Assembly (NCBI RefSeq): GCF_021026315.1
Contig: NZ_JAJNCX010000005.1
Location: 1 to 64,000, forward strand
Length of the DNA stretch: 64,000 bases
Direction: 5' to 3'
Source of the DNA: Rhizobium sp. C4
GTDB taxonomy: Bacteria; Pseudomonadota; Alphaproteobacteria; Rhizobiales; Rhizobiaceae
The position numbers and the translations under genes were made by a program. Position 1 is the stretch's first letter. Every line of letters begins with the position of its first letter. Positions 1 through 64,000 of this stretch are shown one piece after another. The notes below the pieces were generated by a model. The model saw only the letters and a program-made list of their open reading frames with translations, did no database searches and was not told where the DNA came from.

Positions 1-57
1 GTCATCGACAGCTGGACGATCTCCGAACCGATCCCGCTCGATGCCTTGATGAAGTAA
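1..57 (+). CDS. C-terminal end of an unidentified protein (partial)
   Basis: The last 18 codons of a gene entering from the left edge are visible, ending WTISEPIPLDALMK and a TAA stop. A strong hairpin terminator follows about 35 bases later, which supports a real gene end. The fragment is too short to assign a family. Confidence 0.6.
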   Translation, partial: VIDSWTISEPIPLDALMK

Positions 58-92
58 GACTGATCGGGAAACCGACGGCCAAAACGAACGAG

Positions 93-122
93 CCCGGTCC
101 GCGAAAGCGGGCCGGGTTTTTC
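93..122 (+). terminator. Intrinsic terminator after the partial gene
   Basis: A 10-bp GC-rich stem (CCCGGTCCGC paired with GCGGGCCGGG, one G-U pair) closes a GAAA loop and is followed by a run of T. It ends transcription of the gene entering from the left. Confidence 0.85.
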
Positions 123-230
123 AGTTTCCTGTTCCGTGTGGTCTCACGGCTGGTGCGTGGCTCTGGCAGGGGAAAGCCACGGTTGCCATAGACACGCGCG
201 CGGCGGCGTTCCGCCGGGGAGGGGACTTGC

Positions 231-1065
231 ATGCAGATCAGCATTTCGACGAAGGATGCCGCCTGGGTTGAGGGCGATGTGCGCGTGGTAGAAGGGCCGG
301 TGGACGTTGTTGCGCGCGCGACCGTCACGCAAGACTTCAAGGGCTTCGGCGCCTGCTTCAACGAACTCTCCTGGATTGCGCTGCAGAAGACGGACGCGGC
401 CGCGCGAGCAGCTGATCCATGACGTGTTCTCGCCCGAAGGGCTTGATTTTCACTACAATCGCCTGCCGATCGGGGCGAGCGATTTTGCCGAAAGCTGGTA
501 CAGCCACAACGAGACCGCGGGCGATTTTGCGATGGAGCATTTCTCCATCGCGCGGGATCATCGCCATCTGCTGCCCTATTACCGCGCCGCGCGCGCCGCG
601 CATGGCCGCGACTTCACGCTCTTTGCCTCGCCCTGGAGCCCGCCGACATGGCTGAAGGATCACAAGGCGTATAATTTCGGCCGGCTCGTCTGGCAGGAGG
701 AATATCGCAGAGCGCATGCGCTTTATCTGTCGAAATTCGTCGAGGCCTATCGCGATCTCGGCATCCGGATCGATGCCATTCACGTGCAGAACGAGCCGGA
801 TTCGGACCAGAAATTTCCCTCCTGCTGCTGGACCGGCGAGCGTCTCGGCCACTTCATCCGCGACGATCTCGGGCCGATGTTCGACCGCTTGGGTATCGAT
901 GCGGCGATCTGGCTCGGCACGATCGAGCGGGCGAGCTTCAACGACTGGGTGGCGCCCTCGCTTCTCGATCCGCAAACCCGCGCGCGTCTCGGTGGCGTCG
1001 GTTTCCAGTGGGCCGGGCGAGGGGCGGTGCAGCGCACGCATCAGGCAGCACCCGACCTGCCGCGC
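231..1065 (+). pseudogene. Broken glycoside hydrolase family 30 gene
   Basis: Two reading frames together give a GH30-like enzyme (glucosylceramidase/beta-1,6-glucanase family). The first frame starts at 231 and contains DFKGFGACFNELSW. The second carries FASPWSPPTWLKD and the acid/base motif HVQNEP, then GVGFQWAGRGAVQRTHQ. The frames join with one extra base in a GC run near 398-406 (TDAA|REQLIHDVF). The gene stops being GH30-like near 1062, before the TENE-type nucleophile motif and the C-terminal beta domain. With a frameshift and the loss of the nucleophile region, an active enzyme is not expected. The N terminus shows no signal peptide. Confidence 0.8.
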
Positions 1066-1148
1066 GCCGCAAATTCGTCATCGGCTTCGGGGCGGTGGTC
1101 TATGGCGTGCAGACGCTCGATGGGCTTGCGGCCTGGCTCGAGCGGTAA
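1066..1148 (+). pseudogene. Tail of a second protein joined to the GH30 remnant
   Basis: From about 1066 a different frame reads RRKFVIGFGAVVYGVQTLDG and then AAWLER with a TAA stop at 1146-1148. It looks like the C-terminal end of a protein whose front has been deleted, with hydrophobic and turn-rich character. The GH30 sequence ends at the same point, so a deletion probably fused two genes. The source family is not recognised. Confidence 0.4.
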
Positions 1149-1186
1149 GCGACGGGGCCTGAACCGGCGGTTCAGGTCACGGGACA

Positions 1187-1225
1187 TGAAAAGGCCGCGC
1201 CGGCAGATGCCGCGCGGCCTTTTCC
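1187..1225. terminator. Bidirectional terminator
   Basis: AAAAGGCCGCGC and GCGCGGCCTTTT form a 12-bp stem with A and T flanks on both sides. It can end transcripts from the remnant on the left and from the minus-strand oxidoreductase on the right. Confidence 0.85.
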
Positions 1226-1232
1226 GTTTCAA

Positions 1233-2255
1233 TCAGCGCCAGCCGAGTGCGGGGGCGACATGCTTCAGGATCGCCTCGATCACATGGGCGTTATACTCGA
1301 CGCCCAGCTGGTTCGGGACGGTCAGCAGAAGCGTATCGGCTTCGGCAATGCCCTCGTCGGCGGCCAGTTCCTTGATCAGCGCCTCGGGTTCGCCGGCATA
1401 GGAGCGGCCGAAGATGGCCCGCGTGCTGTCGTCGATATAGCCGACCGAGTCCTGTTCCTTGCCGCCACGGCCGAAATAGGCGCGGTCGCGATCGTCAACC
1501 AGCGCGAAGATCGAACGGCTGACGGAGACGCGTGGCGTCCGGGTATGGCCGGCTTCCTTCCAGGCTTCGCGATAGGCGCGGATCTGCTTGGCCTGCTGGA
1601 CATGGAACGGCTCGCCCGTCTCATCGTTCTTGAGCGTCGAGCTTTGCAGGTTCATGCCGAGCTTGGCGGCCCAGCGGGCGGTTGCGTCGGAACCGGCGCC
1701 CCACCAGATGCGCTCGCGCAGGCCTTCGGAATGCGGCTCGAGGCGCAGCATGCCCGGCGGGTTCGGGAACATCGGGCGCGGGTTGGGCTGGGCGAAGCCT
1801 TCGCCCTTGAGGACTTCGAGAAAGACCTCGGCGTGCTGGCGGCCCATGTCGGCATCCGTCTGGCCTTCGTCCGGCTGGTAACCGAAATAGCGCCAGCCCT
1901 CGATCACCTGTTCCGGCGAGCCACGGCTGATGCCGAGCTGCAGACGGCCACCCGAGATGAGGTCGGCAGAGCCTGCGTCTTCCGCCATATAGAGCGGGTT
2001 TTCATAGCGCATGTCGATGACGCCCGTGCCGATCTCGATCGACTTGGTGCGCGCGCCGACGGCTGCCAGAAGCGGGAAGGGCGAGGCAAGCTGGCGGGCG
2101 AAATGGTGGACGCGGAAATAGGCGCCATCCGCGCCAAGCTCTTCGGCAGCCACAGCCAGATCGATCGACTGGAGCAGCGTGTCGGCGGCCGAGCGCGTCG
2201 CCGATTGCGGCGAGGGCGTCCAATGGCCGAAGGAGAGGAAACCGATTTTCTTCAT
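1233..2255 (-). CDS. LLM-class flavin-dependent oxidoreductase (luciferase-like)
   Basis: This 340-residue protein has the bacterial luciferase-like fold. The N terminus MKKIGFLSFGHW, the segment GADGAYFRVHHFARQ, the IEIGTGVIDMRYENPLYMAE stretch and the GGRLQLGISRGSPEQ motif are typical of this family, which uses reduced flavin to oxidise small organic substrates. The length is normal. It is a single gene, 132 bases from putR on the same strand and bounded by a strong terminator. The substrate cannot be read from the sequence. Confidence 0.85.
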   Translation of the reverse strand: MKKIGFLSFGHWTPSPQSATRSAADTLLQSIDLAVAAEELGADGAYFRVHHFARQLASPFPLLAAVGARTKSIEIGTGVIDMRYENPLYMAEDAGSADLISGGRLQLGISRGSPEQVIEGWRYFGYQPDEGQTDADMGRQHAEVFLEVLKGEGFAQPNPRPMFPNPPGMLRLEPHSEGLRERIWWGAGSDATARWAAKLGMNLQSSTLKNDETGEPFHVQQAKQIRAYREAWKEAGHTRTPRVSVSRSIFALVDDRDRAYFGRGGKEQDSVGYIDDSTRAIFGRSYAGEPEALIKELAADEGIAEADTLLLTVPNQLGVEYNAHVIEAILKHVAPALGWR

Positions 2256-2387
2256 GGATTGTGTCCTTCACAACGTAAGGTCCGGACTGGACTTGTTGCA
2301 CCCTACATAATGCGTCAGGCGGCCAAAGTCCCGTTTGTGTCGGTGAACGATGCGTTCATTGTGTTCGCTATTTGGAGACGAGGTGCA

Positions 2388-2861
2388 TCACCAGCTTTCC
2401 TTCACCGCTTCCATCGTCACATTGGTCGACGTGCTGGCGACATAAGGCAGCGTCGAGATCAACTCACCCAGAACCCGGCGATAGCGGCCAATGTCGCGGG
2501 TGCGGACTTTCAGGAGATAGTCGAAGCGGCCCGCGATCATGTGGCATTCCTCCACCTCGCGGATCTTCTTCACTGCCTCGTTGAAGCTCTTCAGGGCCTC
2601 CTCGCTCGTATTGGTGAGTTTCACTTCGGCAAAGGCGATGTGGTCGAGGCCGAGCTTCTGCGGATTGATGACCGCCCGGAAGCCATCGATATAGCCTTCC
2701 GACACGAGCCGCTTGAGGCGGAGCTGGCAGGGCGTCTTGGACAGACCCACGGCGCTGGCGAGATCGGTAATCGAGATGCGCCCGTCATCCGCGACAATCT
2801 CAAGGATTTTCAGATCGATCTTGTCAAGATCACCATAGGAGGCGTCATATCTGGTCTTCAT
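2388..2861 (-). CDS. putR: Lrp/AsnC-family regulator, probable proline-responsive PutR
   Basis: The protein has an N-terminal winged helix (LDKIDLKILEIVADDGRIS, then DLASAVGLSKTPCQLRLKRL) and a C-terminal RAM ligand-binding domain (residues about 75-150). It is divergent from putA with about 200 bases between the starts. In rhizobia and other alphaproteobacteria an Lrp-type PutR activates putA in response to proline, because their PutA lacks a DNA-binding domain, as is the case here. The ATG at 2861 is chosen because it matches the usual family start (MKTRYDA); an in-frame ATG at 2894 would add 11 residues. Confidence 0.88.
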   Translation of the reverse strand: MKTRYDASYGDLDKIDLKILEIVADDGRISITDLASAVGLSKTPCQLRLKRLVSEGYIDGFRAVINPQKLGLDHIAFAEVKLTNTSEEALKSFNEAVKKIREVEECHMIAGRFDYLLKVRTRDIGRYRRVLGELISTLPYVASTSTNVTMEAVKESW

Positions 2862-3063
2862 GCGCGTGATGTCCGGAATATTTGGAGAAATCACCTAGGA
2901 TGATAGCCTTCTTTAGGCGGCGTGATCAAGCGCCATCATGTTATCAGCAAGATCTGCCCAGCGGCGGAAACACGGTTCTTTCGGATGGTCTTGCAAGGCT
3001 CACCAAGCCATGAAACCATCCCTCGAAACCGCCTTTCCGCTGAGACTTCGAGGAAGGATCGCC
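2862..3063. promoter_or_regulatory. putR-putA divergent control region
   Basis: About 200 bases separate the divergent putR and putA starts and must hold both promoters and the PutR binding sites. A purine-rich Shine-Dalgarno (GAGGAAGGA) lies just before the chosen putA ATG. No operator can be defined with certainty by eye. Confidence 0.5.
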
Positions 3064-6000
3064 ATGCCCGTTTCGCCATCGCCATTTGCCGCCTTTGCCC
3101 CCGCCATTCGTTCCCAGAGTGAGCTTCGCACCACCATCACCGCCGCCTATCGCCGGCCGGAAGTGGAATGCATGGCGCCGCTGCTTGCTGCTGCCAAGCT
3201 GCCGGCGGAGATGAAGGGGCAGGTGGCCGCAACGGCGACGGCGCTGATCAAGGCGCTCAGGGCTAAGCACAGGGGCACGGGCGTCGAAGGGCTGGTGCAT
3301 GAATATTCGCTCTCCTCGCAGGAGGGCGTGGCGCTGATGTGTCTGGCCGAGGCGCTGCTGCGCATCCCCGACACCGACACCCGCGACGCGCTGATCCGCG
3401 ACAAGATCGCCACCGGCGACTGGAAGGCGCATATCGGCGGCGGGCGCTCGCTCTTCGTCAATGCGGCGACCTGGGGGCTGGTCGTCACCGGCAAGCTCAC
3501 CTCCACCGTCAGCGATCGCCGCCTGTCTGCGGCACTCACCCGCCTGATCGCGCGGGCCGGCGAGCCGGTGATCCGGCGCGGCGTCGATATGGCCATGCGC
3601 ATGATGGGCGAGCAATTCGTCACCGGCGAGACGATCGACGAGGCCCTGGAGCGCGCCCGTGTGATGGAAGCGCAGGGCTTCCGCTATTCCTATGACATGC
3701 TGGGCGAGGCCGCGACCACGGCGGCGGATGCCGAGCGCTATTATCGCGACTATGAAAACGCCATCCACGCCATTGGCAAGGCAGCGGCCGGACGCGGCAT
3801 CTATGATGGCCCCGGCATTTCGATCAAGCTCTCGGCGCTGCATCCGCGCTATGTCCGCGCCAAGGCGGAGCGGGTGATGGGCGAGTTGCTCCCCAAGGTG
3901 CGCGCGCTGGCGCTGATCGCCAAGGGTTATGATATCGGCCTCAATATCGATGCCGAAGAGGCCGACCGGCTGGAACTCTCGCTCGACCTGCTGGAAGAGC
4001 TGAGCCTCGATCCGGCTCTGGCCGGCTGGAACGGTTTGGGCTTTGTCGTGCAGGCCTATGGCAAGCGCTGCCCCTTCGTGCTCGACTATATCATCGATCT
4101 TTCCCGCCGCTCCCGCCGCCGCATGATGGTGCGTCTGGTCAAGGGCGCTTACTGGGATGCCGAGATCAAGCGCGCCCAGATCGACGGGCTCGATGGCTTC
4201 CCGGTCTTCACGCGCAAGGTCCATACGGACGTGTCCTATATCGCCTGCGCCCGCAAGCTGCTGGCCGCGCCGGATGCCGTCTTCCCGCAATTTGCCACCC
4301 ATAATGCGCAGACGCTGGCGACGATCTATCATCTCGCCGGTCCCGATTTCGAAACCGGCAAATACGAGTTCCAATGCCTGCATGGCATGGGCGAACCGCT
4401 TTACGAAGAGGTGGTCGGCAAAGCCAAGCTCGGCCGTCCGGCGCGCATCTATGCGCCGGTCGGCACGCATGAGACGCTGCTGGCCTATCTCGTCCGACGT
4501 CTGCTGGAGAACGGTGCGAACTCGTCCTTCGTCAACCGCATCTCGGACGAAAATGTCTCGGTTGCCGATCTGGTGGCCGATCCGGTCGATGTGGTCGAGG
4601 CGATGCCGGTTCCCGGCGCGCCGCATGACCAGATCGCGCTGCCATCGGATATCTATGGTGCAAGCCGCCGGAATTCTTCGGGGCTTGATCTCTCCAATGA
4701 GGCCCAGCTTGCAGAGCTCGCGGTTGCCTTGCAAACGAGCGCGTCGCAGTCGTGGAATGTCGGCCCGCTGGTTGCCGAAGGCGATGCGAAGGGCGAAAGC
4801 CGCCCGGTTCTCAATCCGGCGGATCACGGCGATGTGGTCGGGCAGGTGACGGAACTCGACGCCAACGAGGCCGCGCGGCTTGTCCGCGTCGCCGCCGACC
4901 ATGCCGTCGCCTGGGCCGAAACCTCGCCCGCCGAGCGCGCCGCCTGCCTCGACCGTGCCGCCGATCTCATGCAGGCCAAGATCGAAATGCTGATGGGCAT
5001 TGCCATGCGCGAGGCCGGCAAGTCCGCCGCCAACGCCATTGGCGAGGTGCGCGAAGCCATCGATTTCCTGCGCTATTATGCCGATCAGGCCCGCAAGACA
5101 CTGGGCGCGGCCCATGCACCACTCGGTCCCGTCGTCTGCATCAGCCCGTGGAATTTCCCGCTGGCGATCTTCACGGGACAGGTTGCGGCAGCCCTCGTTG
5201 CCGGCAATCCGGTTCTGGCAAAGCCGGCGGAAGAAACGCCGATCATCGCCCATGAGGCGGTGAAGCTCCTGCATGAGGCCGGCGTGCCGCGCGCGGCCCT
5301 GCAATTCGTCCCCGGCGATGGCCGCGTGGGCGCAGCCCTTGTCGGCGCTGCGGAGACGGCGGGCGTCATGTTCACCGGCTCCACCGAAGTCGCGCGCCTC
5401 ATTCAGGCGCAATTGGCCGAACGGCTTTCGGCAAGTGGCAAGCCGATCCCGCTGATCGCCGAGACCGGCGGACAGAATGCGATGATCGTGGATTCCTCGG
5501 CGCTCGCCGAACAGGTTGTCGGCGATGTCATCGCGTCGGCCTTCGACAGCGCCGGCCAGCGCTGCTCGGCGCTGCGCATCCTCTGCCTTCAGGAGGATGT
5601 CGCCGACCGCGTGCTGCACATGCTGAAAGGGGCGCTTGCCGAACTGACGCTTGGCCGCACCGATCGCCTCGGCACCGATATCGGTCCCGTCATCACGGCG
5701 GAGGCCAAGGGCATTATCGAGGCGCATGTCGAGCGGATGCGCGGTCTGGGTCTGCCCGTCGAGCAGGTCGCCTTGCCGGCGGACGCCCGCAAGGGAACCT
5801 TCGTTGCCCCGACGATCATCGAAATGCCATCGCTGAAGGAGCTGAAGCGCGAGGTCTTCGGCCCCGTTCTGCATGTCATCCGCTATCGCCGCGCCGATCT
5901 CGACCGGCTGATCGATGAGATCAACGCGACCGGCTACGGCCTGACCTTCGGCCTGCATACCCGTCTCGACGAGACGATCGCCCATGTCACGAGCCGCGTG

Positions 6001-6735
6001 CGGGTCGGCAATATCTATGTCAACCGCAACATCATCGGCGCGGTCGTCGGCGTCCAGCCCTTCGGCGGGCGCGGGCTTTCCGGCACGGGACCCAAGGCCG
6101 GCGGGCCGCTCTATCTCGGCCGGCTGGTGCAGAAGGCTCCCGTGCCGCCGCAGCATCATTCGGTGCATACCGATCCGGAGCTCACCGAATTCACCCGCTG
6201 GCTGGATGAGCGGCAGGATCACGCCGGTGCCGAGGCTGCCCGGGAGATGGCGGAGCATTCGGCGCTCGGGCTGGCTACCGAGCTGCAGGGGCCGGTTGGC
6301 GAGCGCAATGTCTATGGCCTGCATCCGCGCGGCCGCATCCTGGTGGTCCCGCAAACGCTCGATGGACTGAAGCGGCAGCTGGCGGCAGTGCTGGCAACGG
6401 GCAATTCGGCGATTGTCGATGAGGCTTCGGGGCTCAAAGCGCAGTTTGGCACTTTGCCCGCTGCCGTTGCGTCGCGCATCGGCTGGGCCTTCGACTGGAA
6501 TGCGGCAGGACCCTTTGCCGGGGCGCTGATCGAGGGCAATGGCGATCGTGTGCAGACGGTCAACCAGAAGATTGCCGGCCTTTCCGGGCCGCTTGTTCTG
6601 GTGCAGGCTGCCACGACCGACGAGCTTCTGACCGACACCGATGCGATCTGCCTCAACTGGCTGCTCGAAGAGGTCTCGACCTCGGTGAACACGGCCGCCG
6701 CCGGCGGCAATGCCAGCCTCATGACGATCGGGTGA
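3064..6735 (+). CDS. putA: Bifunctional proline dehydrogenase / P5C dehydrogenase PutA
   Basis: This 1223-residue enzyme converts proline to glutamate in two coupled steps. The FAD-dependent proline dehydrogenase barrel (about residues 130-470) includes GPGISIKLSALHPRY and the THETLLAYLVRRLLENG motif. The NAD-dependent aldehyde dehydrogenase half (about 560-1000) carries PWNFPLAIFTGQ, ETGGQNAMIV and the catalytic cysteine near residue 834 in AGQRCSALR. The C-terminal segment ending NTAAAGGNASLMTIG is the conserved tail of long PutAs. There is no N-terminal ribbon-helix-helix, so it should not repress its own gene. ATG 3064 is preferred over upstream starts because of its ribosome binding site. 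Confidence 0.96.
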   Translation: MPVSPSPFAAFAPAIRSQSELRTTITAAYRRPEVECMAPLLAAAKLPAEMKGQVAATATALIKALRAKHRGTGVEGLVHEYSLSSQEGVALMCLAEALLRIPDTDTRDALIRDKIATGDWKAHIGGGRSLFVNAATWGLVVTGKLTSTVSDRRLSAALTRLIARAGEPVIRRGVDMAMRMMGEQFVTGETIDEALERARVMEAQGFRYSYDMLGEAATTAADAERYYRDYENAIHAIGKAAAGRGIYDGPGISIKLSALHPRYVRAKAERVMGELLPKVRALALIAKGYDIGLNIDAEEADRLELSLDLLEELSLDPALAGWNGLGFVVQAYGKRCPFVLDYIIDLSRRSRRRMMVRLVKGAYWDAEIKRAQIDGLDGFPVFTRKVHTDVSYIACARKLLAAPDAVFPQFATHNAQTLATIYHLAGPDFETGKYEFQCLHGMGEPLYEEVVGKAKLGRPARIYAPVGTHETLLAYLVRRLLENGANSSFVNRISDENVSVADLVADPVDVVEAMPVPGAPHDQIALPSDIYGASRRNSSGLDLSNEAQLAELAVALQTSASQSWNVGPLVAEGDAKGESRPVLNPADHGDVVGQVTELDANEAARLVRVAADHAVAWAETSPAERAACLDRAADLMQAKIEMLMGIAMREAGKSAANAIGEVREAIDFLRYYADQARKTLGAAHAPLGPVVCISPWNFPLAIFTGQVAAALVAGNPVLAKPAEETPIIAHEAVKLLHEAGVPRAALQFVPGDGRVGAALVGAAETAGVMFTGSTEVARLIQAQLAERLSASGKPIPLIAETGGQNAMIVDSSALAEQVVGDVIASAFDSAGQRCSALRILCLQEDVADRVLHMLKGALAELTLGRTDRLGTDIGPVITAEAKGIIEAHVERMRGLGLPVEQVALPADARKGTFVAPTIIEMPSLKELKREVFGPVLHVIRYRRADLDRLIDEINATGYGLTFGLHTRLDETIAHVTSRVRVGNIYVNRNIIGAVVGVQPFGGRGLSGTGPKAGGPLYLGRLVQKAPVPPQHHSVHTDPELTEFTRWLDERQDHAGAEAAREMAEHSALGLATELQGPVGERNVYGLHPRGRILVVPQTLDGLKRQLAAVLATGNSAIVDEASGLKAQFGTLPAAVASRIGWAFDWNAAGPFAGALIEGNGDRVQTVNQKIAGLSGPLVLVQAATTDELLTDTDAICLNWLLEEVSTSVNTAAAGGNASLMTIG

Positions 6736-6796
6736 GGGCAGGGCTGATCTGAACCTTCAGATCGCCTTTTCGTTGCAAGTCGTTGATTTTGAAAGG

Positions 6797-6834
6797 AACC
6801 GGGCGAAGCCGTGAAGCGGCTTTGTCCGGTTTTT
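6797..6834 (+). terminator. putA terminator
   Basis: A 15-bp stem with two G-U pairs (6797-6811 with 6817-6831) around a five-base loop is followed by a T run. It ends putA transcription and lies immediately beyond the stop of the convergent repeat-protein gene. Confidence 0.85.
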
Positions 6835-6835
6835 C

Positions 6836-9800
6836 TTATGAATTCCGGCTGAGATAGGCGGAAATGGCGGCGGCGACCTGATCGGGGTTGAGATTGCCCA
6901 TCTGCGTATCGACCAGCGCGCCAAGCTGCGCATTTGTCAGGGCGTTGATGTCGTCTGTCGACAGACCCTTGACGCCGCTGGAGTTCAGCGCGGCGATCTC
7001 GCCCGATGTGAAGGTCGCAAGCGAGGCCTGTGTCAGCGCGGCGACCTGCTGCGAGGTCAGCCCGCTGATCTGGCCGGAGCTCAGCGCATCGGCCTGCTCC
7101 GTGGTGAGCTGGGCGATCACCTGCGTGCCGAGGCCGGAAACGGCACCGCTGGTCAGCGCCTGAAGGGCCTGTGTCGACAGCAGCGCGACGTCGTCCGTCC
7201 CGAAGCCGGCGGCCTGGATGGCGTTCAGCGCGCCGAGCTGGCTCGTCGTCAGGGCCAGAACCTGCGCGGTGCCGAGCGCCACGATCTGGTTGTAGGTCAG
7301 TGCGCCCACCTGGCCGGTCGAAAGGCCTGCAATCTGGCCGGTCGTCAGGCCGTTGATGATGGCCGTCGAAAGACCCTTGAAGGCCGTGGGGCTCAGCAGC
7401 CCGATCTCGGTATTGCTCAGCACGGCGAAATCGGCCGTCGAGAAGCCGGCAAGGCCGTCCGCACTCAAGGCGGCCAGCTGCGCCGTCGACATGGCATCGA
7501 TCTGTGCCGGGCTCATGGCGGCGACCTGCGTCGATGTCAGGCCGGATACGCCCTTCGTGCCGAGCGCTGCGATTTCGGCGGCGGACAGCGAGGCGATATA
7601 GGCCGCCGGCAGGCCGGCAATGCCCGCCGAGCTGATCGAGGCAAGCTCGCCGGTCGACAGCGTCTGCAGGTCGGCGGTCGTCAGGCCGACCAGTGCCTGC
7701 GATGTCAGAGACGCGATCTGCGTGGACGAGAAGGCCTCAAACTGTTCGACGCGCATGGCGGCCAGCTGCGTGCTCGTCAGGCCGGAGACGCCGGTGGCGC
7801 TCAGCGCCGTGATCTGGCTGGTGGTGAGCGCATTGATGTCGGCGGTCGTCAGTGCGGCGACCTGATCCGACGTGAGTGCGGCGATCTGCGTGCTGCTCAG
7901 CGCGTGGAGCTGGTCGGTCGAAAGTGCTGCGACCTGCGCGGTGGTCATGCCGGACACGCCGGCGGTGCTGAGTGCGGCAATCTGCGTGGTTGAGAGCGAG
8001 GCCAGAACGGTGGTCGAGAGACCGGCAATCCCGGTGGCGCTGATGGCCGCCATCTCGGCGGTCGTGAAGGTGTTGAGATCATCCGCGCCGAGCACGGCGA
8101 TCTGGCGCGAGCTCAATGCGGCGATCTGCGTGCTGGTCAGCGCATCGGCCTGGTCGACGCTCAGCGCCGCGATCTGGGCTGTCGACATGCCGGCAATCGC
8201 CGAGGCGCTGATGGCGGCGATCTGCTCGCGGGTCAACGAGGCGACGATGGCTGTCGAAAGTCCGGCGATCGCGCCCGAGTTGATCGCGGCGATGTCGCCG
8301 GTCGACAGAAGATCGAAATTGGCGGAGCTGATGACGGCCAGCTGATCGGAAGACAGCGAGCCGATCTGGGCGGAGGAGAGCGCATTGATCTGGTCGGCGG
8401 TCATGCCGGCCACCTGCGCGGTCGAAAGGCCGGAGATCGCAGTGGTCGAGAGCGCGGCGGTCTGTGCCGTTGTCAGTCCGGCAATGGCCGAGACCGGCAG
8501 GGTGGAAACCTGCCTTGCCGTCAGCGCGCCGATCTGCGTCGTGGTCAGCGCATTGAACTGGTTGCTCGTCAGTGCCGCCACCTGTGTCGTCGACAGAGCC
8601 GCAATCGCTGCGGTGCCAAATGCGGCGATCTGGTCGCTCGTCAGGCTGGCGATGACCGTGGTCGAAAGACCGGCAATGCCGTTGGCGCTGATGGCGGCGA
8701 GATCGACCGTCGAGAAGGTTTCCAGATCCTGCGTTTCGATGGCGGCGATCTGGCGCGAGCTGAGGGCTGCCACCTGTTCAGACGTCAGCGCTTCCGCCTG
8801 GGCGGTGGAGAGGGCGGCGATCTGGTCTGTGGTGAGCCCGCTGATGCTGGCTGTTGCCAGCGAGGCGATCTGGTCCGTCGACATCACGGCGATATCCGCC
8901 AGCGACAGGACCGAAATCTGGCGCGAGGTCATCGATGCGGTCTGGCCGGTGGTGAGCGCGGCAATCTGGCTCGTGGTCAGCGTCGCGATCTGCGCCGTTG
9001 TCAGCCCAGGCAGGGCGGTGCTGCTGAGTGCAGCGATCTGTTCCGTTGGCAGCGCCGCCAGCACGGTCGTCGCGATCCCGACAATGGCGGAGGAGGACAG
9101 GGCCGCGACATCGCCGGTGGACATGGCGGCGAAGTCATCCGTCTGCAGCACGGCGACCTGCGCCGAGGTGAGCGCGCCGATCTGCGTCGAGGTGAGCGCG
9201 GCGATCTGGACGCTGGTCAGCGCGGCGACCTGCGCCGTCGTCAGCCCGGCAATCACGGCCGTGTTCAGCGAGGCGATCTGTTCGGCCGTCAGCGATGTGA
9301 CCGAGGCGGTGCCGAGCGAGTCGATCTGCCGCGCGTTCAGGGCCGCGAACTGTCCGGTGGACATGGCCTGGAACTGCGCGCTGCTGAAGGCGGCAATCTG
9401 CGCCGTGGTCAGGCCCGCAATGGCGGCCGTGCTGATCGCGGCGGCCTGGTCCTGCGAAAGCGCGGCAATGGCGGCCGTGCTGAGACCCGAAATGCCGGCC
9501 GAGCTGATGGCCGCGATGTCTTCCAGCGCAATGGCCGCAATATCGGCGGTGGTGAAGGCGGAAAGCTGCCGCGAGGTCAGCGTCGCATATTGCAGTGTCG
9601 TCAGGCCGTTGATCTGGGCGGTGTTGAGTGCGCCGATCTGCGCGGTCGTCAGTCCGGCGATCCCTGCCGAGCTGATGGCGGCGATCTGCTCGGGCGACAG
9701 TGCGGTGATGTCGACGGCACCGATGGCCGTGATCTGGCCGGCGGTCATGCCGCCGAGCTGGCTGTTGGTCAGGGCGGCGACCTGGGTCGATGTCAGCGCG

Positions 9801-12800
9801 CCGACCTGCTGCGTCGTCAGGCCGGGGATCGCGGTCGAGTTGATGGCGGCGATCTGGCGGGTGGAGAGCGTGGCCACCACGGCGGTGGAGAGACCGGCGA
9901 CGGACGCTGCGGTCAGCGACGCCATGTCAGCGGTCGAGAAGGTGGCAATCGCGTCCGAGCTCATGACCGCGATCTGCGAGGAGCTGAGCGCCGCAATCTG
10001 GATCGGCGTCATCGCCTCGATCTGCGCGGTGTCCATGGCCGCGATCTGGCGCGTCGACAGGCCCGAAATGCCGGCGGTCGAGAGGAAGGCGATCTGGTCG
10101 GTGCTCAGCTGGGCAATCACATCGGTCGAAAGCCCGCGGATGGCCGTCGAGCTGATGGCGGCCATGTCCTTCGACGAGAAGGTCGCCATGTCGGCCGCAT
10201 CAAGCACCGACAGCTGCGTCGAGTTCATGGCGCCGATCTGGTCGGGATTGAGCGCCGCCATCTGGTCGGTCGTCATAGCCGCCAGCTGCTGGGTCGTCAG
10301 GCCGGCGACGCTGCCGGAGGAGAGAACGCCGATCTGTGCCGTCGACAGGATGCCGATGACATCCGTCGAGAGAACCGAGACCTGCCGCGAGGTAAAGGCC
10401 GCAAACTGGGTCGCGGTCATCGCCTCGATCTGGCTCGTCGTCAGGGCGACGACCTGACGGGTCGAGAGGCCCTGGATGCCGAATGTGCTGAGCGAGGCGA
10501 TCTGGGTTGCGGTCAGGCCGGCGATGGCAGCCGTCGAGAGCGAGGCGATGGCGTCGGAGCCGATCGCTGCGATATCCCTCGTGGAGAATGTCGCGATGTC
10601 GGAGGCATCAAGAACGGCGAGCTGCGAGGAGGTGAGCGCCCCGACCTGCGACGAGGTCAGCGCTTCCATCTCGTCGGCGGTCAGGCTGTCGATCTGGCGC
10701 GTCGACATGGCGGCGATGCTGCGCGTGCTGATCGCGGCGATCTGCGCCGTCGACAGCGAGGCGAGTACATCCGTCGTAATCCCGCCGATCGCCGTCGGGG
10801 CGATGGAGGCCATGTCCTTGGTCGAGAAGGTTGCCAGCGCCTCGCTGCTGAGAACGGAAAGCTGGTCGGAGGAAAGGGCGCCGACCTGCGTGGGCGTGAG
10901 CGCTGCGACCTGATCGGTCGTCAGTGCCACCACCTGTCGGGTCGACAGGCCTGTCAGTGCCTTCGAATTGATCGCGGCGATCTGGCTGGTCGTCAGCGCG
11001 GCAAGGTCGGTTGAGGTGAGGACGGCGATCTGGTCCGACTTCAGTGCCGCAATCTGGCGCGTATCGAGGATCGCCAGCTGGTCGCTGGTCAGCGCATCGA
11101 CCTGCACGGTGGACAGACCGGCGACAGCCAGGGTGCTGAGTGCCGCCATCTGCGCGTTTGAGAGCGTGACCAGGACGTCGGTGGAAAGGCCGACGATCGC
11201 AGCCGGTGTGATGGCGGCGATGTCCTTTGTGGAAAAAGTCTCCAGCGCCTGCGTGTTCAGCGCTGCGATCTGGGCGGAGTTGAGTGCCGAAACCTGCGTC
11301 GGGATCAGCGCCCCGACCTGCGCCGTCGTCAGCGACGCGATCTGCCGGCTGGAAAGGCCCGTGATGCCGATGGGGCTGAGTGCCGCCATCTGGACGGTGG
11401 AGAGAAGCGCCAGATTGTCGGTGCTGAGCACGGAAACCTGCGCCGAGGTGAGGGCTGCAATCTGCCGGGTACCCAGCGCCATGATCTGGTCGCTGGTGAG
11501 TGCCGAGATCTGGTCGGACGTCAGTCCGCTGATCGCAAGCGTTCCAAGCGCCGCCATCTGCGTGGTCGTCAGCGCGCTGATGTCATCAAGCGACAGCGCC
11601 TTGATCTGCGCCGAGGACAGCATGACCAGCTGGCCCGTCGTCATCGCGCCGATCTGGGTGGTGCTGAGTGCACCGAGCTGGTCGGAGGTCAGGCGCGCAA
11701 CGGCCGACTGGCTGATGGCTGCGATCTGTGCACTGGAGAGGGCTGCGATGGCCTCGGTGGGGATCCGTCCGATCGAGGCGGTCGGGATCGCAGCGATATC
11801 TGCGGTGGAGAAGGTGGCGATGTCGCTGGCGTCAAGGACCGAAAACTGATCGGTCGACATGACGGCGATCTGCGTGGCGGTCAGCGCTTCGATCTGTGCG
11901 CTGCTGAGCGCGTTGATCTGGGTGGTGCGCAGCGCCGCAATCGCTGCCGTCGAGAACGCTGCGATCTGCGCAGAGGTGAGGGCGGACAGCTGATCGCTGT
12001 TCAAACCCTGCACGGTGGCGGCAAGAAGGGCTCCGATGTCCGCAGTCGAGAAGGTGGCGATGCCGGCAGACGAAATGGCCCCGAGTTGCAGCGAGGAGAG
12101 CGCGCGGACCTGCTGGGACGTCAGCGCCTGCGCCTGCGCGGTCGAAAAGACGGCGAGCTGATCGGTCGTGAGGCCTGAAATGCCTGCTGCGCTCAACGCG
12201 GCGATCTTGTCGGTCGACAGCATGGCGATCTTGTCGGTCGTCAGTGCCGAGATGCGGCTGCTGGCAATCGCCGCCATCTGGGCGGTCGTCAGGGCATGGA
12301 CCTGTCCCGAACTCAGCACGGCGACCTGTGTCGCCAGCATCTGGGCGATCGATCCTGTGCTGAGTGCGGCCACCTGCTCGTCCGCCATGGCCGCGACGGT
12401 GGCCGTCGGAAGACCGATGATGCTCTGGCTTGCCAGCGCCGCGATATCGGCCGTCGAAAGGGCAGCGATGTCATCCGTGCCGAAGGCCGACAGTTGCGCC
12501 GAGGAAAGAACCGCCACCTGGGTTGGCGACATGGCGCCGATCTGTTCGGCCGACATGGCGGCGATCTGCGCGCTTGTCAGCGCAGCGATCGCGCGGGTGC
12601 TCATCGCGGCGATCTGGTCCGTTCCCATGGCCGTGAGGGCCGCAGTCGGCAGGCCGGGAATGGCGGCGCTCGACAGAGCGGCAATCTTTGCCGTCCCGAG
12701 CACGCTGATGGCTTCGCCGCTGAGGGCGGAGAGCTGAATCGAAGTCAGGTTGGCGACCTGATAGATGGTCAGCGCAGCAATCTGATCGGTCGAGAGCGAC

Positions 12801-14569
12801 GAAACCTGCGCCGTGGTCAAGCCGCCAACGGCGCTGGTGCTGAGCGCTGCGATCTTGCCGGGGGGCAGCGTGGCGAGGTCTTCGGCATCAATCGCCGGGA
12901 TCTGGTTGCGCGTCAGCGAGGCAAGCTGGCCAGTCGAGAGCGCTGCAAACTGCTCGGACGTCAGTGCCGTGATCTGCGCCTGGCTGAGGCCGGGCATCGC
13001 GGCGAGCGAAAAGGCGGTGACCTGTTCGGGGGTGAGGATGGCCAGCGCGTCCGTCCTGATACCGGAGATGCCGGCGGGCGTCAGGGCGGAGAGGGTCAGT
13101 GTGGTGAGTACGGCGACGCCGTCCGGCCCGATGGCCGTGATCTGCCTCGCGCTGAAACCGCGGATCTGCAGCATGTTGAATGCCGCGATCTGGTCGGTTG
13201 AAAGGGCCTGGATCTGGGCGCTGCTGAGCCCCGGGATCGCAGTCCCGCAAATGGCGGCAATCTGCGCCGTGCTCAGCGCCTCAACCTGGGTGGACGAGAG
13301 GGCCGAGATCTGGATCGACGTCAACCGCCAGACCTGATCGGTCGAAAGGGCCGCGACCTGGTCGGTCGACAGCGCCCCGACCTGATCGGTTTTCAGCCGC
13401 GTGATCGCGACCGTCGACAAGGCCGCGACCTGATCGGTCGAAAGCGCGTTGATCAATGTCGAGGACAGGCCGGAAACCGCGTCGGCGTTGATGGCTGCCA
13501 TATCTTCCGGCGAGAAGCGCTGGATGTCGTCACTGGAGAGTGCTGCAATCTGTCCGCCGTTCAGTGCGCCGACCTGCGACGCCGACAGGGCCGCAACCTG
13601 GTCAGCCGACAGGGCTGCCATCTGGTCCGAGGAAAGACCGCTGATCGACGTGAGAGAGAGGGCCGAAATCTGGTCGCCGGTCAGGGAGGCGATGACTGCC
13701 GTCGAAAGGCCGGAAAGCGCCCGGCTCGAGAGTGCCGCCATCTTGTCGGAGGAGAAGGTCGCCAGGGCATCGGCGCCGAGGGCCGCAGCCTGGCCGGGGC
13801 CAAGCAGCTTCACCTGCTGCACCGTCAGGGCGGCAATCTGGTCGGTCGACATGGCTGCCACCACGTTCGACGACAGGCCGCTGATCATGCGCGTGTCGAT
13901 CGCGGCGATCTGGCCGGTCGACAAAGCGGCAATCGCTTCGGTGGAGAGTGAATTGAACTGTGGGGCCTTCATCGACCCGATCTGTGCCGGCGTCAACGCG
14001 GCGATCTGATCGGTCGACAGGGCGCCGAGCTGGGTCGACGTCAGGACCGAAAGTGCTGCGGTCGAAATTGCGGCCGTCTGCGGACCGCTGAGGCGCGCGA
14101 GTGCTGCCGCGCTCAGCCCGCCGATCGCGGTCCAGGAGATGGCGGCGATGTCGGCGGTGGAGAAGACGGCGATGTCGTCCGGTGTCAGCGCCGCGATCTG
14201 CCGCGAGTTCATGCCAGCGACCTGGCTGGAGGTGAAGGCCTCTATCTGGTCGCGGGCGAGCCCGCCCAACTGCCGCGTCGTCAGCGACGCTACTTGTCCC
14301 TGCGTCAGGCTCTCGATGTCCGTCGTGTCGAGAACGGCGAGCTGGTCGAGGCTGAGGCCGACAATGGCGCTGTTGGTGATCGCCCGCAGCTGGCTGGAGG
14401 ACAGGACGTTGACGTCTTCGGCATCAAGGGCCGCGATCTGTTCCGACGAGAGGAAGCCGATCTGCTGGCTCGACAGGGACGCCACATCCTCTGTCGTCCA
14501 CGCAGCAATCGCCGCGGTCGACATGGTTCTGATCTGGCTGGGGGTCAGGGTAGAGGCAGTCGATGTCAT
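6836..14569 (-). CDS. Giant octapeptide-repeat protein, 320 uninterrupted repeats
   Basis: The 2577-residue product is 7 leading residues (MTSTAST), exactly 320 octads, and a 10-residue tail (AISAYLSRNS). The octad consensus is L-[ST]-[ST]-x-Q-[IV]-A-A. I segmented the whole protein by hand and found no insertion, deletion or register slip. Positions 1 and 6 are hydrophobic, 2-3 are Ser/Thr, 5 is mostly Gln with Asp or Ala variants, and 8 is Ala or Gly. A Ser/Thr followed three residues later by Gln/Asp/Glu resembles a helix N-capping box. There is one Cys (octad 55) and very little Trp or Tyr. No signal peptide, membrane segment, RTX motif or enzymatic domain is visible. A subset of octads of the form xxx[AG][IV]xG recurs at spacings of 3 or 7 octads. 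Fold, location and function are unknown; a structural, adhesive or surface role is only a guess. Confidence 0.85.
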   Translation of the reverse strand: MTSTASTLTPSQIRTMSTAAIAAWTTEDVASLSSQQIGFLSSEQIAALDAEDVNVLSSSQLRAITNSAIVGLSLDQLAVLDTTDIESLTQGQVASLTTRQLGGLARDQIEAFTSSQVAGMNSRQIAALTPDDIAVFSTADIAAISWTAIGGLSAAALARLSGPQTAAISTAALSVLTSTQLGALSTDQIAALTPAQIGSMKAPQFNSLSTEAIAALSTGQIAAIDTRMISGLSSNVVAAMSTDQIAALTVQQVKLLGPGQAAALGADALATFSSDKMAALSSRALSGLSTAVIASLTGDQISALSLTSISGLSSDQMAALSADQVAALSASQVGALNGGQIAALSSDDIQRFSPEDMAAINADAVSGLSSTLINALSTDQVAALSTVAITRLKTDQVGALSTDQVAALSTDQVWRLTSIQISALSSTQVEALSTAQIAAICGTAIPGLSSAQIQALSTDQIAAFNMLQIRGFSARQITAIGPDGVAVLTTLTLSALTPAGISGIRTDALAILTPEQVTAFSLAAMPGLSQAQITALTSEQFAALSTGQLASLTRNQIPAIDAEDLATLPPGKIAALSTSAVGGLTTAQVSSLSTDQIAALTIYQVANLTSIQLSALSGEAISVLGTAKIAALSSAAIPGLPTAALTAMGTDQIAAMSTRAIAALTSAQIAAMSAEQIGAMSPTQVAVLSSAQLSAFGTDDIAALSTADIAALASQSIIGLPTATVAAMADEQVAALSTGSIAQMLATQVAVLSSGQVHALTTAQMAAIASSRISALTTDKIAMLSTDKIAALSAAGISGLTTDQLAVFSTAQAQALTSQQVRALSSLQLGAISSAGIATFSTADIGALLAATVQGLNSDQLSALTSAQIAAFSTAAIAALRTTQINALSSAQIEALTATQIAVMSTDQFSVLDASDIATFSTADIAAIPTASIGRIPTEAIAALSSAQIAAISQSAVARLTSDQLGALSTTQIGAMTTGQLVMLSSAQIKALSLDDISALTTTQMAALGTLAISGLTSDQISALTSDQIMALGTRQIAALTSAQVSVLSTDNLALLSTVQMAALSPIGITGLSSRQIASLTTAQVGALIPTQVSALNSAQIAALNTQALETFSTKDIAAITPAAIVGLSTDVLVTLSNAQMAALSTLAVAGLSTVQVDALTSDQLAILDTRQIAALKSDQIAVLTSTDLAALTTSQIAAINSKALTGLSTRQVVALTTDQVAALTPTQVGALSSDQLSVLSSEALATFSTKDMASIAPTAIGGITTDVLASLSTAQIAAISTRSIAAMSTRQIDSLTADEMEALTSSQVGALTSSQLAVLDASDIATFSTRDIAAIGSDAIASLSTAAIAGLTATQIASLSTFGIQGLSTRQVVALTTSQIEAMTATQFAAFTSRQVSVLSTDVIGILSTAQIGVLSSGSVAGLTTQQLAAMTTDQMAALNPDQIGAMNSTQLSVLDAADMATFSSKDMAAISSTAIRGLSTDVIAQLSTDQIAFLSTAGISGLSTRQIAAMDTAQIEAMTPIQIAALSSSQIAVMSSDAIATFSTADMASLTAASVAGLSTAVVATLSTRQIAAINSTAIPGLTTQQVGALTSTQVAALTNSQLGGMTAGQITAIGAVDITALSPEQIAAISSAGIAGLTTAQIGALNTAQINGLTTLQYATLTSRQLSAFTTADIAAIALEDIAAISSAGISGLSTAAIAALSQDQAAAISTAAIAGLTTAQIAAFSSAQFQAMSTGQFAALNARQIDSLGTASVTSLTAEQIASLNTAVIAGLTTAQVAALTSVQIAALTSTQIGALTSAQVAVLQTDDFAAMSTGDVAALSSSAIVGIATTVLAALPTEQIAALSSTALPGLTTAQIATLTTSQIAALTTGQTASMTSRQISVLSLADIAVMSTDQIASLATASISGLTTDQIAALSTAQAEALTSEQVAALSSRQIAAIETQDLETFSTVDLAAISANGIAGLSTTVIASLTSDQIAAFGTAAIAALSTTQVAALTSNQFNALTTTQIGALTARQVSTLPVSAIAGLTTAQTAALSTTAISGLSTAQVAGMTADQINALSSAQIGSLSSDQLAVISSANFDLLSTGDIAAINSGAIAGLSTAIVASLTREQIAAISASAIAGMSTAQIAALSVDQADALTSTQIAALSSRQIAVLGADDLNTFTTAEMAAISATGIAGLSTTVLASLSTTQIAALSTAGVSGMTTAQVAALSTDQLHALSSTQIAALTSDQVAALTTADINALTTSQITALSATGVSGLTSTQLAAMRVEQFEAFSSTQIASLTSQALVGLTTADLQTLSTGELASISSAGIAGLPAAYIASLSAAEIAALGTKGVSGLTSTQVAAMSPAQIDAMSTAQLAALSADGLAGFSTADFAVLSNTEIGLLSPTAFKGLSTAIINGLTTGQIAGLSTGQVGALTYNQIVALGTAQVLALTTSQLGALNAIQAAGFGTDDVALLSTQALQALTSGAVSGLGTQVIAQLTTEQADALSSGQISGLTSQQVAALTQASLATFTSGEIAALNSSGVKGLSTDDINALTNAQLGALVDTQMGNLNPDQVAAAISAYLSRNS
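6857..14548 (-). repeat. 24-bp coding tandem repeat, 320 units
   Basis: The octapeptide array corresponds to a 24-bp period over 7.7 kb. Units differ at the DNA level and the protein register is still perfect, which suggests selection on repeat length. The periodicity also opens long spurious frames on the plus strand. Confidence 0.85.
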
Positions 14570-14851
14570 GCTTTGGCCCGGTGTTCATCCATCGTCGTCG
14601 ACAAGTCATTTGTCTGCAAGCATGGGGAGACCCTATTCAGGCTGGCTTGCTTGAAGCTGTTGGATGGCGAGGGAGACTGCCAAAAATACTTTTCGCTGGA
14701 GAAGTCTTGTAGACTTGAGATCAGCGATTTGAATTCTGATATCTGTCAAAGAATCGGCCGTCTGCTTTTTGTACTTTTCAGACTTTTCGCGGCGCGATAA
14801 CACTGAAGCCGGATTGCCGAACGTCTCGCCAATCGGCTGAATTGATGATGA
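14570..14851. other. Intergenic region between repeat protein and receiver-kinase gene
   Basis: These 282 bases separate two divergent genes and must contain both promoters. They are less GC-rich than the surroundings, for example around 14687-14790. I see no EcfG-type promoter and no convincing gene here. Confidence 0.5.
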
Positions 14852-15904
14852 GTGGATATGGATACGCGCGTACTCTACATTGATGACGACGTTCCTCTCG
14901 CTCATCTGGTCCGTCGCAATCTCGGCCGGTTGAATCACGAGGTCATCCATGCGCATGATCCGGACGACGCCTTCGAAAAGCTGCAAAACGAGGTGTTCGA
15001 CGTCGTTGTTCTGGACCATTACCTGTCCAACATGACGGGCCTCGACATCCTGCGCCGCTTTCGCGAGTTTGGCATCTCGACGCCCGTTGTCTATGTCACG
15101 GGCTCCAGCGAGGCACGCATTGCCGTCGAGGCGCTGAAGAATGGTGCCTCCGACTATGTGATCAAGAATGCCAGCGAGGATTTCCTGTCGCTGCTGGCCG
15201 ATGCGGTCGTCAACACGGTCGCCAATGCAAGGCTTCGCAAGGCGAAGGAACTGGCGGACGAGGAAACACGGCGGGCGAAGGAGAGGGCCGAGGCGCTGCT
15301 GGCCGAGATGAACCACCGCGTTGCCAACAGCCTCGCGCTGGTGACCAGCCTGCTGAGGCTGCAGGCAAGTGCCGCCCAGCATGAAGAAACGCGGCAGGTG
15401 CTTCAGGAAACCCAGAGCCGGATTTCAGCGATCGCCGGGATGCATCGCAGTCTCTATTCCAACGACAAGATCAGCACGGTCGACATGAAGCCCTATATCG
15501 GGGCGCTGGTCGGCGATCTCTCGGATACGGTGAGCGGACCCGAATCGCGCCTGCGGATTTCGGCGCATCTGGACGAGATCGAACTTGCCGCCGACAAGGC
15601 GGTTTCCGTCGGCATGATCGTGACGGAACTGGTGACGAACGCACTGAAATATGCCTATCCCGAGGGCGAGGCGGGCGAAATCCGCATCATCTTCAAGCGT
15701 GTGGACGCAACCAATGCCCGGCTCGCCGTCGAGGACGACGGCGCGGGTCTTGCGTCGTCCTCGGAGGCGAAACCGGGCAACCACAAGACCGGCCTCGGCA
15801 CGCGCATCGTCCGCTCCATGGCGGACTCAATCGGAAACGGGATCCAGTATCCGCCGACGGATCGGGGGACGGTGGCCGAAGTGCTGGTTCTTCTGGAAGG
15901 CTGA
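14852..15904 (+). CDS. Receiver domain fused to HisKA_2/HWE-type histidine kinase
   Basis: Residues 1-120 form a response-regulator receiver with the acidic pocket DDD near residue 11, the phospho-acceptor Asp near 55 (VVVLDHYLS) and VTGSS. A short coiled coil (about 128-150) leads to a HisKA_2-type dimerisation helix with the probable phospho-His near 155 (AEMNHRVANSL), then an HATPase domain with VTELVTNALKYAYPEGE and EDDGAGL. It is a soluble hybrid kinase of the kind that feeds PhyR-type stress signalling in alphaproteobacteria. The start may be GTG 14852 or ATG 14858. It is divergent from the repeat protein and close to the general stress response genes; its partner is not shown by the sequence. 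Confidence 0.88.
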   Translation: MDMDTRVLYIDDDVPLAHLVRRNLGRLNHEVIHAHDPDDAFEKLQNEVFDVVVLDHYLSNMTGLDILRRFREFGISTPVVYVTGSSEARIAVEALKNGASDYVIKNASEDFLSLLADAVVNTVANARLRKAKELADEETRRAKERAEALLAEMNHRVANSLALVTSLLRLQASAAQHEETRQVLQETQSRISAIAGMHRSLYSNDKISTVDMKPYIGALVGDLSDTVSGPESRLRISAHLDEIELAADKAVSVGMIVTELVTNALKYAYPEGEAGEIRIIFKRVDATNARLAVEDDGAGLASSSEAKPGNHKTGLGTRIVRSMADSIGNGIQYPPTDRGTVAEVLVLLEG

Positions 15905-15932
15905 AACGTCGTCGAACGACGCTGAAAGGAAC

Positions 15933-15960
15933 AAGGCCGGCGCAGTGCACCGGCCTCTTT
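15933..15960. terminator. Short terminator hairpin
   Basis: AGGCCGG and CCGGCCT form a 7-bp stem followed by CTTT. It sits between the convergent receiver-kinase and PRC-barrel genes. Confidence 0.5.
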
Positions 15961-15966
15961 CATTCG

Positions 15967-16509
15967 TTACGACTTGGGAGCGGGGGCAGTCGTGCCGCCC
16001 GTTGTGTCGTTCTTGGCTGCGGGGACTTCAGGCTTGGTGTAGTCCGGGCGCGCATTGAGCGCTTCCTTCGTCAGCTGTGTCTTGGCCTGGAGATTGCCGC
16101 TTCCGTCGGCCGTGATCGTGACGTCCTGCGGCGTCAGCGCAACGCGCTTCGAGCCGATGCCCAGGAAGCCGCCGACATCAACGACATAGTTCGTCACCTG
16201 GCCCTGGCCGCTCAGCACGAGGTCATCGATCTTGCCGATGCTGGCGTTGGCCGCATCCATCACGGTCGCGCCGATGATGTTGGAGGCGGTGACGTTCTGG
16301 CCGTACATGACGGTCCCGGCGGCACCCGCCGCAGCGGTCGTTCCGGCTGCGCCCGTGGTGGCAGCACCGGTGGTGACTGTGCCAGTCGTCGTCATCGGCG
16401 TGGCACCACTGTTGTTCATGTTCGTGCCAGAGGTGCCGGAATCGGCAGCCATGACGGGGACGGCGATGGAGGCCGCGAGAAAGGTCGACGCAATCAGGGT
16501 CTTGAACAT
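15967..16509 (-). CDS. Exported PRC-barrel domain protein, EcfG-regulated
   Basis: The 180-residue protein has a cleavable signal peptide (MFKTLIASTFLAASIAVPVMA), a low-complexity Thr/Gly/Ala linker (about 23-65) and a PRC-barrel domain (about 70-150, with ASNIIGATVMDAANASIGKI and FLGIGSKRVAL), then a Pro/Lys-rich tail. PRC-barrel proteins of this exported type are common stress-induced proteins in rhizobia and are probably periplasmic. A perfect EcfG promoter lies about 75 bases upstream, so the gene should belong to the general stress regulon. No enzymatic motif is present. Confidence 0.85.
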   Translation of the reverse strand: MFKTLIASTFLAASIAVPVMAADSGTSGTNMNNSGATPMTTTGTVTTGAATTGAAGTTAAAGAAGTVMYGQNVTASNIIGATVMDAANASIGKIDDLVLSGQGQVTNYVVDVGGFLGIGSKRVALTPQDVTITADGSGNLQAKTQLTKEALNARPDYTKPEVPAAKNDTTGGTTAPAPKS

Positions 16510-16581
16510 CGGATGTCTCCTTTTCGTTTGTTGTCCTTCCGGTCAAGCGACGGGTCGTCAATCGACTGGTTACCTCAATGG

Positions 16582-16606
16582 AACGCCTGCCAAACGATGT
16601 GGTTCC
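16582..16606 (-). promoter_or_regulatory. EcfG (general stress sigma) promoter for the PRC-barrel gene
   Basis: On the minus strand GGAAC (16606-16602), 16 bases and CGTT (16585-16582) match the EcfG consensus exactly. The predicted start of transcription is about 65 bases before the PRC-barrel ATG. Confidence 0.85.
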
Positions 16607-16639
16607 GAGATTTTCCGAGAAAATCCTGCTGCGGTCTCC

Positions 16640-17419
16640 TCAGATCAGCGGCCGGGGGCTCGCTTCCGGCGGTGTCCATTCGGCCACCGAGCACAAGCCT
16701 TCCGGGTCGAGAATCTCGCAGGCGCGGCCGCGCCAGACGATGAGTTTGCGCTGCGCCAGCCGCTTGAGCGTCTTGTTGGTATGCACCAGAGAGAGCCCCA
16801 GGGTGTCGGCAATGAGGCTCTGGCTGAGCGGGATCTGCGCATTGGAGGAGGTGAAAAGTCCCGAGCGCAGACCGCGGTAGTAGAGAAAAACCAGAAGATA
16901 GGCGGCGCGCTCCATGGCCGTCCGCTGACCAAGACTGAGCATATGCCCGTCCAGGATCCGCTCGTCGCGCGAGGCAAGCCATGTCACATCGAAGGCAAGG
17001 TCCGCCGACTTCTCGAAGATCGTCAGGAATCGGCTGCGTTCGAAGATGCACAGCCGCATCGGCGTCAGCGCCTCGAAGCTGTGGTCCATTTCCTGGAGCA
17101 GGGCGCCCTGCAGGCCGATGAGATCGCCGGGAACATGGTAGTTGAGGATCTGCCGCCGTCCATCTTCCAGCGACTTGTAGCGGAAGCCCCAGCCTTCCAG
17201 AACCGTGTAGAGATATGGATTGAGCGTCCCTTCGGAAATGAGCGTCATGCCGGTTTCGCAACGCATCTCGCCGGATTTGAACCCGGAGATCAGCTTGGCT
17301 TCCTCCGCCGACATCGAGCGGAAGCCGCTCATCCGTCTCAGCACGCAGGCATCACACCTGATCATGTGATGACTTACCGATGTATCCATCTGATCACCCT
17401 TCGACTTTTGGTTGTTCAT
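16640..17419 (-). CDS. Crp/Fnr-family transcriptional regulator
   Basis: The 259-residue protein has an N-terminal cyclic-nucleotide-binding-type beta barrel (about residues 30-150, with GTLNPYLYTVLEGWGFRYK and YHVPGDLIGLQGAL) and a C-terminal winged helix (IPLSQSLIADTLGLSLVHTN). CDAC and a few other Cys near residue 22 do not form the full FNR iron-sulfur pattern, so oxygen sensing is uncertain. Rhizobia carry many such orphan Crp/Fnr regulators. The next gene is divergent and encodes a degenerate receiver. An in-frame ATG at residue 11 is a possible alternative start. Confidence 0.87.
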   Translation of the reverse strand: MNNQKSKGDQMDTSVSHHMIRCDACVLRRMSGFRSMSAEEAKLISGFKSGEMRCETGMTLISEGTLNPYLYTVLEGWGFRYKSLEDGRRQILNYHVPGDLIGLQGALLQEMDHSFEALTPMRLCIFERSRFLTIFEKSADLAFDVTWLASRDERILDGHMLSLGQRTAMERAAYLLVFLYYRGLRSGLFTSSNAQIPLSQSLIADTLGLSLVHTNKTLKRLAQRKLIVWRGRACEILDPEGLCSVAEWTPPEASPRPLI

Positions 17420-17599
17420 ATCGGTAAATTGTTATCCTGAATTGAGGAGATCGTTTGAAACATGTCTTTTTTAAATGACGTCGCGGTTGCTTTCACGGCA
17501 TCTGGGGCAATGCCGCCAGAACTTGCCGTCCTCACCGGGCGGTCTGGCCACCGTGGAGCTCCTTCGGGGAGCCATGAAATAGGTGAGTTCACGTTCGTC

Positions 17600-17971
17600 A
17601 TGGTAGACAACCGTCCTGCGATTCTCATCGCCGAAGACCAGATATTCATCGCCCTGGAAGCCGAGAGGATCCTCACGGAAGGCTTTGATTGCACAGTCGA
17701 AATCTGCCGCCGCGATCAGCTTTCCGATGCCCTGGCCCACAAGTCCTTCGACATTGTCGTTCTCGAATTTGCGGGCAATCCGGGCGAGGATTTTCACTAT
17801 GGGTCCCTGGCGCGCCGCTCCGGCGCGCAGATGATGTTCCTGACTGCGGCCGACGACCTCGCGGATGTCGCGGAAGCCTTTCCGGATGTTCCGCTGGTCA
17901 GGAAGCCCTTCAACGACACCGACATGCGCACCTATGTAGAACGGCTGCTCGTCGGCAAACGGTCCGGCTGA
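17600..17971 (+). CDS. Stand-alone receiver-like protein with Glu at the phosphorylation site
   Basis: Starting at ATG 17600 (MVDNRPAILIAEDQIFIALE) the product is a 123-residue single receiver domain. The acidic pair AED, the Thr position (FLTAA) and the conserved Lys (LVRKPF) are present. The residue aligned with the phospho-acceptor Asp is Glu (DIVVLEFAG, about residue 56), which often mimics the phosphorylated state. An upstream ATG at 17462 would add 46 residues without domain character. The gene ends four bases before ecfG, which is convergent. A constitutive or protein-docking role, possibly in stress signalling, is inference. Confidence 0.75.
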   Translation: MVDNRPAILIAEDQIFIALEAERILTEGFDCTVEICRRDQLSDALAHKSFDIVVLEFAGNPGEDFHYGSLARRSGAQMMFLTAADDLADVAEAFPDVPLVRKPFNDTDMRTYVERLLVGKRSG

Positions 17972-17974
17972 CAA

Positions 17975-18538
17975 TCAGACGGAAACCGTATGCCTGAGCA
18001 CCGCCGCGATGTGGGGCTCGGGGCCGTAATCGCTCTCGCCGTCGATCCCCAGCAGTTCCTGGAGGCGACCGCGTGCGCGATTGATCCGGCTCTTGATCGT
18101 GCCGACGGCGCAGCCGCAGATATTGGCGGCCTCCTCGTAGGAGAAGCCGGAGGCGCAGACGAGGATGATCGCTTCGCGCTGATCTTCGGCCAGCTTGTTC
18201 AGTGCCTCAAGGAAGTCCTTCATGTCGAGTGCGCCGATCTGGTTCGGGTGGACCGACATCTGTTCCGTGTAGGTGCCTTCGGCATCCGAAATCTCGCGGC
18301 CGCGCTTGCGCATCTGCGAATAGAATTCGTTGCGCAGGATGGTGAACAGCCAGGCCTTCATGTTGGTGCCGAGCTCGAAACTGTCCTGGCGTGACCAGGC
18401 ACGGACAACGGCTTCCTGGACGAGGTCGTCCGCCTTGTCATAGGTGCCGGTGAGGGAAATTGCGAAGGCGCGCAGGCTCGGCAGGGTCTTGAGAAGTTCG
18501 CGCTTGAACTCAAGCTGATGGTTCTCGGCGTCGGCCAT
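17975..18538 (-). CDS. ecfG: ECF sigma factor EcfG, general stress response
   Basis: The 187-residue protein has sigma region 2 (about 15-85, with DKADDLVQEAVVRAW and NMKAWLFTILRNEFYS) and region 4 (about 115-170, LAEDQREAIILVCASGFSYEE then GCAVGTIKSRINRARGRL). It directs RNA polymerase to GGAAC-N16-CGTT promoters. It sits three bases downstream of nepR, whose product holds it inactive until phosphorylated PhyR takes NepR away. The neighbourhood contains phyR, HWE kinases and seven matching promoters, which makes the assignment secure. Confidence 0.95.
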   Translation of the reverse strand: MADAENHQLEFKRELLKTLPSLRAFAISLTGTYDKADDLVQEAVVRAWSRQDSFELGTNMKAWLFTILRNEFYSQMRKRGREISDAEGTYTEQMSVHPNQIGALDMKDFLEALNKLAEDQREAIILVCASGFSYEEAANICGCAVGTIKSRINRARGRLQELLGIDGESDYGPEPHIAAVLRHTVSV

Positions 18539-18541
18539 CTA

Positions 18542-18757
18542 TCAAACCTCTGGACTTTGTTTGGCCGTCTGGGCGCGCTCGGCTTCGTCCAGCTTTTCAA
18601 GGAGATGAAGGAGATTGTCCGGAATCCCTTCATTTTCGATGTTCGAATAAAGCTCGCGCAGGCGCAGCGCGATTCCATCCTGAACGACATCGGCCGGCGG
18701 CAGACCGCCGTTCAGCCGTTTCTTCGGATTTTCAGAGTTTGGGTTGTTCATCATCAA
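18542..18757 (-). CDS. nepR: Anti-sigma factor NepR
   Basis: The 71-residue protein has the NepR core in its middle (GIALRLRELYSNIENEGIPD followed by NLLHLLEKLDEAE), two short helices that bind either EcfG or the sigma-like domain of PhyR. It is the first gene of the nepR-ecfG operon, under its own EcfG promoter, which closes a positive loop. Three consecutive ATG codons (18757, 18754, 18751) make the exact start uncertain. Confidence 0.93.
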   Translation of the reverse strand: MMMNNPNSENPKKRLNGGLPPADVVQDGIALRLRELYSNIENEGIPDNLLHLLEKLDEAERAQTAKQSPEV

Positions 18758-18784
18758 TACCGATCAGTGTGCGACATCGCTTTA

Positions 18785-18809
18785 AACGCGGCGCGGGACC
18801 GGATGTTCC
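18785..18809 (-). promoter_or_regulatory. EcfG promoter for nepR-ecfG
   Basis: Minus-strand GGAAC (18809-18805), 16 bases, CGTT (18788-18785). It gives a leader of roughly 20 bases before nepR and indicates autoregulation. Confidence 0.9.
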
Positions 18810-18866
18810 GTGCCCCGCCACTTTTTTTTACATTTCACGAGGAGCGCGTAAATGGCTACTCGTGAT

Positions 18867-18891
18867 GGAACTCTTCTCCCGCTGGCGCGTT
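18867..18891 (+). promoter_or_regulatory. EcfG promoter for the DUF1328 gene
   Basis: GGAAC (18867-18871), 16 bases, CGTT (18888-18891) on the plus strand, about 30 bases before the DUF1328 ATG at 18921. It is back to back with the nepR promoter. Confidence 0.9.
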
Positions 18892-18920
18892 CATCCTTCC
18901 GACAACTAGGGAGAACTCAC

Positions 18921-19088
18921 ATGCTTTACTACGCTCTTCTGTTTCTCGTCGTGGCCATCATCGCCGGCGCGCTTGGTTTCGGTGGTATCGCCGGCGCTTC
19001 GGTCGGTATTGCCAAGATCCTTTTCTTCGTCTTCCTGATCCTGTTCCTCGCGTCGCTGGTCTTCGGCGGCTTCCGCCGCGCGCGGTAA
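18921..19088 (+). CDS. DUF1328 small membrane protein
   Basis: The 55-residue product is two closely spaced hydrophobic helices ([20 protein letters not shown] and [19 protein letters not shown]) with a short basic tail, the standard DUF1328/YtjA-type protein of bacterial inner membranes. A good Shine-Dalgarno (AGGGAGAA) precedes ATG 18921; the in-frame ATG at 18852 lies upstream of the EcfG promoter and cannot be the start of that transcript. Function is unknown, and expression under stress is predicted. Confidence 0.88.
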
Positions 19089-19113
19089 GGCAGACGATCA
19101 TAGAGATCCTGAG

Positions 19114-19138
19114 AAGCCCGGGTTTCCCCCGGGCTTTT
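19114..19138 (+). terminator. Terminator of the DUF1328 gene
   Basis: AAGCCCGGG pairs with CCCGGGCTT and is followed by TT, a compact 9-bp stem just after the stop codon. Confidence 0.85.
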
Positions 19139-19340
19139 CCATTTCTGGTTCACGCCTGCTCGGTTTCCACAAATACGATCGAGCGGTGCAGGGTATCGGG
19201 AAGAGTGTCGGCTATGGGGCGGCAGGCATGCTATCGCCGGTCCGGCGACTGAGAGAGAGAGCCGGCCGCACGCATGCAGCGGCCCCACCTTATGGAGCCG
19301 CTGCGTAGCGGATATGCGATGGTCCCGTCATGCCTCAGAA
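19139..19340. other. Short gene-free spacer
   Basis: About 200 bases with no supported gene. A GCAGCGGC/GCCGCTGC hairpin at about 19275-19303 lies downstream of the minus-strand small gene and may end that operon. Confidence 0.4.
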
Positions 19341-19562
19341 TTATTGCAGACAGGTGTAGATGATGAAGAGCAGGCCGGAAACCTGGATGATCGCCTGTGC
19401 AGCCGAGAGCCAGGTGAGCGCACGGCCCGAATGCAGGGGCAGACCGCTGTCCAGCTCTCCCGCCGTCGCCGCCCAGTCGGACGACCACTCGGCGCTGCCG
19501 TCGTGGCCGTTGTCCTTGTCCCAGAAGATGTGCCTGGATGGTTCCCCCGCGTGGTGCCTCAT
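19341..19562 (-). CDS. Small membrane-anchored protein of unknown function
   Basis: This 73-residue protein has a hydrophilic, His/Asp/Trp-containing front (RHIFWDKDNGHDG, EWSSDWAA) and one C-terminal hydrophobic helix (LSAAQAIIQVSGLLFIIYTC). I do not recognise a family. Its ATG overlaps the stop of the upstream gene (ATGA at 19559-19562), so the two are translationally coupled and share an EcfG promoter. A small stress-induced inner-membrane protein is the best description. Confidence 0.65.
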   Translation of the reverse strand: MRHHAGEPSRHIFWDKDNGHDGSAEWSSDWAATAGELDSGLPLHSGRALTWLSAAQAIIQVSGLLFIIYTCLQ

Positions 19563-19861
19563 CTGATTTTGTCCTGAAATCCGACAGCCGTTCCCGCATC
19601 ATCCGTGCGTTTCACCTTGGCAGGATCGATCCTGTTGGTCACGTCGATTGGCTTCATCTTCGCCATCAGGCTCGCGTCGAACGTGTTGCACGAACCGAGG
19701 ATACGCATCCCGGGCGTCTTCAGCCTGCGGATTTCACCCGGCATGCTCTTCTCGCACTCCTGGGCGCGCTCATAGGTGGAGATGCGCACCGGGTCCGAAA
19801 CGCAATGGGTCGAATTCAGGGGGCATGCCACCAAAACCAATATTGCTGCGACATTGCTCAT
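19559..19861 (-). CDS. Small exported protein of unknown function, EcfG-regulated
   Basis: From ATG 19861 the product is 100 residues with a short N-terminal hydrophobic stretch (MSNVAAILVLVACPL) that looks like a signal peptide, then a compact domain with several Cys (THCVSD, AQECEKSMPG, LGSCNTF). GGAGG lies seven bases before this ATG, whereas the in-frame ATG at 19873 is too close to the predicted transcription start. The Cys pattern suggests periplasmic disulfides. No known family is recognised. Confidence 0.7.
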   Translation of the reverse strand: MSNVAAILVLVACPLNSTHCVSDPVRISTYERAQECEKSMPGEIRRLKTPGMRILGSCNTFDASLMAKMKPIDVTNRIDPAKVKRTDDAGTAVGFQDKIR

Positions 19862-19888
19862 GTTCGCCTCCAACGTCTGTGACCGTTT

Positions 19889-19913
19889 AACGTTTGAGGC
19901 GGAAGTTTGTTCC
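19889..19913 (-). promoter_or_regulatory. EcfG promoter for the two-gene small-protein operon
   Basis: Minus-strand GGAAC (19913-19909), 16 bases, CGTT (19892-19889), directly upstream of the small exported protein gene. Confidence 0.85.
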
Positions 19914-19918
19914 GATCG

Positions 19919-20917
19919 TCAGTGTTTGGCCGTAATCAGGCGATGCACGAAGTCGAGTTTCTCGATGACCCGCTCGGTAAAGACGAAGGGGTAGAGGTCC
20001 TGCTGGCCGAGGCTGCGGTTGATCGCGTTGATCCCGATCGTCAGTTCGACCCAGGCCGCGATGATGCGGTCGAGCGGAATGTCGCTGCCCTGCTCGAAAC
20101 GCCAGCCGGTGCTCTCGGTCTGGACATGGTAGGCATAGGCCGTCTCCAGCCCGTCGACGATATGGAGATAATGGGCCCAGGTCTCGGCGAAGTCTTCCCA
20201 GGGGTGGCTGGAGGCATATGTGCTGACGAAATTCTCCTGCCAGTCCGGTGGGGCGCCGTTGGCATAATGCGTTTCGAGCGCAGTCGCATAATCGAGCCTC
20301 TCGTCGCCGAAGATGGCGCGCGTCGCGTACAGCCGGCCGCCGTCCCGGATCAGCAGGTTCCAGTAATAGTGGCCGGATTCGTGGCGGTAGTGGCCGATCA
20401 GGGTTCGAAGCGCTTCGCCCATGGCCTCGCGCGCCGCCTCGCGTTCGGAGGCATCCGCCTCGGCGATGTTGATGGTGATGAGGCCGTTTTCATGCCCCGT
20501 CATCACATGGCCGACATCTGGCGCATCGGCCAGCAGTTCGAAACCGAGACCCTCGTCGGGGTTCTCGTGGCGCGTCACGATCGGCAGGCCGAGCTTCAGG
20601 ATGCCGTAGAGGAAATGCCGCTTGGCCGCTTCGAGCTTGGTCCAGCGGTCCACATGGGCCGGGTTGGAAAGATCCGGCACCATCTGGTTCAGCGAACAGG
20701 CAAAGCAGAAGCTCAGGCCTTCGGTGGCGGGTGCCAGCCAGTTGCAGCCGCAGGCCTGCGCGTTGGCGCAGGTGACGTAGCCCTGGGGCGGTGTCTCGCT
20801 GAAGGCGCGCATGGCGAGCGTCTGTTTTTCGAAACCGAGCGCGAAGCCGCAATGCAGGCAGAGCGCGTTATCGAAATGGACGACGGATGTGCAGTTGTCG
20901 CAGGTGAACCTGTTCAT
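19919..20917 (-). CDS. Zinc-ribbon putative zinc-binding metallopeptidase
   Basis: The 332-residue protein begins with a rubredoxin/zinc-ribbon-like segment (CDNCTSVVHF, LCLHCGF, then CANAQACGCNW and FCFACSL). The rest is a metallopeptidase-like domain with the HExGH motif (GHYRHESGHYYW, about residue 180) and a downstream acidic/Glu segment (HPWEDFAETWAHYLHI) that could provide the third zinc ligand. This architecture matches the uncharacterised family of putative zinc-binding metallopeptidases common in proteobacteria. It is probably cytoplasmic, as no signal is visible. It sits inside the stress island but lacks a clear EcfG promoter of its own. Confidence 0.8.
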   Translation of the reverse strand: MNRFTCDNCTSVVHFDNALCLHCGFALGFEKQTLAMRAFSETPPQGYVTCANAQACGCNWLAPATEGLSFCFACSLNQMVPDLSNPAHVDRWTKLEAAKRHFLYGILKLGLPIVTRHENPDEGLGFELLADAPDVGHVMTGHENGLITINIAEADASEREAAREAMGEALRTLIGHYRHESGHYYWNLLIRDGGRLYATRAIFGDERLDYATALETHYANGAPPDWQENFVSTYASSHPWEDFAETWAHYLHIVDGLETAYAYHVQTESTGWRFEQGSDIPLDRIIAAWVELTIGINAINRSLGQQDLYPFVFTERVIEKLDFVHRLITAKH

Positions 20918-21014
20918 GGACCACGGTCTTTCCTAAGCTTGAAACGGGGACGGCGACCGATCGGGCAGGGAGGGCGCGTGTGCGCCTGCTCTCGTGCGCC
21001 CGGGTCGTATGCGA

Positions 21015-22040
21015 CTACGGCCTGCCTTCGAGCGGGAAGGTCAGCTCGTAGCTGATGCAGTTGTCTTCAACCCTGTTGACGGCATAGCCGCCAAGGGCAG
21101 CCGGCACGATCCTCTGCAGGACTGTGCTGGAAAAATGCTGTGTCCAGTCGGACTGTTCGATCACGTTGGGGCGCAGCTTCTCCACCCAGCGGAACTTGAT
21201 CCGCTGCCCCTCCGGCGTGTCGATGCGGTGACACTGGACGAGCACGGCGTTCTTCTCGGTCAGGATCTCGCTGTTGGTGATGGCATTCACGACCAGTTCG
21301 TGCAGCGCCAGGCCGAGATGGGTGGCGGCGTTCGGCGTCAGGTTGATCGGCTCGCTCTCCAGCGTGATGGCGTCAGGATTGGCCGCCGTGTAGCGGCCGA
21401 TCTGGGCCTTCGCCAGTTCCAGAAAATCGGCGCCGCGCCAGCTCGATGCGGTGACGAGATCCTGGGATTGCGCGAGCGCATAAAGCCTGCCGCGGAACTT
21501 CGCCAGGAAGTCGTCGAGATTGCCGGTAAACCGCGCCGTGTGCGAGGCAATGCCCTGAACGATCGCGAGCAGGTTCTTGGAACGATGGCTGACCTCGAGA
21601 AGCAGCGAGTGAAGCGTCTTCGCGCGCTGCCGTTCCTCGCTCCGGTCAGCGATCGACATGATGACGTAATTTCCCTTGCCGGGGATGGCGACCATGTGGC
21701 TGCGAAACTCGTAGATGCTCTCGTCGCCTATGGCGATTTCCAGATCGGCCTTGTCGCCCGGATTGACGAGCCGGGCCCGCATCGCCGAGAGCCGGCTGGC
21801 CAGTTCGGGTCCGAAAAGAACGAGATCGGTGGGCCGTTCCGAGTAGTTTCGCTGCCACCGCGGCGGCAGGCTGGTGATGCAGATGCACAGCCCGCTCTGG
21901 TCGTAGAGAATGTAACAGGCACCCATGTCCACGAGTGCATGGATGAAGAAGTCGCGCGCCAGCGCGTCGATCTCTCCCGGCTCAACCCATGACAATCGCT
22001 TCACGATAAAATTACCCCGTTTTCGGCCGGCGCATGTCAT
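21015..22040 (-). CDS. HWE-family histidine kinase, probable PhyR partner
   Basis: The 341-residue protein has an N-terminal PAS-like sensory half (about 20-135, with ACYILYDQSGLCICIT and HMVAIPGKGNYVIMS), then an HWE kinase core: phospho-His near 152 (LLEVSHRSKNLLAIVQGIA), ELVVNAITNSE in the N box and the WxE signature (KFRWVEK). It is soluble. It lies 54 bases downstream of phyR on the same strand, and HWE kinases next to phyR usually phosphorylate PhyR. A GTG at 22004 with a nearby GGGG is a plausible alternative start. Confidence 0.87.
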   Translation of the reverse strand: MTCAGRKRGNFIVKRLSWVEPGEIDALARDFFIHALVDMGACYILYDQSGLCICITSLPPRWQRNYSERPTDLVLFGPELASRLSAMRARLVNPGDKADLEIAIGDESIYEFRSHMVAIPGKGNYVIMSIADRSEERQRAKTLHSLLLEVSHRSKNLLAIVQGIASHTARFTGNLDDFLAKFRGRLYALAQSQDLVTASSWRGADFLELAKAQIGRYTAANPDAITLESEPINLTPNAATHLGLALHELVVNAITNSEILTEKNAVLVQCHRIDTPEGQRIKFRWVEKLRPNVIEQSDWTQHFSSTVLQRIVPAALGGYAVNRVEDNCISYELTFPLEGRP

Positions 22041-22094
22041 GCCGACACGTGCCGGACCGACAGGTCAATACGTCTTAAATCAGGCCGTTTGCCT

Positions 22095-22892
22095 TCACGC
22101 CGCTTCCCTCTGTCTTTCATTGAAAAACAGGGCCTGGCTGATCAGGGCTTTGACCATGTCGGGATTGAAAGGCTTGGTCACGAGGAAGGCGGGCTCGGGA
22201 CGCTCGCCGGTCAGCAGGCGTTCGGGGAATGCGGTGATGAAGATGACCGGAATGCTGCTGTCCGACTTCAGGATGTCGTTGACCGCGTCGATGCCGGAGC
22301 TTCCGTCAGCGAGCTGGATGTCGGCAAGCACAAGCTTCGGCTTGGTCTCCGCATAGAGCTTGACCGCTTCCTTGTGGGTGCGGGCAATCCCGGTGACAGT
22401 GTGGCCAAGCTCCTCGACCATCTGCTCGATGTCGAGCGCGATCAGCGGCTCGTCCTCGATGATCATGACGTCGGTCACGACCTGTTCGGAAATCTGGCGC
22501 GAGGCCTCGTCGATCAGCCTGCTGAATTCGGCTTCGCCGACATTCAGGACAGACGCTGCTGCCGAGCTCGAAAAGCCCTCGAGCCCCATCAGAAGGAAGG
22601 CGATGCGCTCGCGTTTTGGCAGGTTCAGAAGATTATGTGCCGCGCGCTGTTCCCATGCGAAGGGCGTTTCGATCGGCTTCGGCGTCACGTCGAGCCGGTC
22701 ATAGACGCTGATGAAGAGCTTGAAGACGGCGACCTTGTCGTCTTCCTCCTTCGGCATGATGGAAATATCTGCAATAAGTGCCTCCAGCATGGCCGCAACA
22801 TAAGCGTCACCGGAGGTTTGCGAGCCGGTCACCGCGCGGGCGAAACGTCTCAGGAGAGGAAGGTGGATCGCGACACGGGCGGTCAAGGACAT
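22095..22892 (-). CDS. phyR: PhyR, anti-anti-sigma response regulator
   Basis: The 265-residue protein joins an ECF-sigma-like domain (about 1-135, with RVAIHLPLLRRFARAVTGSQ and LPKRERIAFLLMGLEGFS) to a C-terminal receiver (about 140-260; IIEDEPLIA, phospho-Asp near 191 in VLADIQLAD, FITAFPE, VTKPF). When phosphorylated, its sigma-like domain binds NepR and frees EcfG. It has its own EcfG promoter, so activation is self-reinforcing, and a HWE kinase gene follows. Unlike in many relatives it is about 3.3 kb away from nepR-ecfG rather than directly divergent. Confidence 0.95.
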   Translation of the reverse strand: MSLTARVAIHLPLLRRFARAVTGSQTSGDAYVAAMLEALIADISIMPKEEDDKVAVFKLFISVYDRLDVTPKPIETPFAWEQRAAHNLLNLPKRERIAFLLMGLEGFSSSAAASVLNVGEAEFSRLIDEASRQISEQVVTDVMIIEDEPLIALDIEQMVEELGHTVTGIARTHKEAVKLYAETKPKLVLADIQLADGSSGIDAVNDILKSDSSIPVIFITAFPERLLTGERPEPAFLVTKPFNPDMVKALISQALFFNERQREAA

Positions 22893-22935
22893 ATAGTCAC
22901 TCCATGGAGTCTAAAACTGCGCTCTGCCGACCTAT

Positions 22936-22960
22936 AACGCATGTAAAGTCGCTTGGTTCC
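22936..22960 (-). promoter_or_regulatory. EcfG promoter for phyR and the HWE kinase
   Basis: Minus-strand GGAAC (22960-22956), 16 bases, CGTT (22939-22936), giving a leader of about 37 bases before the phyR ATG. Confidence 0.9.
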
Positions 22961-23042
22961 GTCGATTGCGAAATTTTTTCCGGCGGGTGGAACTTCAGGA
23001 CATGAAAGCGTCTGGAACGGGGCAGATGTCGCGGCGAAACAT

Positions 23043-23474
23043 TCACCGCCGCGACTTCACGAGAGCATATGCAATCCCCGCGACCGAAAGCACGGTGATG
23101 ACAGGGCTTGTTCTGATCAGCCCCGGCAGCTCCGTCAGTGCGAACAATGTGCTACCGCTTCGGGCAGGTGCCGCTGCGGCGAGCCTGCGGCGTTCCGCCT
23201 CCAGCAAACGCTGCGCGCGCCTGTTGAGGATCGTCATGATCGCCCAGGCGAGCAGGGACAGGACCACTGCTGCCAGCGTCATGTAGGCGCTGGCGACAAC
23301 AGGACCCTGGTGCTCGTAGATCGCAAACCAGCCCGTCGCAAACAGCGAGAGCAGGGCGATCGTCGCGAACATGGCGGTGACGGCTGCGCCGACGACATTG
23401 CGCTGGAGGCGCCCTGTGGAGGGCTCCAGGCCGCGCGCGGCGGCCTGTGCGATCTGGCTGATCAGATAATCCAC
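23043..23474 (-). CDS. Holin-X-like (phage_holin_3_6/DUF1469) membrane protein
   Basis: The 143-residue protein has two central membrane helices (VVGAAVTAMFATIALLSLFA and VVASAYMTLAAVVLSLLAWA), a basic helical segment (RRAQRLLEAERRRLA) and a final hydrophobic stretch (SPVITVLSVAGIAYALV). This is the arrangement of the Holin-X/DUF1469 proteins found beside DUF883 proteins in many proteobacteria, where no phage role is known. It starts five bases after the DUF883 gene stops and probably shares its EcfG promoter. Confidence 0.8.
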   Translation of the reverse strand: MDYLISQIAQAAARGLEPSTGRLQRNVVGAAVTAMFATIALLSLFATGWFAIYEHQGPVVASAYMTLAAVVLSLLAWAIMTILNRRAQRLLEAERRRLAAAAPARSGSTLFALTELPGLIRTSPVITVLSVAGIAYALVKSRR

Positions 23475-23478
23475 GGGC

Positions 23479-23817
23479 TCACCTGCGGGTCAGGATGGCA
23501 GCCAGGAAGCCGATGCCGGCGGCGACGGCGATGGCGGTCAGGGGATTTTCGCGGATGCGCTGTTCCATATCGCTTTCTGCGGCGATCACCGTGTCCTTCG
23601 CAGCCGATGCGAGGGCGAGGGAGCGGTCGGTCACGTCATCCTTGACGCGGCGGGCTTCGTTGGCGATGGTCTCCATCGTGCCGTTTCCGTAGCCGGAAAC
23701 GCTCTTGGCGAGTTCGGCCAGCTGTGCGGTCAGCTGCTCGACGCGGGTTTCCAGATCGCTTGCATTTTCGCGGGCTTCCTTGCCTGCGTCCTTCAAGATC
23801 GATGTCGCGGTTGCCAT
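23479..23817 (-). CDS. DUF883 (ElaB/YqjD-like) membrane-anchored stress protein
   Basis: The 112-residue protein is an amphipathic helical region (about 8-90, ETRVEQLTAQLAELAKSV) ending with the typical C-terminal anchor (RENPLTAIAVAAGIGFLAAI, then LTRR). ElaB/YqjD family members tie ribosomes or other partners to the inner membrane in stationary phase in E. coli. Here a perfect EcfG promoter lies about 40 bases upstream of a good Shine-Dalgarno (AGAAGGAG), so induction by general stress is predicted. Confidence 0.88.
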   Translation of the reverse strand: MATATSILKDAGKEARENASDLETRVEQLTAQLAELAKSVSGYGNGTMETIANEARRVKDDVTDRSLALASAAKDTVIAAESDMEQRIRENPLTAIAVAAGIGFLAAILTRR

Positions 23818-23853
23818 TCGAATTCTCCTTCTGGCTTGACTGTTCGGCCAATC

Positions 23854-23878
23854 AACGCATCGGTGTTCCGAAAGTTCC
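23854..23878 (-). promoter_or_regulatory. EcfG promoter for the DUF883/Holin-X pair
   Basis: Minus-strand GGAAC (23878-23874), 16 bases, CGTT (23857-23854). It is divergent from the plus-strand EcfG promoter at 23922. Confidence 0.88.
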
Positions 23879-23921
23879 GAAGATCACAAAACGGGCATGA
23901 AGATTTTTTTTGCCGAGGGCG

Positions 23922-23946
23922 GGAACCCGATGCACAGTTGCGCGTT
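23922..23946 (+). promoter_or_regulatory. EcfG promoter facing a gene-poor interval (candidate sRNA)
   Basis: GGAAC (23922-23926), 16 bases, CGTT (23943-23946) on the plus strand. No convincing coding region follows before a strong terminator at 24107-24137, so it may drive a small RNA. Confidence 0.8.
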
Positions 23947-23952
23947 TTCCCG

Positions 23953-24137
23953 GCGAACCTTGTATGCGGCAGCCTGCGATCCAAAGCCCGTTGGTAAAAG
24001 GCCCGTGCGGTAAACAGACACTGGATGTGTGGAGTATCTTGAAGCGTCTTTCAGCCCCGAAATCGGCCGTCCCCCATCCCAAGTCCCCTCATGACGGCCC
24101 AACTGTGCCGCGCCTCATCGTCGAGGCGCGGCTTTTT
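23953..24137 (+). ncRNA. Candidate EcfG-dependent small RNA, about 185 nt
   Basis: The interval is bounded by a perfect EcfG promoter and a strong intrinsic terminator. The only open frame across it (23910-24185) starts upstream of the predicted transcription start, lacks a Shine-Dalgarno and runs through the terminator, so it is unlikely to be coding. The segment before the terminator is C-rich and probably single stranded (CCCCCATCCCAAGTCCCC, 24070-24087). C-rich loops that pair with Shine-Dalgarno sequences are common in bacterial sRNAs, including the Caulobacter general stress RNA GsrN. Similarity to GsrN is one of logic only; no homology is claimed. Confidence 0.5.
24107..24137 (+). terminator. 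Strong intrinsic terminator upstream of the CHASE3 kinase
   Basis: A perfect 10-bp stem (GCCGCGCCTC with GAGGCGCGGC) closes a six-base loop and is followed by five T. It lies 45 bases before the kinase ATG and so cannot terminate a coding gene read from the left. Confidence 0.9.
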
Positions 24138-24181
24138 CTCCTTGCCCGCCCTTCGTTCAAGTCCCTCCCGCAGGTCCAGCC

Positions 24182-25672
24182 ATGACGATCAACAAGCCGT
24201 TTGTGCGCAATTCGCTCGTTATGCTGTTTTGCGGCTCGGGTCTCCTCATCTCCGTATTGCTGTCAGCGATGGTGCTGATCACCCAGACCCGGGAGACCTT
24301 CGACCGGCTGGTGGTGGAGCGAACAGTGCGCACGGCCTCGTCAGATCTCTTCAGTCTGCTGCAGGACGCCGAGACCGGCCAGCGCGGCTATCTGCTGACG
24401 CAGGATGCAGGGTTTCTGAAACCCTATCAGGATGCAGTCGGGCAGATCCCGCAGGCCGAGGAGAGGCTTTCCAAGGCATTGGGGAAGCAGACAAACCGTA
24501 CGCATGACGTGGCCGAACTCATCGGTCTGATCGATGCAAAGATGCGCGAACTGAACAGCACGGTCGAGCTTGCCGAGATGGGCGACATCGCTGCTGCGCG
24601 TAGCACGGTGCGCGCGGGCTCCGGCCAGGAGCTGATGACGAAGATCCGCGACAAGATGCAGGCGATCATCGGCACCTCCGATACCGCCATCCGCACGAAT
24701 GTCGGCAAGCATGCCGCGATCTCCGAATGGCTCCAGTTCATCATGATTGCAGCCTTCATCGCCATTTTCGTCGTTCTGGGCGGCGCGATCTACATCATCA
24801 TGCGCCATGTCCGCTCGCTGACCGAGGCGCGCCGCGAGCTGATGAAGCTGAACGAGGAGCTCGAACACCGGGTGGTGGAGCGCACGCAGGATGTCGTCAG
24901 GGCAAACCAGGAAATCCAGCGCTATGCCTATATCGTCACGCATGACCTGCGCGCGCCGCTGGTCAACATCATGGGCTTCGCGAGCGAGCTGGACAGGTCG
25001 ATCAAGGACGTGAGCGCCTATGTGCTGGCGGATGGCGCTCCGGTTTCCCAGCAGGCTATCCAGGACGCCCGCATTGCCGTCGAGCAGGACATGCCCGAGG
25101 CGCTCGGCTTCATCCGCTCGTCGACCTCGCGCATGGATGGCCTGATCAACGCAATCCGCAAGATTTCGCGCGACGGGCGGCGGCAGTTGAAGCCCGAACC
25201 CATCGATATCCGCGATATTGCCAACAGCTGCGTCTCCAGCCAGCAGCACCGCATCGACGAGGCCGGAGGCGAGGTTGATTTGGCCCTGCCATCCCTGAAG
25301 CTGTTCAGCGACCGCATGTCGATCGAGCAGATCCTTGCCAACCTCGTCGACAACGCCATCAAGTATCGCAGTCCCAAGCGGCCGCTCAAGATCAGGATCG
25401 AAGCGGTCCGGCGTGGTCGCCTTGTCGATATCATCGTCGAGGACAATGGCCGCGGGATCGAGGCTGACGATCTGGAACGCGTGTTTGAACTCTTCCGCCG
25501 CGCCGGTCCGCAGGACCAAGTGGGCGAAGGCATCGGCCTTGCCCATGTCCGCTCGCTGGCGCGCAATCTCGGCGGCGAAATCGATGTCCGCTCGGTGCCG
25601 GGCGAGGGGTCAGCCTTCATCCTGACCACGCCCTCCGACCTCAGCCAAGTTTTAAGGAGTATTTCCGCATGA
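24182..25672 (+). CDS. CHASE3-domain sensor histidine kinase
   Basis: The 496-residue protein is a membrane kinase: TM1 (about 13-35, LVMLFCGSGLLISVLLSAMV), a CHASE3 extracytoplasmic domain (about 38-180, with the family motif DAETGQRGYLLTQD), TM2 (about 183-205), a coiled linker (ELEHRVVERTQDVV), then HisKA with THDLRAPL and HATPase with NLVDNAIKYRS and GEGIGLAHVRSLA. Its stop codon overlaps the start of a response regulator gene, so the two form a coupled pair. The signal sensed is unknown. It lies at the edge of the stress island and may be controlled by read-through of the terminator just upstream. Confidence 0.92.
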   Translation: MTINKPFVRNSLVMLFCGSGLLISVLLSAMVLITQTRETFDRLVVERTVRTASSDLFSLLQDAETGQRGYLLTQDAGFLKPYQDAVGQIPQAEERLSKALGKQTNRTHDVAELIGLIDAKMRELNSTVELAEMGDIAAARSTVRAGSGQELMTKIRDKMQAIIGTSDTAIRTNVGKHAAISEWLQFIMIAAFIAIFVVLGGAIYIIMRHVRSLTEARRELMKLNEELEHRVVERTQDVVRANQEIQRYAYIVTHDLRAPLVNIMGFASELDRSIKDVSAYVLADGAPVSQQAIQDARIAVEQDMPEALGFIRSSTSRMDGLINAIRKISRDGRRQLKPEPIDIRDIANSCVSSQQHRIDEAGGEVDLALPSLKLFSDRMSIEQILANLVDNAIKYRSPKRPLKIRIEAVRRGRLVDIIVEDNGRGIEADDLERVFELFRRAGPQDQVGEGIGLAHVRSLARNLGGEIDVRSVPGEGSAFILTTPSDLSQVLRSISA

Positions 25673-26106
25673 AAGCCAATGGTAGAGAAGTCACGATCGT
25701 CATGATCGAGGACGATGAGGGCCATGCACGTCTCATCGAGAAGAATGTTCGCCGCGCCGGTGTGCACAACGAGATCGTGCCATTCATGAACGGAACCTCC
25801 GCGCTGGAATACATTCTGGGCCCGGATATGAGCGGCACGGTTTCGGCCGATCGCTATCTGCTCATCCTGCTCGATCTCAACCTGCCCGACATGTCGGGCA
25901 CGGATATCCTGCAGCAGATCAAGGAAAATCCGTTCACCAAGCGCCTGCCGGTGGTGATCCTGACGACGACGGACGATGCGCGGGAGATCCAGCGCTGCTA
26001 CGATCTCGGCGCCAATGTCTACATTACCAAGCCGGTGGACTATGAAGGCTTCGCCAATGCGATCCGCCAGCTCGGCCTGTTCTTCTCGGTGATCGAGGTT
26101 CCCTGA
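25669..26106 (+). CDS. Single-domain response regulator paired with the CHASE3 kinase
   Basis: The 145-residue protein is a lone receiver: acidic pocket MIEDDEGHA, phospho-Asp near 69 (ILLDLNLPDMSG), ILTTTDD and ITKPVDYE. It resembles the Rcp1-like receivers that accompany phytochrome or CHASE3 kinases. It has no DNA-binding domain, so it should act through protein contacts or as a phosphate relay. Its ATG overlaps the kinase stop by four bases (ATGA), which implies balanced synthesis. Confidence 0.92.
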   Translation: MKANGREVTIVMIEDDEGHARLIEKNVRRAGVHNEIVPFMNGTSALEYILGPDMSGTVSADRYLLILLDLNLPDMSGTDILQQIKENPFTKRLPVVILTTTDDAREIQRCYDLGANVYITKPVDYEGFANAIRQLGLFFSVIEVP

Positions 26107-26112
26107 GACCGC

Positions 26113-26994
26113 TCAGGGCTTTTCCTTGAGAAAGGCGATGAGCGAGGCGAGCGGCCGGCTGGGCGGCTGGCTGTTTGGCCAGACGAGATAGTAGCGGCCG
26201 GAGAGCGGCAGGTAATCCGGAAAGGCCGGACGGAGCCTGCCACGCCTGAACTCGCTCTCGGCCAGATATTCCGGCAGCAGCGCGACGCCGAAGCCGAGGG
26301 CCGCGGCCTCCGCCATGGTGGTGAACTGGTCGAAGAGCATGCCGCGCAGCCGGTCGGACTCGGCCCCTTGCGCGGAAAACCACTCCTCCCATGCGCCCGG
26401 CCGGCTTTCGAGATGGAGAAGCGGCATCGAAAGCAGCTCTTCCGCGGTCTTTGGCCCGCCCTGCAGCAGATCCGGACTTGCCGCCGGGATCACCCGTTCG
26501 CGCGACAGTTCCAGATAGTCGACGCCCTGCCAGTCCTGCCCGCCATAATGGATCGCCGCATCGAATTTCTCGCGGGCGAAGTCGAAGGGCGAGAGCCGCG
26601 TCGTCAGGTTTGCGGTCACATCCGGATAGCGCCCCGCAAAGGCCTTGAGGCGGGGAGCCAGCCAGTGCATGCCAAAGGCGGGCAGGACAGCCAGATTGAG
26701 GCTGCTGCGCGCGCCGCCGGCACGGATCTTGAGGCTGGCGCGGGCCAGATCGTTGAGGCAATCGCGCACCGAGCGCGCATAATCCGCACCCGATGGCGTC
26801 AGCGCCAGTCCCTTGCCGACCCGGCGCAGCAGCGTCACGCCGATCTGCTCTTCCAGAACCTTCAATTGCCGGCTGACGGCGGAATGGGTCAGGGCCAGTT
26901 CTTCTGCCGCAGCCGTGGCCGAGCCCAGCCTGTCCACAGCCTCCAGCGCGAGAAGCGAACTGATCGACGGCAGGAAGCGGCGCGGTGCCAGCAT
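26113..26994 (-). CDS. LysR-family regulator (GcvA-like) of the adjacent amino-acid catabolic genes
   Basis: The protein of about 293 residues has a LysR winged helix (SISSLLALEAVDRLGSATAA, then ALTHSAVSRQLKVLEEQIGV) and a periplasmic-binding-type effector domain. It is divergent from an aldehyde dehydrogenase and an FAD oxidase across about 140 bases, the classic position for a LysR controlling a catabolic operon. Given the likely pipecolate/lysine pathway next to it, a role like that of Pseudomonas AmaR is plausible. The ATG at 26994 (MLAPRRFLPS) is the usual family start; one at 27015 is also possible. Confidence 0.88.
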   Translation of the reverse strand: MLAPRRFLPSISSLLALEAVDRLGSATAAAEELALTHSAVSRQLKVLEEQIGVTLLRRVGKGLALTPSGADYARSVRDCLNDLARASLKIRAGGARSSLNLAVLPAFGMHWLAPRLKAFAGRYPDVTANLTTRLSPFDFAREKFDAAIHYGGQDWQGVDYLELSRERVIPAASPDLLQGGPKTAEELLSMPLLHLESRPGAWEEWFSAQGAESDRLRGMLFDQFTTMAEAAALGFGVALLPEYLAESEFRRGRLRPAFPDYLPLSGRYYLVWPNSQPPSRPLASLIAFLKEKP

Positions 26995-27137
26995 TGTTCG
27001 TTTTTCTCCAACCAATGTTCCAATTCTTCGCTCATTTCATAGCCTGCTTCACGCTATCCTGTCAAAAATGGAAAATCATGCGACCGGCGGCTCTGAGCTT
27101 CATTCCCTCGCCGGTTGCGCATAAGTGGAGACAGCGG

Positions 27138-28637
27138 ATGACGCATCACGATATTCTTAAAGGTTGCGGTCTGACCTCGGCCGAACTGACGGGCGGCACG
27201 CTCGCCGTCCGCTCGCCGATCGACGGCGCGGAAATTGCCCGCGTGCATGAAACGAGCGCCGATGAGATGAAGGACGTGATCGCCCGCTCGGTCGCCGCCT
27301 TCAAGGCCTGGCGCGACGTGCCGGCGCCGCGCCGCGGCGAACTCGTGCGGCTGCTCGGCGAAGAGCTGCGGGCGGCCAAGACGGAACTCGGCGCTCTCGT
27401 CACGCTCGAAGCTGGCAAGATCACCTCGGAAGGCCTTGGCGAAGTTCAGGAGATGATCGACATCTGCGATTTCGCCGTCGGTCTTTCCCGCCAGCTTTAC
27501 GGTCTCACCATCGCGTCCGAACGCCCCGGCCACAAGATGACCGAGACCTGGCATCCGATGGGTCCGTGCGGCGTCATTTCCGCCTTCAACTTCCCCGTCG
27601 CCGTGTGGAGCTGGAATGCAGCGCTGGCGCTCGTCTGCGGCGATCCGGTGATCTGGAAGCCGTCCGAGAAGACGCCGCTGACGGCAATCGCCACCCACAA
27701 GATCATGATGCGCGCCATCGAGCGCTTCGGTGCGGATGCGCCGGAAGGTCTCTGCCAGCTCGTCATCGGCGGCGCAGCGGTCGGCGAGGCGCTGGTTGCC
27801 TCGCGTGACGTGCCGATCATTTCGGCGACCGGCTCGACCCGCATGGGCCACATCGTCGGCCCGAAGGTCATGGCGCGTTTCGGCCGCCCGATCCTCGAAC
27901 TTGGCGGCAACAATGCGATGATCGTCGCCCCGTCTGCCGATCTCGACATGGCCGTGCGCGCCATCGTCTTTTCCGCTGTCGGCACGGCCGGCCAGCGCTG
28001 CACGTCGCTGCGCCGCCTGATCGTTCACCGCTCGATCAAGGACGATCTGGTCGCGCGTCTGGCCAAGGCCTATTCCTCGCTCAAGATCGGCGATCCGCGC
28101 GAAGCCGGCGTCCTCATCGGCCCGCTGGTCGACAAGGGCGCGCTGGATGCCATGCAGAAGGCGCTCGCCAATGCCAAGGCCGAAGGCGGCAAGGTGCATG
28201 GCGGCGAGGTGGTGACCTCCGGCGTTCCTGCCGGTGCTTATGCGGCGCCTGCGCTGGTCGAAATGCCTGCCCAGTCGGCGACCGTGAAGACCGAAACCTT
28301 CGCGCCGATCCTCTACGTGCTGACCTATGACGAGCTGGACGAGGCCATCGCGCTGCAGAACGACGTGCCGCAGGGCCTGTCGTCCTGCATCTTCACGCTC
28401 AATATCCGCGAAGCCGAGACCTTCCTCTCCGCGTCCGGTTCCGATTGCGGCATTGCCAACGTCAATATCGGCCCCTCGGGTGCTGAAATCGGCGGTGCCT
28501 TCGGCGGCGAGAAGGAAACGGGCGGCGGACGTGAGTCCGGCTCGGATGCCTGGAAGGGCTACATGCGCCGCCAGACCTCGACCATCAACTATTCCTCCAA
28601 ACTGCCACTGGCCCAGGGAGTGAAATTTGACATCTGA
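27138..28637 (+). CDS. Aldehyde dehydrogenase, probable L-piperidine-6-carboxylate dehydrogenase (AmaB-like)
   Basis: The 499-residue enzyme carries all NAD-dependent aldehyde dehydrogenase hallmarks: FNFPVAVWSWNAALAL, SATGSTRMG, ELGGNNAMIV and the catalytic Cys in AGQRCTSLRR. The N terminus and the pattern PIDGAEIARV with KAWRDVPAPRRGELVRLLGE are those of ALDH7-type alpha-aminoadipic semialdehyde/P6C dehydrogenases. It overlaps an FAD-dependent amine oxidase gene by 11 bases. Together they could take pipecolate to alpha-aminoadipate in lysine breakdown. The substrate is inferred from family and context. Confidence 0.88.
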   Translation: MTHHDILKGCGLTSAELTGGTLAVRSPIDGAEIARVHETSADEMKDVIARSVAAFKAWRDVPAPRRGELVRLLGEELRAAKTELGALVTLEAGKITSEGLGEVQEMIDICDFAVGLSRQLYGLTIASERPGHKMTETWHPMGPCGVISAFNFPVAVWSWNAALALVCGDPVIWKPSEKTPLTAIATHKIMMRAIERFGADAPEGLCQLVIGGAAVGEALVASRDVPIISATGSTRMGHIVGPKVMARFGRPILELGGNNAMIVAPSADLDMAVRAIVFSAVGTAGQRCTSLRRLIVHRSIKDDLVARLAKAYSSLKIGDPREAGVLIGPLVDKGALDAMQKALANAKAEGGKVHGGEVVTSGVPAGAYAAPALVEMPAQSATVKTETFAPILYVLTYDELDEAIALQNDVPQGLSSCIFTLNIREAETFLSASGSDCGIANVNIGPSGAEIGGAFGGEKETGGGRESGSDAWKGYMRRQTSTINYSSKLPLAQGVKFDI

Positions 28638-29913
28638 CCGCGGTTCCAATCTGTGGCGGGCATCAAGCCGGGAAACCTTCTCGGCTGGTAGCCTCGATCG
28701 TGATCTCTCCGTCGATCTTCTGGTGATCGGCGGGGGCTTTACCGGCAATTCGGCAGCGCTTGAAGCGGCGCGTCGCGGCGCGTCCGTCTGCCTGCTCGAG
28801 GCCGAGACGGTCGGCCATGGCGGCTCGGGCCGCAATGTCGGGCTGGCGAATGCCGGCCTCTGGCTGCCGCCGGACGAGATCATCACACAGATGGGAGAAG
28901 CGGAAGGCCAACGCCTCATCCGCGACCTCGGTGAGGCCCCTGGCCGCGTCTACGGACTGATCGAGCGCGAAGGCATCGATTGCGAAGCGACCCGCAAGGG
29001 CACGCTGCATCTCGCCCATTCGGAAGCAGGCTTCAAGGACCTCGCCGAGCGCTTCCGCCAGGGCAATCGCCACGGCGCGCCGCTGCAATTGCTCGACGCC
29101 GCAGAGACCGCGAAGCGCACGGGAACCCATGTCTATCACGGCGCGCTCTTCGATCCGCGCGCCGGCACGATCCAGCCGCTCGCCTATGCGCGCGGTCTTG
29201 CGCGTGCGGCACAAGCGGCGGGTGCTGCCATCTTCGAGCGCTCGCCGGTGACGACACTCGCCCGCGCAGGCGACCGCTGGGTGGCGAGCAGCAACGGCCG
29301 CGTGGTGACCGCCAAGTCGCTGCTCATCGGCACCAATGCCTATCATCTCGGCATCGAAACGCCGTTCAAGCCGGAATTCATTCCGGTGGGCTATTGCCAG
29401 TTTGCCACCGTCCCGATGCCGGCGGCTGCGCGGGAGAAAATTCTCGCCGGCGGCGAAGGCTGCTGGGATACGGCGCTTGTCATGTCCTCCTTCCGCACCG
29501 ACCATGCCGACCGCATGATTGTCGGCGGCATGGGGGATAGCGAGGGCTTGGGCGCGCCCTTCCATGCCGGCTGGGCGCGGCGCAAGCTGAAGGCGCTGTT
29601 CCCCGAAATCGGCGATCTGTCCTTCGAGCACAGTTGGCGCGGCCGCATCGCCATGACCAGCGACCATGTTCCGAAGATCGTCGCCTTTGGGCCCAACGCC
29701 TATGCGAGCTTCGGCTATTCCGGACGCGGCATCGGTCCGGGAACCGTTTTCGGCACGCAGGCAGCGATTGCGCTTCTCGAAAACAATCCCGATGCCCTGC
29801 CGGTCAAGGCGGTGCAAAGCCACAGCGAACGCTTCGCCTCGGCCCGCGCCGCCTATTATGAATTCGGCGCGACCGTGACGCATGCGCTGCCGGTTCGGGC
29901 TGCTGCCAGCTGA
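28627..29913 (+). CDS. FAD-dependent amino acid oxidase (DadA type), probable L-pipecolate oxidase
   Basis: The 428-residue protein has an N-terminal FAD-binding Rossmann motif (LLVIGGGFTGNSAALEAARR) and the DAO fold with GHGGSGRNVGLANAGLW and a C-terminal FAD signature (YSGRGIGPGTVFGTQ). It starts with TTG at 28627 inside the end of the dehydrogenase gene, so the two are probably coupled. Family members oxidise secondary amines such as pipecolate, gamma-glutamylputrescine or sarcosine. Next to a P6C-type dehydrogenase, pipecolate oxidase is the best guess. Confidence 0.85.
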   Translation: MTSDRGSNLWRASSRETFSAGSLDRDLSVDLLVIGGGFTGNSAALEAARRGASVCLLEAETVGHGGSGRNVGLANAGLWLPPDEIITQMGEAEGQRLIRDLGEAPGRVYGLIEREGIDCEATRKGTLHLAHSEAGFKDLAERFRQGNRHGAPLQLLDAAETAKRTGTHVYHGALFDPRAGTIQPLAYARGLARAAQAAGAAIFERSPVTTLARAGDRWVASSNGRVVTAKSLLIGTNAYHLGIETPFKPEFIPVGYCQFATVPMPAAAREKILAGGEGCWDTALVMSSFRTDHADRMIVGGMGDSEGLGAPFHAGWARRKLKALFPEIGDLSFEHSWRGRIAMTSDHVPKIVAFGPNAYASFGYSGRGIGPGTVFGTQAAIALLENNPDALPVKAVQSHSERFASARAAYYEFGATVTHALPVRAAAS

Positions 29914-30036
29914 GCATGCAGACGGAACGGATTTGCTTGGGCCGTGTATGTTTGAGCATCATATTTCAAGGTTGAAACGATTTTACCGGCGGTGAGCACT
30001 TGCAAAAGCCGGTAAGTCCATCTTATCTTTGTCATG

Positions 30037-30193
30037 TTCTCAGGGCGGGGTGAAACTCCCCACCGGCGGTATCGGGAGAAATCCCGGAGCCCGCGAGCGC
30101 TTCCATCACGAGGGTGTGCCCGAACGGTGGAAGGTCAGCAGATCCGGTGAGATGCCGGAGCCGACGGTATAGTCCGGATGGAAGAGAATCGCG
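30037..30193 (+). promoter_or_regulatory. FMN riboswitch (RFN element)
   Basis: The conserved RFN aptamer is clear: CAGGGCGGGGTGAAACTCCC at its start, then CCGGCGGTA, a variable stem with GCCCGCGAGCG, GGTCAGCAGATCCGGT and GCCGACGGTATAGTCCGGAT at its end. It binds FMN and controls the ribB gene about 120 bases downstream. The interval after it (30194-30315) should hold the expression platform. Confidence 0.95.
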
Positions 30194-30315
30194 CGGAAAC
30201 CTTTGCCCTTCCCGGGTGAGGTGTGACCGTTGCTATTCGCCCAAGGGATATTCGTGCGCTCACTTGCGAAAGTGGTCGTTTGATAGTGCCGGTTTCGGCA
30301 TAACCCTTGAAAGGC

Positions 30316-30978
30316 ATGGAAATGACTTTTGCAAAAATCGAAGACGCGGTGGCAGCCATCGGACGCGGCGAGATGATCGTCGTCGTGGATGACCATGACC
30401 GCGAAAACGAAGGCGACATCGTCTTCGCGTCCGAACATGCGACGCCGGAAAAGATCGCCTTCATGATGAACCACGCACGCGGCCTGATCTGCGTGCCGAT
30501 GACGGGCGAACGTCTCGACGCGCTCGACATTCCGCCGATGGTGCCGCGCAACACGGAATCGATGCAGACGGCCTTCACCGTCTCGGTCGATTATATTCCG
30601 GGCACCTCGACCGGCATTTCCGCCGCCGACCGCGCCGCCACCATCCAGGCGCTGGTGGACGAGACGGCCAAGCCCGCCGACTTCGCTCGCCCCGGCCATA
30701 TCTTCCCGCTCCGCGCCGTCCCGGAAGGCGTTCTGCGCCGTCCCGGCCATACGGAAGCGGCGATCGATCTCTGCCGTCTTGCCGGTCTCAAGCCCTCGGG
30801 CGTGATCTGCGAAATCGCCAAGGATGACGGCACGATGGCGCGCCTGCCGGATCTCGAAATCTTCGCACAGAAGCACGGCCTGAAGCTGATCGCGATCGAG
30901 GACCTCATCGCCTATATCAAGGCGAAGAACCTGATTGCCGCCTCTACCCGTGACGAAGCCCTGCTCGAAGCGGTCTGA
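30316..30978 (+). CDS. ribB: 3,4-dihydroxy-2-butanone 4-phosphate synthase RibB
   Basis: The 220-residue enzyme makes the four-carbon precursor of riboflavin from ribulose 5-phosphate. It shows the acidic metal site [23 protein letters not shown] and [14 protein letters not shown]. There is no GTP cyclohydrolase II domain, so it is the monofunctional form. An FMN riboswitch precedes it as a stand-alone unit, separate from any rib operon. ATG 30316 with AAAGG upstream is the likely start; ATG 30322 is also possible. Confidence 0.95.
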
Positions 30979-31178
30979 CATCGGCGCGGATGCTTCCGCG
31001 CTGCCGCACTGACATGGCCGGCTGACATATCGACGCCCCTTCCACCCGCTGAGGCTGGTTGCAGGGGCGTTGTGGTTACGCGTCCTCTCCTCTGGTTCTT
31101 TCGGGTTGGCACTGGCATCAATATTGCTTGATATCGATGCATCCGCTGGCCCCATGGCCGGCGGCGGAATGAGGATAG

Positions 31179-32381
31179 GTGCCTGTGACGTCCCGAGATA
31201 CCCTTTTCCAGAACGCGCTGCTGCAGGACGGCACGCTGAATGACATCATCGTGCGCGATGGCCGCATCGCTTCGATCCTGCCCGCCGGAACAGGTGCCGG
31301 GGCGGAAACGGTGGACATTGCCGGTGCGCTCCTCGTTCCCGGCTTTGTCGAGGGGCACATCCATCTCGACACGAGCTTCTGGGGCGACAAATGGATACCC
31401 TACAAACCCTGCACGGACGGCTTTGATGTGCATGAGCGCGTCACCTTCCAGGCCGAGAACATGGCGCAGGCAGCCCCCATGGACGTGCGCGCCCGCAACC
31501 AGCTGGATCTGTGCATTTCCAACGGTTCGACGCAGATGCGCAGCCATGTGATGGTCGATGGATCTGTCGGGCTGAAATCGCTGGAAACGATCCTCAAGGT
31601 GCGCGAAGACTATCGTGATCTGATCGATATCCAGCTCGTCGCCTTTCCGCAGAGCGGCATCCTGAAAAGCCTCGGCACGCCGGACCTGCTCGATGCCGCC
31701 ATCGGCCTTGGGGCCGATCTGGTCGGCGGGCTCGATCCGCTCTCCTTCGATCGTGACATCAAGGGCCATCTCGACGTCGTCTTCGGCGTTGCCGAAAGAC
31801 GCGGCGTCGATGTCGATATCCATCTGCATGACGGCAGCCAGCTTGGCGCGATGACCATCGAGGAGATCTGCGCGCGGACCGTTGCGCTCGGCATGCAGGG
31901 TCATGTCGCCGTCAGCCATGCCTATGGATTGGGCGATCTGCCGCGCGATGCGGCGCTGAAGATGGCGGGGCTGATCGCCAGGAGCGGCGTTTCGATCATG
32001 ACCAACGCGCCGGGCCACCACAATTTTCCGCCCGTGGCGTTGCTCCGCGGCGAGGGCGTCAACGTCTTCAGCGGCAGCGACAATATCCGCGATTCCTGGT
32101 GGCCCTTCGGCGATGGCGACATGCTGCGCCGGGCCGAGATCATTGCCTATCGCTCCGGCTTCTTCACCGATGCCGAACTCGCCTCCGCCTTCGAAGTCGT
32201 GACCGCCGGCGGCGCCAGGGCGTTGCGGCTGGAAGGTTATGGCATTGCGGTCGGCGACAAGGCCGATTTCGTCACGCTGCCTGCGGCCCATGTGCCGGAG
32301 GCGGTGGTCGGCGTGCCGAAGCCGCGCCGGGTCTTCAAGGCGGGCCGGTTGGTGGCCGAAAACGGCGCGGTGATCCGCTGA
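31179..32381 (+). CDS. CodA-like amidohydrolase (cytosine deaminase family)
   Basis: The 400-residue protein is a TIM-barrel amidohydrolase with metal ligands in VEGHIHLDTSFWG, DVDIHLHDGS and VSHAYGLGDLP, and the CodA-type SGSDNIRDSWWPFGDGDM segment. CodA relatives deaminate cytosine, isoguanine, isocytosine or related heterocycles. It starts at GTG 31179 (GTG 31185 is possible) after GAGGATAG. It is the first gene of a four-gene operon in which each stop overlaps the next start, so all four probably act on one compound. Confidence 0.85.
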   Translation: MPVTSRDTLFQNALLQDGTLNDIIVRDGRIASILPAGTGAGAETVDIAGALLVPGFVEGHIHLDTSFWGDKWIPYKPCTDGFDVHERVTFQAENMAQAAPMDVRARNQLDLCISNGSTQMRSHVMVDGSVGLKSLETILKVREDYRDLIDIQLVAFPQSGILKSLGTPDLLDAAIGLGADLVGGLDPLSFDRDIKGHLDVVFGVAERRGVDVDIHLHDGSQLGAMTIEEICARTVALGMQGHVAVSHAYGLGDLPRDAALKMAGLIARSGVSIMTNAPGHHNFPPVALLRGEGVNVFSGSDNIRDSWWPFGDGDMLRRAEIIAYRSGFFTDAELASAFEVVTAGGARALRLEGYGIAVGDKADFVTLPAAHVPEAVVGVPKPRRVFKAGRLVAENGAVIR

Positions 32382-33958
32382 TGCCGCAGTTTTCAAGGCA
32401 GCCGGCGGGTGGCAATGCGGTCTCGAAGACTGCGATGATTGCAACGCCGCATTGGCTGGCGAGCGAAGCGGGCGCCAGGGTTCTGGCGCGGGGTGGCAAT
32501 GCCATCGAGGCTTTGGTTGCGGCAGGCGCTGCCCTTGCGGTGACCTATCCGCATTTCTGCGGCCTCGGCGGCGATGCGGTCTGGATGGTTTCGGACAGCC
32601 AGGGAAAGGCCAGCACCTTTCTCGGCATTGGCCAGGCGGCGGCGAATGCGCGACCGGAAGGCACGATCCCGCTGCGGGGACCGCAATCGACGCTGACGAC
32701 GGCAGCGCTGGTCGATAGCTGGGACAAGCTTCTGGCGTTCTCGTCGGCCGAATGGCGCGGGCGCGAAACGCTCGGCAACCTGCTTGCGGATGCGATCGAG
32801 CTTGCGGACGCCGGCTTTCCCGTCAGCCCGTCGCAGCGCTTCTGGCTTGAGTTTAGGGCGGACGAGGTTGCCGACTGGTCCGGCTTTGCGCCGCTTTTCC
32901 TGCGCAACGGTTTGCAGCGCCAGCCGCAGCTTGCCGCGACGCTCAAGGCGATTGCCGAGCGCGGCGCGCGCGATTTCTATGAGGGCGAACTGGCCAGCCG
33001 GATCGCGAAGGGCCTTGCCGATGCCGGCTCGCCGCTGACCGCCGCTGACCTTGCCGCGACGCGGACGGAAATGGTCGAGCCGCTTCGGCTCTCCTATCGC
33101 GATGTCGAGCTTCTCGCCCCGCCGCCGCCGACGCAAGGGGTGACGACGCTGGGCATCATGGGCGTGTTGCGGTCTCTGGCCGTCAGCGAGACGGTGGCGG
33201 GTGACGCGCTGCATTATCATCTGCTGGTTGAGGCGGTGAAACAGGCCTTCCTGGATCGCGGAGTGATTGCCGATCCGGGCTTTGTGCCCGACACGTCGCA
33301 GCACTTGCTCGATGCTGCGCGGCTTGAGGCGAAAGCGAAGACTGTCGAGGCCGACCGAGCCTTGCCTTGGCCTCACGTCTATCAACATGGCGATACCTCG
33401 CTTCTGGCCGCCGTCGACAGTGAGGGGCGCGTCGCCTCGCTCCTGCAGAGCATCTATTTCGATTGGGGCAGCGGCGTGGTGGTCGGCGACACCGGCATTC
33501 TCTGGCAGAACCGGGGGGCAGCCTTCAGCACCGATCCGCAGAGCCCCAACTGCTATGCGCCGGGCAAGCGGCCGTTCTATACGCTCAACCCCGGTTTGGC
33601 GCTCAAGGACGGCCGGCCGCATCTGGTTTATGGAACGCAGGGCGCAGACGGCCAGCCGCAGACGCTGGCGCTGATCCTCAGCCTGATGATCGACCACGGG
33701 CTCGACCCGGCCGCAGCACTTTCACGGCCACGCTTCCTTTTGGGGAAGACATTTTCCGACAGCCGTGACAGCCTGAAGATCGAGGAAAATGCCGGGGCAG
33801 ACGTGCTGGCGGGTCTCGCCGCGCGCGGGCACGAAGTCTCGGCCATCCCGGCGCTCAGCCCGCTCGGCGGGCAGGCGGGCGTCATTCGCATGCGCGCGGA
33901 TGGTACAATCGAAGGCGCGCATGATCCGCGCAGCGACGGAGGCGCAATCGGCCTATGA
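32381..33958 (+). CDS. Gamma-glutamyltransferase-family (Ntn) hydrolase
   Basis: The 525-residue protein has the GGT architecture: the large-subunit part with GNAIEALVAAGAALAVTYPH and GGDAVWMV, and the autocleavage/catalytic Thr in QHGDTSLLAAVDSEG (about residue 345). GGT-type enzymes hydrolyse gamma-glutamyl or acyl-amide bonds. No signal peptide is visible, so unlike classical GGT it is probably cytoplasmic. Its ATG overlaps the stop of the upstream amidohydrolase (TGATG at 32379-32383). An upstream in-frame extension to 32099 lies inside the previous gene and is not used. Confidence 0.85.
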   Translation: MPQFSRQPAGGNAVSKTAMIATPHWLASEAGARVLARGGNAIEALVAAGAALAVTYPHFCGLGGDAVWMVSDSQGKASTFLGIGQAAANARPEGTIPLRGPQSTLTTAALVDSWDKLLAFSSAEWRGRETLGNLLADAIELADAGFPVSPSQRFWLEFRADEVADWSGFAPLFLRNGLQRQPQLAATLKAIAERGARDFYEGELASRIAKGLADAGSPLTAADLAATRTEMVEPLRLSYRDVELLAPPPPTQGVTTLGIMGVLRSLAVSETVAGDALHYHLLVEAVKQAFLDRGVIADPGFVPDTSQHLLDAARLEAKAKTVEADRALPWPHVYQHGDTSLLAAVDSEGRVASLLQSIYFDWGSGVVVGDTGILWQNRGAAFSTDPQSPNCYAPGKRPFYTLNPGLALKDGRPHLVYGTQGADGQPQTLALILSLMIDHGLDPAAALSRPRFLLGKTFSDSRDSLKIEENAGADVLAGLAARGHEVSAIPALSPLGGQAGVIRMRADGTIEGAHDPRSDGGAIGL

Positions 33959-35220
33959 CGGCGGAAGAAACAGAACGCTTCGATCTCGTGATCCGCAATG
34001 TGCGGACGGAAGACGATGGCCCGCTGATCGACATTGCGGTCTCCGGCGGACGCATCCGCAGGATGGCGCGATCGATCCGCTGCGAGGCGGTGGAAACGCA
34101 TGACGGCGAGGGCGCCTTCGCCTTTGCCGGCTTCGTCGACAGCCACATCCATCTCGACAAGGCCTGCATTCTCGATCGCTGCACGATCTGCGAGGGCACG
34201 CTGCCGGAGGCGGTGCTGCAGACGGCCTATGCCAAGGCGGGCTTCGAGACGGAGGATGTCTATGCCCGCGCCGCCCGCGTCGTCGAAAAGGCGATCTCGC
34301 ATGGCACGGTACGGATGCGGACCTTTGTCGAGATCGACCCGCGCGCCGGCTTCCGCTCCTTCGAGGCGATCAAGCGGATCAAGGCGGACTATGCCTTCGC
34401 CATCGATATCGAGATCTGCGCCTTCGCGCAGGAGGGGCTGACGAACGAGCCGGCGACGGTGCAGATGCTCGATGCAGCACTGACCGACGGAGCCGATCTC
34501 ATCGGCGGCTGCCCCTATACCGATCCTGACCCCGAGCGGCATATCGAGATGATCTTCGAGCTGGCGGTGAAGCACGACGTTGCGGTCGATTTCCACCTCG
34601 ATTTCGACCTCGACCCCCGCCACACCGATCTGCCGGAAGTTGTCGAGGCAACCCTTCGGCACGGCTGGCAGGGGCGGGTGTCCATCGGCCATGTCACCAA
34701 TCTTTCCGCCATGGCGCCGACGAAGATTGAGGCCATTGCCGGCCGGCTGGCGCGGGCGGGCATTGCGCTGACCGTCCTGCCGGCGACCGATCTATTCCTC
34801 AACGGGCGCGGCCGCGACAAGCTGGTGCCGCGCGGCGTGGCGCCGGCGCATCTGCTCGCCCGGCAGGGTGTCGTCACCTCGATTGCGACCAACAATGTCA
34901 TGAACCCGTTCACGCCCTTCGGGGACGCTTCGCTGATCCGCATGGCCAATCTCTTTGCAAATGTCGCCCAGCTCTCGCGCGACCCGGATATCGCGCATGT
35001 CTTCGACATGATCGCCGCCAATCCGGCGCGACAACTGGGCAGGACGCATGGGCTTGTCGAAGGTGCACCGGCGACCGTGGTCCTGCTGGATGCCGATGGC
35101 GCCAAGACGGCCGTGCGCGAAGTGGCGCGCGTGCTCGCCGGCTGGAAGGACGGGGTCAGGAGTTTCGACAATGGCCGGACGCGGATCTTCCGGCCCGACA
35201 CGAAGGGGAAACCGGCATGA
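33955..35220 (+). CDS. Second amidohydrolase (cytosine deaminase/AtzC-like)
   Basis: The 421-residue amidohydrolase has metal-binding motifs FVDSHIHLDKACI, AVDFHLDFDLDP and SIGHVTNLSAM, and a late TNNVMNPFTPFGDASLIR segment typical of the cytosine deaminase and AtzC-type branch that removes amino groups from pyrimidine- or triazine-like rings. It overlaps the GGT-like gene by four bases (ATGA). Two distinct amidohydrolases in one operon imply two successive deamination or ring-opening steps. Confidence 0.85.
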   Translation: MTAEETERFDLVIRNVRTEDDGPLIDIAVSGGRIRRMARSIRCEAVETHDGEGAFAFAGFVDSHIHLDKACILDRCTICEGTLPEAVLQTAYAKAGFETEDVYARAARVVEKAISHGTVRMRTFVEIDPRAGFRSFEAIKRIKADYAFAIDIEICAFAQEGLTNEPATVQMLDAALTDGADLIGGCPYTDPDPERHIEMIFELAVKHDVAVDFHLDFDLDPRHTDLPEVVEATLRHGWQGRVSIGHVTNLSAMAPTKIEAIAGRLARAGIALTVLPATDLFLNGRGRDKLVPRGVAPAHLLARQGVVTSIATNNVMNPFTPFGDASLIRMANLFANVAQLSRDPDIAHVFDMIAANPARQLGRTHGLVEGAPATVVLLDADGAKTAVREVARVLAGWKDGVRSFDNGRTRIFRPDTKGKPA

Positions 35221-35699
35221 TCACTGAAACCGATCTGGAGCATCTGCGCCGCGCCGTGGCGCTCGCCGCCGAGGCCGTGGAGGCGGGCGACGAGCCGTTC
35301 GGCTCCGTGCTTGTCGGCGCGGACGGGCGGGTGCTGGCCGAAGACCGCAACCGCATTCACACGACCGGAGACGGCACCCGGCATCCGGAATTCACGCTGG
35401 CGCGCTGGTCGGGGGAGAACCTGTCGCCTCAGGATCGCGCGACAGCCACCGTCTACACATCCGGCGAGCACTGCCCGATGTGCGCCGCCGCCCACGGCTG
35501 GGTGGGGCTTGGCCGCATCGTCTATGCCAGCTCGTCCGAACAGCTCGGTGAATGGCTCGCCGAGATGGAGTTGCCGGAAGCCTCGGTGCGCCGCATTGCG
35601 ATCGAGGAGATCGTGACGGGCATTGCGGTCGACGGGCCGGCGCCGGAACTGGCCGAGGCCGTTCGCGCGCTTCACTTCCGCCGTCACGGCAAGGCTTGA
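35217..35699 (+). CDS. CMP/dCMP-type nucleoside/base deaminase
   Basis: The 160-residue zinc deaminase has the HxE catalytic motif in the unusual form RHPEFTLA (HAE in most relatives) and the zinc-binding SGEHCPMCAAAHGW. The N-terminal DEPFGSVLVGADG matches guanine/cytosine deaminases of this fold. It overlaps the preceding amidohydrolase by four bases and ends the operon. With two amidohydrolases and a GGT-like enzyme it suggests complete nitrogen release from a heterocycle or its conjugate. Confidence 0.87.
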   Translation: MITETDLEHLRRAVALAAEAVEAGDEPFGSVLVGADGRVLAEDRNRIHTTGDGTRHPEFTLARWSGENLSPQDRATATVYTSGEHCPMCAAAHGWVGLGRIVYASSSEQLGEWLAEMELPEASVRRIAIEEIVTGIAVDGPAPELAEAVRALHFRRHGKA

Positions 35700-35789
35700 C
35701 GTGCGTCAAGGCGGGGAGAGGCCTGCTCTGCCAGATTTCCGGCTGCAAGGCCTGTTCACGTCCTGAGACAGGCTGGCACCGGAGGATGC

Positions 35790-37304
35790 ATGATCACCGA
35801 CGACCAGAAGGCTGTCACGACGTTTCTGAGCCAGGCGTCATCCTACGGCCTTGCCGGGCCGGTCGAGGTGATGGAAACACATATCTCGCGCATCTTTCTG
35901 GTGGGCGAGCGCGCCTTCAAGATGAAGCGGGCGGTGAAGCTGCCCTATGTCGATTTCTCCACGCCGGAGCTTCGCGTCGCGGCCTGCGAGAAGGAGCGGG
36001 CACTGAATGCCCGCACGACGCCGGAGCTTTATCTCGGCGTTCGCCTTATCTGCCGCGACGACGACGGCAGCCTGTCCTTCGGGTCTTCCGGTACGATCGT
36101 CGACGCGGTGGTCGAAATGAAACGCTTCGACCAGTCCGCCTTGTTCGACCGTATGGCGATGGAGGGCGAGCTGACACCCGCGCTGATGACCGAGCTTGCC
36201 CGGATGGTTGCGGCCTTTCACGCCGGCGCGCCGGTGGCGACGGGCGAGGGTGGGGCAGCAAACATTGCCGGCGTTCTCGATATCAACAAGGCCGGCTTTG
36301 CGACGAGCACGGTGTTTTCCGACGCCGAACAAGTTGCCATCGATGGCCTGTTTCGGAAGCGTCTCGAAGGCATTGCCGCGCATCTCGACCGCCGTGCCGA
36401 GGCCGGCAAGATCCGGCTCTGCCATGGCGATCTGCACCTGCGCAATCTCTGCCTGCTCGAAGGCAAGCCGCGTCTCTTCGACTGCATCGACTTCAACGAC
36501 CGCATCGCCACCATCGACGTTCTCTACGATCTTTCCTTCCTCGTGATGGACCTCTGGCATCGCGGCCTGAAGGACCATGCCAATCTCGTCGCCAACCGCT
36601 ATTGCGATGCGGCGGGCGAGGAGGAGGGTTTCGCCCTTCTGCCATTCTTCACCGCCCTGCGCGCGGCCGTGCGCTCCCATGTGACGGCGACGCAGGCGGA
36701 TGAAGCCGGTGGCGATGACCGGCTCGCGGCGGCGGCGCGATCCTATTGCGACCTCGCACTCCATACATTGTACGAAAGCGGACCGAAACTGGTCGCCATC
36801 GGCGGTTTCAGCGGATCGGGCAAGTCGACGGTCGCTGATGGGCTCGCGGCGCATCTCGGGCCGCCGCCCGGCGCGCGGCTGATCGAGAGCGACCGGGTGC
36901 GCAAGGCCTTGCATGGCGTCTCTCCCGAAACGCATCTCGATGCGACAGCCTACAGCCCGGACATGTCGGCGCGCGTCTATGCCGAGATGGCCGCGCGCGC
37001 CGGCGCCGTGCTGAAGGCCGGGGCGAGCGTGGTCGCGGATGCGGTTCACGACCGCGCCGAGCGACGCGCGGCGATCGGAGACGCGGCCACAAGCGCCGGC
37101 GTGTCCTTCACCGGCATCTGGCTGGATGCACCGGCCGAGACGCTGCGCGCCCGTGTCGCAGCCCGCCAGGGCGGACAATCGGATGCGACGCCGGATGTGC
37201 TGGAACAGCAATTGGCTAAAGGCGTCAGCGATGTCCGGTGGCACAAGGTCGATGCCACGGGAACGGTTGATGCGGTGATCGAGGACGTTCTGGCCCTGAA
37301 ATGA
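35790..37304 (+). CDS. Fusion of aminoglycoside-phosphotransferase-like domain and P-loop kinase
   Basis: The 504-residue protein has an APH-like kinase domain (about 1-330) with the Brenner-type catalytic motif LCHGDLHLRNLCLLEG and DCIDFNDRIATIDVLYDL, then an AAA-type P-loop kinase domain (about 335-500) with Walker A GFSGSGKST. The pair is a widespread but poorly characterised alphaproteobacterial fusion, often annotated bifunctional aminoglycoside phosphotransferase/ATP-binding protein. The substrate is unknown, and antibiotic resistance should not be assumed. It has its own Shine-Dalgarno about 90 bases after the deaminase gene. Confidence 0.85.
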   Translation: MITDDQKAVTTFLSQASSYGLAGPVEVMETHISRIFLVGERAFKMKRAVKLPYVDFSTPELRVAACEKERALNARTTPELYLGVRLICRDDDGSLSFGSSGTIVDAVVEMKRFDQSALFDRMAMEGELTPALMTELARMVAAFHAGAPVATGEGGAANIAGVLDINKAGFATSTVFSDAEQVAIDGLFRKRLEGIAAHLDRRAEAGKIRLCHGDLHLRNLCLLEGKPRLFDCIDFNDRIATIDVLYDLSFLVMDLWHRGLKDHANLVANRYCDAAGEEEGFALLPFFTALRAAVRSHVTATQADEAGGDDRLAAAARSYCDLALHTLYESGPKLVAIGGFSGSGKSTVADGLAAHLGPPPGARLIESDRVRKALHGVSPETHLDATAYSPDMSARVYAEMAARAGAVLKAGASVVADAVHDRAERRAAIGDAATSAGVSFTGIWLDAPAETLRARVAARQGGQSDATPDVLEQQLAKGVSDVRWHKVDATGTVDAVIEDVLALK

Positions 37305-37364
37305 TGCCGGTTCGGCGAAACGGGTCTTCGGTTCCGTCGTCGCCATCGCATCAGCACCGCAACA

Positions 37365-38687
37365 TTATCCCCGCAAGGCGCTGGCCGGCGGCTGGCGATA
37401 GGCGATGATGGCGGGCAGCAAGCAGAGGCAGGCGGCGGCAAGAAGCAGAAGCGCCAGCGCGCCGCCGTCTTCTGCCGCAAAGCTGACGGGCATGTGGAAG
37501 CCGCTGTCTGCGGCAAGCCGGGCGGCAATCACGCGGGCGGCGAGATAGCCAAGCCCGATGCCCGCAACGACACCCGCTGCGACCAGCCCGAACAGTTCGA
37601 GCCAGACAATGCCGAACACGGCCTCGCGCGGCGCGCCAAAGGCCCGCAGAGCGCCGATCTGCTTGCGGCGCTGGCCGATATGCATCACAATAACCAGAAT
37701 AAGCGCCGCGCCGACCAGCAATTGCGCGCCGCCGGCCACAGCCGAGAGAACCTTCTTCACATCGCCGAGCGTCGCATAGAGCTTCGTCAGAACCTCTGCC
37801 GGGAAGACCGCGAGCGTCGCGTCCTTGCGATATTGCTGGCGCAGCTTGTAGGCATCGGCAATCGATTTCGGTTTCACCACGACAGCCGGCAAGCCCGGCA
37901 ATTCGCCCTGCCACTGCTCGTTGATCGCCTCATTGGGGTCGATGGCGTGATGGTCGTGCTCGTCGTGATCGTCATGCCCGTCGTGATGCTCTGCCATTTC
38001 TGTGCCTGCCGGCTTGGCGGCATTCTGGTCGGCGGCGGCGTGATCATGGTCATGTTCGTCCGCATCGCCATCGTCATGATGATGGCCGAGGCCGTGGATA
38101 TCCCAGACGGCCTTGATCGGAACGAGGATCGCCTTGTCCCAGGCGCTGCCGGTCGGTTTCAGCCGTCCAACGACCGTGTAGGCAAGTTCGGTATGCGTAT
38201 GCCCGCCTTCGCCCAGCGTCCCATGCATCGGCTTGACGGTTGCGCCCATCGGCAGCATCACATCCGCACCGATCACCGCCTCGCCCTCGCGGGCAAAGAC
38301 CGCGCCTTCCGAAACGCCGGCGGAGATGTTCTTGACCAGCGTTGTCGTGGTGCCGACAATCGGGGAGGAGCCGAAGAAATCTCCGAAGCCTATGGGGGCG
38401 GCCCAGGCAACGCGCGGATCGGCTTCCAGATCGCTCAACACCTTGCCCGGCATCAGCGGCAGCGCCGAGGGTTGCAGGAAGACGGAGGAGAGAACGAGCT
38501 GGGTTTCGCTTCCGGCAGCACCCACGATGAGGTCGAATTTCTCTGCCGCGCGGGCCGAGCCCAGCCGCAGCGCGCGCTCCTGAAGCGTGACGGCAACGCC
38601 AAGCGCCACGGCGAGCGCCACGATGGCGGCGATGAAGAAGGCGCCGAGGCGGAAGCGGTTGAGATCTGCGAGGATGAAGCGGATCAT
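37365..38687 (-). CDS. FtsX/MacB-type ABC permease with a His/Asp-rich periplasmic segment
   Basis: The 440-residue permease has one N-terminal helix (LGAFFIAAIVALAVALGVAV), a large periplasmic domain and three C-terminal helices (VAGGAQLLVGAALILVIVM, then about 350-440). The periplasmic part carries HGLGHHHDDGDADEHDHDHA and later EHHDGHDDHDEHDHH (about residues 198-250), a probable zinc or other metal-binding segment. FtsX-type permeases transport or extract lipids, peptides or metals, or transmit force. It is coupled by an ATGA overlap to the ATPase gene before it and follows a Tat-exported protein gene. Confidence 0.88.
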   Translation of the reverse strand: MIRFILADLNRFRLGAFFIAAIVALAVALGVAVTLQERALRLGSARAAEKFDLIVGAAGSETQLVLSSVFLQPSALPLMPGKVLSDLEADPRVAWAAPIGFGDFFGSSPIVGTTTTLVKNISAGVSEGAVFAREGEAVIGADVMLPMGATVKPMHGTLGEGGHTHTELAYTVVGRLKPTGSAWDKAILVPIKAVWDIHGLGHHHDDGDADEHDHDHAAADQNAAKPAGTEMAEHHDGHDDHDEHDHHAIDPNEAINEQWQGELPGLPAVVVKPKSIADAYKLRQQYRKDATLAVFPAEVLTKLYATLGDVKKVLSAVAGGAQLLVGAALILVIVMHIGQRRKQIGALRAFGAPREAVFGIVWLELFGLVAAGVVAGIGLGYLAARVIAARLAADSGFHMPVSFAAEDGGALALLLLAAACLCLLPAIIAYRQPPASALRG

Positions 38688-39367
38688 GCGGCGGCCTCGA
38701 TGGTTTCAGCGGCGATGCGGCCGCCGACAAGGCGGATGCGCTTGTCGAAGCGTCCGATCAGCGCCGGATCGTGCGAGACGACGATCAGCGTCGAGCCTTC
38801 GCGTTCGGCCAGCGTCATGATGAGATCCGCCACCTGCGCGCCGCTCTCGCTGTCGAGGCTGGCGGTCGGCTCGTCGGCAATGATGACGGCGGGTCTGCGC
38901 ACCACCGCGCGGGCAACGGCAACACGCTGCATTTCGCCACGCGACATGGTTTCGACCTTCTGTTCGGGTCGCGAAAGCCCGACGATCCGCAGGAGTTCGC
39001 GCGCCCGTTCCGTCATCTCGGCAGTGGCGGCCCGGGCCAGGCGGGCCGGCAGAAGAATATTGTCGAGGGCGGAAAGCCCCTCAAAGAGGTAGAAATCCTG
39101 CATGACAAGGCCGATCGTCTCACCGCGCCAGCGGTCGCGCCGGCTCTCAGACAGGCTGGCAATGTCGGTCCCGCCCCAGCGGACGGCGCCGGTTCGGGGC
39201 CGTTCCAGTCCGGTCAGGATATTGACCAGCGTGCTCTTGCCCGAGCCCGAGGCCCCGGTGACGGCGAGCTTGCCTCCTGCTGCGAGGCGGAATTCATCGA
39301 TCGAGAGAGCAGGGGTCGCAAGGCCTGGAAAGGTGACTTCAAGCGCTTTGATGGAAAGATCGATCAT
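38684..39367 (-). CDS. ABC transporter ATP-binding protein (LolD/MacB type)
   Basis: The 227-residue ATPase has Walker A GASGSGKST, a signature sequence MSRGEMQRVAVARAVVR in place of the usual LSGGQ form, Walker B VIIADEPTASLD and a switch His in VVSHD. It belongs to the group that powers FtsX-type permeases. It overlaps the permease start by four bases and lies six bases after the Tat-exported protein gene, so three genes form one operon. Confidence 0.92.
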   Translation of the reverse strand: MIDLSIKALEVTFPGLATPALSIDEFRLAAGGKLAVTGASGSGKSTLVNILTGLERPRTGAVRWGGTDIASLSESRRDRWRGETIGLVMQDFYLFEGLSALDNILLPARLARAATAEMTERARELLRIVGLSRPEQKVETMSRGEMQRVAVARAVVRRPAVIIADEPTASLDSESGAQVADLIMTLAEREGSTLIVVSHDPALIGRFDKRIRLVGGRIAAETIEAAA

Positions 39368-39373
39368 CGGTTT

Positions 39374-39841
39374 TCAAGCCTCGCGGAAACGGGCATTGCG
39401 GATGCGCAGGCGGCTGAGAAAGCCGGTTTCGGGATCGGTCCACGACCCGATTTCCAGCGTGCCGTCGACGGAAATACGGGTTCCGCCGGGCAGGAATGTC
39501 TGCTTTCCGGAGAGGTAGATGACGACGATATTGTCCGGCCAATCGGCGTCGGACGAGCAGAACGGGCAGAGCGCCATCGGGATTTCGGTCAACACGAAGA
39601 AATTCGCCTCGGCCTTCAGCGGCGGCGCCATGAAGCCTTCCATGGAGACCGGCTTGCCGTTCAGGCCCTTGACCTTGTCGGAATATTCGAGGCCCAGCAC
39701 GCCGAACTTGCTGTAGAGCTCGCCGAAGGCAATCGTGTCGACGGCGAATGCCGGGCGCGCCAGCACGCAAAATGCCGAACCTGCCGCGAGGCTCAGGAAG
39801 CCGCGCCTTGCCAGATGTCGGTTCGAAATGTCTTGCGTCAT
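39374..39841 (-). CDS. Tat-exported small periplasmic protein with CPFC motif
   Basis: The 155-residue protein starts with a twin-arginine signal (HLARRGFLSLAAGSAFCVLA, cleavage after about ARPAFA). The mature part has GKPVSMEGFMAPPL, NFFVLTEIPMALCPFCSSDA and NIVVIYLSGKQ, a pattern resembling small OB-fold-like periplasmic proteins of the DUF3299 kind. CPFC could bind a metal or form a disulfide. ATG 39841 has a strong GGAGG. It is the first gene of an operon with the ABC ATPase and His-rich permease, so it is probably their substrate-handling partner. Confidence 0.8.
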   Translation of the reverse strand: MTQDISNRHLARRGFLSLAAGSAFCVLARPAFAVDTIAFGELYSKFGVLGLEYSDKVKGLNGKPVSMEGFMAPPLKAEANFFVLTEIPMALCPFCSSDADWPDNIVVIYLSGKQTFLPGGTRISVDGTLEIGSWTDPETGFLSRLRIRNARFREA

Positions 39842-39877
39842 CGAAACCTCCGGAGATTTCAATCGCTCTATCCTTGA

Positions 39878-39904
39878 GACCCCGGGCGCTTGCCGCCCGG
39901 GGTC
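39878..39904. terminator. Perfect 11-bp hairpin after phoA
   Basis: GACCCCGGGCG and CGCCCGGGGTC pair perfectly around a five-base loop, between the phoA stop and the start of the Tat-exported protein gene. There is no long T tract in the minus direction, so it may attenuate rather than stop read-through. Confidence 0.6.
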
Positions 39905-39920
39905 TGCTTGGGTTTTGAGG

Positions 39921-41672
39921 TTACTTGGCGGCTGGGGCCATGGCGAAGGTATCGGCGAGCACCTTGTAGACGTCGCTTTCTTCCATATAGCCCTTGAAGC
40001 CTTCGGCGCCGGGGCCGGCAGACTGGAGCACGACGTCATCCACGGCATGAACGCCGGTGTCTTCGTCGCGCGGCAGGTTGCCGGGGACGAGCATGGCACC
40101 CGGAATGTCCTTGTAGGCCGGGTTGGCGTCATACTGGCCCTTGTCGTTCTTCACCGCCGGCTCAAACGGGCCGTCAAGCTTCGGCTTGAAGGTCTCGTAG
40201 TGGTCCGGGCCATTGTTGCCGAAGATGGCGAGGTGCTTGCTGACGGCAATCGAGTCCGGATAGCCGTCGCCATCCTTGTCTTCGTAGTTCGGGAAGCCGG
40301 CCTTTTCATAGGTGCCGACGCGCTCGCGGCCTTCGGTCGCTTCCTTCGTGTCATCGATCGTGCCGATGATCGAAACGCCATGGGTATGGTCGCCGGTGAC
40401 GACGATCAGCGTGTCCGGATGGCTCTTCTGGAAGTCGCGGGCAACGGCGATGGCATGGTCGAACTCGATCGTGTCGAAGACGGCGCGATCCCAGTCGAGC
40501 GGGTGGCTCGCCTTGTCGATGTCGGAGCCTTCGATCATCAGGAAGAAGCCTTCCGGGTTCTTCGACAGGCTGTCGAGCGCGACCTTGGTCATGTCGACGA
40601 GGCCGGGCTGCTTCGGGAACTTGTCGACGGTGCCCTTTTTCAGCTGCATGCGGTCAACGGCATAGTCCATGTTGCCGGTGTGGAAGAGGCCGAGGATCTT
40701 GCCGGTATTGGTGCCAGCGGCGGCCTGAAGCTCGTCCTTGTCGGTGGCGAGCGCGTAGCCTGCATCCTTGAAGATCTTCACATAATCCTTGTCGTCCTTG
40801 CGCTTCGAGCCGGGAACGTCCTTGGAGAGGAAGTAGGCCGAGCCACCGCCGAGAACGACGTCGGGCTTCACATCGAACAGCATGCCGACGATGTCGGCCT
40901 TGTCGGCGCGGCGGCGGGTATGGGCGACAACGGCAGCCGGCGTTGCGTCTTCCAGTTCCGACAGCGCGACGATGCCGATAGACTTCTTGGTCGTGCGGCG
41001 GACGGCTTCGGCAATGTTTTCGACCTTCGGGTCGTCAAGGCTCGACGGCGTGCGGTCGGCATAGACGCCGAGCGCGTTGATCGCCGTCTTGTGGCCGGTC
41101 ATGTAGGCCGACATGGTATTGGCGGAGTCGGTCGCGATCGCGTTGGTGGACGAGGTGCCGATGAAGGCCATGTGTTCGAGATCGTCCATGGCCAGACGAC
41201 CGTTTGCCTTGCCTTCCGTCATCCCCTTGGACATCAGGCGGGCACCGGTGCGATGCGCGACGGACATGCCGTCGCCGAGCATGAAGATGATGTTCTTGGC
41301 CTTCGGCGCGGCTGCCGTTTCGAAGACGTCCCAGGTGACGGTCTTGGTCTCGGAGCCGGCGGTGACGGCCACTTCATACTTGCCGGCCTTGGCGATCTTG
41401 GCGTTGCGCAGGATCACGGCGGAGCCGAGAACCTTGTCGTCCTTGCCCTTTTCCTCGGCGACGAAATCGCCCTTGCCGAGAACGGTCGCGTAGTCCTGAC
41501 CGTTGACGGTGATCTTGACGTCTTCCGGCTTCACGACGGAATTGAACTCGACCTTGAAGTCGAACGGCGAGCCGACGAGGATCGTCGCCCGGCTCAGCGG
41601 ATAAACGGTGGCTGCCTGGGCGGCACCGGCCAGCATGGTTGCTGCGGCGAGTGTAGTGAGAAGCTTGCGCAT
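39921..41672 (-). CDS. phoA: Exported alkaline phosphatase (PhoA family)
   Basis: The 583-residue protein has a signal peptide (MRKLLTTLAAATMLAGAAQA), a short N-terminal beta domain (about 22-115) and the alkaline phosphatase domain: NIIFMLGDGMSVAHRTGAR, the nucleophile region NAIATDSANTMSAY, the metal ligands SDIDKASHPLDW and VTGDHTHG, and HAVDDVVLQ near the end. It releases phosphate from organic phosphates in the periplasm using zinc. It is longer than E. coli PhoA because of the N-terminal domain and an acidic insert (KDGDGYPDS) that may bind calcium. A Pho box upstream indicates control by PhoB. Confidence 0.93.
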   Translation of the reverse strand: MRKLLTTLAAATMLAGAAQAATVYPLSRATILVGSPFDFKVEFNSVVKPEDVKITVNGQDYATVLGKGDFVAEEKGKDDKVLGSAVILRNAKIAKAGKYEVAVTAGSETKTVTWDVFETAAAPKAKNIIFMLGDGMSVAHRTGARLMSKGMTEGKANGRLAMDDLEHMAFIGTSSTNAIATDSANTMSAYMTGHKTAINALGVYADRTPSSLDDPKVENIAEAVRRTTKKSIGIVALSELEDATPAAVVAHTRRRADKADIVGMLFDVKPDVVLGGGSAYFLSKDVPGSKRKDDKDYVKIFKDAGYALATDKDELQAAAGTNTGKILGLFHTGNMDYAVDRMQLKKGTVDKFPKQPGLVDMTKVALDSLSKNPEGFFLMIEGSDIDKASHPLDWDRAVFDTIEFDHAIAVARDFQKSHPDTLIVVTGDHTHGVSIIGTIDDTKEATEGRERVGTYEKAGFPNYEDKDGDGYPDSIAVSKHLAIFGNNGPDHYETFKPKLDGPFEPAVKNDKGQYDANPAYKDIPGAMLVPGNLPRDEDTGVHAVDDVVLQSAGPGAEGFKGYMEESDVYKVLADTFAMAPAAK

Positions 41673-41721
41673 GGGTCCCTCCTGATACGCTGTTTCACAC
41701 CCGTCCGGTTAAAGGGGGCGC

Positions 41722-41739
41722 ATGACAGTTACATGAAGG
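41722..41739 (-). promoter_or_regulatory. Pho box upstream of phoA
   Basis: The minus strand reads CCTTCAT-GTAA-CTGTCAT, two 7-bp PhoB half sites separated by four bases. The second half matches the consensus perfectly and the first at five of seven bases. It lies about 50 bases before the phoA ATG. Confidence 0.8.
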
Positions 41740-41820
41740 CTCGGGAAATCATTCCGTTTACTTCCGGATTTCGCAATGACGCTCAGTTATACTATAACAT
41801 TACCGCGCATTGCGACTTGT

Positions 41821-42747
41821 TTAGCCCAGCTTCGCTCCGTTGACAGTCAGGTAGACTGCGTAGAGCGACGTCGTCGCCGTGATGAACAGGCGGTTGCGCT
41901 TGGGGCCGCCGAAGGTGACGTTGGAGACGATTTCGGGAAGCCGGATTTTGCCGATCAGCGTGCCATCCGGATCATAGCAGTGGACACCGTCGCCGGCGCT
42001 CGTCCAGAGCCTTCCGGCACGGTCCAGGCGGAACCCGTCGAAGAGGCCCGTCGCGCAGGTGGCAAAGACGCCGAGATCGGTGAGGGCATTGTTCGGTCCG
42101 ACGGCGAATTTGCGGATGTGGCGCGGCCCGTCCTCCTGATGCGATGCTCCGGTGTCTGCGACATAGAGCAGGCTTTCGTCGGGTGAAAAGGCGATGCCGT
42201 TGGGCATTGCGAAATCATCGAGAACCTTGACGGTTGTGCCCGTCGCCGGGTCGTGCCGGTAGACATGGCAGCCGCCGATTTCTTCGTCTGCCCGCTCGCC
42301 CTCGTAATCGCTCAAGATCCCGTAGCTCGGATCGGTGAACCAGATCGTCCCGTCCGACTTGACCACCGCATCGTTTGGCGAGTTGAACCGCTTGCCCTCG
42401 AAACGGTCCGCCAGAACCGTCACCGAGCCGTCGAATTCGGTTCGCGTCACGCGCCGGGCGAGATGTTCGCAGGTGACGAGCCGGCCGAGATTGTCGACCG
42501 TGTTGCCATTGCAGTTGTTGGACGGCTGGCGGAACGTGCTGACCACGCCGCTCGTCTCGTCGAAGCGCATCATGCGGTTTTCGGGAATGTCGGAGAAGAC
42601 GAGATAACGACCGGCGGCGAACCAGGCAGGTCCTTCGAGCCAGCGGCCCCCGGTCCACAGACGCTCGACCCTGGCATGGCCGACAATGCAATCCCCGAAC
42701 CGCGGATCCAGAATCTCGAACCCCGTCCCTTCGATCTCTCCGGACAT
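41821..42747 (-). CDS. SMP-30/gluconolactonase-family hydrolase
   Basis: The 308-residue protein is a six-bladed beta propeller of the SMP-30/gluconolactonase/LRE family: LEGPAWFAAGRYLVFSDIPE, NNCNGNTVDNLGRLVTCEH, FNSPNDAVVKSDGTIWFTDP and MPNGIAFSPDESLLYVADT include the usual metal ligands Glu, Asn, Asn and Asp. It should open sugar lactones such as gluconolactone. It is divergent from gluconate 5-dehydrogenase and gluconokinase genes, which fits one gluconate pathway. Confidence 0.9.
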   Translation of the reverse strand: MSGEIEGTGFEILDPRFGDCIVGHARVERLWTGGRWLEGPAWFAAGRYLVFSDIPENRMMRFDETSGVVSTFRQPSNNCNGNTVDNLGRLVTCEHLARRVTRTEFDGSVTVLADRFEGKRFNSPNDAVVKSDGTIWFTDPSYGILSDYEGERADEEIGGCHVYRHDPATGTTVKVLDDFAMPNGIAFSPDESLLYVADTGASHQEDGPRHIRKFAVGPNNALTDLGVFATCATGLFDGFRLDRAGRLWTSAGDGVHCYDPDGTLIGKIRLPEIVSNVTFGGPKRNRLFITATTSLYAVYLTVNGAKLG

Positions 42748-42886
42748 GCTATGCCTCCCTGCATAATTCGTTCCACCGATTGACGAAGTGATAGACGGAT
42801 CGGTAACAAAAAGCCATCGTCTGGGCGGGAGTGTTCGCGGCGGGTTCGCGCCTCAGTTCCCCAGATCAATGCCACGGGAGGAAGCC

Positions 42887-43651
42887 ATGTCGGACTTGTT
42901 TGATCTATCCGGGCGCCGCGCGCTGATCACCGGCTCCAGCCAGGGTATCGGTCTGGCACTGGCCGCGGGTCTGGCCCGTCAGGGCGCCTCCGTCGTCATC
43001 AACGGCCGGGATGCCGCCCGCGTGGAAGAGACCTGCCGGAAGCTGACGGAACAGGGCTACCGCGCCGAGCCTGCCGTCTTCGACGTCATCGACAAGCCGT
43101 CAGTGGATGCCGGCATTGAACGGATCGAGCGGGAGCTCGGCCCGATCGATATCCTGATCAACAATGCGGGCATGCAGTATCGCTCGCCGCTCGAGGACTT
43201 CCCGGCGGACAAGTTCGAACTGCTGTTCAAGACGAATGTGACGAGCGTGTTCCTTGTGGGCCAAGCGGTGGCCCGCTTCATGATCGCCCGGGGTGAGGGC
43301 AAGATCATCAACATCGCCTCGGTGCAGAGCGAACTCGCACGCCCCTCGATCGCGCCCTATACGGCGACCAAGGGGGCGGTGAAGAACCTCACCAAGGGCA
43401 TGTGCACGGACTGGGCACGCTACGGCCTGCAGGTGAACGCGATCGCGCCCGGCTATTTCCGCACGCCGCTCAACCAGGCGCTGATGGACAATCCCGACTT
43501 CAATGCCTGGCTTGAAAAGCGCACGCCGGCGGGGCGCTGGGGCGATGTCGAGGAACTGATCGGCGCTGCCGTCTTCCTCGCCTCGAAGGCATCCTCCTTC
43601 GTCAACGGCGAGACGCTGCATGTCGATGGCGGTATCACGGCGAGCCTCTGA
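42887..43651 (+). CDS. SDR oxidoreductase, probable gluconate 5-dehydrogenase
   Basis: The 254-residue short-chain dehydrogenase has the cofactor motif ALITGSSQGIGLAL, NNAGMQYRSPLEDFP and the catalytic YTATKGAVKNLTKGM. These features, with the start LFDLSGRRALITGS, match gluconate 5-dehydrogenases (IdnO type), which interconvert gluconate and 5-ketogluconate. ATG 42887 has an excellent GGGAGGAAG ribosome binding site. The gluconokinase gene follows two bases later. Confidence 0.87.
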   Translation: MSDLFDLSGRRALITGSSQGIGLALAAGLARQGASVVINGRDAARVEETCRKLTEQGYRAEPAVFDVIDKPSVDAGIERIERELGPIDILINNAGMQYRSPLEDFPADKFELLFKTNVTSVFLVGQAVARFMIARGEGKIINIASVQSELARPSIAPYTATKGAVKNLTKGMCTDWARYGLQVNAIAPGYFRTPLNQALMDNPDFNAWLEKRTPAGRWGDVEELIGAAVFLASKASSFVNGETLHVDGGITASL

Positions 43652-43652
43652 G

Positions 43653-44162
43653 ATGGCAGGCTTGCGCATTGTCGTCATGGGTGTGAGCGGCTGCGGCAAG
43701 TCGTCTCTGGGCGAGGCGCTCGCGCATCGTCTGGGCCTGCCCTTCATCGAGGGCGACGCGCTGCATCCGGCGGAAAACGTTGCGAAAATGGCAAGCGGTG
43801 CACCTTTGACCGACGAGGACCGGTGGCCCTGGCTTGCCCGTGTTGGTGAGGCATTGGCGGCGCCTGACGGCGGCGCGGTCGTTTCCTGCTCCTCGCTGAA
43901 GCGGGTCTATCGCGATGTCCTGCGGCGCGAGGCAGGCGAGGGTGTCATCTTCGTCCATCTCCATGGCAGCCGCGAGCTGCTTCTGTCGCGCATGCAGCGC
44001 CGCCCAGGCCATTTCATGCCCGCCTCGCTGCTGGACAGCCAACTCGCGACGCTGGAAACGCCGGGCCCCGACGAGAACGCGATCCCGGTCGACTGCGCCG
44101 AGCCGCTGCATCCGGCGCTGGAACGTGTGGCCGACCTGATTTCCGCGCGTCAGCCGCGCTGA
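43653..44162 (+). CDS. gntK: Gluconokinase
   Basis: The 169-residue P-loop kinase has Walker A MGVSGCGKSSLGEALA, FIEGDALHPAENVAKMASG and LTDEDRWPWL, the gluconokinase signature, plus SRMQRRPGHFMPASLLDSQL. It converts gluconate to 6-phosphogluconate for the Entner-Doudoroff pathway. It forms an operon with the upstream dehydrogenase. Its last 13 bases overlap the end of thiD on the other strand. Confidence 0.95.
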   Translation: MAGLRIVVMGVSGCGKSSLGEALAHRLGLPFIEGDALHPAENVAKMASGAPLTDEDRWPWLARVGEALAAPDGGAVVSCSSLKRVYRDVLRREAGEGVIFVHLHGSRELLLSRMQRRPGHFMPASLLDSQLATLETPGPDENAIPVDCAEPLHPALERVADLISARQPR

Positions 44163-45088
44163 ACCTCCCGAAAGGCCTGGGTCACATAGACCTTCGCCAC
44201 CCGGATCGACGCTTCAAGATCCCGCCCGGCAGCCAGCCCGCAGGCAATCGCCGAGGCCAGCATGCAGCCCGTGCCGCGCAGCGTGCCGGGATAGCGGGGG
44301 CTTTCGAAGGCGAGAGCCGGCAGATCGGGACGGATGAGCAAGTCGCTGCAAATGCCAATGTTTGATGCTGACCTTGGAGCGCGCTGCAAACTCCCGCTTC
44401 TCCCCTTGGGGAGAAGGTGGCCCGAAGGGCCGGATGAGGGGGAAGCCACGCGCTCGGAGCAAGCGGCCCCCTCATCGCCTCGCTTTGCTCGGCACGTCTC
44501 CCCGGGGGTAGAAGGGGGAGATTGCGGCGCTGTCTCAGACCTCAATGCTGTCTCATCCACAGGATCGTTCGCGTGGCCGCCCTTGATCAGGGCGGCGCGG
44601 ATGCCGAGCGCGAGCAGCCTCTCCATGGCCGCGTTTGTGTCCTTCAAACCCGTCAACATCGCCAGTTCCGGCACATTGGGCGTCACCAGATCGCCGCGCG
44701 GCAGCAGGCGCGAAATCATCAGCCGCACGCCCTCCGGTTCCAGCAATGTCCTGCCCGAGGTCGAGGCCAGAACCGGGTCGAGCACGACGGGGAGGTGCGG
44801 ATGCCGCTCCAGCATATCGGCCACCGCCGCGACGATGCCGGCATTGGCGAGCATGCCGATTTTCACCGCGCGGATCTCGCCGCCTTCGAGCGCCGCCTCT
44901 ATCTGCGCCATAACCAGCGCCGGCTCCATGGCCTGAACCGCCGTCACCCGCCGGTTCGATTGCGCAGTCACCGCAGTGATCGCCACGGCGGCCTTGAGGC
45001 CGAACATCGTCACCGTCTCGACATCGCGCGCGATGCCCGCGCCGCCGGAGGAATCCGAACCCGCGACGATGAGGACGCGGGCGCTCAC
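44150..45088 (-). CDS. thiD: Hydroxymethylpyrimidine/phosphomethylpyrimidine kinase ThiD with an in-frame palindrome insertion
   Basis: The 312-residue protein is ThiD, which phosphorylates HMP twice for thiamine synthesis: VLIVAGSDSSGGAGIARDVE, KIGMLANAGIV, LDPVLASTSGRTLL, TPNVPELAMLTG and RGTGCMLASAIACGLAAG are all present. Family members are usually about 265-270 residues. The excess of about 44 residues (roughly 190-233, with SERVASPSSGPSGHLLPKG) is encoded by a RIME-like palindromic repeat at 44391-44520 that keeps the frame. The GTGC active-site loop after the insert is intact, so it may still work. GTG 45088 overlaps the thiE stop. Confidence 0.9.
   Translation of the reverse strand: MSARVLIVAGSDSSGGAGIARDVETVTMFGLKAAVAITAVTAQSNRRVTAVQAMEPALVMAQIEAALEGGEIRAVKIGMLANAGIVAAVADMLERHPHLPVVLDPVLASTSGRTLLEPEGVRLMISRLLPRGDLVTPNVPELAMLTGLKDTNAAMERLLALGIRAALIKGGHANDPVDETALRSETAPQSPPSTPGETCRAKRGDEGAACSERVASPSSGPSGHLLPKGRSGSLQRAPRSASNIGICSDLLIRPDLPALAFESPRYPGTLRGTGCMLASAIACGLAAGRDLEASIRVAKVYVTQAFREVQRG
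44391..44520. repeat. RIME-like palindromic element inside thiD
   Basis: The element is bounded by near-perfect inverted ends (CTCCCGCTTC and GAAGGGGGAG) and contains the internal palindromes CTTCTCCCCTTGGGGAGAAG and GGCCCGAAGGGCC, typical of short repeats scattered between rhizobial genes. Here it lies inside a coding region and is read through in frame. At about 130 bp, target duplication or trimming must account for a multiple of three. Confidence 0.8.
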
Positions 45089-45690
45089 CGCCAGCGTTCC
45101 GTCTTGGCGATCCATTCCCGCGTGCGGGCTTCCGGATCGGAGTTCAGCGTGATGTCGGTGACGACGGCGGCGCTGTCGGCCCCTTGCGCGAAAACGCCGT
45201 CCAGCCGCTCCGGCTTCAACCCGCCGATGCCGACCAGCGGTAGCGCTCCGACCTTGTCCTTCCAGATGCGGATGCGCTCCAGCCCCTGCGGGTCCCATTT
45301 CATCTGTTTGAGGATTGTCGGGTAGATCGGCCCAAGCGCCACATAATCCGGCTTTGCCGCCAGCGCCGTATCAAGCTCTGCCTCGTCATGCGTGGAAAGG
45401 CCAAGTTTCAGCCCGGCGGCGCGAATGGCGGCGACATCGGCCTCGGCCAGGTCCTCCTGTCCGAGATGAACGAAATCGCAGTCCTCCTCGATCGCTGTCC
45501 GCCAGAAGTCATTGATGATCAGCTGGCAGTCATGGACCGTGCAGCTGGCCCTGGCGCGGCGGATATGGGCGCGCAGTGTCTCTTCCGGCTGGTCCTTCAT
45601 GCGCAATTGCACGAGCTTGACGCCAAGCGGGATCAGCCGCTCAATCCAGTCGGCGCTGTCGACGATGAGATAGAAGGGATCGAGTTTCAT
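45085..45690 (-). CDS. thiE: Thiamine phosphate synthase ThiE
   Basis: The 201-residue TIM barrel joins HMP diphosphate and thiazole phosphate. It shows [68 protein letters not shown] and [10 protein letters not shown]. It overlaps thiG upstream and thiD downstream by four bases each, so these genes are translationally coupled in the thiC-O-S-G-E-D set. Confidence 0.95.
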
Positions 45691-46460
45691 GCGAAGACCG
45701 CCTTTCCGATGACGGGGGTGGAGGGCACGGCCATGTCGCGCGGCTCCAGCAGTCCGGCGTGGTAGCCTGCATGGCCGGCCTCGAGGGCGGCGGCGAAGGC
45801 GCGGGCCATGGCGACGGGGTCGGCAGCGCCCGCAACGGCGGTGTTGAGGAGCACGGCGTCATAGCCAAGCTCCATCGCCTCAGCGGCATGCGACGGCCGG
45901 CCCAGCCCGGCATCGATGATCAGCGGCACATCGGGGAAATGCGCCCGCATGGAGACAAGGGCTGCCGGATCGACCAGCCCGCGCGCCGAGCCGATGGGCG
46001 AGGCCCAGGGCATGAGCACGCGGCAACCGGCCTCCAGCAGCTTTTCGGCAACGACCAGATCGGCGGTCGTATAGGGGAAGACCTGGAACCCGTCAGCGCA
46101 AAGCTCCCGCGCGGCCTCGACCAGCGCGAAGACATCCGGCTGCAACGTGTCGTGATGGCCGATCACCTCCAGCTTCACCCAGTCGGTGGCAAAGAGATCG
46201 CGCGCCATCCGGGCCGTCAGCACGGCCTCCTTTGCCGTGTGGCAGCCGGCCGTGTTGGGCAGGACATGGACGCCAAGCCCCTTGATGACCTCGAAAAACT
46301 GCCCGCCGCGCCCGCCGCCGGCCGTCTCGCGGCGCAGCGACACGGTGACGATTTGCGTGCCCGAGGCGCGGATTGCCGCTTCCATGATCGCCGGCGAGGG
46401 GTAGCGCGCCGTGCCGAGCAGCAGTCGGGAGGTGAGCGTGGTGTCGTAGAGTGTCAGCAT
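45687..46460 (-). CDS. thiG: Thiazole synthase ThiG
   Basis: The 257-residue protein forms the thiazole ring from deoxyxylulose phosphate, ThiS thiocarboxylate and the ThiO product. It has [13 protein letters not shown], the substrate-binding [16 protein letters not shown] (Schiff-base Lys) and [13 protein letters not shown], with [23 protein letters not shown] 46460 is used; the extension to 46505 lies over thiS. The gene follows thiS by one base. Confidence 0.95.
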
Positions 46461-46461
46461 G

Positions 46462-46659
46462 TCAGCCTCCCTGTTTCGGCGCGAGGATTTCGATGCGGTC
46501 GCCATCGGCGAGCGTTACCTGCTCGCGTTCGGTGCGCGGCACGAGATCGCCATTGACGGCAGTCGCCAGCCAGTCGCCCTCATAGTCGAGGGCGGTGAGA
46601 AGGGCCGAGAGCGTGCCGGCTTCGATCTCCTGCTGTTCGCCATTGATGATGAGTTTCAT
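46462..46659 (-). CDS. thiS: Sulfur carrier protein ThiS
   Basis: This 65-residue ubiquitin-like protein ends in the required Gly-Gly (LAPKQGG), which is adenylated and thiocarboxylated to deliver sulfur to thiazole. The start [15 protein letters not shown] and the middle [10 protein letters not shown] are typical. It overlaps thiO by four bases. No thiF is seen in this window. Confidence 0.95.
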
Positions 46660-47624
46660 GCGATTGCACTCCTTCGTTGCGGCTCCGCCTGAAGCCGGTC
46701 TGCCAGTTCTTCGGCAAGCGCGGGGGCCATCAGGAAGCCGTGGCGGTACAGGCCGTTGATGGAAAGATGCCGGCCGGAGCCGGCAAGGCGCGGGATATTG
46801 TCGGCATAGGCCGGGCGGATGCCGGTGCCGGTTTCGATCACCTCCGCCTCGCCAAAGGCGGGGTGGAGCGCATAGGCGGCGTTGAGCAATTCCATCAGCG
46901 AGCGGGCGGAGACCGGCCCGTCATGCTCGCTTTCGATCATCGTCGCGCCCACCATGAAGCGCCCGTTGTCGCGCGGCACGACGTAAAGCGGGATGCGCGG
47001 ATGCAACAGCCGGACGGGGCGGGAGAGGGCGATTTCGTAGGTTTTCAGATAGAGCATCTCGCCACGCACGCCGCGAAGCCCCGATCCGCGCTTAATCGCG
47101 GAACGGCCGGTGCAGTCGATGATCCGGGCAAAGTCGCCTTCGTCGGCTTGCGCGACGAGCCGTACGCCCATGCGGAGCATTGCATCCGCGAGCCCGGCAA
47201 GCGCCGCACGCGGATCAAGATGCGCCTCATCGGCAAAGAAGAGCCCGCGCCGGAAGCGTCCGGCCAGTGCCGGTTCGAGTTCGGCAATCGCTGCCTCGTC
47301 CAGCCATTGATGTCGCGTCGTCCGGCGGGCGAAGCGTTCCAGCTCGCTCTGATCGCGGGCGGGGGCAACGACAAGCGTTCCCTTGCGTTCGACCAGACCC
47401 GGCAGCACCTCGTCCCACCAGCCGATGGCCTCGATGCCCGCCTCGATCACGACCTGCGGGGCCGTCTCCCCCTCGCACCAGGGCGCCAGCATTCCGCCGG
47501 CGTAATGGGATGCACCCATGCCGGGGGCATTGGGGTCTAGGAGGGTCACAGAGTAGCCTCTTCGTGTGAGGGCAAAGGCGGCGGTGAGGCCGGCAACGCC
47601 TGCGCCTTTGATGAGGATGTTCAT
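46656..47624 (-). CDS. thiO: Glycine oxidase ThiO
   Basis: The 322-residue FAD enzyme oxidises glycine to the imine used for thiazole formation. It has the dinucleotide motif MNILIKGAGVAGLTAAFAL, RGVRGEMLYLKTYEI, YVVPRDNGRFMVGATMIESE and the late NGLYRHGFLMAPALAEELAD. ATG 47624 has GGAGGGCAG upstream and is preferred to the ORF start at 47657. It is separated from thiC by about 540 bases of repeat sequence. Confidence 0.94.
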   Translation of the reverse strand: MNILIKGAGVAGLTAAFALTRRGYSVTLLDPNAPGMGASHYAGGMLAPWCEGETAPQVVIEAGIEAIGWWDEVLPGLVERKGTLVVAPARDQSELERFARRTTRHQWLDEAAIAELEPALAGRFRRGLFFADEAHLDPRAALAGLADAMLRMGVRLVAQADEGDFARIIDCTGRSAIKRGSGLRGVRGEMLYLKTYEIALSRPVRLLHPRIPLYVVPRDNGRFMVGATMIESEHDGPVSARSLMELLNAAYALHPAFGEAEVIETGTGIRPAYADNIPRLAGSGRHLSINGLYRHGFLMAPALAEELADRLQAEPQRRSAIA

Positions 47625-47657
47625 GGCACTGCCCTCCTTGTGAAAGACCGCGCGCAC

Positions 47658-48168
47658 CCATTCTCTCCGTCATGCCGGACTTGATCCGGCATCCAGCCAG
47701 CCCGCGTCGGCGAGCTGAAAGACCCTTTCAGGACAGGGAAGTCCTCTCGCGCGATGGAGATCGCGCGGCCGGGATGACGGAAGAGGGGGTGGGCGATCGT
47801 GGTACCCCCCTCTGGCCTGCCGGCCATCTCCCCCGCAAGGGGGGAGATTGATCCGGAGCGGTCGTCGCGTTTCCATTTTCCCGTCTGCAATCGCTGCGCC
47901 ACCATGGGGCGAGCGATCGTCTCTTGCCGATCTCCCCCCATGCGGGGGAGATGCCCGGCAGGGCAGAGGGGGGTATGCCCCGTGCGGAAACGTCGGAGCA
48001 AGGATCGCCCCTCCCCAACCCTCCCCACAAGGGGGAGGGAGAGTGACCGTTGTGCCTCAATCCCTGATGCAACGCCGAGGGCGAGGCGCGGCCGTGCCTT
48101 TGTCCGTCTCCCCCCTTGTGGGGGAGATGGCGGCAGCCAGAGGGGGAGTTGCCCCAAGCCCATCCCGC
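47658..48168. repeat. Cluster of palindromic repeats between thiO and thiC
   Basis: About 510 bases contain no supported gene but at least four repeat motifs. A GCCGGACTTGATCCGGC palindrome near 47674-47690 pairs with a later CCGGGATGACGG part. RIME-like units (CTCCCCCGCAAGGGGGGAG type) lie near 47800-47860, in inverted form near 47928-47982, and again near 48003-48045 and 48095-48150. Similar units occur at 51640-51787 and inside thiD. They may fold in the thi transcript and alter downstream expression. Confidence 0.75.
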
Positions 48169-50200
<2,032 letters not shown>

Positions 50201-50320
50201 TGTTAGGGTGCTTCGACGGAATGCGTCAAGCCGGTTTGACGGGCGGTCGGGTGAGGGCGCTTGCATGGGAGGTCGGGGCGGCCTATTTTAAGGGCTCGAA
50301 ACGAAGCGCGGAGCTTTCCC

Positions 50321-50554
50321 ATGAGCATCATCGTGACGGACAAGGGACAGGTGACAATCCCCAAGGATGTGCTCGACCAGCTCGGCGTCGGTCCCGGCAG
50401 CGAGGTCGATTTCCGGCGTCATGCCGATGGCACGATCGAGCTTGTGGGGGATGGGGAGAAGAAAATTCCGAGCCGGTTTCGGGATTTACTCGGACATGCT
50501 GGTCCGGGGCCAAGCACCGACGAAATCATGGAAATGACACGCGGTGAAACGTGA
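50321..50554 (+). CDS. AbrB/MazE-type antitoxin
   Basis: The 77-residue protein starts with a swapped-hairpin AbrB fold (MSIIVTDKGQVTIPKDVLDQ, LGVGPGSEVDFR) and ends with a flexible part (GPGPSTDEIMEMTRG) that should wrap around the toxin. ATG 50321 is the start; the in-frame ATG at 50261 adds no domain. Its end overlaps the toxin start by four bases, the normal antitoxin-first order. Confidence 0.88.
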   Translation: MSIIVTDKGQVTIPKDVLDQLGVGPGSEVDFRRHADGTIELVGDGEKKIPSRFRDLLGHAGPGPSTDEIMEMTRGET

Positions 50555-50955
50555 TCCTCGTCGACACGAATGTCTTGCTGGATGTCGCGACCCGTGACGA
50601 GCGCTGGGCGTTGTGGTCGCTCTCGAAACTCGCCGCCGCTGCGGATGCCGGTCCCGTTTTGATCAATGACATCGTCTACGCGGAACTGGCGGTCCGCTAT
50701 GGGCGGATCGAAGACGTTGACGATTTTATCGCCAGAGCAGGCCTCGAGCTTCGCTCGATCCCCAAGCCCGCCCTGTTTCTGGCCGCCAAGGCCTTCGTAG
50801 CATATCGCAAGCGTGGTGGCACGCGAACGGGGGTGCTTTCCGATTTCTTCATCGGCGCTCACGCTGCGGTTGAGGGCTTTTCTCTGCTGACCCGCGATGC
50901 CCGACGCTATCGCACGTATTTTCCGGATGTTTCGCTGGTAACGCCTGAAGGGTAG
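50551..50955 (+). CDS. vapC: PIN-domain ribonuclease toxin VapC
   Basis: The 134-residue protein has the PIN-domain acidic residues in MILVDTNVLLDVA (Asp5), INDIVYAELA (Glu) and GVLSDFFIGAHA (Asp) and the late LLTRDARRYRTYFP. VapC toxins cut specific RNAs when freed from the antitoxin. It starts with GTG 50551 overlapping the antitoxin stop, which keeps toxin output below antitoxin. Confidence 0.92.
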   Translation: MILVDTNVLLDVATRDERWALWSLSKLAAAADAGPVLINDIVYAELAVRYGRIEDVDDFIARAGLELRSIPKPALFLAAKAFVAYRKRGGTRTGVLSDFFIGAHAAVEGFSLLTRDARRYRTYFPDVSLVTPEG

Positions 50956-51500
50956 GCGTGCCGCGCATGCCTCCTGAAGGTTTGGTGTGAGACGTCCGGG
51001 GCCGCACACTTCCGAAGAAAAATTTCATCCCACAATTTCCCCGCCTCCGAATTTCCCCCTTATCCTACACCCCTCCTGCCACCGGATGGGTCAGCGACGA
51101 CTGGCTCAGGCGGGAGGAGAGCCTGGTGATGTTCCCCGTAACGTGCGGAGGATGTCATCAGGGGACGCGGGCGGCGATGGACCTGACACGTCTATCGAAA
51201 CGACTCCCCCGATGGGCCGCGAATGGCTCGGCGGCTTGGCTGCGCCAAAGAACCTGTCTGCCTCCGCAGACGGCTTAGCGAGGCGGCCCGCGTTTGAGGA
51301 TCAGGGTCGGATGAGGCCCTGCCTTGCAGATCTCGACGGGTCGCGCTGGCGCTCCGCCGTATTTTTAAACTACCCATCAGGGCGGCGCGTCAGCGTGGCT
51401 CTCCGGAAGTTTGCGCCCAAAGATAGGGGCAAGAGCGATAGACCGGAGGATAACTCGGGGAAGGTTTTTCCCGGGGCTTTTTGCGTGCCTAAAATTGAGA
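50956..51500 (+). other. Gene-free interval with several perfect hairpins (candidate structured RNA)
   Basis: No coding region is supported. Between about 51100 and 51330 there are clustered short perfect hairpins on one strand: CAGGC/GCCTG (51107-51125), TTGGC/GCCAA with a three-base loop (51236-51248), GTCTGC/GCAGAC with a four-base loop (51256-51271) and CAGGG/CCCTG (51302-51321). A terminator-like GGGAA/TTCCC stem followed by a T run lies near 51458-51482. It does not match RNase P RNA, tmRNA, 6S RNA or a tRNA as far as I can tell. Either strand could be transcribed. Confidence 0.35.
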
Positions 51501-51622
51501 CCTCACCCTGAGGTGCCTGCGCAAAGCGCAGGCCTCGAAGGGTCCCAGCCACACACTCCGGGTCCCGTGCCACAAGCGCATCCTTCGAGGCCGCCCTGCG
51601 GGCGGCACCTCAGGATGAGGGT
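51501..51622. repeat. 122-bp imperfect palindromic repeat, copy 1
   Basis: Begins CCTCACCCTGAGGTGCCTGC and ends with its inverted counterpart GGCACCTCAGGATGAGGGT. GCGCAAAGCGC and GCCGCCCTGCGGGCGGC form internal hairpins. A nearly identical copy starts exactly 300 bases later. Confidence 0.88.
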
Positions 51623-51639
51623 GGAGCAAGCGGCACGAC

Positions 51640-51787
51640 GCCAATCTCCCCCCTTGCGGGGAAGATGTCAGCGAAGCTGACAGAGGGGGGTGCCACAGGC
51701 GAGAACGTAGATGGAAGCAGAATATGACGCACCATACCCCCCTCTGCCCTGCCGGGCATCTCCCCCGCAAGGGGGGAGATTGGGTGT
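51640..51787. repeat. RIME-like palindromic element
   Basis: Starts CCAATCTCCCCCCTTGCGGG and ends with the inverted form AAGGGGGGAGATTGG, with internal GTCAGCGAAGCTGAC and inverted ACCCCCCTCTGCCCTGCC/GACAGAGGGGGG segments. The same type occurs between thiO and thiC. It lies between two copies of a different repeat. Confidence 0.8.
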
Positions 51788-51800
51788 GGCACTCGTCCCA

Positions 51801-51923
51801 CCTCACCCTGAGGTGCCTGCGCAAAGCGCAGGCCTCGAAGGGTCAAAGCCACACGCTCAAGGGCCCCGCGCCACAAGCGCATCCTTCGAGGCCGCCCTGC
51901 GGGCGGCACCTCAGGATCAGGGG
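51801..51923. repeat. 122-bp imperfect palindromic repeat, copy 2
   Basis: Same sequence family and orientation as 51501-51622, differing mainly in the central spacer (CAAAGCCACACGCTCAAGGG in place of the copy-1 version). It ends about 30 bases before the FAH-family gene stop. Confidence 0.88.
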
Positions 51924-51955
51924 GGGCGAGGGGCACGTTGCCGGAAATGTGCCGC

Positions 51956-52939
51956 TTACCCCGCCTTGACCACCTTCTGGTCGATGGCCCCGAAGACCGG
52001 CGAACCGTCAGGGAGGAAGACCTCCATGCGGAGCGTGTCGCCGAAGGCCATGAAGGAGGTCTTGGCTGCGCCCAGATCGAGCATTTCGATACCACGGCGT
52101 TCGGCGATGCAGGTGGAGCCGACCTCGCGGTAGTTCTCGTTGGAGACCGTGCCCGAACCGATGATCGTGCCGGCAACGAGGTCGCGGGAATAGGCGGCAT
52201 GCGCCACGAGATCGTTGAAGCCGAAGGCCATGGCATAACCATCGGGCGAGCCGAATTTCTCGCCATTCCAGGTGACGTGAAGCGGCAGCGCCACGCGGTT
52301 GTCGCGCCAAGCGTCGCCCAGTTCGTCCGGGGTGACGGCAACCGGGGCCATGGAGCAGGGCGGCTTGGCATGGACCCAGCCGAAACCGGTCTTCATCTCG
52401 GCCGGCGCGATCTTGCGCAGGCTCCAGTCGTTGATCTGGACGATGAGGCGGATGTATTTCGAGGCATCGGCAGCATTGGTTCCGTTCGGAACGCCGCTGA
52501 CGATGACGCCGAACTCGCCCTCGAAGTCGATGCCGTCTTCCATGAAGCGGAAGGGCACATCGGCCGTCGGCGCGTAGAAACGGTCGGAAACGCCCTGATA
52601 CATAAGCGGCTTGGCCGGCCCGTCGCTTTCGGAGGCCTTGATGCCGAAGACGAGCGCCATGAGATTGGCGTGGCTCTCGAAGGCCGAGCCATCGAGCCAT
52701 TGCCAGGCGCGGGGCATCGGGGCGAGCGCCTGTGCCGGCGCAAAGGCGAAGGCCTCGGCGGCCTCACCGCGGTTCAGAGCCTCATATTCGGCCTTCAGGT
52801 CGGCCTCGACCGCGTCCCAGGCTTCCAGCGCGGCCTGCATCGTGGACGCGGCGCGGGCGGGGGCAGCGAACTTGAGGTCGCGCGAGACGATATGCAGCCG
52901 GCCATCGGGCGTACCATTGGCGAGGGTGGAAAGTTTCAT
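51956..52939 (-). CDS. Fumarylacetoacetate hydrolase (FAH) family protein
   Basis: The 327-residue protein has an N-terminal beta domain and the FAH catalytic domain (about 90-320): the acidic metal ligands in DFEGEFGVIVSGVPNG, INDWSLRKIAPAEM and GTIIGSGTVSNENY are characteristic. Members cleave carbon-carbon bonds of 1,3-diketo acids, typically late in aromatic ring breakdown. It follows a cyclase-family gene and an ABC importer on the same strand, so it probably finishes degradation of the imported compound. The substrate is unknown. Confidence 0.88.
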   Translation of the reverse strand: MKLSTLANGTPDGRLHIVSRDLKFAAPARAASTMQAALEAWDAVEADLKAEYEALNRGEAAEAFAFAPAQALAPMPRAWQWLDGSAFESHANLMALVFGIKASESDGPAKPLMYQGVSDRFYAPTADVPFRFMEDGIDFEGEFGVIVSGVPNGTNAADASKYIRLIVQINDWSLRKIAPAEMKTGFGWVHAKPPCSMAPVAVTPDELGDAWRDNRVALPLHVTWNGEKFGSPDGYAMAFGFNDLVAHAAYSRDLVAGTIIGSGTVSNENYREVGSTCIAERRGIEMLDLGAAKTSFMAFGDTLRMEVFLPDGSPVFGAIDQKVVKAG

Positions 52940-52990
52940 GGATGCATTCTCCTGTCTTCAATTCGGTCAGTCTTCAGGGCGCGCCGGCGC

Positions 52991-53764
52991 TCAATCCTCG
53001 ATGATGGCGACCGCGCGGCACCAGCCAGCGGAGGCCTTCTCGACCTTCACCGGGAAGCAGGACACCGTGAAACCGGTCGAGGGCAGGCTCTCGAGGTTCG
53101 AGAGCTTCTCCATGTGGCAATAGGCCTGTTCGGCGCCGGCCTTGTGGCCTTCCCAGAACAGCGAATAGTCGCCCGTTTCCTCGATCTTGCGGCGGGTGTG
53201 GATGAAGGGCGCGTCCCAGCTCCAGCCGTCGATGCCGGTGACGCGGACGCCGCGGCTGGTGAGATAAAGCGTTGCCTCGCGGCCCATGCCGCAGCCGCGG
53301 GCGAGATAGTCGTCCTCGCCATAGCGTGTGCCGGCGGCGGTGTTGACCAGCACGATATCGAACGGCTGAAGCTCATGGCCGATGCGCTTCAGTTCGGCCT
53401 CGACATCGGCTGCGGTGCAGACATAGCCGTCCGGCTTGTCGCGGAAGTCGAGCTTGACGCCGCGTCCGAAGCACCATTCCAGCGGCACCTCGTCGATCGT
53501 CCAGGCGCGCTCGCCGCCATTCATGGTCGGGTGATAGTGCCAGGGCGCGTCGAGATGGGTGCCGGAATGCGTGGTCATCACGACGTCCTCGGCCGCGCAG
53601 CCCTTGCCCTCGAGCTGCTTGTCGACCGGAACGCCCGACATCTGCTCGAACTCCAGCGCGCCGTAGTCATGGTCGTGATAGACGATCTGCGGCAGCAGGC
53701 CCGGCGGATCGGACCTGATGCCGGCTTTGAGGGCGACGGAAATGTCGATGAATCTGCGGGCCAT
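52991..53764 (-). CDS. Cyclase/kynurenine-formamidase-like hydrolase
   Basis: The 257-residue protein belongs to the cyclase family (KynB/isatin hydrolase type), with the metal-binding motif TTHSGTHLDAPWHY (HxGTHxDxPxH) near residue 75 and a late HMEKLSNLESLPS segment. Such enzymes hydrolyse amide or lactam bonds in N-formylkynurenine, isatin and related compounds. Pairing with an FAH-family enzyme suggests opening of a heterocyclic or aromatic ring and then cleavage of the product. Confidence 0.87.
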   Translation of the reverse strand: MARRFIDISVALKAGIRSDPPGLLPQIVYHDHDYGALEFEQMSGVPVDKQLEGKGCAAEDVVMTTHSGTHLDAPWHYHPTMNGGERAWTIDEVPLEWCFGRGVKLDFRDKPDGYVCTAADVEAELKRIGHELQPFDIVLVNTAAGTRYGEDDYLARGCGMGREATLYLTSRGVRVTGIDGWSWDAPFIHTRRKIEETGDYSLFWEGHKAGAEQAYCHMEKLSNLESLPSTGFTVSCFPVKVEKASAGWCRAVAIIED

Positions 53765-53833
53765 GTCATGCTCCTGGAGATGGAATGCGGCCGCGCCGGA
53801 GGCTTGCCCCGGCGCGGCCCGGTGGATGGTGGA

Positions 53834-54778
53834 TCACTCGCCCGGATAGCGGACGGTGAAGGCCTTCAGGTCGATGTCCTTGGTGGTCAGGCCGCGATGC
53901 TTGGCAAGCTCGTTCCAGAACTTGAAGCTCTTTTCCGGGTCGAGATGCGTCGAGAAGTTCGGAAACTTCAGGCCGGCGACGACCGGAGGCGGCAGCGTCG
54001 TGTACTTGGCGAGGCTTTCGCGCGCTTCCTTGTCATGCGTCTTGATGTAGCCCATGGCGTCGTCAAGCGCCGCCTGGAAACCCGCGACATCCTTCTTGTG
54101 TGCGGTGGCCCATTCGGTCTGCACCGTGTAGATGCTGGCTACCGTGCCGTCGGGAATGATGTCGAGATAGTTGCCAATCAGCGTGCCGCCGGCTGCCTCG
54201 ACCGCGCGGCTTGCGAACGGATCAACGCTGGCGACGCCATCGACCTGGCCGGCCTTGAGGATATCGGCCGATTGCGGCAGCGTGATCTCGACGATGTTGA
54301 TCTTGCTGGAATCGCCGCCGTTGCGGTCGACCCATTCGCGCATGACCACATCCAGAAGGCCACCGACGCCCGGCACGCCGATCTTCTTCCCGCCAAGGTC
54401 CTTCGGTCCCTTGATGCCGCTTGTCTTCGACACGACAAGCCCGGCAGCGCTGGGATCCGGAAATACGTTGGTCGAGGCGATCGCCTGCAGGTCGACGCCG
54501 TTATCGATCGCCTGAAAGACAACGACGGGCGTCGGAATGCCGACCTGTGCCGAGCCGGAGACCAGCGCGGAGACGATGAGGGAGCCGTTCTGCGCCAGCT
54601 TCAGGTCGACATCCAGACCGTGCTTCTCGAAGAAGCCCTGGTCCTTGGCGATGAAGGCCGCGAGATTGGGGGCAGATGCCGTATACATCAGCGTGATCTT
54701 GTCAGCAGCCAGTGCCGATATGGCCGATAGCGCCAGCGCCGCCGTGGTCAGCATGGCCCCTGCGATGGTTCGTTTCAT
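53834..54778 (-). CDS. ABC transporter substrate-binding protein (NMT1/SsuA type)
   Basis: The 314-residue protein has a signal peptide (MKRTIAGAMLTTAALALSAI, cleaved after about SALA) and the NMT1/THI5/SsuA fold: NLAAFIAKDQGFFEKHGLDV, GSAQVGIPTPVVVFQAI and GGKKIGVPGVGGLLDVVMRE. This group binds small organics such as sulfonates, nitrilotriacetate, pyrimidines or aromatic acids. Two permease genes and an ATPase gene precede it in the operon. Its ligand is presumably the substrate of the cyclase and FAH enzymes. Confidence 0.9.
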   Translation of the reverse strand: MKRTIAGAMLTTAALALSAISALAADKITLMYTASAPNLAAFIAKDQGFFEKHGLDVDLKLAQNGSLIVSALVSGSAQVGIPTPVVVFQAIDNGVDLQAIASTNVFPDPSAAGLVVSKTSGIKGPKDLGGKKIGVPGVGGLLDVVMREWVDRNGGDSSKINIVEITLPQSADILKAGQVDGVASVDPFASRAVEAAGGTLIGNYLDIIPDGTVASIYTVQTEWATAHKKDVAGFQAALDDAMGYIKTHDKEARESLAKYTTLPPPVVAGLKFPNFSTHLDPEKSFKFWNELAKHRGLTTKDIDLKAFTVRYPGE

Positions 54779-54815
54779 GTCAGTTCCTCCCGAGTATTAA
54801 AATGTAAGGTCATGT

Positions 54816-55589
54816 TCAGGTCGCCGGTGCGGGTTGCCAGCGCAGCAGGCGCCGTTCGAGCGCCGTCAGCGCCACGTTGGTTGCAAGCCCGATCAGCCCG
54901 AGCATGATGACGCCGGCGAAGATGTCCGGGGCGCGGAAGCCGCGGGCGGCGAGCAGGATGCGGCTGCCAAGCCCGCCCTGCACGGTGATCATTTCGCCGA
55001 CGACGGCCAGGATGAGCGCGATGGTCAGGCCGAGGCGCAAACCACCCAGAATGTCGGGCATGGCGGCGGGCAGGGCGATCTTGTAGACGCGCTCGAACCG
55101 GTTGAGCCTGAGCACGCGGGCAACCTCATCGAGGCGCGGATGCACGTTGGAAAAGCCGTGGATCGTGGTCAGCAGCATCGGCCAGACCGAGCCGAAGGCG
55201 ATCAGCAGCAGGATCATGTTGTCGGTCATGCCGAGAAAGACGATCGCGACCGGCGCGATGGCAGAGGCCGGCAGCGGGCGGATGAACTCGAATGTCGGCG
55301 CGATCCAGGTCCGGGCAAAGGGCGAGATGCCGATGGCAGCGCCCAGTCCGATGCCGATGGCGGAGGCCACCAGCCAGCCGAGCGCCATGCGCAGCACCGT
55401 CTGACCCACTTCCGTGAAAAGCTTGCCGGAACTGTAATCCCGCGTCAGCGCGGCGAAGGCGCGGTCGGGGCCGGGCAGGAAGACCTTCGAGACATAGCCG
55501 TGATTGGCGATCCATTGCCACAGCGCCAGAAGCGCGAGCGTCACCAGAAAGCTTGCCGCAAGCCAGAGCAGATTGATCGGACGCATCAT
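54816..55589 (-). CDS. ABC transporter permease (SsuC/TauC type), first
   Basis: The 257-residue membrane protein has about six helices and the EAA loop (EVARVLRLNRFERVYKIALP, then AAMPDILGGLRLGLT), the mark of BPD-type permeases of the nitrate/sulfonate/taurine group. Its start overlaps the end of the second permease gene by four bases. Two different permeases form the channel. Confidence 0.92.
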   Translation of the reverse strand: MMRPINLLWLAASFLVTLALLALWQWIANHGYVSKVFLPGPDRAFAALTRDYSSGKLFTEVGQTVLRMALGWLVASAIGIGLGAAIGISPFARTWIAPTFEFIRPLPASAIAPVAIVFLGMTDNMILLLIAFGSVWPMLLTTIHGFSNVHPRLDEVARVLRLNRFERVYKIALPAAMPDILGGLRLGLTIALILAVVGEMITVQGGLGSRILLAARGFRAPDIFAGVIMLGLIGLATNVALTALERRLLRWQPAPAT

Positions 55590-56347
55590 TCGGCAGCCCT
55601 CCGGAGTGCGTGGAAGGGGAAGAGCTTCAGCTCGGTGCGCACGAGGACCCAGTTGAGCGCCCAGCCGATCAGGCCGATCCAGAACAGGATTGCGAACATG
55701 TCGGCGGGGCGCAGCGACTGGCCGGCCATCATCAGGCTATAGCCGAGCCCCTGCGGATTGGCGGAGATCTCCACCGTGACGGAGACGATGAGCGCGATGC
55801 CGGCGGCGAGCCTCAGCGCCAGGAAGAGGCGCGGCAGCACGGCCGGGAAGACGATCTTGAAGGTCCGCTGCGTGGCCGTCAGCCGCATGACGCGGGCGAC
55901 CTCCATCAGCCTGGGCGTGATCTGCCGGATCGCGCTTTCGGTCAGCAGCATGACGGGGAAGAAGCAGGCAAAGGCGATGATGGCCATTTCCATGGCATAG
56001 CCGAAGCCGAAGACGAGCAGCGCGATCGGCAGGATCGCGACCGCCGGCACCGGCCGCAGGACTTCGACGGTGACGCGGGAAAGCCGCGAAAGCGGCGGCA
56101 GCAGGCCGAACACGAAGCCCGAAACGATGCCAAGCCCGGCGCCAATCAGAAGCCCGCCGGCCGCGGCCGTCAGGGTCATTCCGGTGGCGCTGAGGATGGT
56201 GCCGTCCGAAAAACCTTTCACGAATGCGACCGCAATATCCACGGGTGCTGCCAGCGTGTCACTATGGATGCCGGCCACGGTGGCCCAGATCTGCCAGAGG
56301 ACGAGCAGCAGGACCGGCAATGCGAAACCTTTCAGCGCCTTCATCAT
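55586..56347 (-). CDS. ABC transporter permease (SsuC/TauC type), second
   Basis: The 253-residue protein is a paralogue of the neighbouring permease, with six helices and the EAA loop (EVARVMRLTATQRTFKIVFP, then AVLPRLFLALRLAAGIA). It overlaps the ATPase gene upstream and the other permease downstream by four bases each. Confidence 0.92.
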   Translation of the reverse strand: MMKALKGFALPVLLLVLWQIWATVAGIHSDTLAAPVDIAVAFVKGFSDGTILSATGMTLTAAAGGLLIGAGLGIVSGFVFGLLPPLSRLSRVTVEVLRPVPAVAILPIALLVFGFGYAMEMAIIAFACFFPVMLLTESAIRQITPRLMEVARVMRLTATQRTFKIVFPAVLPRLFLALRLAAGIALIVSVTVEISANPQGLGYSLMMAGQSLRPADMFAILFWIGLIGWALNWVLVRTELKLFPFHALRRAAE

Positions 56348-57171
56348 TCGTACCTCAGGACGAAATCGAACAGCTTGCGCCGGAGCGCCAGGAATTCCGG
56401 CTCCTCGCGGGTCGTCAGCTGGTTGCGCGGCCGGGCAAGCGGCACGTCGATCAGTTCGGCGATGCGGCCGGGATTGGGCTCCAGCGCAATCACGCGGTCG
56501 GCAAGATAGATGGCCTCCTCGAGGTCATGGGTGACGAAGAAGGCCGTCACGTTGGACTCCGAGACGATGGCGAGAATTTCGTCCTGCAGCTTCTGCCGCG
56601 TCATCGCATCAAGCGCGCCGAAGGGCTCGTCCATCAGGATGACGGAGGGATTTTGCGCCAGGCAGCGGGCGATCTGCAGGCGCTGCTGCATGCCGCCGGA
56701 CATTTCGGACGGATATTTGTCGGCGTGTTTCGACAGACCGACCTTTTCGAGAAGATGGGCGATGCGATCCTTGCGTTCCGCCCGCGGCGTGGCGGCGGCT
56801 TCCAGCGCCAGCGAGATATTCTGCGACGCCGTGCGCCAGGGGAGCAGCGCATTGGCATAGTCCTGGAAGACGATGGCAATGTCGCTTGCCGGTTCGGTCT
56901 GCGCCTTGCCACGATAGGAGACCGTGCCGCGCGAGGCCTGGATCAGGCCGGAGAGAATGCGCAGCAGCGTGGTCTTGCCGCAGCCCGACGGACCGATCAC
57001 GCAGACGAACTCGCCTTCGCCGATATCGACATTGATATCCTGCAGAACTTCGTGAGAGCCGAAGGACAGGCCGACACCCTTCAACGAAATCAGGGGCTTG
57101 CGGCCGGTTTTCGCCGCGGCTCTGGGGGCGTCTTCGAAATTGCGCTCGAACTGGTGCAGCGTCGCGGTCAA
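56344..57171 (-). CDS. ABC transporter ATP-binding protein (SsuB/TauB type)
   Basis: The 275-residue ATPase has Walker A GPSGCGKTTLLRILSG, the signature MSGGMQQRLQIARC, Walker B VILMDEPFGALD and the switch His in FFVTHDLEEAI. It powers the importer made of the two downstream permeases and the NMT1-type binding protein. It is the first gene of the minus-strand operon, divergent from the LysR gene. Confidence 0.94.
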   Translation of the reverse strand: MTATLHQFERNFEDAPRAAAKTGRKPLISLKGVGLSFGSHEVLQDINVDIGEGEFVCVIGPSGCGKTTLLRILSGLIQASRGTVSYRGKAQTEPASDIAIVFQDYANALLPWRTASQNISLALEAAATPRAERKDRIAHLLEKVGLSKHADKYPSEMSGGMQQRLQIARCLAQNPSVILMDEPFGALDAMTRQKLQDEILAIVSESNVTAFFVTHDLEEAIYLADRVIALEPNPGRIAELIDVPLARPRNQLTTREEPEFLALRRKLFDFVLRYE

Positions 57172-57283
57172 GTCTTACTCCTCCTTGCGGCATTTCCAGC
57201 GCTTCCCTTGATCAGGGTGCGCATGGCTCCTCCTGCCATCTTGGTTCTTGACGCTAGGCAGAGGCGGGGCATATGTCTAATGA

Positions 57284-57303
57284 ATAGAAGATATATTTCC
57301 TAT
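57284..57303. promoter_or_regulatory. Palindromic candidate LysR operator
   Basis: ATAGAAGATATATTTCCTAT is an imperfect 20-bp palindrome (16 of 20 positions symmetrical) in an AT-rich patch 20 bases before the LysR gene and about 110 bases before the ABC operon. Such sites usually bind a LysR dimer and control both directions. Confidence 0.55.
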
Positions 57304-57323
57304 GATTTTGGGTAATACTCCGG

Positions 57324-58229
57324 ATGCGCTTCGACAATCTCGACATGAACCTCATCGTGGCGCTGGAGGCGATCCTCAGGCTCCGTTCCGTCAGTGCTGC
57401 GGCGGAGGAATTGAACCTGACGCAGCCGGCATTGAGCCGGGCGCTGGGGCGGCTTCGCCAGCACTTCGACGATCAGATCGTCGTGCCGCTCGGCCGGCAG
57501 ATGGTGCCCACCGAGTTCGGCGAGACCCTGCATGGTCTCGCCCGGCAATTGCTGGAGGAGATGCGCGTCTTCGTCGACATGCGCGCCCATTTCGATCCGT
57601 CAACGGCGCGGCGGGAGGTGAGCATCATCGCCTCCGACTATGTGATCCGCGTCTTCCTTGCGAAGGCGGCGCAGCGGCTGGCAAGCGTCGCGCCGGGGGT
57701 GTCACTGCGCTTCATCGGCATCGATGGGCCCGCCGAAGCGATGTTCGAACAGACGAGTGTGGACTTCCGCATCGTGCCGGCGATGGCGCTGATGGCGGAT
57801 CATCCGAGCGGCAAGCTCTTCACCGACGAATTCGTCTGCATCGCCTGGGAGGACAATCCGCATGTCCGCGACGGCCTCGATGCGGAGACCTATCTGGGTC
57901 TCAAGCATGTCACCACCGCCTTCGGCGCCCGCGGCCGCGACAGCCATTTCGAGCGCTTTCTGAAGGACCAGAAGGTCAATATCGAGATCGCCATGTCGAT
58001 GCCGAATTTCGTGCTTCTGCCGGAATGCGTCGTCGGCACGCCGTATCTGACGACCATCCACGCGCGGATGGCGGCGATGCTGGAGGCGTCGCTGCCGGTG
58101 CGCATCCTTCCGGTGCCGATCGCCGTTCCGCCCGTGGTCGAATATCTGCAATGGCACAATCTGCGCCGCCACGACAGCGCCTCGCAATGGATCCGACAGT
58201 TCCTCCTCCAGATGGCCGCGGAGCTTTGA
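57324..58229 (+). CDS. LysR-family regulator (NodD/NahR-like)
   Basis: The 301-residue protein starts MRFDNLDMNLIVALEAILRL and has the helix-turn-helix in SVSAAAEELNLTQPALSRAL, the form seen in the NodD/NahR branch of LysR regulators, which often sense aromatic compounds. The effector domain follows (about 90-300). It is divergent from the ABC importer and catabolic genes, so it probably activates them when the imported compound is present. Confidence 0.9.
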   Translation: MRFDNLDMNLIVALEAILRLRSVSAAAEELNLTQPALSRALGRLRQHFDDQIVVPLGRQMVPTEFGETLHGLARQLLEEMRVFVDMRAHFDPSTARREVSIIASDYVIRVFLAKAAQRLASVAPGVSLRFIGIDGPAEAMFEQTSVDFRIVPAMALMADHPSGKLFTDEFVCIAWEDNPHVRDGLDAETYLGLKHVTTAFGARGRDSHFERFLKDQKVNIEIAMSMPNFVLLPECVVGTPYLTTIHARMAAMLEASLPVRILPVPIAVPPVVEYLQWHNLRRHDSASQWIRQFLLQMAAEL

Positions 58230-58473
58230 GCGCGCTTGCGCGCTCACCGGTGAAATCAGGTCGAGAAGGATGCCGGTCGAAAGGCCGTTCGAAGGCTGTC
58301 GTCTGCCTCGTTGTCGCCCGATTGCCTATGCATAGTTTTTATTATATCGAGTGCCCAGGTCTGGCGATCAGCCAGCTATTGCAATTTCAGGTGCTTTCCG
58401 TAAACGCTCATACATATATCTCATCTTAGATGCCCGAAACGCGAATCGACCCCCACGCGCCGGAGACCCCTTG

Positions 58474-59568
58474 ATGGAAATGAAGTTCCCAAACCGATCA
58501 TGTCGCGCGCTGGGCGTGGCCTTGATGCTCGCGCCCTGGATAGGGCCCCTGCAGGCACAGTCGGCGGAAACGCCGGAATACAGGCTGCAGGTGGTCGTGC
58601 AGAAGGCGCATCAGTCCGAGGTGTCGAAGCCGCTGAACGTGACGGGAACCGTCGCTGCCGCCAAGAGCAGCGACCTTGCCTTCCGCGTCGGCGGTACGGT
58701 TGTCGACCGGCTGGTGCAGACCGGCGACGAGGTCAAGGCCGGGCAGGTGCTGGCGCGGATCGGCACCGCCGAGCTCCAGGCCAATATCACGGCTGCGGAG
58801 GCGGGCGTCGCCTCGGCGAAAGCCACGTTCGATCTGGCGACCTCCGATCTCGCCCGCCAGAAGTCGCTGCTCGACAAGGGCTTTGCCACGCGCTCGGCCT
58901 ATGAACAGTCCGCCAAGTCCGTCGATGTGGCCAAGGCCCAGCTGAACATCGCCCAGAGCCAGTTGCAGATCGCGCAGGACAATCTCTCCTATGCCGAACT
59001 GAAGGCCGGGTCCGACGGCGTGGTCACGGCCGTGAATGTCGAGATCGGGCAGGTGGTGCAGGCGGGGCAGGCGGCTGTCACGATCGCCAACGGCAATGCC
59101 AAGCAGGCCGTCTTCGACGTCTCCGATGCGCTGATAGCGTCGACGGAAATCAGGAAGGCGGAAATCTTCCTCGTCGCCGATCCCTCCGTCAAGGCGCGGG
59201 TCCAGCTGACGGAAATCTCCCCGACCGTGAATGTACGCACCGGCACCGTTCGCATCAAGGCCGACATCATCGATCCGCCGGCCCGCATGACGCTCGGCGC
59301 TCCCGTTGCCGGCACGGGCACCAGCCATCCGATCTCCGGCTTCGCGCTGCCCTATAGCGCACTGTCGCGGGAGGACGGTTCCCCGATCGTGTGGGTGATC
59401 GATCCGGCTGCGAAGAAGGCGATGCCGCGGAAGGTCAACCTTCTGCAGTATATCGGGCAGACCATGGTGGTCTCGGGCGACCTGAAGGAGGGCGATCTGG
59501 TGGTCATCAAGGGTAGCGTCTTCCTGAGCCCCGATCTTGTCGTCAATTACACGGAGGCGGCGCGATGA
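58474..59568 (+). CDS. RND efflux periplasmic adaptor subunit, first
   Basis: The 364-residue membrane-fusion protein has an N-terminal signal (ALGVALMLAPWIGPLQAQS), a lipoyl/barrel-sandwich domain (VAAAKSSDLAFRVGGTVVDR), a coiled-coil hairpin (about 95-170) and a beta barrel. ATG 58474 is chosen; the longer frame to 58351 lacks sense. Its stop overlaps the start of a second adaptor gene. Confidence 0.88.
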   Translation: MEMKFPNRSCRALGVALMLAPWIGPLQAQSAETPEYRLQVVVQKAHQSEVSKPLNVTGTVAAAKSSDLAFRVGGTVVDRLVQTGDEVKAGQVLARIGTAELQANITAAEAGVASAKATFDLATSDLARQKSLLDKGFATRSAYEQSAKSVDVAKAQLNIAQSQLQIAQDNLSYAELKAGSDGVVTAVNVEIGQVVQAGQAAVTIANGNAKQAVFDVSDALIASTEIRKAEIFLVADPSVKARVQLTEISPTVNVRTGTVRIKADIIDPPARMTLGAPVAGTGTSHPISGFALPYSALSREDGSPIVWVIDPAAKKAMPRKVNLLQYIGQTMVVSGDLKEGDLVVIKGSVFLSPDLVVNYTEAAR

Positions 59569-60653
59569 AAACCATGAGATTGTCCGCAACCGGGATTGCC
59601 GCGCTTGCTGCCGCATTCCTTCTCGCGGCCTGCGAGGAAAAGAAGGCCGAGGCGCCGGCCGAAGAACGTCCGATCCTGACTGCGGTCGTGCAGTCGCGAC
59701 CGGAGGTCCCGCTCGACTTCCCCGGAACGATCGAGCCGCAGGTGTCGACGCAGAAGGCGTTCCGCGTGCCGGGGCAGATCGTTGCCCGCAACGTCACCGT
59801 CGGTGACACGGTCCGCAAGGGCGATGTGCTGGCCGTGCTCGACACCGCGCAGCTGAAGGAGGGCGTGCGCTCGGCCGAGGCGAGCGTGACGGGCGCCCAG
59901 TCGCAGCTTGCCAATGCCCAGTCGGTCGATGACCGCGCCAATGCGCTCGCCAAGGAAGGCTTCGCATCGCCGGCCCAGATCGAGAGCGCCAGCCAGAACC
60001 TCGCCGCCGCCAACGCCAACCTTGAAAGCGCGCAGGCGCAGCTGTCCAAGGCGCGGGAACAGCTCGGCTATGCCCAGCTGATCGCCGACTATGACGGCAT
60101 CGTCACCGCCTCCAACATCGAGGTCGGCGAGACGGTGGCTGCCAGCGCCCCGGTCGTGACCATTGCCCGTCCCGATCTGCGCGATGCGGTGATCGACGTT
60201 CCCGACGATGTCGTCAGACGCATCGCCACGGGCGACGTCTTCGATGTCACCACCGTGCTGCAGGGCGACCAGAAGATCGAAGGCAAGGTGCGCGAGATCG
60301 CGCCGAGCGCCGACAAGCTGACGCACACGGTTCGCGTCAAGATCTCGCTCGGCAATGCGCCGGAGGTCTTCCGGATCGGAACGACGATCGAGGCTTCAGG
60401 CCGCAACACCGGCGGGGAGATCGTTCTCGTGCCCTCCGAGGCCGTCATGTCGGATGACGGCAAGCTGACGGTCTGGAAGTTCGATCGCGCCGGCTCGAAG
60501 GTCGTCAGGACCCAGATCGAGGCGGCGGAAGGACCGGAGACCAGCTATGTCGTCAAGTCCGGCCTCAAGGGCGGCGATCTCGTCGCCGTCGCCGGAATTC
60601 ATGCTCTCAAGGATGGCCAGCAGGTCAAGCTCGTCGAGGAAGCCGCCCGATGA
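59565..60653 (+). CDS. RND efflux periplasmic adaptor subunit, second (lipoprotein)
   Basis: The 362-residue adaptor has a lipoprotein signal with lipobox AAFLLAACEEKK (Cys near residue 22), a barrel-sandwich region (QKAFRVPGQIVARNVTVGDT), a coiled coil with many Ala/Gln (SVTGAQSQLANAQSVDDRAN) and the beta barrel. It differs clearly from the first adaptor, so the pump may use two different adaptors. It overlaps both neighbours by four bases. Confidence 0.9.
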   Translation: MKTMRLSATGIAALAAAFLLAACEEKKAEAPAEERPILTAVVQSRPEVPLDFPGTIEPQVSTQKAFRVPGQIVARNVTVGDTVRKGDVLAVLDTAQLKEGVRSAEASVTGAQSQLANAQSVDDRANALAKEGFASPAQIESASQNLAAANANLESAQAQLSKAREQLGYAQLIADYDGIVTASNIEVGETVAASAPVVTIARPDLRDAVIDVPDDVVRRIATGDVFDVTTVLQGDQKIEGKVREIAPSADKLTHTVRVKISLGNAPEVFRIGTTIEASGRNTGGEIVLVPSEAVMSDDGKLTVWKFDRAGSKVVRTQIEAAEGPETSYVVKSGLKGGDLVAVAGIHALKDGQQVKLVEEAAR

Positions 60654-63600
60654 AAAAGTTCAATCTGTCCGACTGGGCGCTCGAGCACCGTTCGCTCGTC
60701 TGGTATTTCATGATCGTCTCGCTGATCGCCGGCGCCTTCTCCTTCGTCAATCTGGGTCGTGAGGAGGATCCCTCCTTCACCATCAAGACGATGGTGATCC
60801 AGGCGCAATGGCCGGGTGCCACGGCAGCCGAGACCGCCGATCAGGTCACCGACCGGATCGAGAAGAAGCTGCAGGAGCTTCCCGAACTGCATTACACGAA
60901 ATCGATGACGACGCCCGGCAAGGCGACGATCTTCGTCGATCTGCTCGCGACCACCAAGGCCCGCGAGGTCCAGAGCGTCTGGTTCCGTGTCCGCAACATG
61001 ATCAACGACATTGCCGCGACCTTCCCGCAGGGCGTCCAGGGGCCGTTCTACCAGGATACGTTCGGCGACGTGTTCGGCAATATCTACGCCTTCACCGGCG
61101 ATGGGCTGAGCTATCGTCAACTGCGCGACTATGTCGAAGATGCCCGTTCCAGCATCCTCTCCGTGCCTGATATCGGCAAGGTCGATATCATCGGCGCACA
61201 GGACGAAGTCGTATATCTCGAGTTCTCGCCGCGCAAGCTCGCCGCCTTTGGCATCGACCAGCAGGCGATGCTGAATGCGCTGCAGGAGCAGAACGCAATT
61301 GCGCCTTCGGGCGTCATCAACAGCGGGCCGGAGCGCATCGCACTACGCGTCACGGGCCAGTTCACCTCCGAGGACAGCCTCCGCAACATCAACTTCCACC
61401 TCAATGACCGCTTCTTCCGCCTCAGCGATGTGGCGACGGTGACGCGTACCTATGTCGATCCGCCGAGCTCGGTCTTCCGCTTCAACGGCAAGAACGCGAT
61501 CGCGCTGGCGGTCGGGATGAAGACGGGCGCCAACCTGCTGAACTTCGGCAAGGCACTGGACGACCGTCTGGCCCAGATCCAGAAGACGCTGCCGGTGGGC
61601 GTGGACATCCATCTCGTCGCCGACCAGCCGAAGATCGTCGAGGAAGCCGTCGGCGGCTTCACCAAGGCGCTCTTCGAAGCGATCATCATCGTCCTCGCCG
61701 TCAGCTTCGTGAGCCTCGGCATGCGGGCCGGCGTGGTGGTGGCGATTGCCATTCCGCTGGTTCTCGCCATCACGTTCATGGTGATGGAGTATTCGGGCAT
61801 CACGCTGCAGCGCATCTCGCTCGGCGCGCTCATCATCGCTCTCGGCCTCCTCGTCGATGACGCGATGATTGCCGTCGAGATGATGATCGCGCGGCTTGAG
61901 GCGGGCGATCCGCTCAACAAGGCGGCAACGGCCGTCTACACGTCCACGGCCTTCCCGATGCTCACAGGGACGCTGGTGACCGTGTCGGGCTTCATTCCGA
62001 TCGGCCTCAACACCAGTGCGGCCGGCGAATACACGTTCACGATGTTCGTCGTGATCGCCGTCTCGCTGCTCGTGTCATGGATCGTTGCCGTGCTCTTCAC
62101 GCCGCTGATCGGCGTGACCATCCTGCCGGAAAAATGGAAGAAGCATCACGAGGAGGGCCATGAAAGCCGCTCCATGCGCGTCTTCCGCGGCGTGCTGACC
62201 AGCTGTATGCGCAATCGCTGGATCACCATCATCAGCACCTTCGCCGTCTTCGGGATGTCCGTCTACGGCATCACCTTCGTGCAGCAGCAGTTCTTCCCGT
62301 CCTCGGACCGCACCGAGCTGGTGATCGACATGTCGCTGCCGAACAACTCGTCCATGGCGGAAACGACGACCCAGGTCACCAAGTTCGAGAACGACATGCT
62401 GAAGGGCAATGACGGGGTTGAACACTGGTCGAGCTATATCGGCGCCGGCGCCCCGCGCTTCGTTCTGACCTTCGACGTGAAGCAGCCGTCCTCCTATTTC
62501 GCGCAGATCGTGGTCATCACCAAGGACATCGCGGCGCGCGAAAAGCTGCAGAAGCAGTTCCAGGACTATCTCGACAAGACCTTCCCCGGCACCGACAGCC
62601 TCGTCAAGCTGCTGGAGCTCGGGCCGCCGGTCGGTCGCCCGGTCCAGTATCGCGTCAGCGGTCCTGACGTCGATGGCGTCCGCGACTATGCGATGAAGCT
62701 GAAGTCTGAACTCAGCAAGGACCCGCATCTGGCCAAGATCGTCTATGACTGGATGGAGCCGACCCGCGTCGTCAAGGTCGATGTCCTGCAGGACCGTGCG
62801 CGCCAGCTCGGTGTCAGCTCGAAGGATATCGCAACGACGCTCAACGGCATTGTCGGAGGCATGACGGTCACGCAGCTGCGCGACTCGATCTACCTCATCA
62901 ACGTCATGGTTCGCGCCGACAAGACCGAACGCTCGTCGATCGACGCGCTGGAAAACCTGCAGCTGCCCAATGCCACGGGCAATTCCATCCCGCTGTCGTC
63001 GATTGCCCGCTTCGAATATACCGAAGAGCAGCCGGTGATCTGGCGCCGCGACAGGCTTCCCACGATCACCGTCTCCGCCGCCATCCAGGGCGACCGCGAG
63101 GCGCTGAACGTGGTTCAGGACCTTGAACCGGCGGTGAAGAAGTTCGCCGCGACCCTGCCGCCCGGCTACGAGATCAAGACCGGCGGTGTGGTCGAGAACA
63201 GCCAGGAATCGCAGGAGCCGATCATTGCCGTCATTCCGGTGATGCTGCTGGTCATGTTCACCGTGCTGATGCTGCAGCTGCAGAGCTTCAGCCGGCTCTT
63301 CCTCGTCATTGCGGTCGCCCCGCTCGGCCTCATCGGTGTGGTCGCGGCACTGCTGCCCAGTGGCGCGCCGCTCGGCTTCGTGGCCATCCTCGGCGTCCTG
63401 GCGCTGATCGGCATCCTGATCCGCAACTCGGTCATCCTGATTGTGCAGATCGAGGATCTGCGCAAGGAGGGGATGAATGCCTGGGACGCGGTGCTCGATG
63501 CGTCGATCCATCGTCTGCGGCCGATCATGCTCACCGCGCTTGCCGCCAGCCTTGGTCTCATCCCGATTGCCGAGGAGGTGTTCTGGGGGCCGATGGCTTA

Positions 63601-63709
63601 TGCGATGATCGGCGGCATCGTCATCGGAACGGCGCTGACGCTTCTCTTCCTGCCGGCGCTCTATGTCGCCGCCTTCCGCATCCGCGAGCCGAAGCCCGAA
63701 CAGGCCTGA
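60650..63709 (+). CDS. RND efflux pump inner-membrane transporter (AcrB/MdtB family)
   Basis: The 1019-residue transporter has twelve helices in two repeats with large periplasmic loops. Motifs include the N-terminal LGREEDPSFTIKTMVIQAQW, GLLVDDAMIAVEMM in helix 4 and the second-half VAILGVLALIGILIRNSVIL. It uses proton flow to expel compounds across the envelope with the two adaptors upstream. No outer-membrane factor gene is visible, so it probably borrows a TolC-like channel from elsewhere. The start overlaps the second adaptor stop. Confidence 0.95.
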   Translation: MKKFNLSDWALEHRSLVWYFMIVSLIAGAFSFVNLGREEDPSFTIKTMVIQAQWPGATAAETADQVTDRIEKKLQELPELHYTKSMTTPGKATIFVDLLATTKAREVQSVWFRVRNMINDIAATFPQGVQGPFYQDTFGDVFGNIYAFTGDGLSYRQLRDYVEDARSSILSVPDIGKVDIIGAQDEVVYLEFSPRKLAAFGIDQQAMLNALQEQNAIAPSGVINSGPERIALRVTGQFTSEDSLRNINFHLNDRFFRLSDVATVTRTYVDPPSSVFRFNGKNAIALAVGMKTGANLLNFGKALDDRLAQIQKTLPVGVDIHLVADQPKIVEEAVGGFTKALFEAIIIVLAVSFVSLGMRAGVVVAIAIPLVLAITFMVMEYSGITLQRISLGALIIALGLLVDDAMIAVEMMIARLEAGDPLNKAATAVYTSTAFPMLTGTLVTVSGFIPIGLNTSAAGEYTFTMFVVIAVSLLVSWIVAVLFTPLIGVTILPEKWKKHHEEGHESRSMRVFRGVLTSCMRNRWITIISTFAVFGMSVYGITFVQQQFFPSSDRTELVIDMSLPNNSSMAETTTQVTKFENDMLKGNDGVEHWSSYIGAGAPRFVLTFDVKQPSSYFAQIVVITKDIAAREKLQKQFQDYLDKTFPGTDSLVKLLELGPPVGRPVQYRVSGPDVDGVRDYAMKLKSELSKDPHLAKIVYDWMEPTRVVKVDVLQDRARQLGVSSKDIATTLNGIVGGMTVTQLRDSIYLINVMVRADKTERSSIDALENLQLPNATGNSIPLSSIARFEYTEEQPVIWRRDRLPTITVSAAIQGDREALNVVQDLEPAVKKFAATLPPGYEIKTGGVVENSQESQEPIIAVIPVMLLVMFTVLMLQLQSFSRLFLVIAVAPLGLIGVVAALLPSGAPLGFVAILGVLALIGILIRNSVILIVQIEDLRKEGMNAWDAVLDASIHRLRPIMLTALAASLGLIPIAEEVFWGPMAYAMIGGIVIGTALTLLFLPALYVAAFRIREPKPEQA

Positions 63710-63732
63710 TCCCTCGCCGCGAAACAGACAAG

Positions 63733-63766
63733 GGCCGCGACGTTCCTTCGAGCGTCGCGGCCTCTT
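63733..63766 (+). terminator. Terminator of the RND operon
   Basis: GGCCGCGACG and CGTCGCGGCC form a perfect 10-bp stem around a ten-base loop, followed by a weak TCTT tract. Confidence 0.8.
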
Positions 63767-63843
63767 CGTGCAAAATTCAAGATGCTTTGAATTGCGTTCG
63801 AAAATCTGTAATCTGAAGCAAAACGAAAGGGGAGGGCGTGGGC

Positions 63844-64000
63844 ATGATATTTTCGGCACGACAGGATGAGATCGTGGCCCTCGCCAAGTCGAAGGGGCGG
63901 ATCTATGTCGAGGAACTCGCCGCTCTCTTCTCCGTCACGCCGCAGACGATCCGCAAGGATCTGAACGACCTTTGCGACGCAAGGGTGCTGACCCGCATCC
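63844..64000 (+). CDS. DeoR-family transcriptional regulator (partial)
   Basis: The first 52 codons of a DeoR/GlpR-type repressor are present before the window ends: MIFSARQDEIVALAKSKGRI, ELAALFSVTPQTIRKDLNDL form the helix-turn-helix. GGGGAGGG lies about ten bases before ATG 63844; GTG 63838 is an alternative. Family members usually control sugar or glycerol phosphate catabolism. Confidence 0.88.
   Translation, partial: MIFSARQDEIVALAKSKGRIYVEELAALFSVTPQTIRKDLNDLCDARVLTRI

Follow-up and report, generated by a model that had tools for sequence, protein, structure and literature searches.

A giant ALTTAQ octad-repeat protein with a sequence period of 3.39 octads, probably a superhelix with one selected face

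The residue pattern of a giant bacterial octad-repeat protein follows one superhelical period of 3.39 octads, a conclusion that the sequence analysis supports, and the protein is very probably a long alpha-solenoid superhelix with this number of octads per turn and one selected face. Its gene lies in the window, the whole stretch of 64,000 nucleotides that was analysed, and is laid out as follows:

6836 to 14569, minus strand: giant ALTTAQ octad-repeat protein of 2577 aa (P0001), from the open frame and Pfam PF20080
6869 to 14548, minus strand: octad array of 320 units, consensus L-[ST]-T-x-Q-I-A-A, from the register, with coordinates computed from the translation
7373 to 13900, minus strand: chain of 50 marker nodes with steps of 3 and 7, octads 28-299 in the numbering of the first-pass annotation (our number + 1), from the chain search
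9797 to 10948, minus strand: AlphaFold2 model of 48 octads, helical at octad positions 3-7 and not at 1-2
6836 to 6868, minus strand: degenerate last unit, C-terminal tail AISAYLSRNS and stop, from the translation

The octads span residues 8 to 2567 in a register without a break, followed by the one degenerate C-terminal unit, and no non-repeat domain was seen in the protein. PF20080 scores 1316 bits over the whole protein against a Pfam cut-off of 26.4 and matches 107 stretches, each at E <= 1; with a score above the curated cut-off and tandem octads of the form L-[ST]-x-x-Q-[IV]-x-A in a single register, the protein belongs to the ALTTAQ repeat family. Pfam models for sigma-70 region 4, CAAP1 and EndoS LRR also exceed their cut-offs at the whole-protein level, with no single stretch passing E <= 1; we read these scores as many weak octad matches added together and discarded the assignments. 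An NCBIfam scan of the octad protein gave no model close to its cut-off, a comparison with phage records under low-complexity filtering gave no match to the whole protein, and a promoter and terminator scan upstream of the gene found neither. The tail AISAYLSRNS is identical in four orthologues of the same genus (L035, L037, L038, L040). The DNA pattern of the repeat has a single match in the window.

Glycine at octad position 8 has a spectral power of 37 at 0.295 per octad, while the highest power in 100 shuffles, over all scanned frequencies, was at most 10.5. The three lines in the spectrum over all residues derive from one f0 = 0.2952: 0.2954 is its first harmonic, and 0.4098 and 0.1144 are its second and third after aliasing. 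The corresponding period is 3.3875 octads, or 27.1 residues per turn; across three fits of the window protein, f0 falls at 0.2952-0.2955. The first-pass annotation had proposed 3.39 octads (27 residues) per turn and named a spectral peak near 1/3.39 per octad as the check; the peak is present at 0.2952, and the proposed value equals the fitted 1/0.2952 = 3.3875. The phase is steady along the protein: across nine overlapping 64-octad segments, position-8 Gly stays at 0.92-1.01 turn, and Ala/Gly/Ser at position 5 at 0.95-1.00 turn in eight of the nine, the first segment lying at 1.09.

A free search for the best path of 3- and 7-octad steps from octad 28 to octad 299 yielded a chain of 50 nodes, reproducing exactly the 31 sevens and 18 threes, with threes never adjacent, that had been counted earlier. 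It scores 131, whereas 300 shuffles of the octads averaged 69 and never went above 88; position 5 of the nodes is non-Gln in 50/50 and Ala/Gly/Ser in 47/50, and position 8 is Gly in 41/50. The 3/7 word is imperfectly balanced, with three consecutive sevens found twice, and the chain is a chosen subset, in that A/G/S/V occupies position 5 in 85 of the 320 octads, many of them off the helical phase of the chain. If a marker must have Gly at position 8 and none of Q/D/E/K/R at position 5, there are 50 markers and 49 gaps, namely 23 sevens, 12 threes, 5 tens and 9 other values. All gaps had been described as 3 or 7, with a single 10; under this strict rule, 9/49 gaps are other than 3, 7 or 10. That these three values predominate would follow from 3.39 not being a whole number. 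Similarly, F[ST]xxD octads had been said to recur at 10 and 17 units; both gaps do recur among the 16 F...[DE] octads, without being exclusive (27, 43, 18, 10, 24, 17, 10, 17, 10, 16, 35, 27, 26, 10, 8).

What geometry could produce such a period? The AlphaFold2 model of the 48-octad window segment (pLDDT 94.1, pTM 0.79) has one short helix per octad, as does the model of a Thiotrichales MAG segment (pLDDT 93.5). Predicted helix length shows no periodicity in either model, so neither offers separate evidence of a face. A crude backbone scan produced 3930 compact screws whose positions 1 and 6 face inward, and 3802 of these have 2.2-3.6 octads per turn. The 514 screws with 3.3-3.5 have median pitches of 8.6 A when right-handed and 9.1 A when left-handed. 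The main mode of the scan is near 2.6, and 3.39 falls close to the top of what it allows. Positions 5 and 8 point slightly inward or sideways in these screws, and positions 4 and 7 outward. A backbone in which only position 2 is extended was replaced by a two-residue corner, as it formed thin open coils of ~30 A pitch, almost always left-handed, with core contacts in 0/9186 clash-free cases. Core contacts also arise with a left-handed, Gly-like position 1 (152 solutions) or an extended position 8 (58), with medians of 2.1-2.2 octads per turn; both were dropped, glycine being rare at position 1 and the model being helical through position 7.

We thus envisage an octad as a short helix (positions 3-7/8) with a two-residue extended corner (positions 1-2). 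Each octad would rotate the chain by ~106 degrees, giving 3.39 octads (27.1 residues) per superhelical turn, ~94 turns in total and, at about 9 A per turn, a rod of roughly 80-90 nm; that the real structure has this numerical twist is what we infer from the sequence period. Selection would maintain a straight lengthwise stripe by keeping position 8 as Gly and position 5 as Ala/Gly/Ser in the octads that reach one angular position. The residues placed on the stripe side are rich in Gly and other small residues and neutral to slightly basic, those opposite acidic, with Asp/Glu at positions 4 and 5. With the stripe in phase over 94 turns, the rod would have a side, and hence must bend, bundle or dock. 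We regard it as quite plausible, if short of probable, that the stripe docks sideways, its partner being either a surface or a second rod.

The stripe could instead be a curvature code, in which the turns pack more closely along the side that has small residues at each turn, bending the rod into an arc or ring, much as phased A-tracts bend DNA; we hold this for possible though doubtful. The strongest signal, Gly/Ala/Ser at positions 5 and 8, comes from residues that are slightly inward or tangential in the backbone scan, an orientation that suits curvature as well as docking, and the acidic charge lies opposite the stripe, where its repulsion would suit a convex surface. By probability, mesothelin is the nearest older fold match among the matches listed; it is described as a curved solenoid in the part of the source used here (PMC10035497). 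However, phased charge occurs in several families at positions 4 and 7, which are outward in the scan, pointing to an interface, and the predicted helix length is constant with phase, which speaks against curvature.

It is highly improbable that the rod has two identical stripes on opposite sides and a true twist of ~2.84 octads per turn, 0.295 being the alias of a doubled angular advance. While the main mode of the backbone scan, near 2.6, would favour such a twist, it needs two exactly alike sides with no residue preferring either, and 11 chosen arrays have no sub-harmonic power at f0/2, (1-f0)/2 or the thirds (largest 1.45, in L094 at f0/3; background 1).

Least credible, by a small margin, is that the pattern is a leftover of 10-, 17- or 27-octad block duplication with no structural meaning, since identity tracks helical phase rather than block size and the third-base excess is almost nil. 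Amino-acid identity is indeed raised at lags 10, 17 and 27 (0.396, 0.410 and 0.422 vs 0.311), near-phase identity drops slightly with distance, and relatives do contain recent block duplications (L036, lag 34, identity 0.79; L085, lag 24, 0.92; L088, lag 62, 0.79). Yet four-fold third-base identity is 0.417 at 19 near-whole-turn lags vs 0.408 at 191 far-phase lags; with drifting phase, identity at multiples of 17 declines, from 0.410 at lag 17 to 0.306 at lag 136, and that at multiples of 27 also decays to background, whereas lags near whole turns (44, 61, 78, 105, 122, 166, 183, 227, 244) keep 0.368-0.411. The excess identity is concentrated at octad positions 5 (+0.214), 8 (+0.184) and 3 (+0.079), the other five having +0.025 to +0.046, and the fitted 0.2952 sits between 5/17 = 0.2941 and 8/27 = 0.2963. 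Even where blocks are duplicated, they come close to whole turns: the best self-identity lag of 42 of the 44 arrays is within 0.12 turn of an integer, a partly circular measure, since each array's period was fitted to that array itself. The third-base and lag results thus rule out recent duplication in the window array and contradict the 10/17-unit duplication that the first-pass annotation had named as the rival.

The selected face of the superhelix would not be peculiar to the window protein. Power in the band 0.286-0.300 (3.33-3.50 octads) exceeds the 100-shuffle maximum in 38 of 44 arrays, including that of the window; in 35 it also tops whatever the shuffles reached at any frequency, and 31 arrays have no higher line anywhere in 0.02-0.48. 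Arrays from other families and classes share the band though their own best lags differ (7, 10, 17, 24, 27, 31, 34 and others). The six failing arrays, in which a two-octad alternation prevails, all belong to one family, f231, of which eight further arrays pass. The two arrays off a whole-turn lag have a best lag of 4 and are likewise from f231. Among five orthologues, on-stripe Gly is invariant at 44/48 sites and off-stripe Gly at 6/11. The charge layout recurs as well: relative to Asp/Glu, position-7 Lys/Arg lies 0.46 turn away (resultant 0.87, from the 12/20 arrays that were usable) and position-8 Gly 0.50 turn away (resultant 0.805, from 15/20), with L125 and L087, where basic and acidic residues are in phase, as exceptions.

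What can be discerned about the physiological role? We take the function to be that of an extracellular or surface rod. The gene is flanked by:

14852 to 15904, plus strand: response regulator receiver with a HisKA_2/HWE-type histidine kinase, divergent neighbour, from the domain scan
2938 to 6735, plus strand: what we take to be a PutA-like bifunctional proline enzyme, convergent neighbour, from its sequence

The PutA-like gene, judged by the start of its sequence, also adjoins the orthologues in L035 and L040. No GT41 enzyme, mutase or type I exporter lies beside the window gene, so that a type I secreted protein could not be assigned there from adjoining HlyB/HlyD-type genes, and no ABC exporter in the window's genome exceeds the TIGR01846 cut-off (best 393 vs 726 bits). 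Export of the window copy is suggested by its relatives: type I secretion HlyD-like genes occur in 6/56 distinct relative stretches, and HlyB- and HlyD-type genes are both present in L085, L089, L125 and L127. GT41 queries (tblastn) matched 16/56 distinct relative stretches, plus two in the TPR part only; the four of these enzymes that were scanned carry TPRs and score weakly against the NGT (HMW1C-type) model (18.9-22.5 bits, cut-off 1000). A paralogue of the octad protein in the window's own genome, on contig 24, also has a GT41 neighbour. The recurrent neighbour makes the rods a candidate substrate for bacterial GT41 enzymes.

Tentatively, these proteins could be widespread giant secreted rods, made from a helical repeat of exceptional shortness and maybe O-glycosylated by GT41 enzymes, with a Gly/basic stripe opposite an acidic one; such rods would zip together laterally to form fibres or sheets, and duplications would survive mainly at whole turns. 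If true, this is a hitherto undescribed class of rod, with stripes that run straight on a screw of incommensurate pitch. Repeat-protein twist normally comes from structures; here it would be readable from sequence to about 0.1 percent, with the sharp prediction of 104-107 degrees per octad for the family, and a sided rod makes the function of an uncharacterised bacterial giant-protein family testable. The family and fold are already known, while we found no report of the stripe. Literature searches, with bioRxiv and most subscription papers outside their scope, returned no paper naming the ALTTAQ/PF20080 repeat and therefore no account of any period beyond the octad; those on octapeptide or eight-residue repeat superhelices, on phased solenoid faces and on GT41 with type I secretion gave nothing on the ALTTAQ family.

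How do the putative rods compare with known systems? ARM/HEAT proteins, with two- or three-helix repeats of 30-40 residues, were rejected as a superfamily assignment, the octads being single-helix 8-residue repeats. Mesothelin (8cx3, 7ued), the best older match by Foldseek probability (1.00) among the matches listed, is a compact right-handed, curved solenoid of 24 short helices, according to the part of the source consulted (PMC10035497); it differs in being eukaryotic with irregular ARM/HEAT-like repeats, and reaches a TM-score of at most 0.38 at an rmsd of 8-13 A among those matches. The designed 8cws, among the matches listed, has a lower E-value than mesothelin for the window model and a TM-score of 0.14. 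In a viral fold library, TM-scores are at most 0.29 among the 50 matches listed, the best of these by E-value being an uncultured Caudovirales protein (at most 0.20). A relative by sequence is the solved HeliScrew4 (PDB 9zem, 120 aa; phmmer E 8e-17 with the window protein as query, 2.7e-25 with the profile of the MAG segment), absent from the 50 matches listed in either fold search (library to April 2026). Its name and its regularity suggest to us that it was designed; a literature search for HeliScrew found no paper. HeliScrew4 has octads of the same pattern as the window protein, though only ~fifteen against 320. In the relatives, a giant repeat protein near a GT41 glycosyltransferase gene resembles HMW1 with HMW1C, as far as the parts of the sources used describe that system (PMC3012730, PMC3983070); HMW1, however, uses two-partner secretion, whereas type I HlyD-like genes accompany the octad-protein relatives in six stretches.

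What can be discerned from the repeats of P0001, the giant ALTTAQ protein of the window, about the shape and use of the molecule? The gene and its annotated neighbour are:

6836-14569, - strand: giant ALTTAQ protein P0001, a single frame of 2577 codons plus stop
Divergent neighbour of the array gene: receiver-histidine kinase gene

The convergent neighbour is presumably a PutA-like gene, and a scan upstream of the P0001 gene returned no promoter-like or terminator-like sites. Seven leading residues are followed by 320 octads, repeat units of eight residues, in a single register with zero indels, the degenerate unit coming last. Their consensus is L(70%)-S/T-T/S-x-Q(54%)-I-A-A/G, and the protein matches the Pfam ALTTAQ repeat (PF20080) with 1316 bits; it is composed largely of Ala (20.4%), Ser (13.1%), Thr (12.5%) and Leu (11.7%), with a net charge of -96. 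Open reading frames on the + strand face the array in antisense (8385-10457 among others; the longest of 690 aa), probably a side effect of the way the codons repeat. The window also holds two riboswitches above Rfam gathering scores, FMN at 30032-30193 (+) and TPP at 50066-50196 (-).

The first-pass annotation had described marker octads at gaps of 3, 7 or 10 units and read them as a superhelix of 3.39 octads per turn. Chaining of 3- and 7-steps reproduced its series from octad 28 to 299 exactly, with 31 sevens and 18 threes; the restriction to gaps of 3, 7 or 10 holds for this chain and is looser for strict markers, where 40 of 49 gaps comply. The expected spectral peak is present when every combination of residue and octad position is coded as an indicator series and Fourier-analysed: it lies at 0.2950 per octad both for Gly at position 8 (power 37, at most 10.5 in 100 shuffles) and for the combined marker (power 41, versus 11 in shuffles). 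The residue-averaged spectrum has lines at 0.2954, 0.4098 and 0.1144 (power 5.9, 4.9 and 4.8; mean 1.0, sd 0.5), which are harmonics one to three of a 0.2952 fundamental once aliased into the range 0-0.5, and the underlying shape is therefore a narrow stripe with a period of 3.3875 octads, or 27.1 residues. The sub-harmonics expected from a two- or three-fold stripe on another screw are absent in 11 chosen arrays. When octads are folded on the period, phases 0-0.10 have Gly at position 8 in 80-88% and Ala, Gly or Ser at position 5 in 73-82%. Near 0.40-0.45, and likewise 0.70-0.75, position 5 is Asp or Glu in 44-56% of octads, and between its stripes, flanks excepted, it is Gln in 75-100%; position 5 thus carries three non-Gln stripes spaced by roughly a third of a turn. 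Phe at position 1 is concentrated at 0.70-0.75 and Ile at 0.95-0.05. Around the Gly side (bins 0.80-0.15) an octad has a net charge of +0.07 to +0.27, and on the opposite side (bins 0.40-0.50) of -1.1.

This layout was compared across 20 chosen arrays, using for each pair of features only arrays with power of at least 3 for both. Relative to Asp/Glu, position-7 Lys/Arg lies at 0.46 turn (12/20; resultant 0.87), position-8 Gly at 0.50 (15/20; 0.805), all Lys/Arg at 0.49 (14/20; 0.65), position-5 Ala/Gly at 0.57 (13/20; 0.60) and position-1 Phe at 0.17 (8/20; 0.89). Position-4 Asp/Glu is in phase with Asp/Glu (0.98; 12/20), as expected, because position 4 supplies much of the acidic signal. Phases are weak or inconsistent for position-3 Ser and Thr (10/20 and 11/20; 0.49 and 0.34), position-1 Ile (8/20; 0.42) and the relation of position-8 Gly to position-7 Lys/Arg (10/20; resultant 0.52), and position-3 Ser and Thr are mutually opposite (9/20; 0.91). 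The charge pattern is broken in two relatives (L125 and L087). The best relation has a Rayleigh p of ~1e-4 with the arrays treated as independent, though they are not, and within one octad basic and acidic residues are to some degree mutually exclusive.

AlphaFold2 models 48 window octads with a pLDDT of 94.1 and a pTM of 0.79, from an alignment of orthologues and phase-matched P0001 segments in which some rows lie ten octads out; helix takes in positions 3-7 (92-100% of octads), extends to position 8 in 42% and never includes positions 1-2. A 40-octad segment of L094, from a Thiotrichales MAG, gives 93.5 and 0.82, helix reaching position 1 in 2% and position 2 in 5% of octads. Predicted helix lengths in both models are free of a 3.39 period. 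From 180,000 random repeat backbones with positions 1-2 extended, a scan kept 3930 that avoid clashes, point positions 1 and 6 inward and make contact between turns; 3802 of these have 2.2-3.6 octads per turn, the modes being near 2.6 and 3.2. At 3.3-3.5 the median pitch is 8.6 A right-handed (n=89) and 9.1 A left-handed (n=425), positions 2, 3, 4 and 7 point outward, 5 slightly inward and 8 nearly tangentially. As a feasibility check, this agrees with position 4 being the least conserved among orthologues; 94 turns at ~9 A pitch would make a rod of 80-90 nm.

In a screw of identical units, one side would have no cause to differ from the others. A stripe in constant phase hence calls for an outside reference, either a partner along the rod or a bend. 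Because charge sits at exposed positions, we tentatively favour the stripe as a docking face for a partner lying along the rod. That it instead bends the rod seems rather unlikely to us, although Gly and Ala at semi-buried positions would have this effect too; the remaining probability we leave unassigned between readings.

Beyond docking and bending, block duplication had been named as the rival origin of the pattern, and the identity of octads i and i+L (L up to 250) disfavours it. Along multiples of 17 octads identity is lost (0.410, 0.375, 0.391, 0.359, 0.345, 0.324, 0.321, 0.306, 0.298 and 0.304 at lags 17 to 170), tracking the slow phase drift, as 17 octads are 5.02 turns. Near whole turns it is kept at 0.403, 0.392, 0.410, 0.411 and 0.395 (lags 44, 61, 78, 105 and 122) and 0.394, 0.395, 0.387 and 0.368 (lags 166, 183, 227 and 244), against a background of 0.311, declining mildly with distance (slope -0.00012 per octad, correlation -0.48). 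The near-phase excess is largest at positions 5 (+0.214), 8 (+0.184) and 3 (+0.079), with +0.025 to +0.046 elsewhere, and four-fold third-base identity is 0.417 at near-phase versus 0.408 at far-phase lags. Five same-genus orthologues (P0001, L035, L037, L038, L040) have 320 octads each, over which their pairwise identity is 70-84%; of the position-8 Gly sites, 44 of 48 on the stripe (bins 0.9-0.2) and 6 of 11 off it are invariant among the five. The array's raw material may stem from ancient duplication; judged by these sequence comparisons, the pattern is maintained by selection on phase. The pattern that the earlier reading picked out from sequence alone is real, and its interpretation is supported.

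Rhizobium sp. C1 and two isolates named 'Rhizobiales bacterium' have contigs with full-length orthologues (71-84% identity), and 58 plasmid records, Rhizobium, Shinella and Sinorhizobium among them, carry relatives below 60% identity; by these named relatives the lineage is Rhizobiaceae. Of five further genomes from the genus, one (G002) has no match. With the window's own genome included every time, PF20080 occurs in 13/101 close genomes, 6/385 genomes from the class and 28/398 from the phylum, 25 of the 28 scoring above the family cut-off; Caulobacter vibrioides is the only one of 14 control genomes to have it. We examined 44 arrays that run for 50 octads or more without a break, the window's included; they are non-independent (orthologues and fragments of one gene are among them). 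Shorter arrays (L049, L054, L090, L096, one of two in L088), stretches where the filter picked none (L050, L084, L119, L126, L129), L095, and L091-L093, repeats of L040, L038 and L037, were omitted. Power in the band 0.286-0.300 is above anything that 100 shuffles reach within the band in 38/44 arrays and above their maximum at any frequency in 35; in 31 the highest line (0.02-0.48) falls in this band. The six failing arrays (L116, L118, L120, L121, L122, L134) all belong to family f231, of which eight others pass; in the six, every second octad is of a different kind and the strongest line is at two octads. The f231 genomes (L116-L122, L132-L134) contain many giant ALTTAQ frames, the longest of 6436 aa; in several of these the octad types alternate, giving a two-octad period over a weak or absent 3.4-octad period. 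Fitted periods of passing arrays range from 3.37 (e.g. L094) to 3.44 (L086, L088, L123), with 3.50, the band edge, for the short L124 (59 octads); a separate run on four plasmid relatives yielded 3.39-3.40, with the fixed register fitting only 43% of octads in L144. Best self-identity lags, including 7, 10, 17, 24, 27, 31, 34, 44, 48, 62 and 96 octads, fall within 0.12 turn of whole turns in 42/44 arrays, the period being fitted on the same array. Recent internal duplications are seen in L036 (7885-15024; 17/34 octads, 5.0/10.0 fitted turns), L085 (5702-11614; 24 octads, 7.0 turns) and L088 (4237-12408; 31/62 octads, 9.0/18.0 turns). The viral contig L096 (IMG/VR) encodes at 5986-7110, upstream of an endolysin-like gene, a 374-aa ALTTAQ protein that also matches PHROG 15773 (function not known). 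The L094 array ends in ~125 residues without octads (about 8740-9116), and its last 372 residues have no Pfam domains besides ALTTAQ.

Neighbours were surveyed in 56 distinct stretches (59 searched, three repeats), several of them orthologous and the counts thus non-independent. Matches to the glycosyltransferase family GT41 reach the catalytic part in 16, from adjoining the array to ~6 kb off, and are confined to the TPR part in two more (L115, L127); the other 38, window included, have none, the contig ending in some. Pfam confirmed GT41 in all four enzymes scanned (L036, L042, L044, L088). UDP-galactopyranose mutase occurs in 9/56 stretches, HlyD-type secretion genes in 6 and long HlyB-type matches in 4. 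The L085 HlyD scores 292 bits to TIGR01843 (cut-off 209) and the L089 exporter 606 bits to TIGR01846, under the 726-bit cut-off, which no match in the window's own genome exceeds. That genome has five GT41 genes, one directly adjoining a second ALTTAQ gene on contig 24, cut by the contig end. In L044 a flagellar M-ring FliF gene (13678-15387) follows the array, with GT41 and UDP-galactopyranose mutase on the upstream side. We conclude that some ALTTAQ proteins are probably exported; many may carry glycans, for which Ser/Thr in the corner of the octad are candidate attachment sites, and both properties would extend to the window's copy by kinship with these relatives.

In the literature searched, we found no description of the incommensurate face of 3.4 octads or of the charge layout that goes with it. 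Among older folds, mesothelin chains match best by probability (1.00), with a TM-score of at most 0.38; mesothelin is described by its authors as a compact, right-handed solenoid built from 24 short helices (PMC10035497). The designed protein 8cws has a lower E-value to the window model and a TM-score of 0.14. In sequence, P0001 matches HeliScrew4 (PDB 9zem, 120 aa; 8e-17), which from its name and regularity we infer to be designed. The family to which P0001 belongs is known, and its fold has a relative of solved structure.
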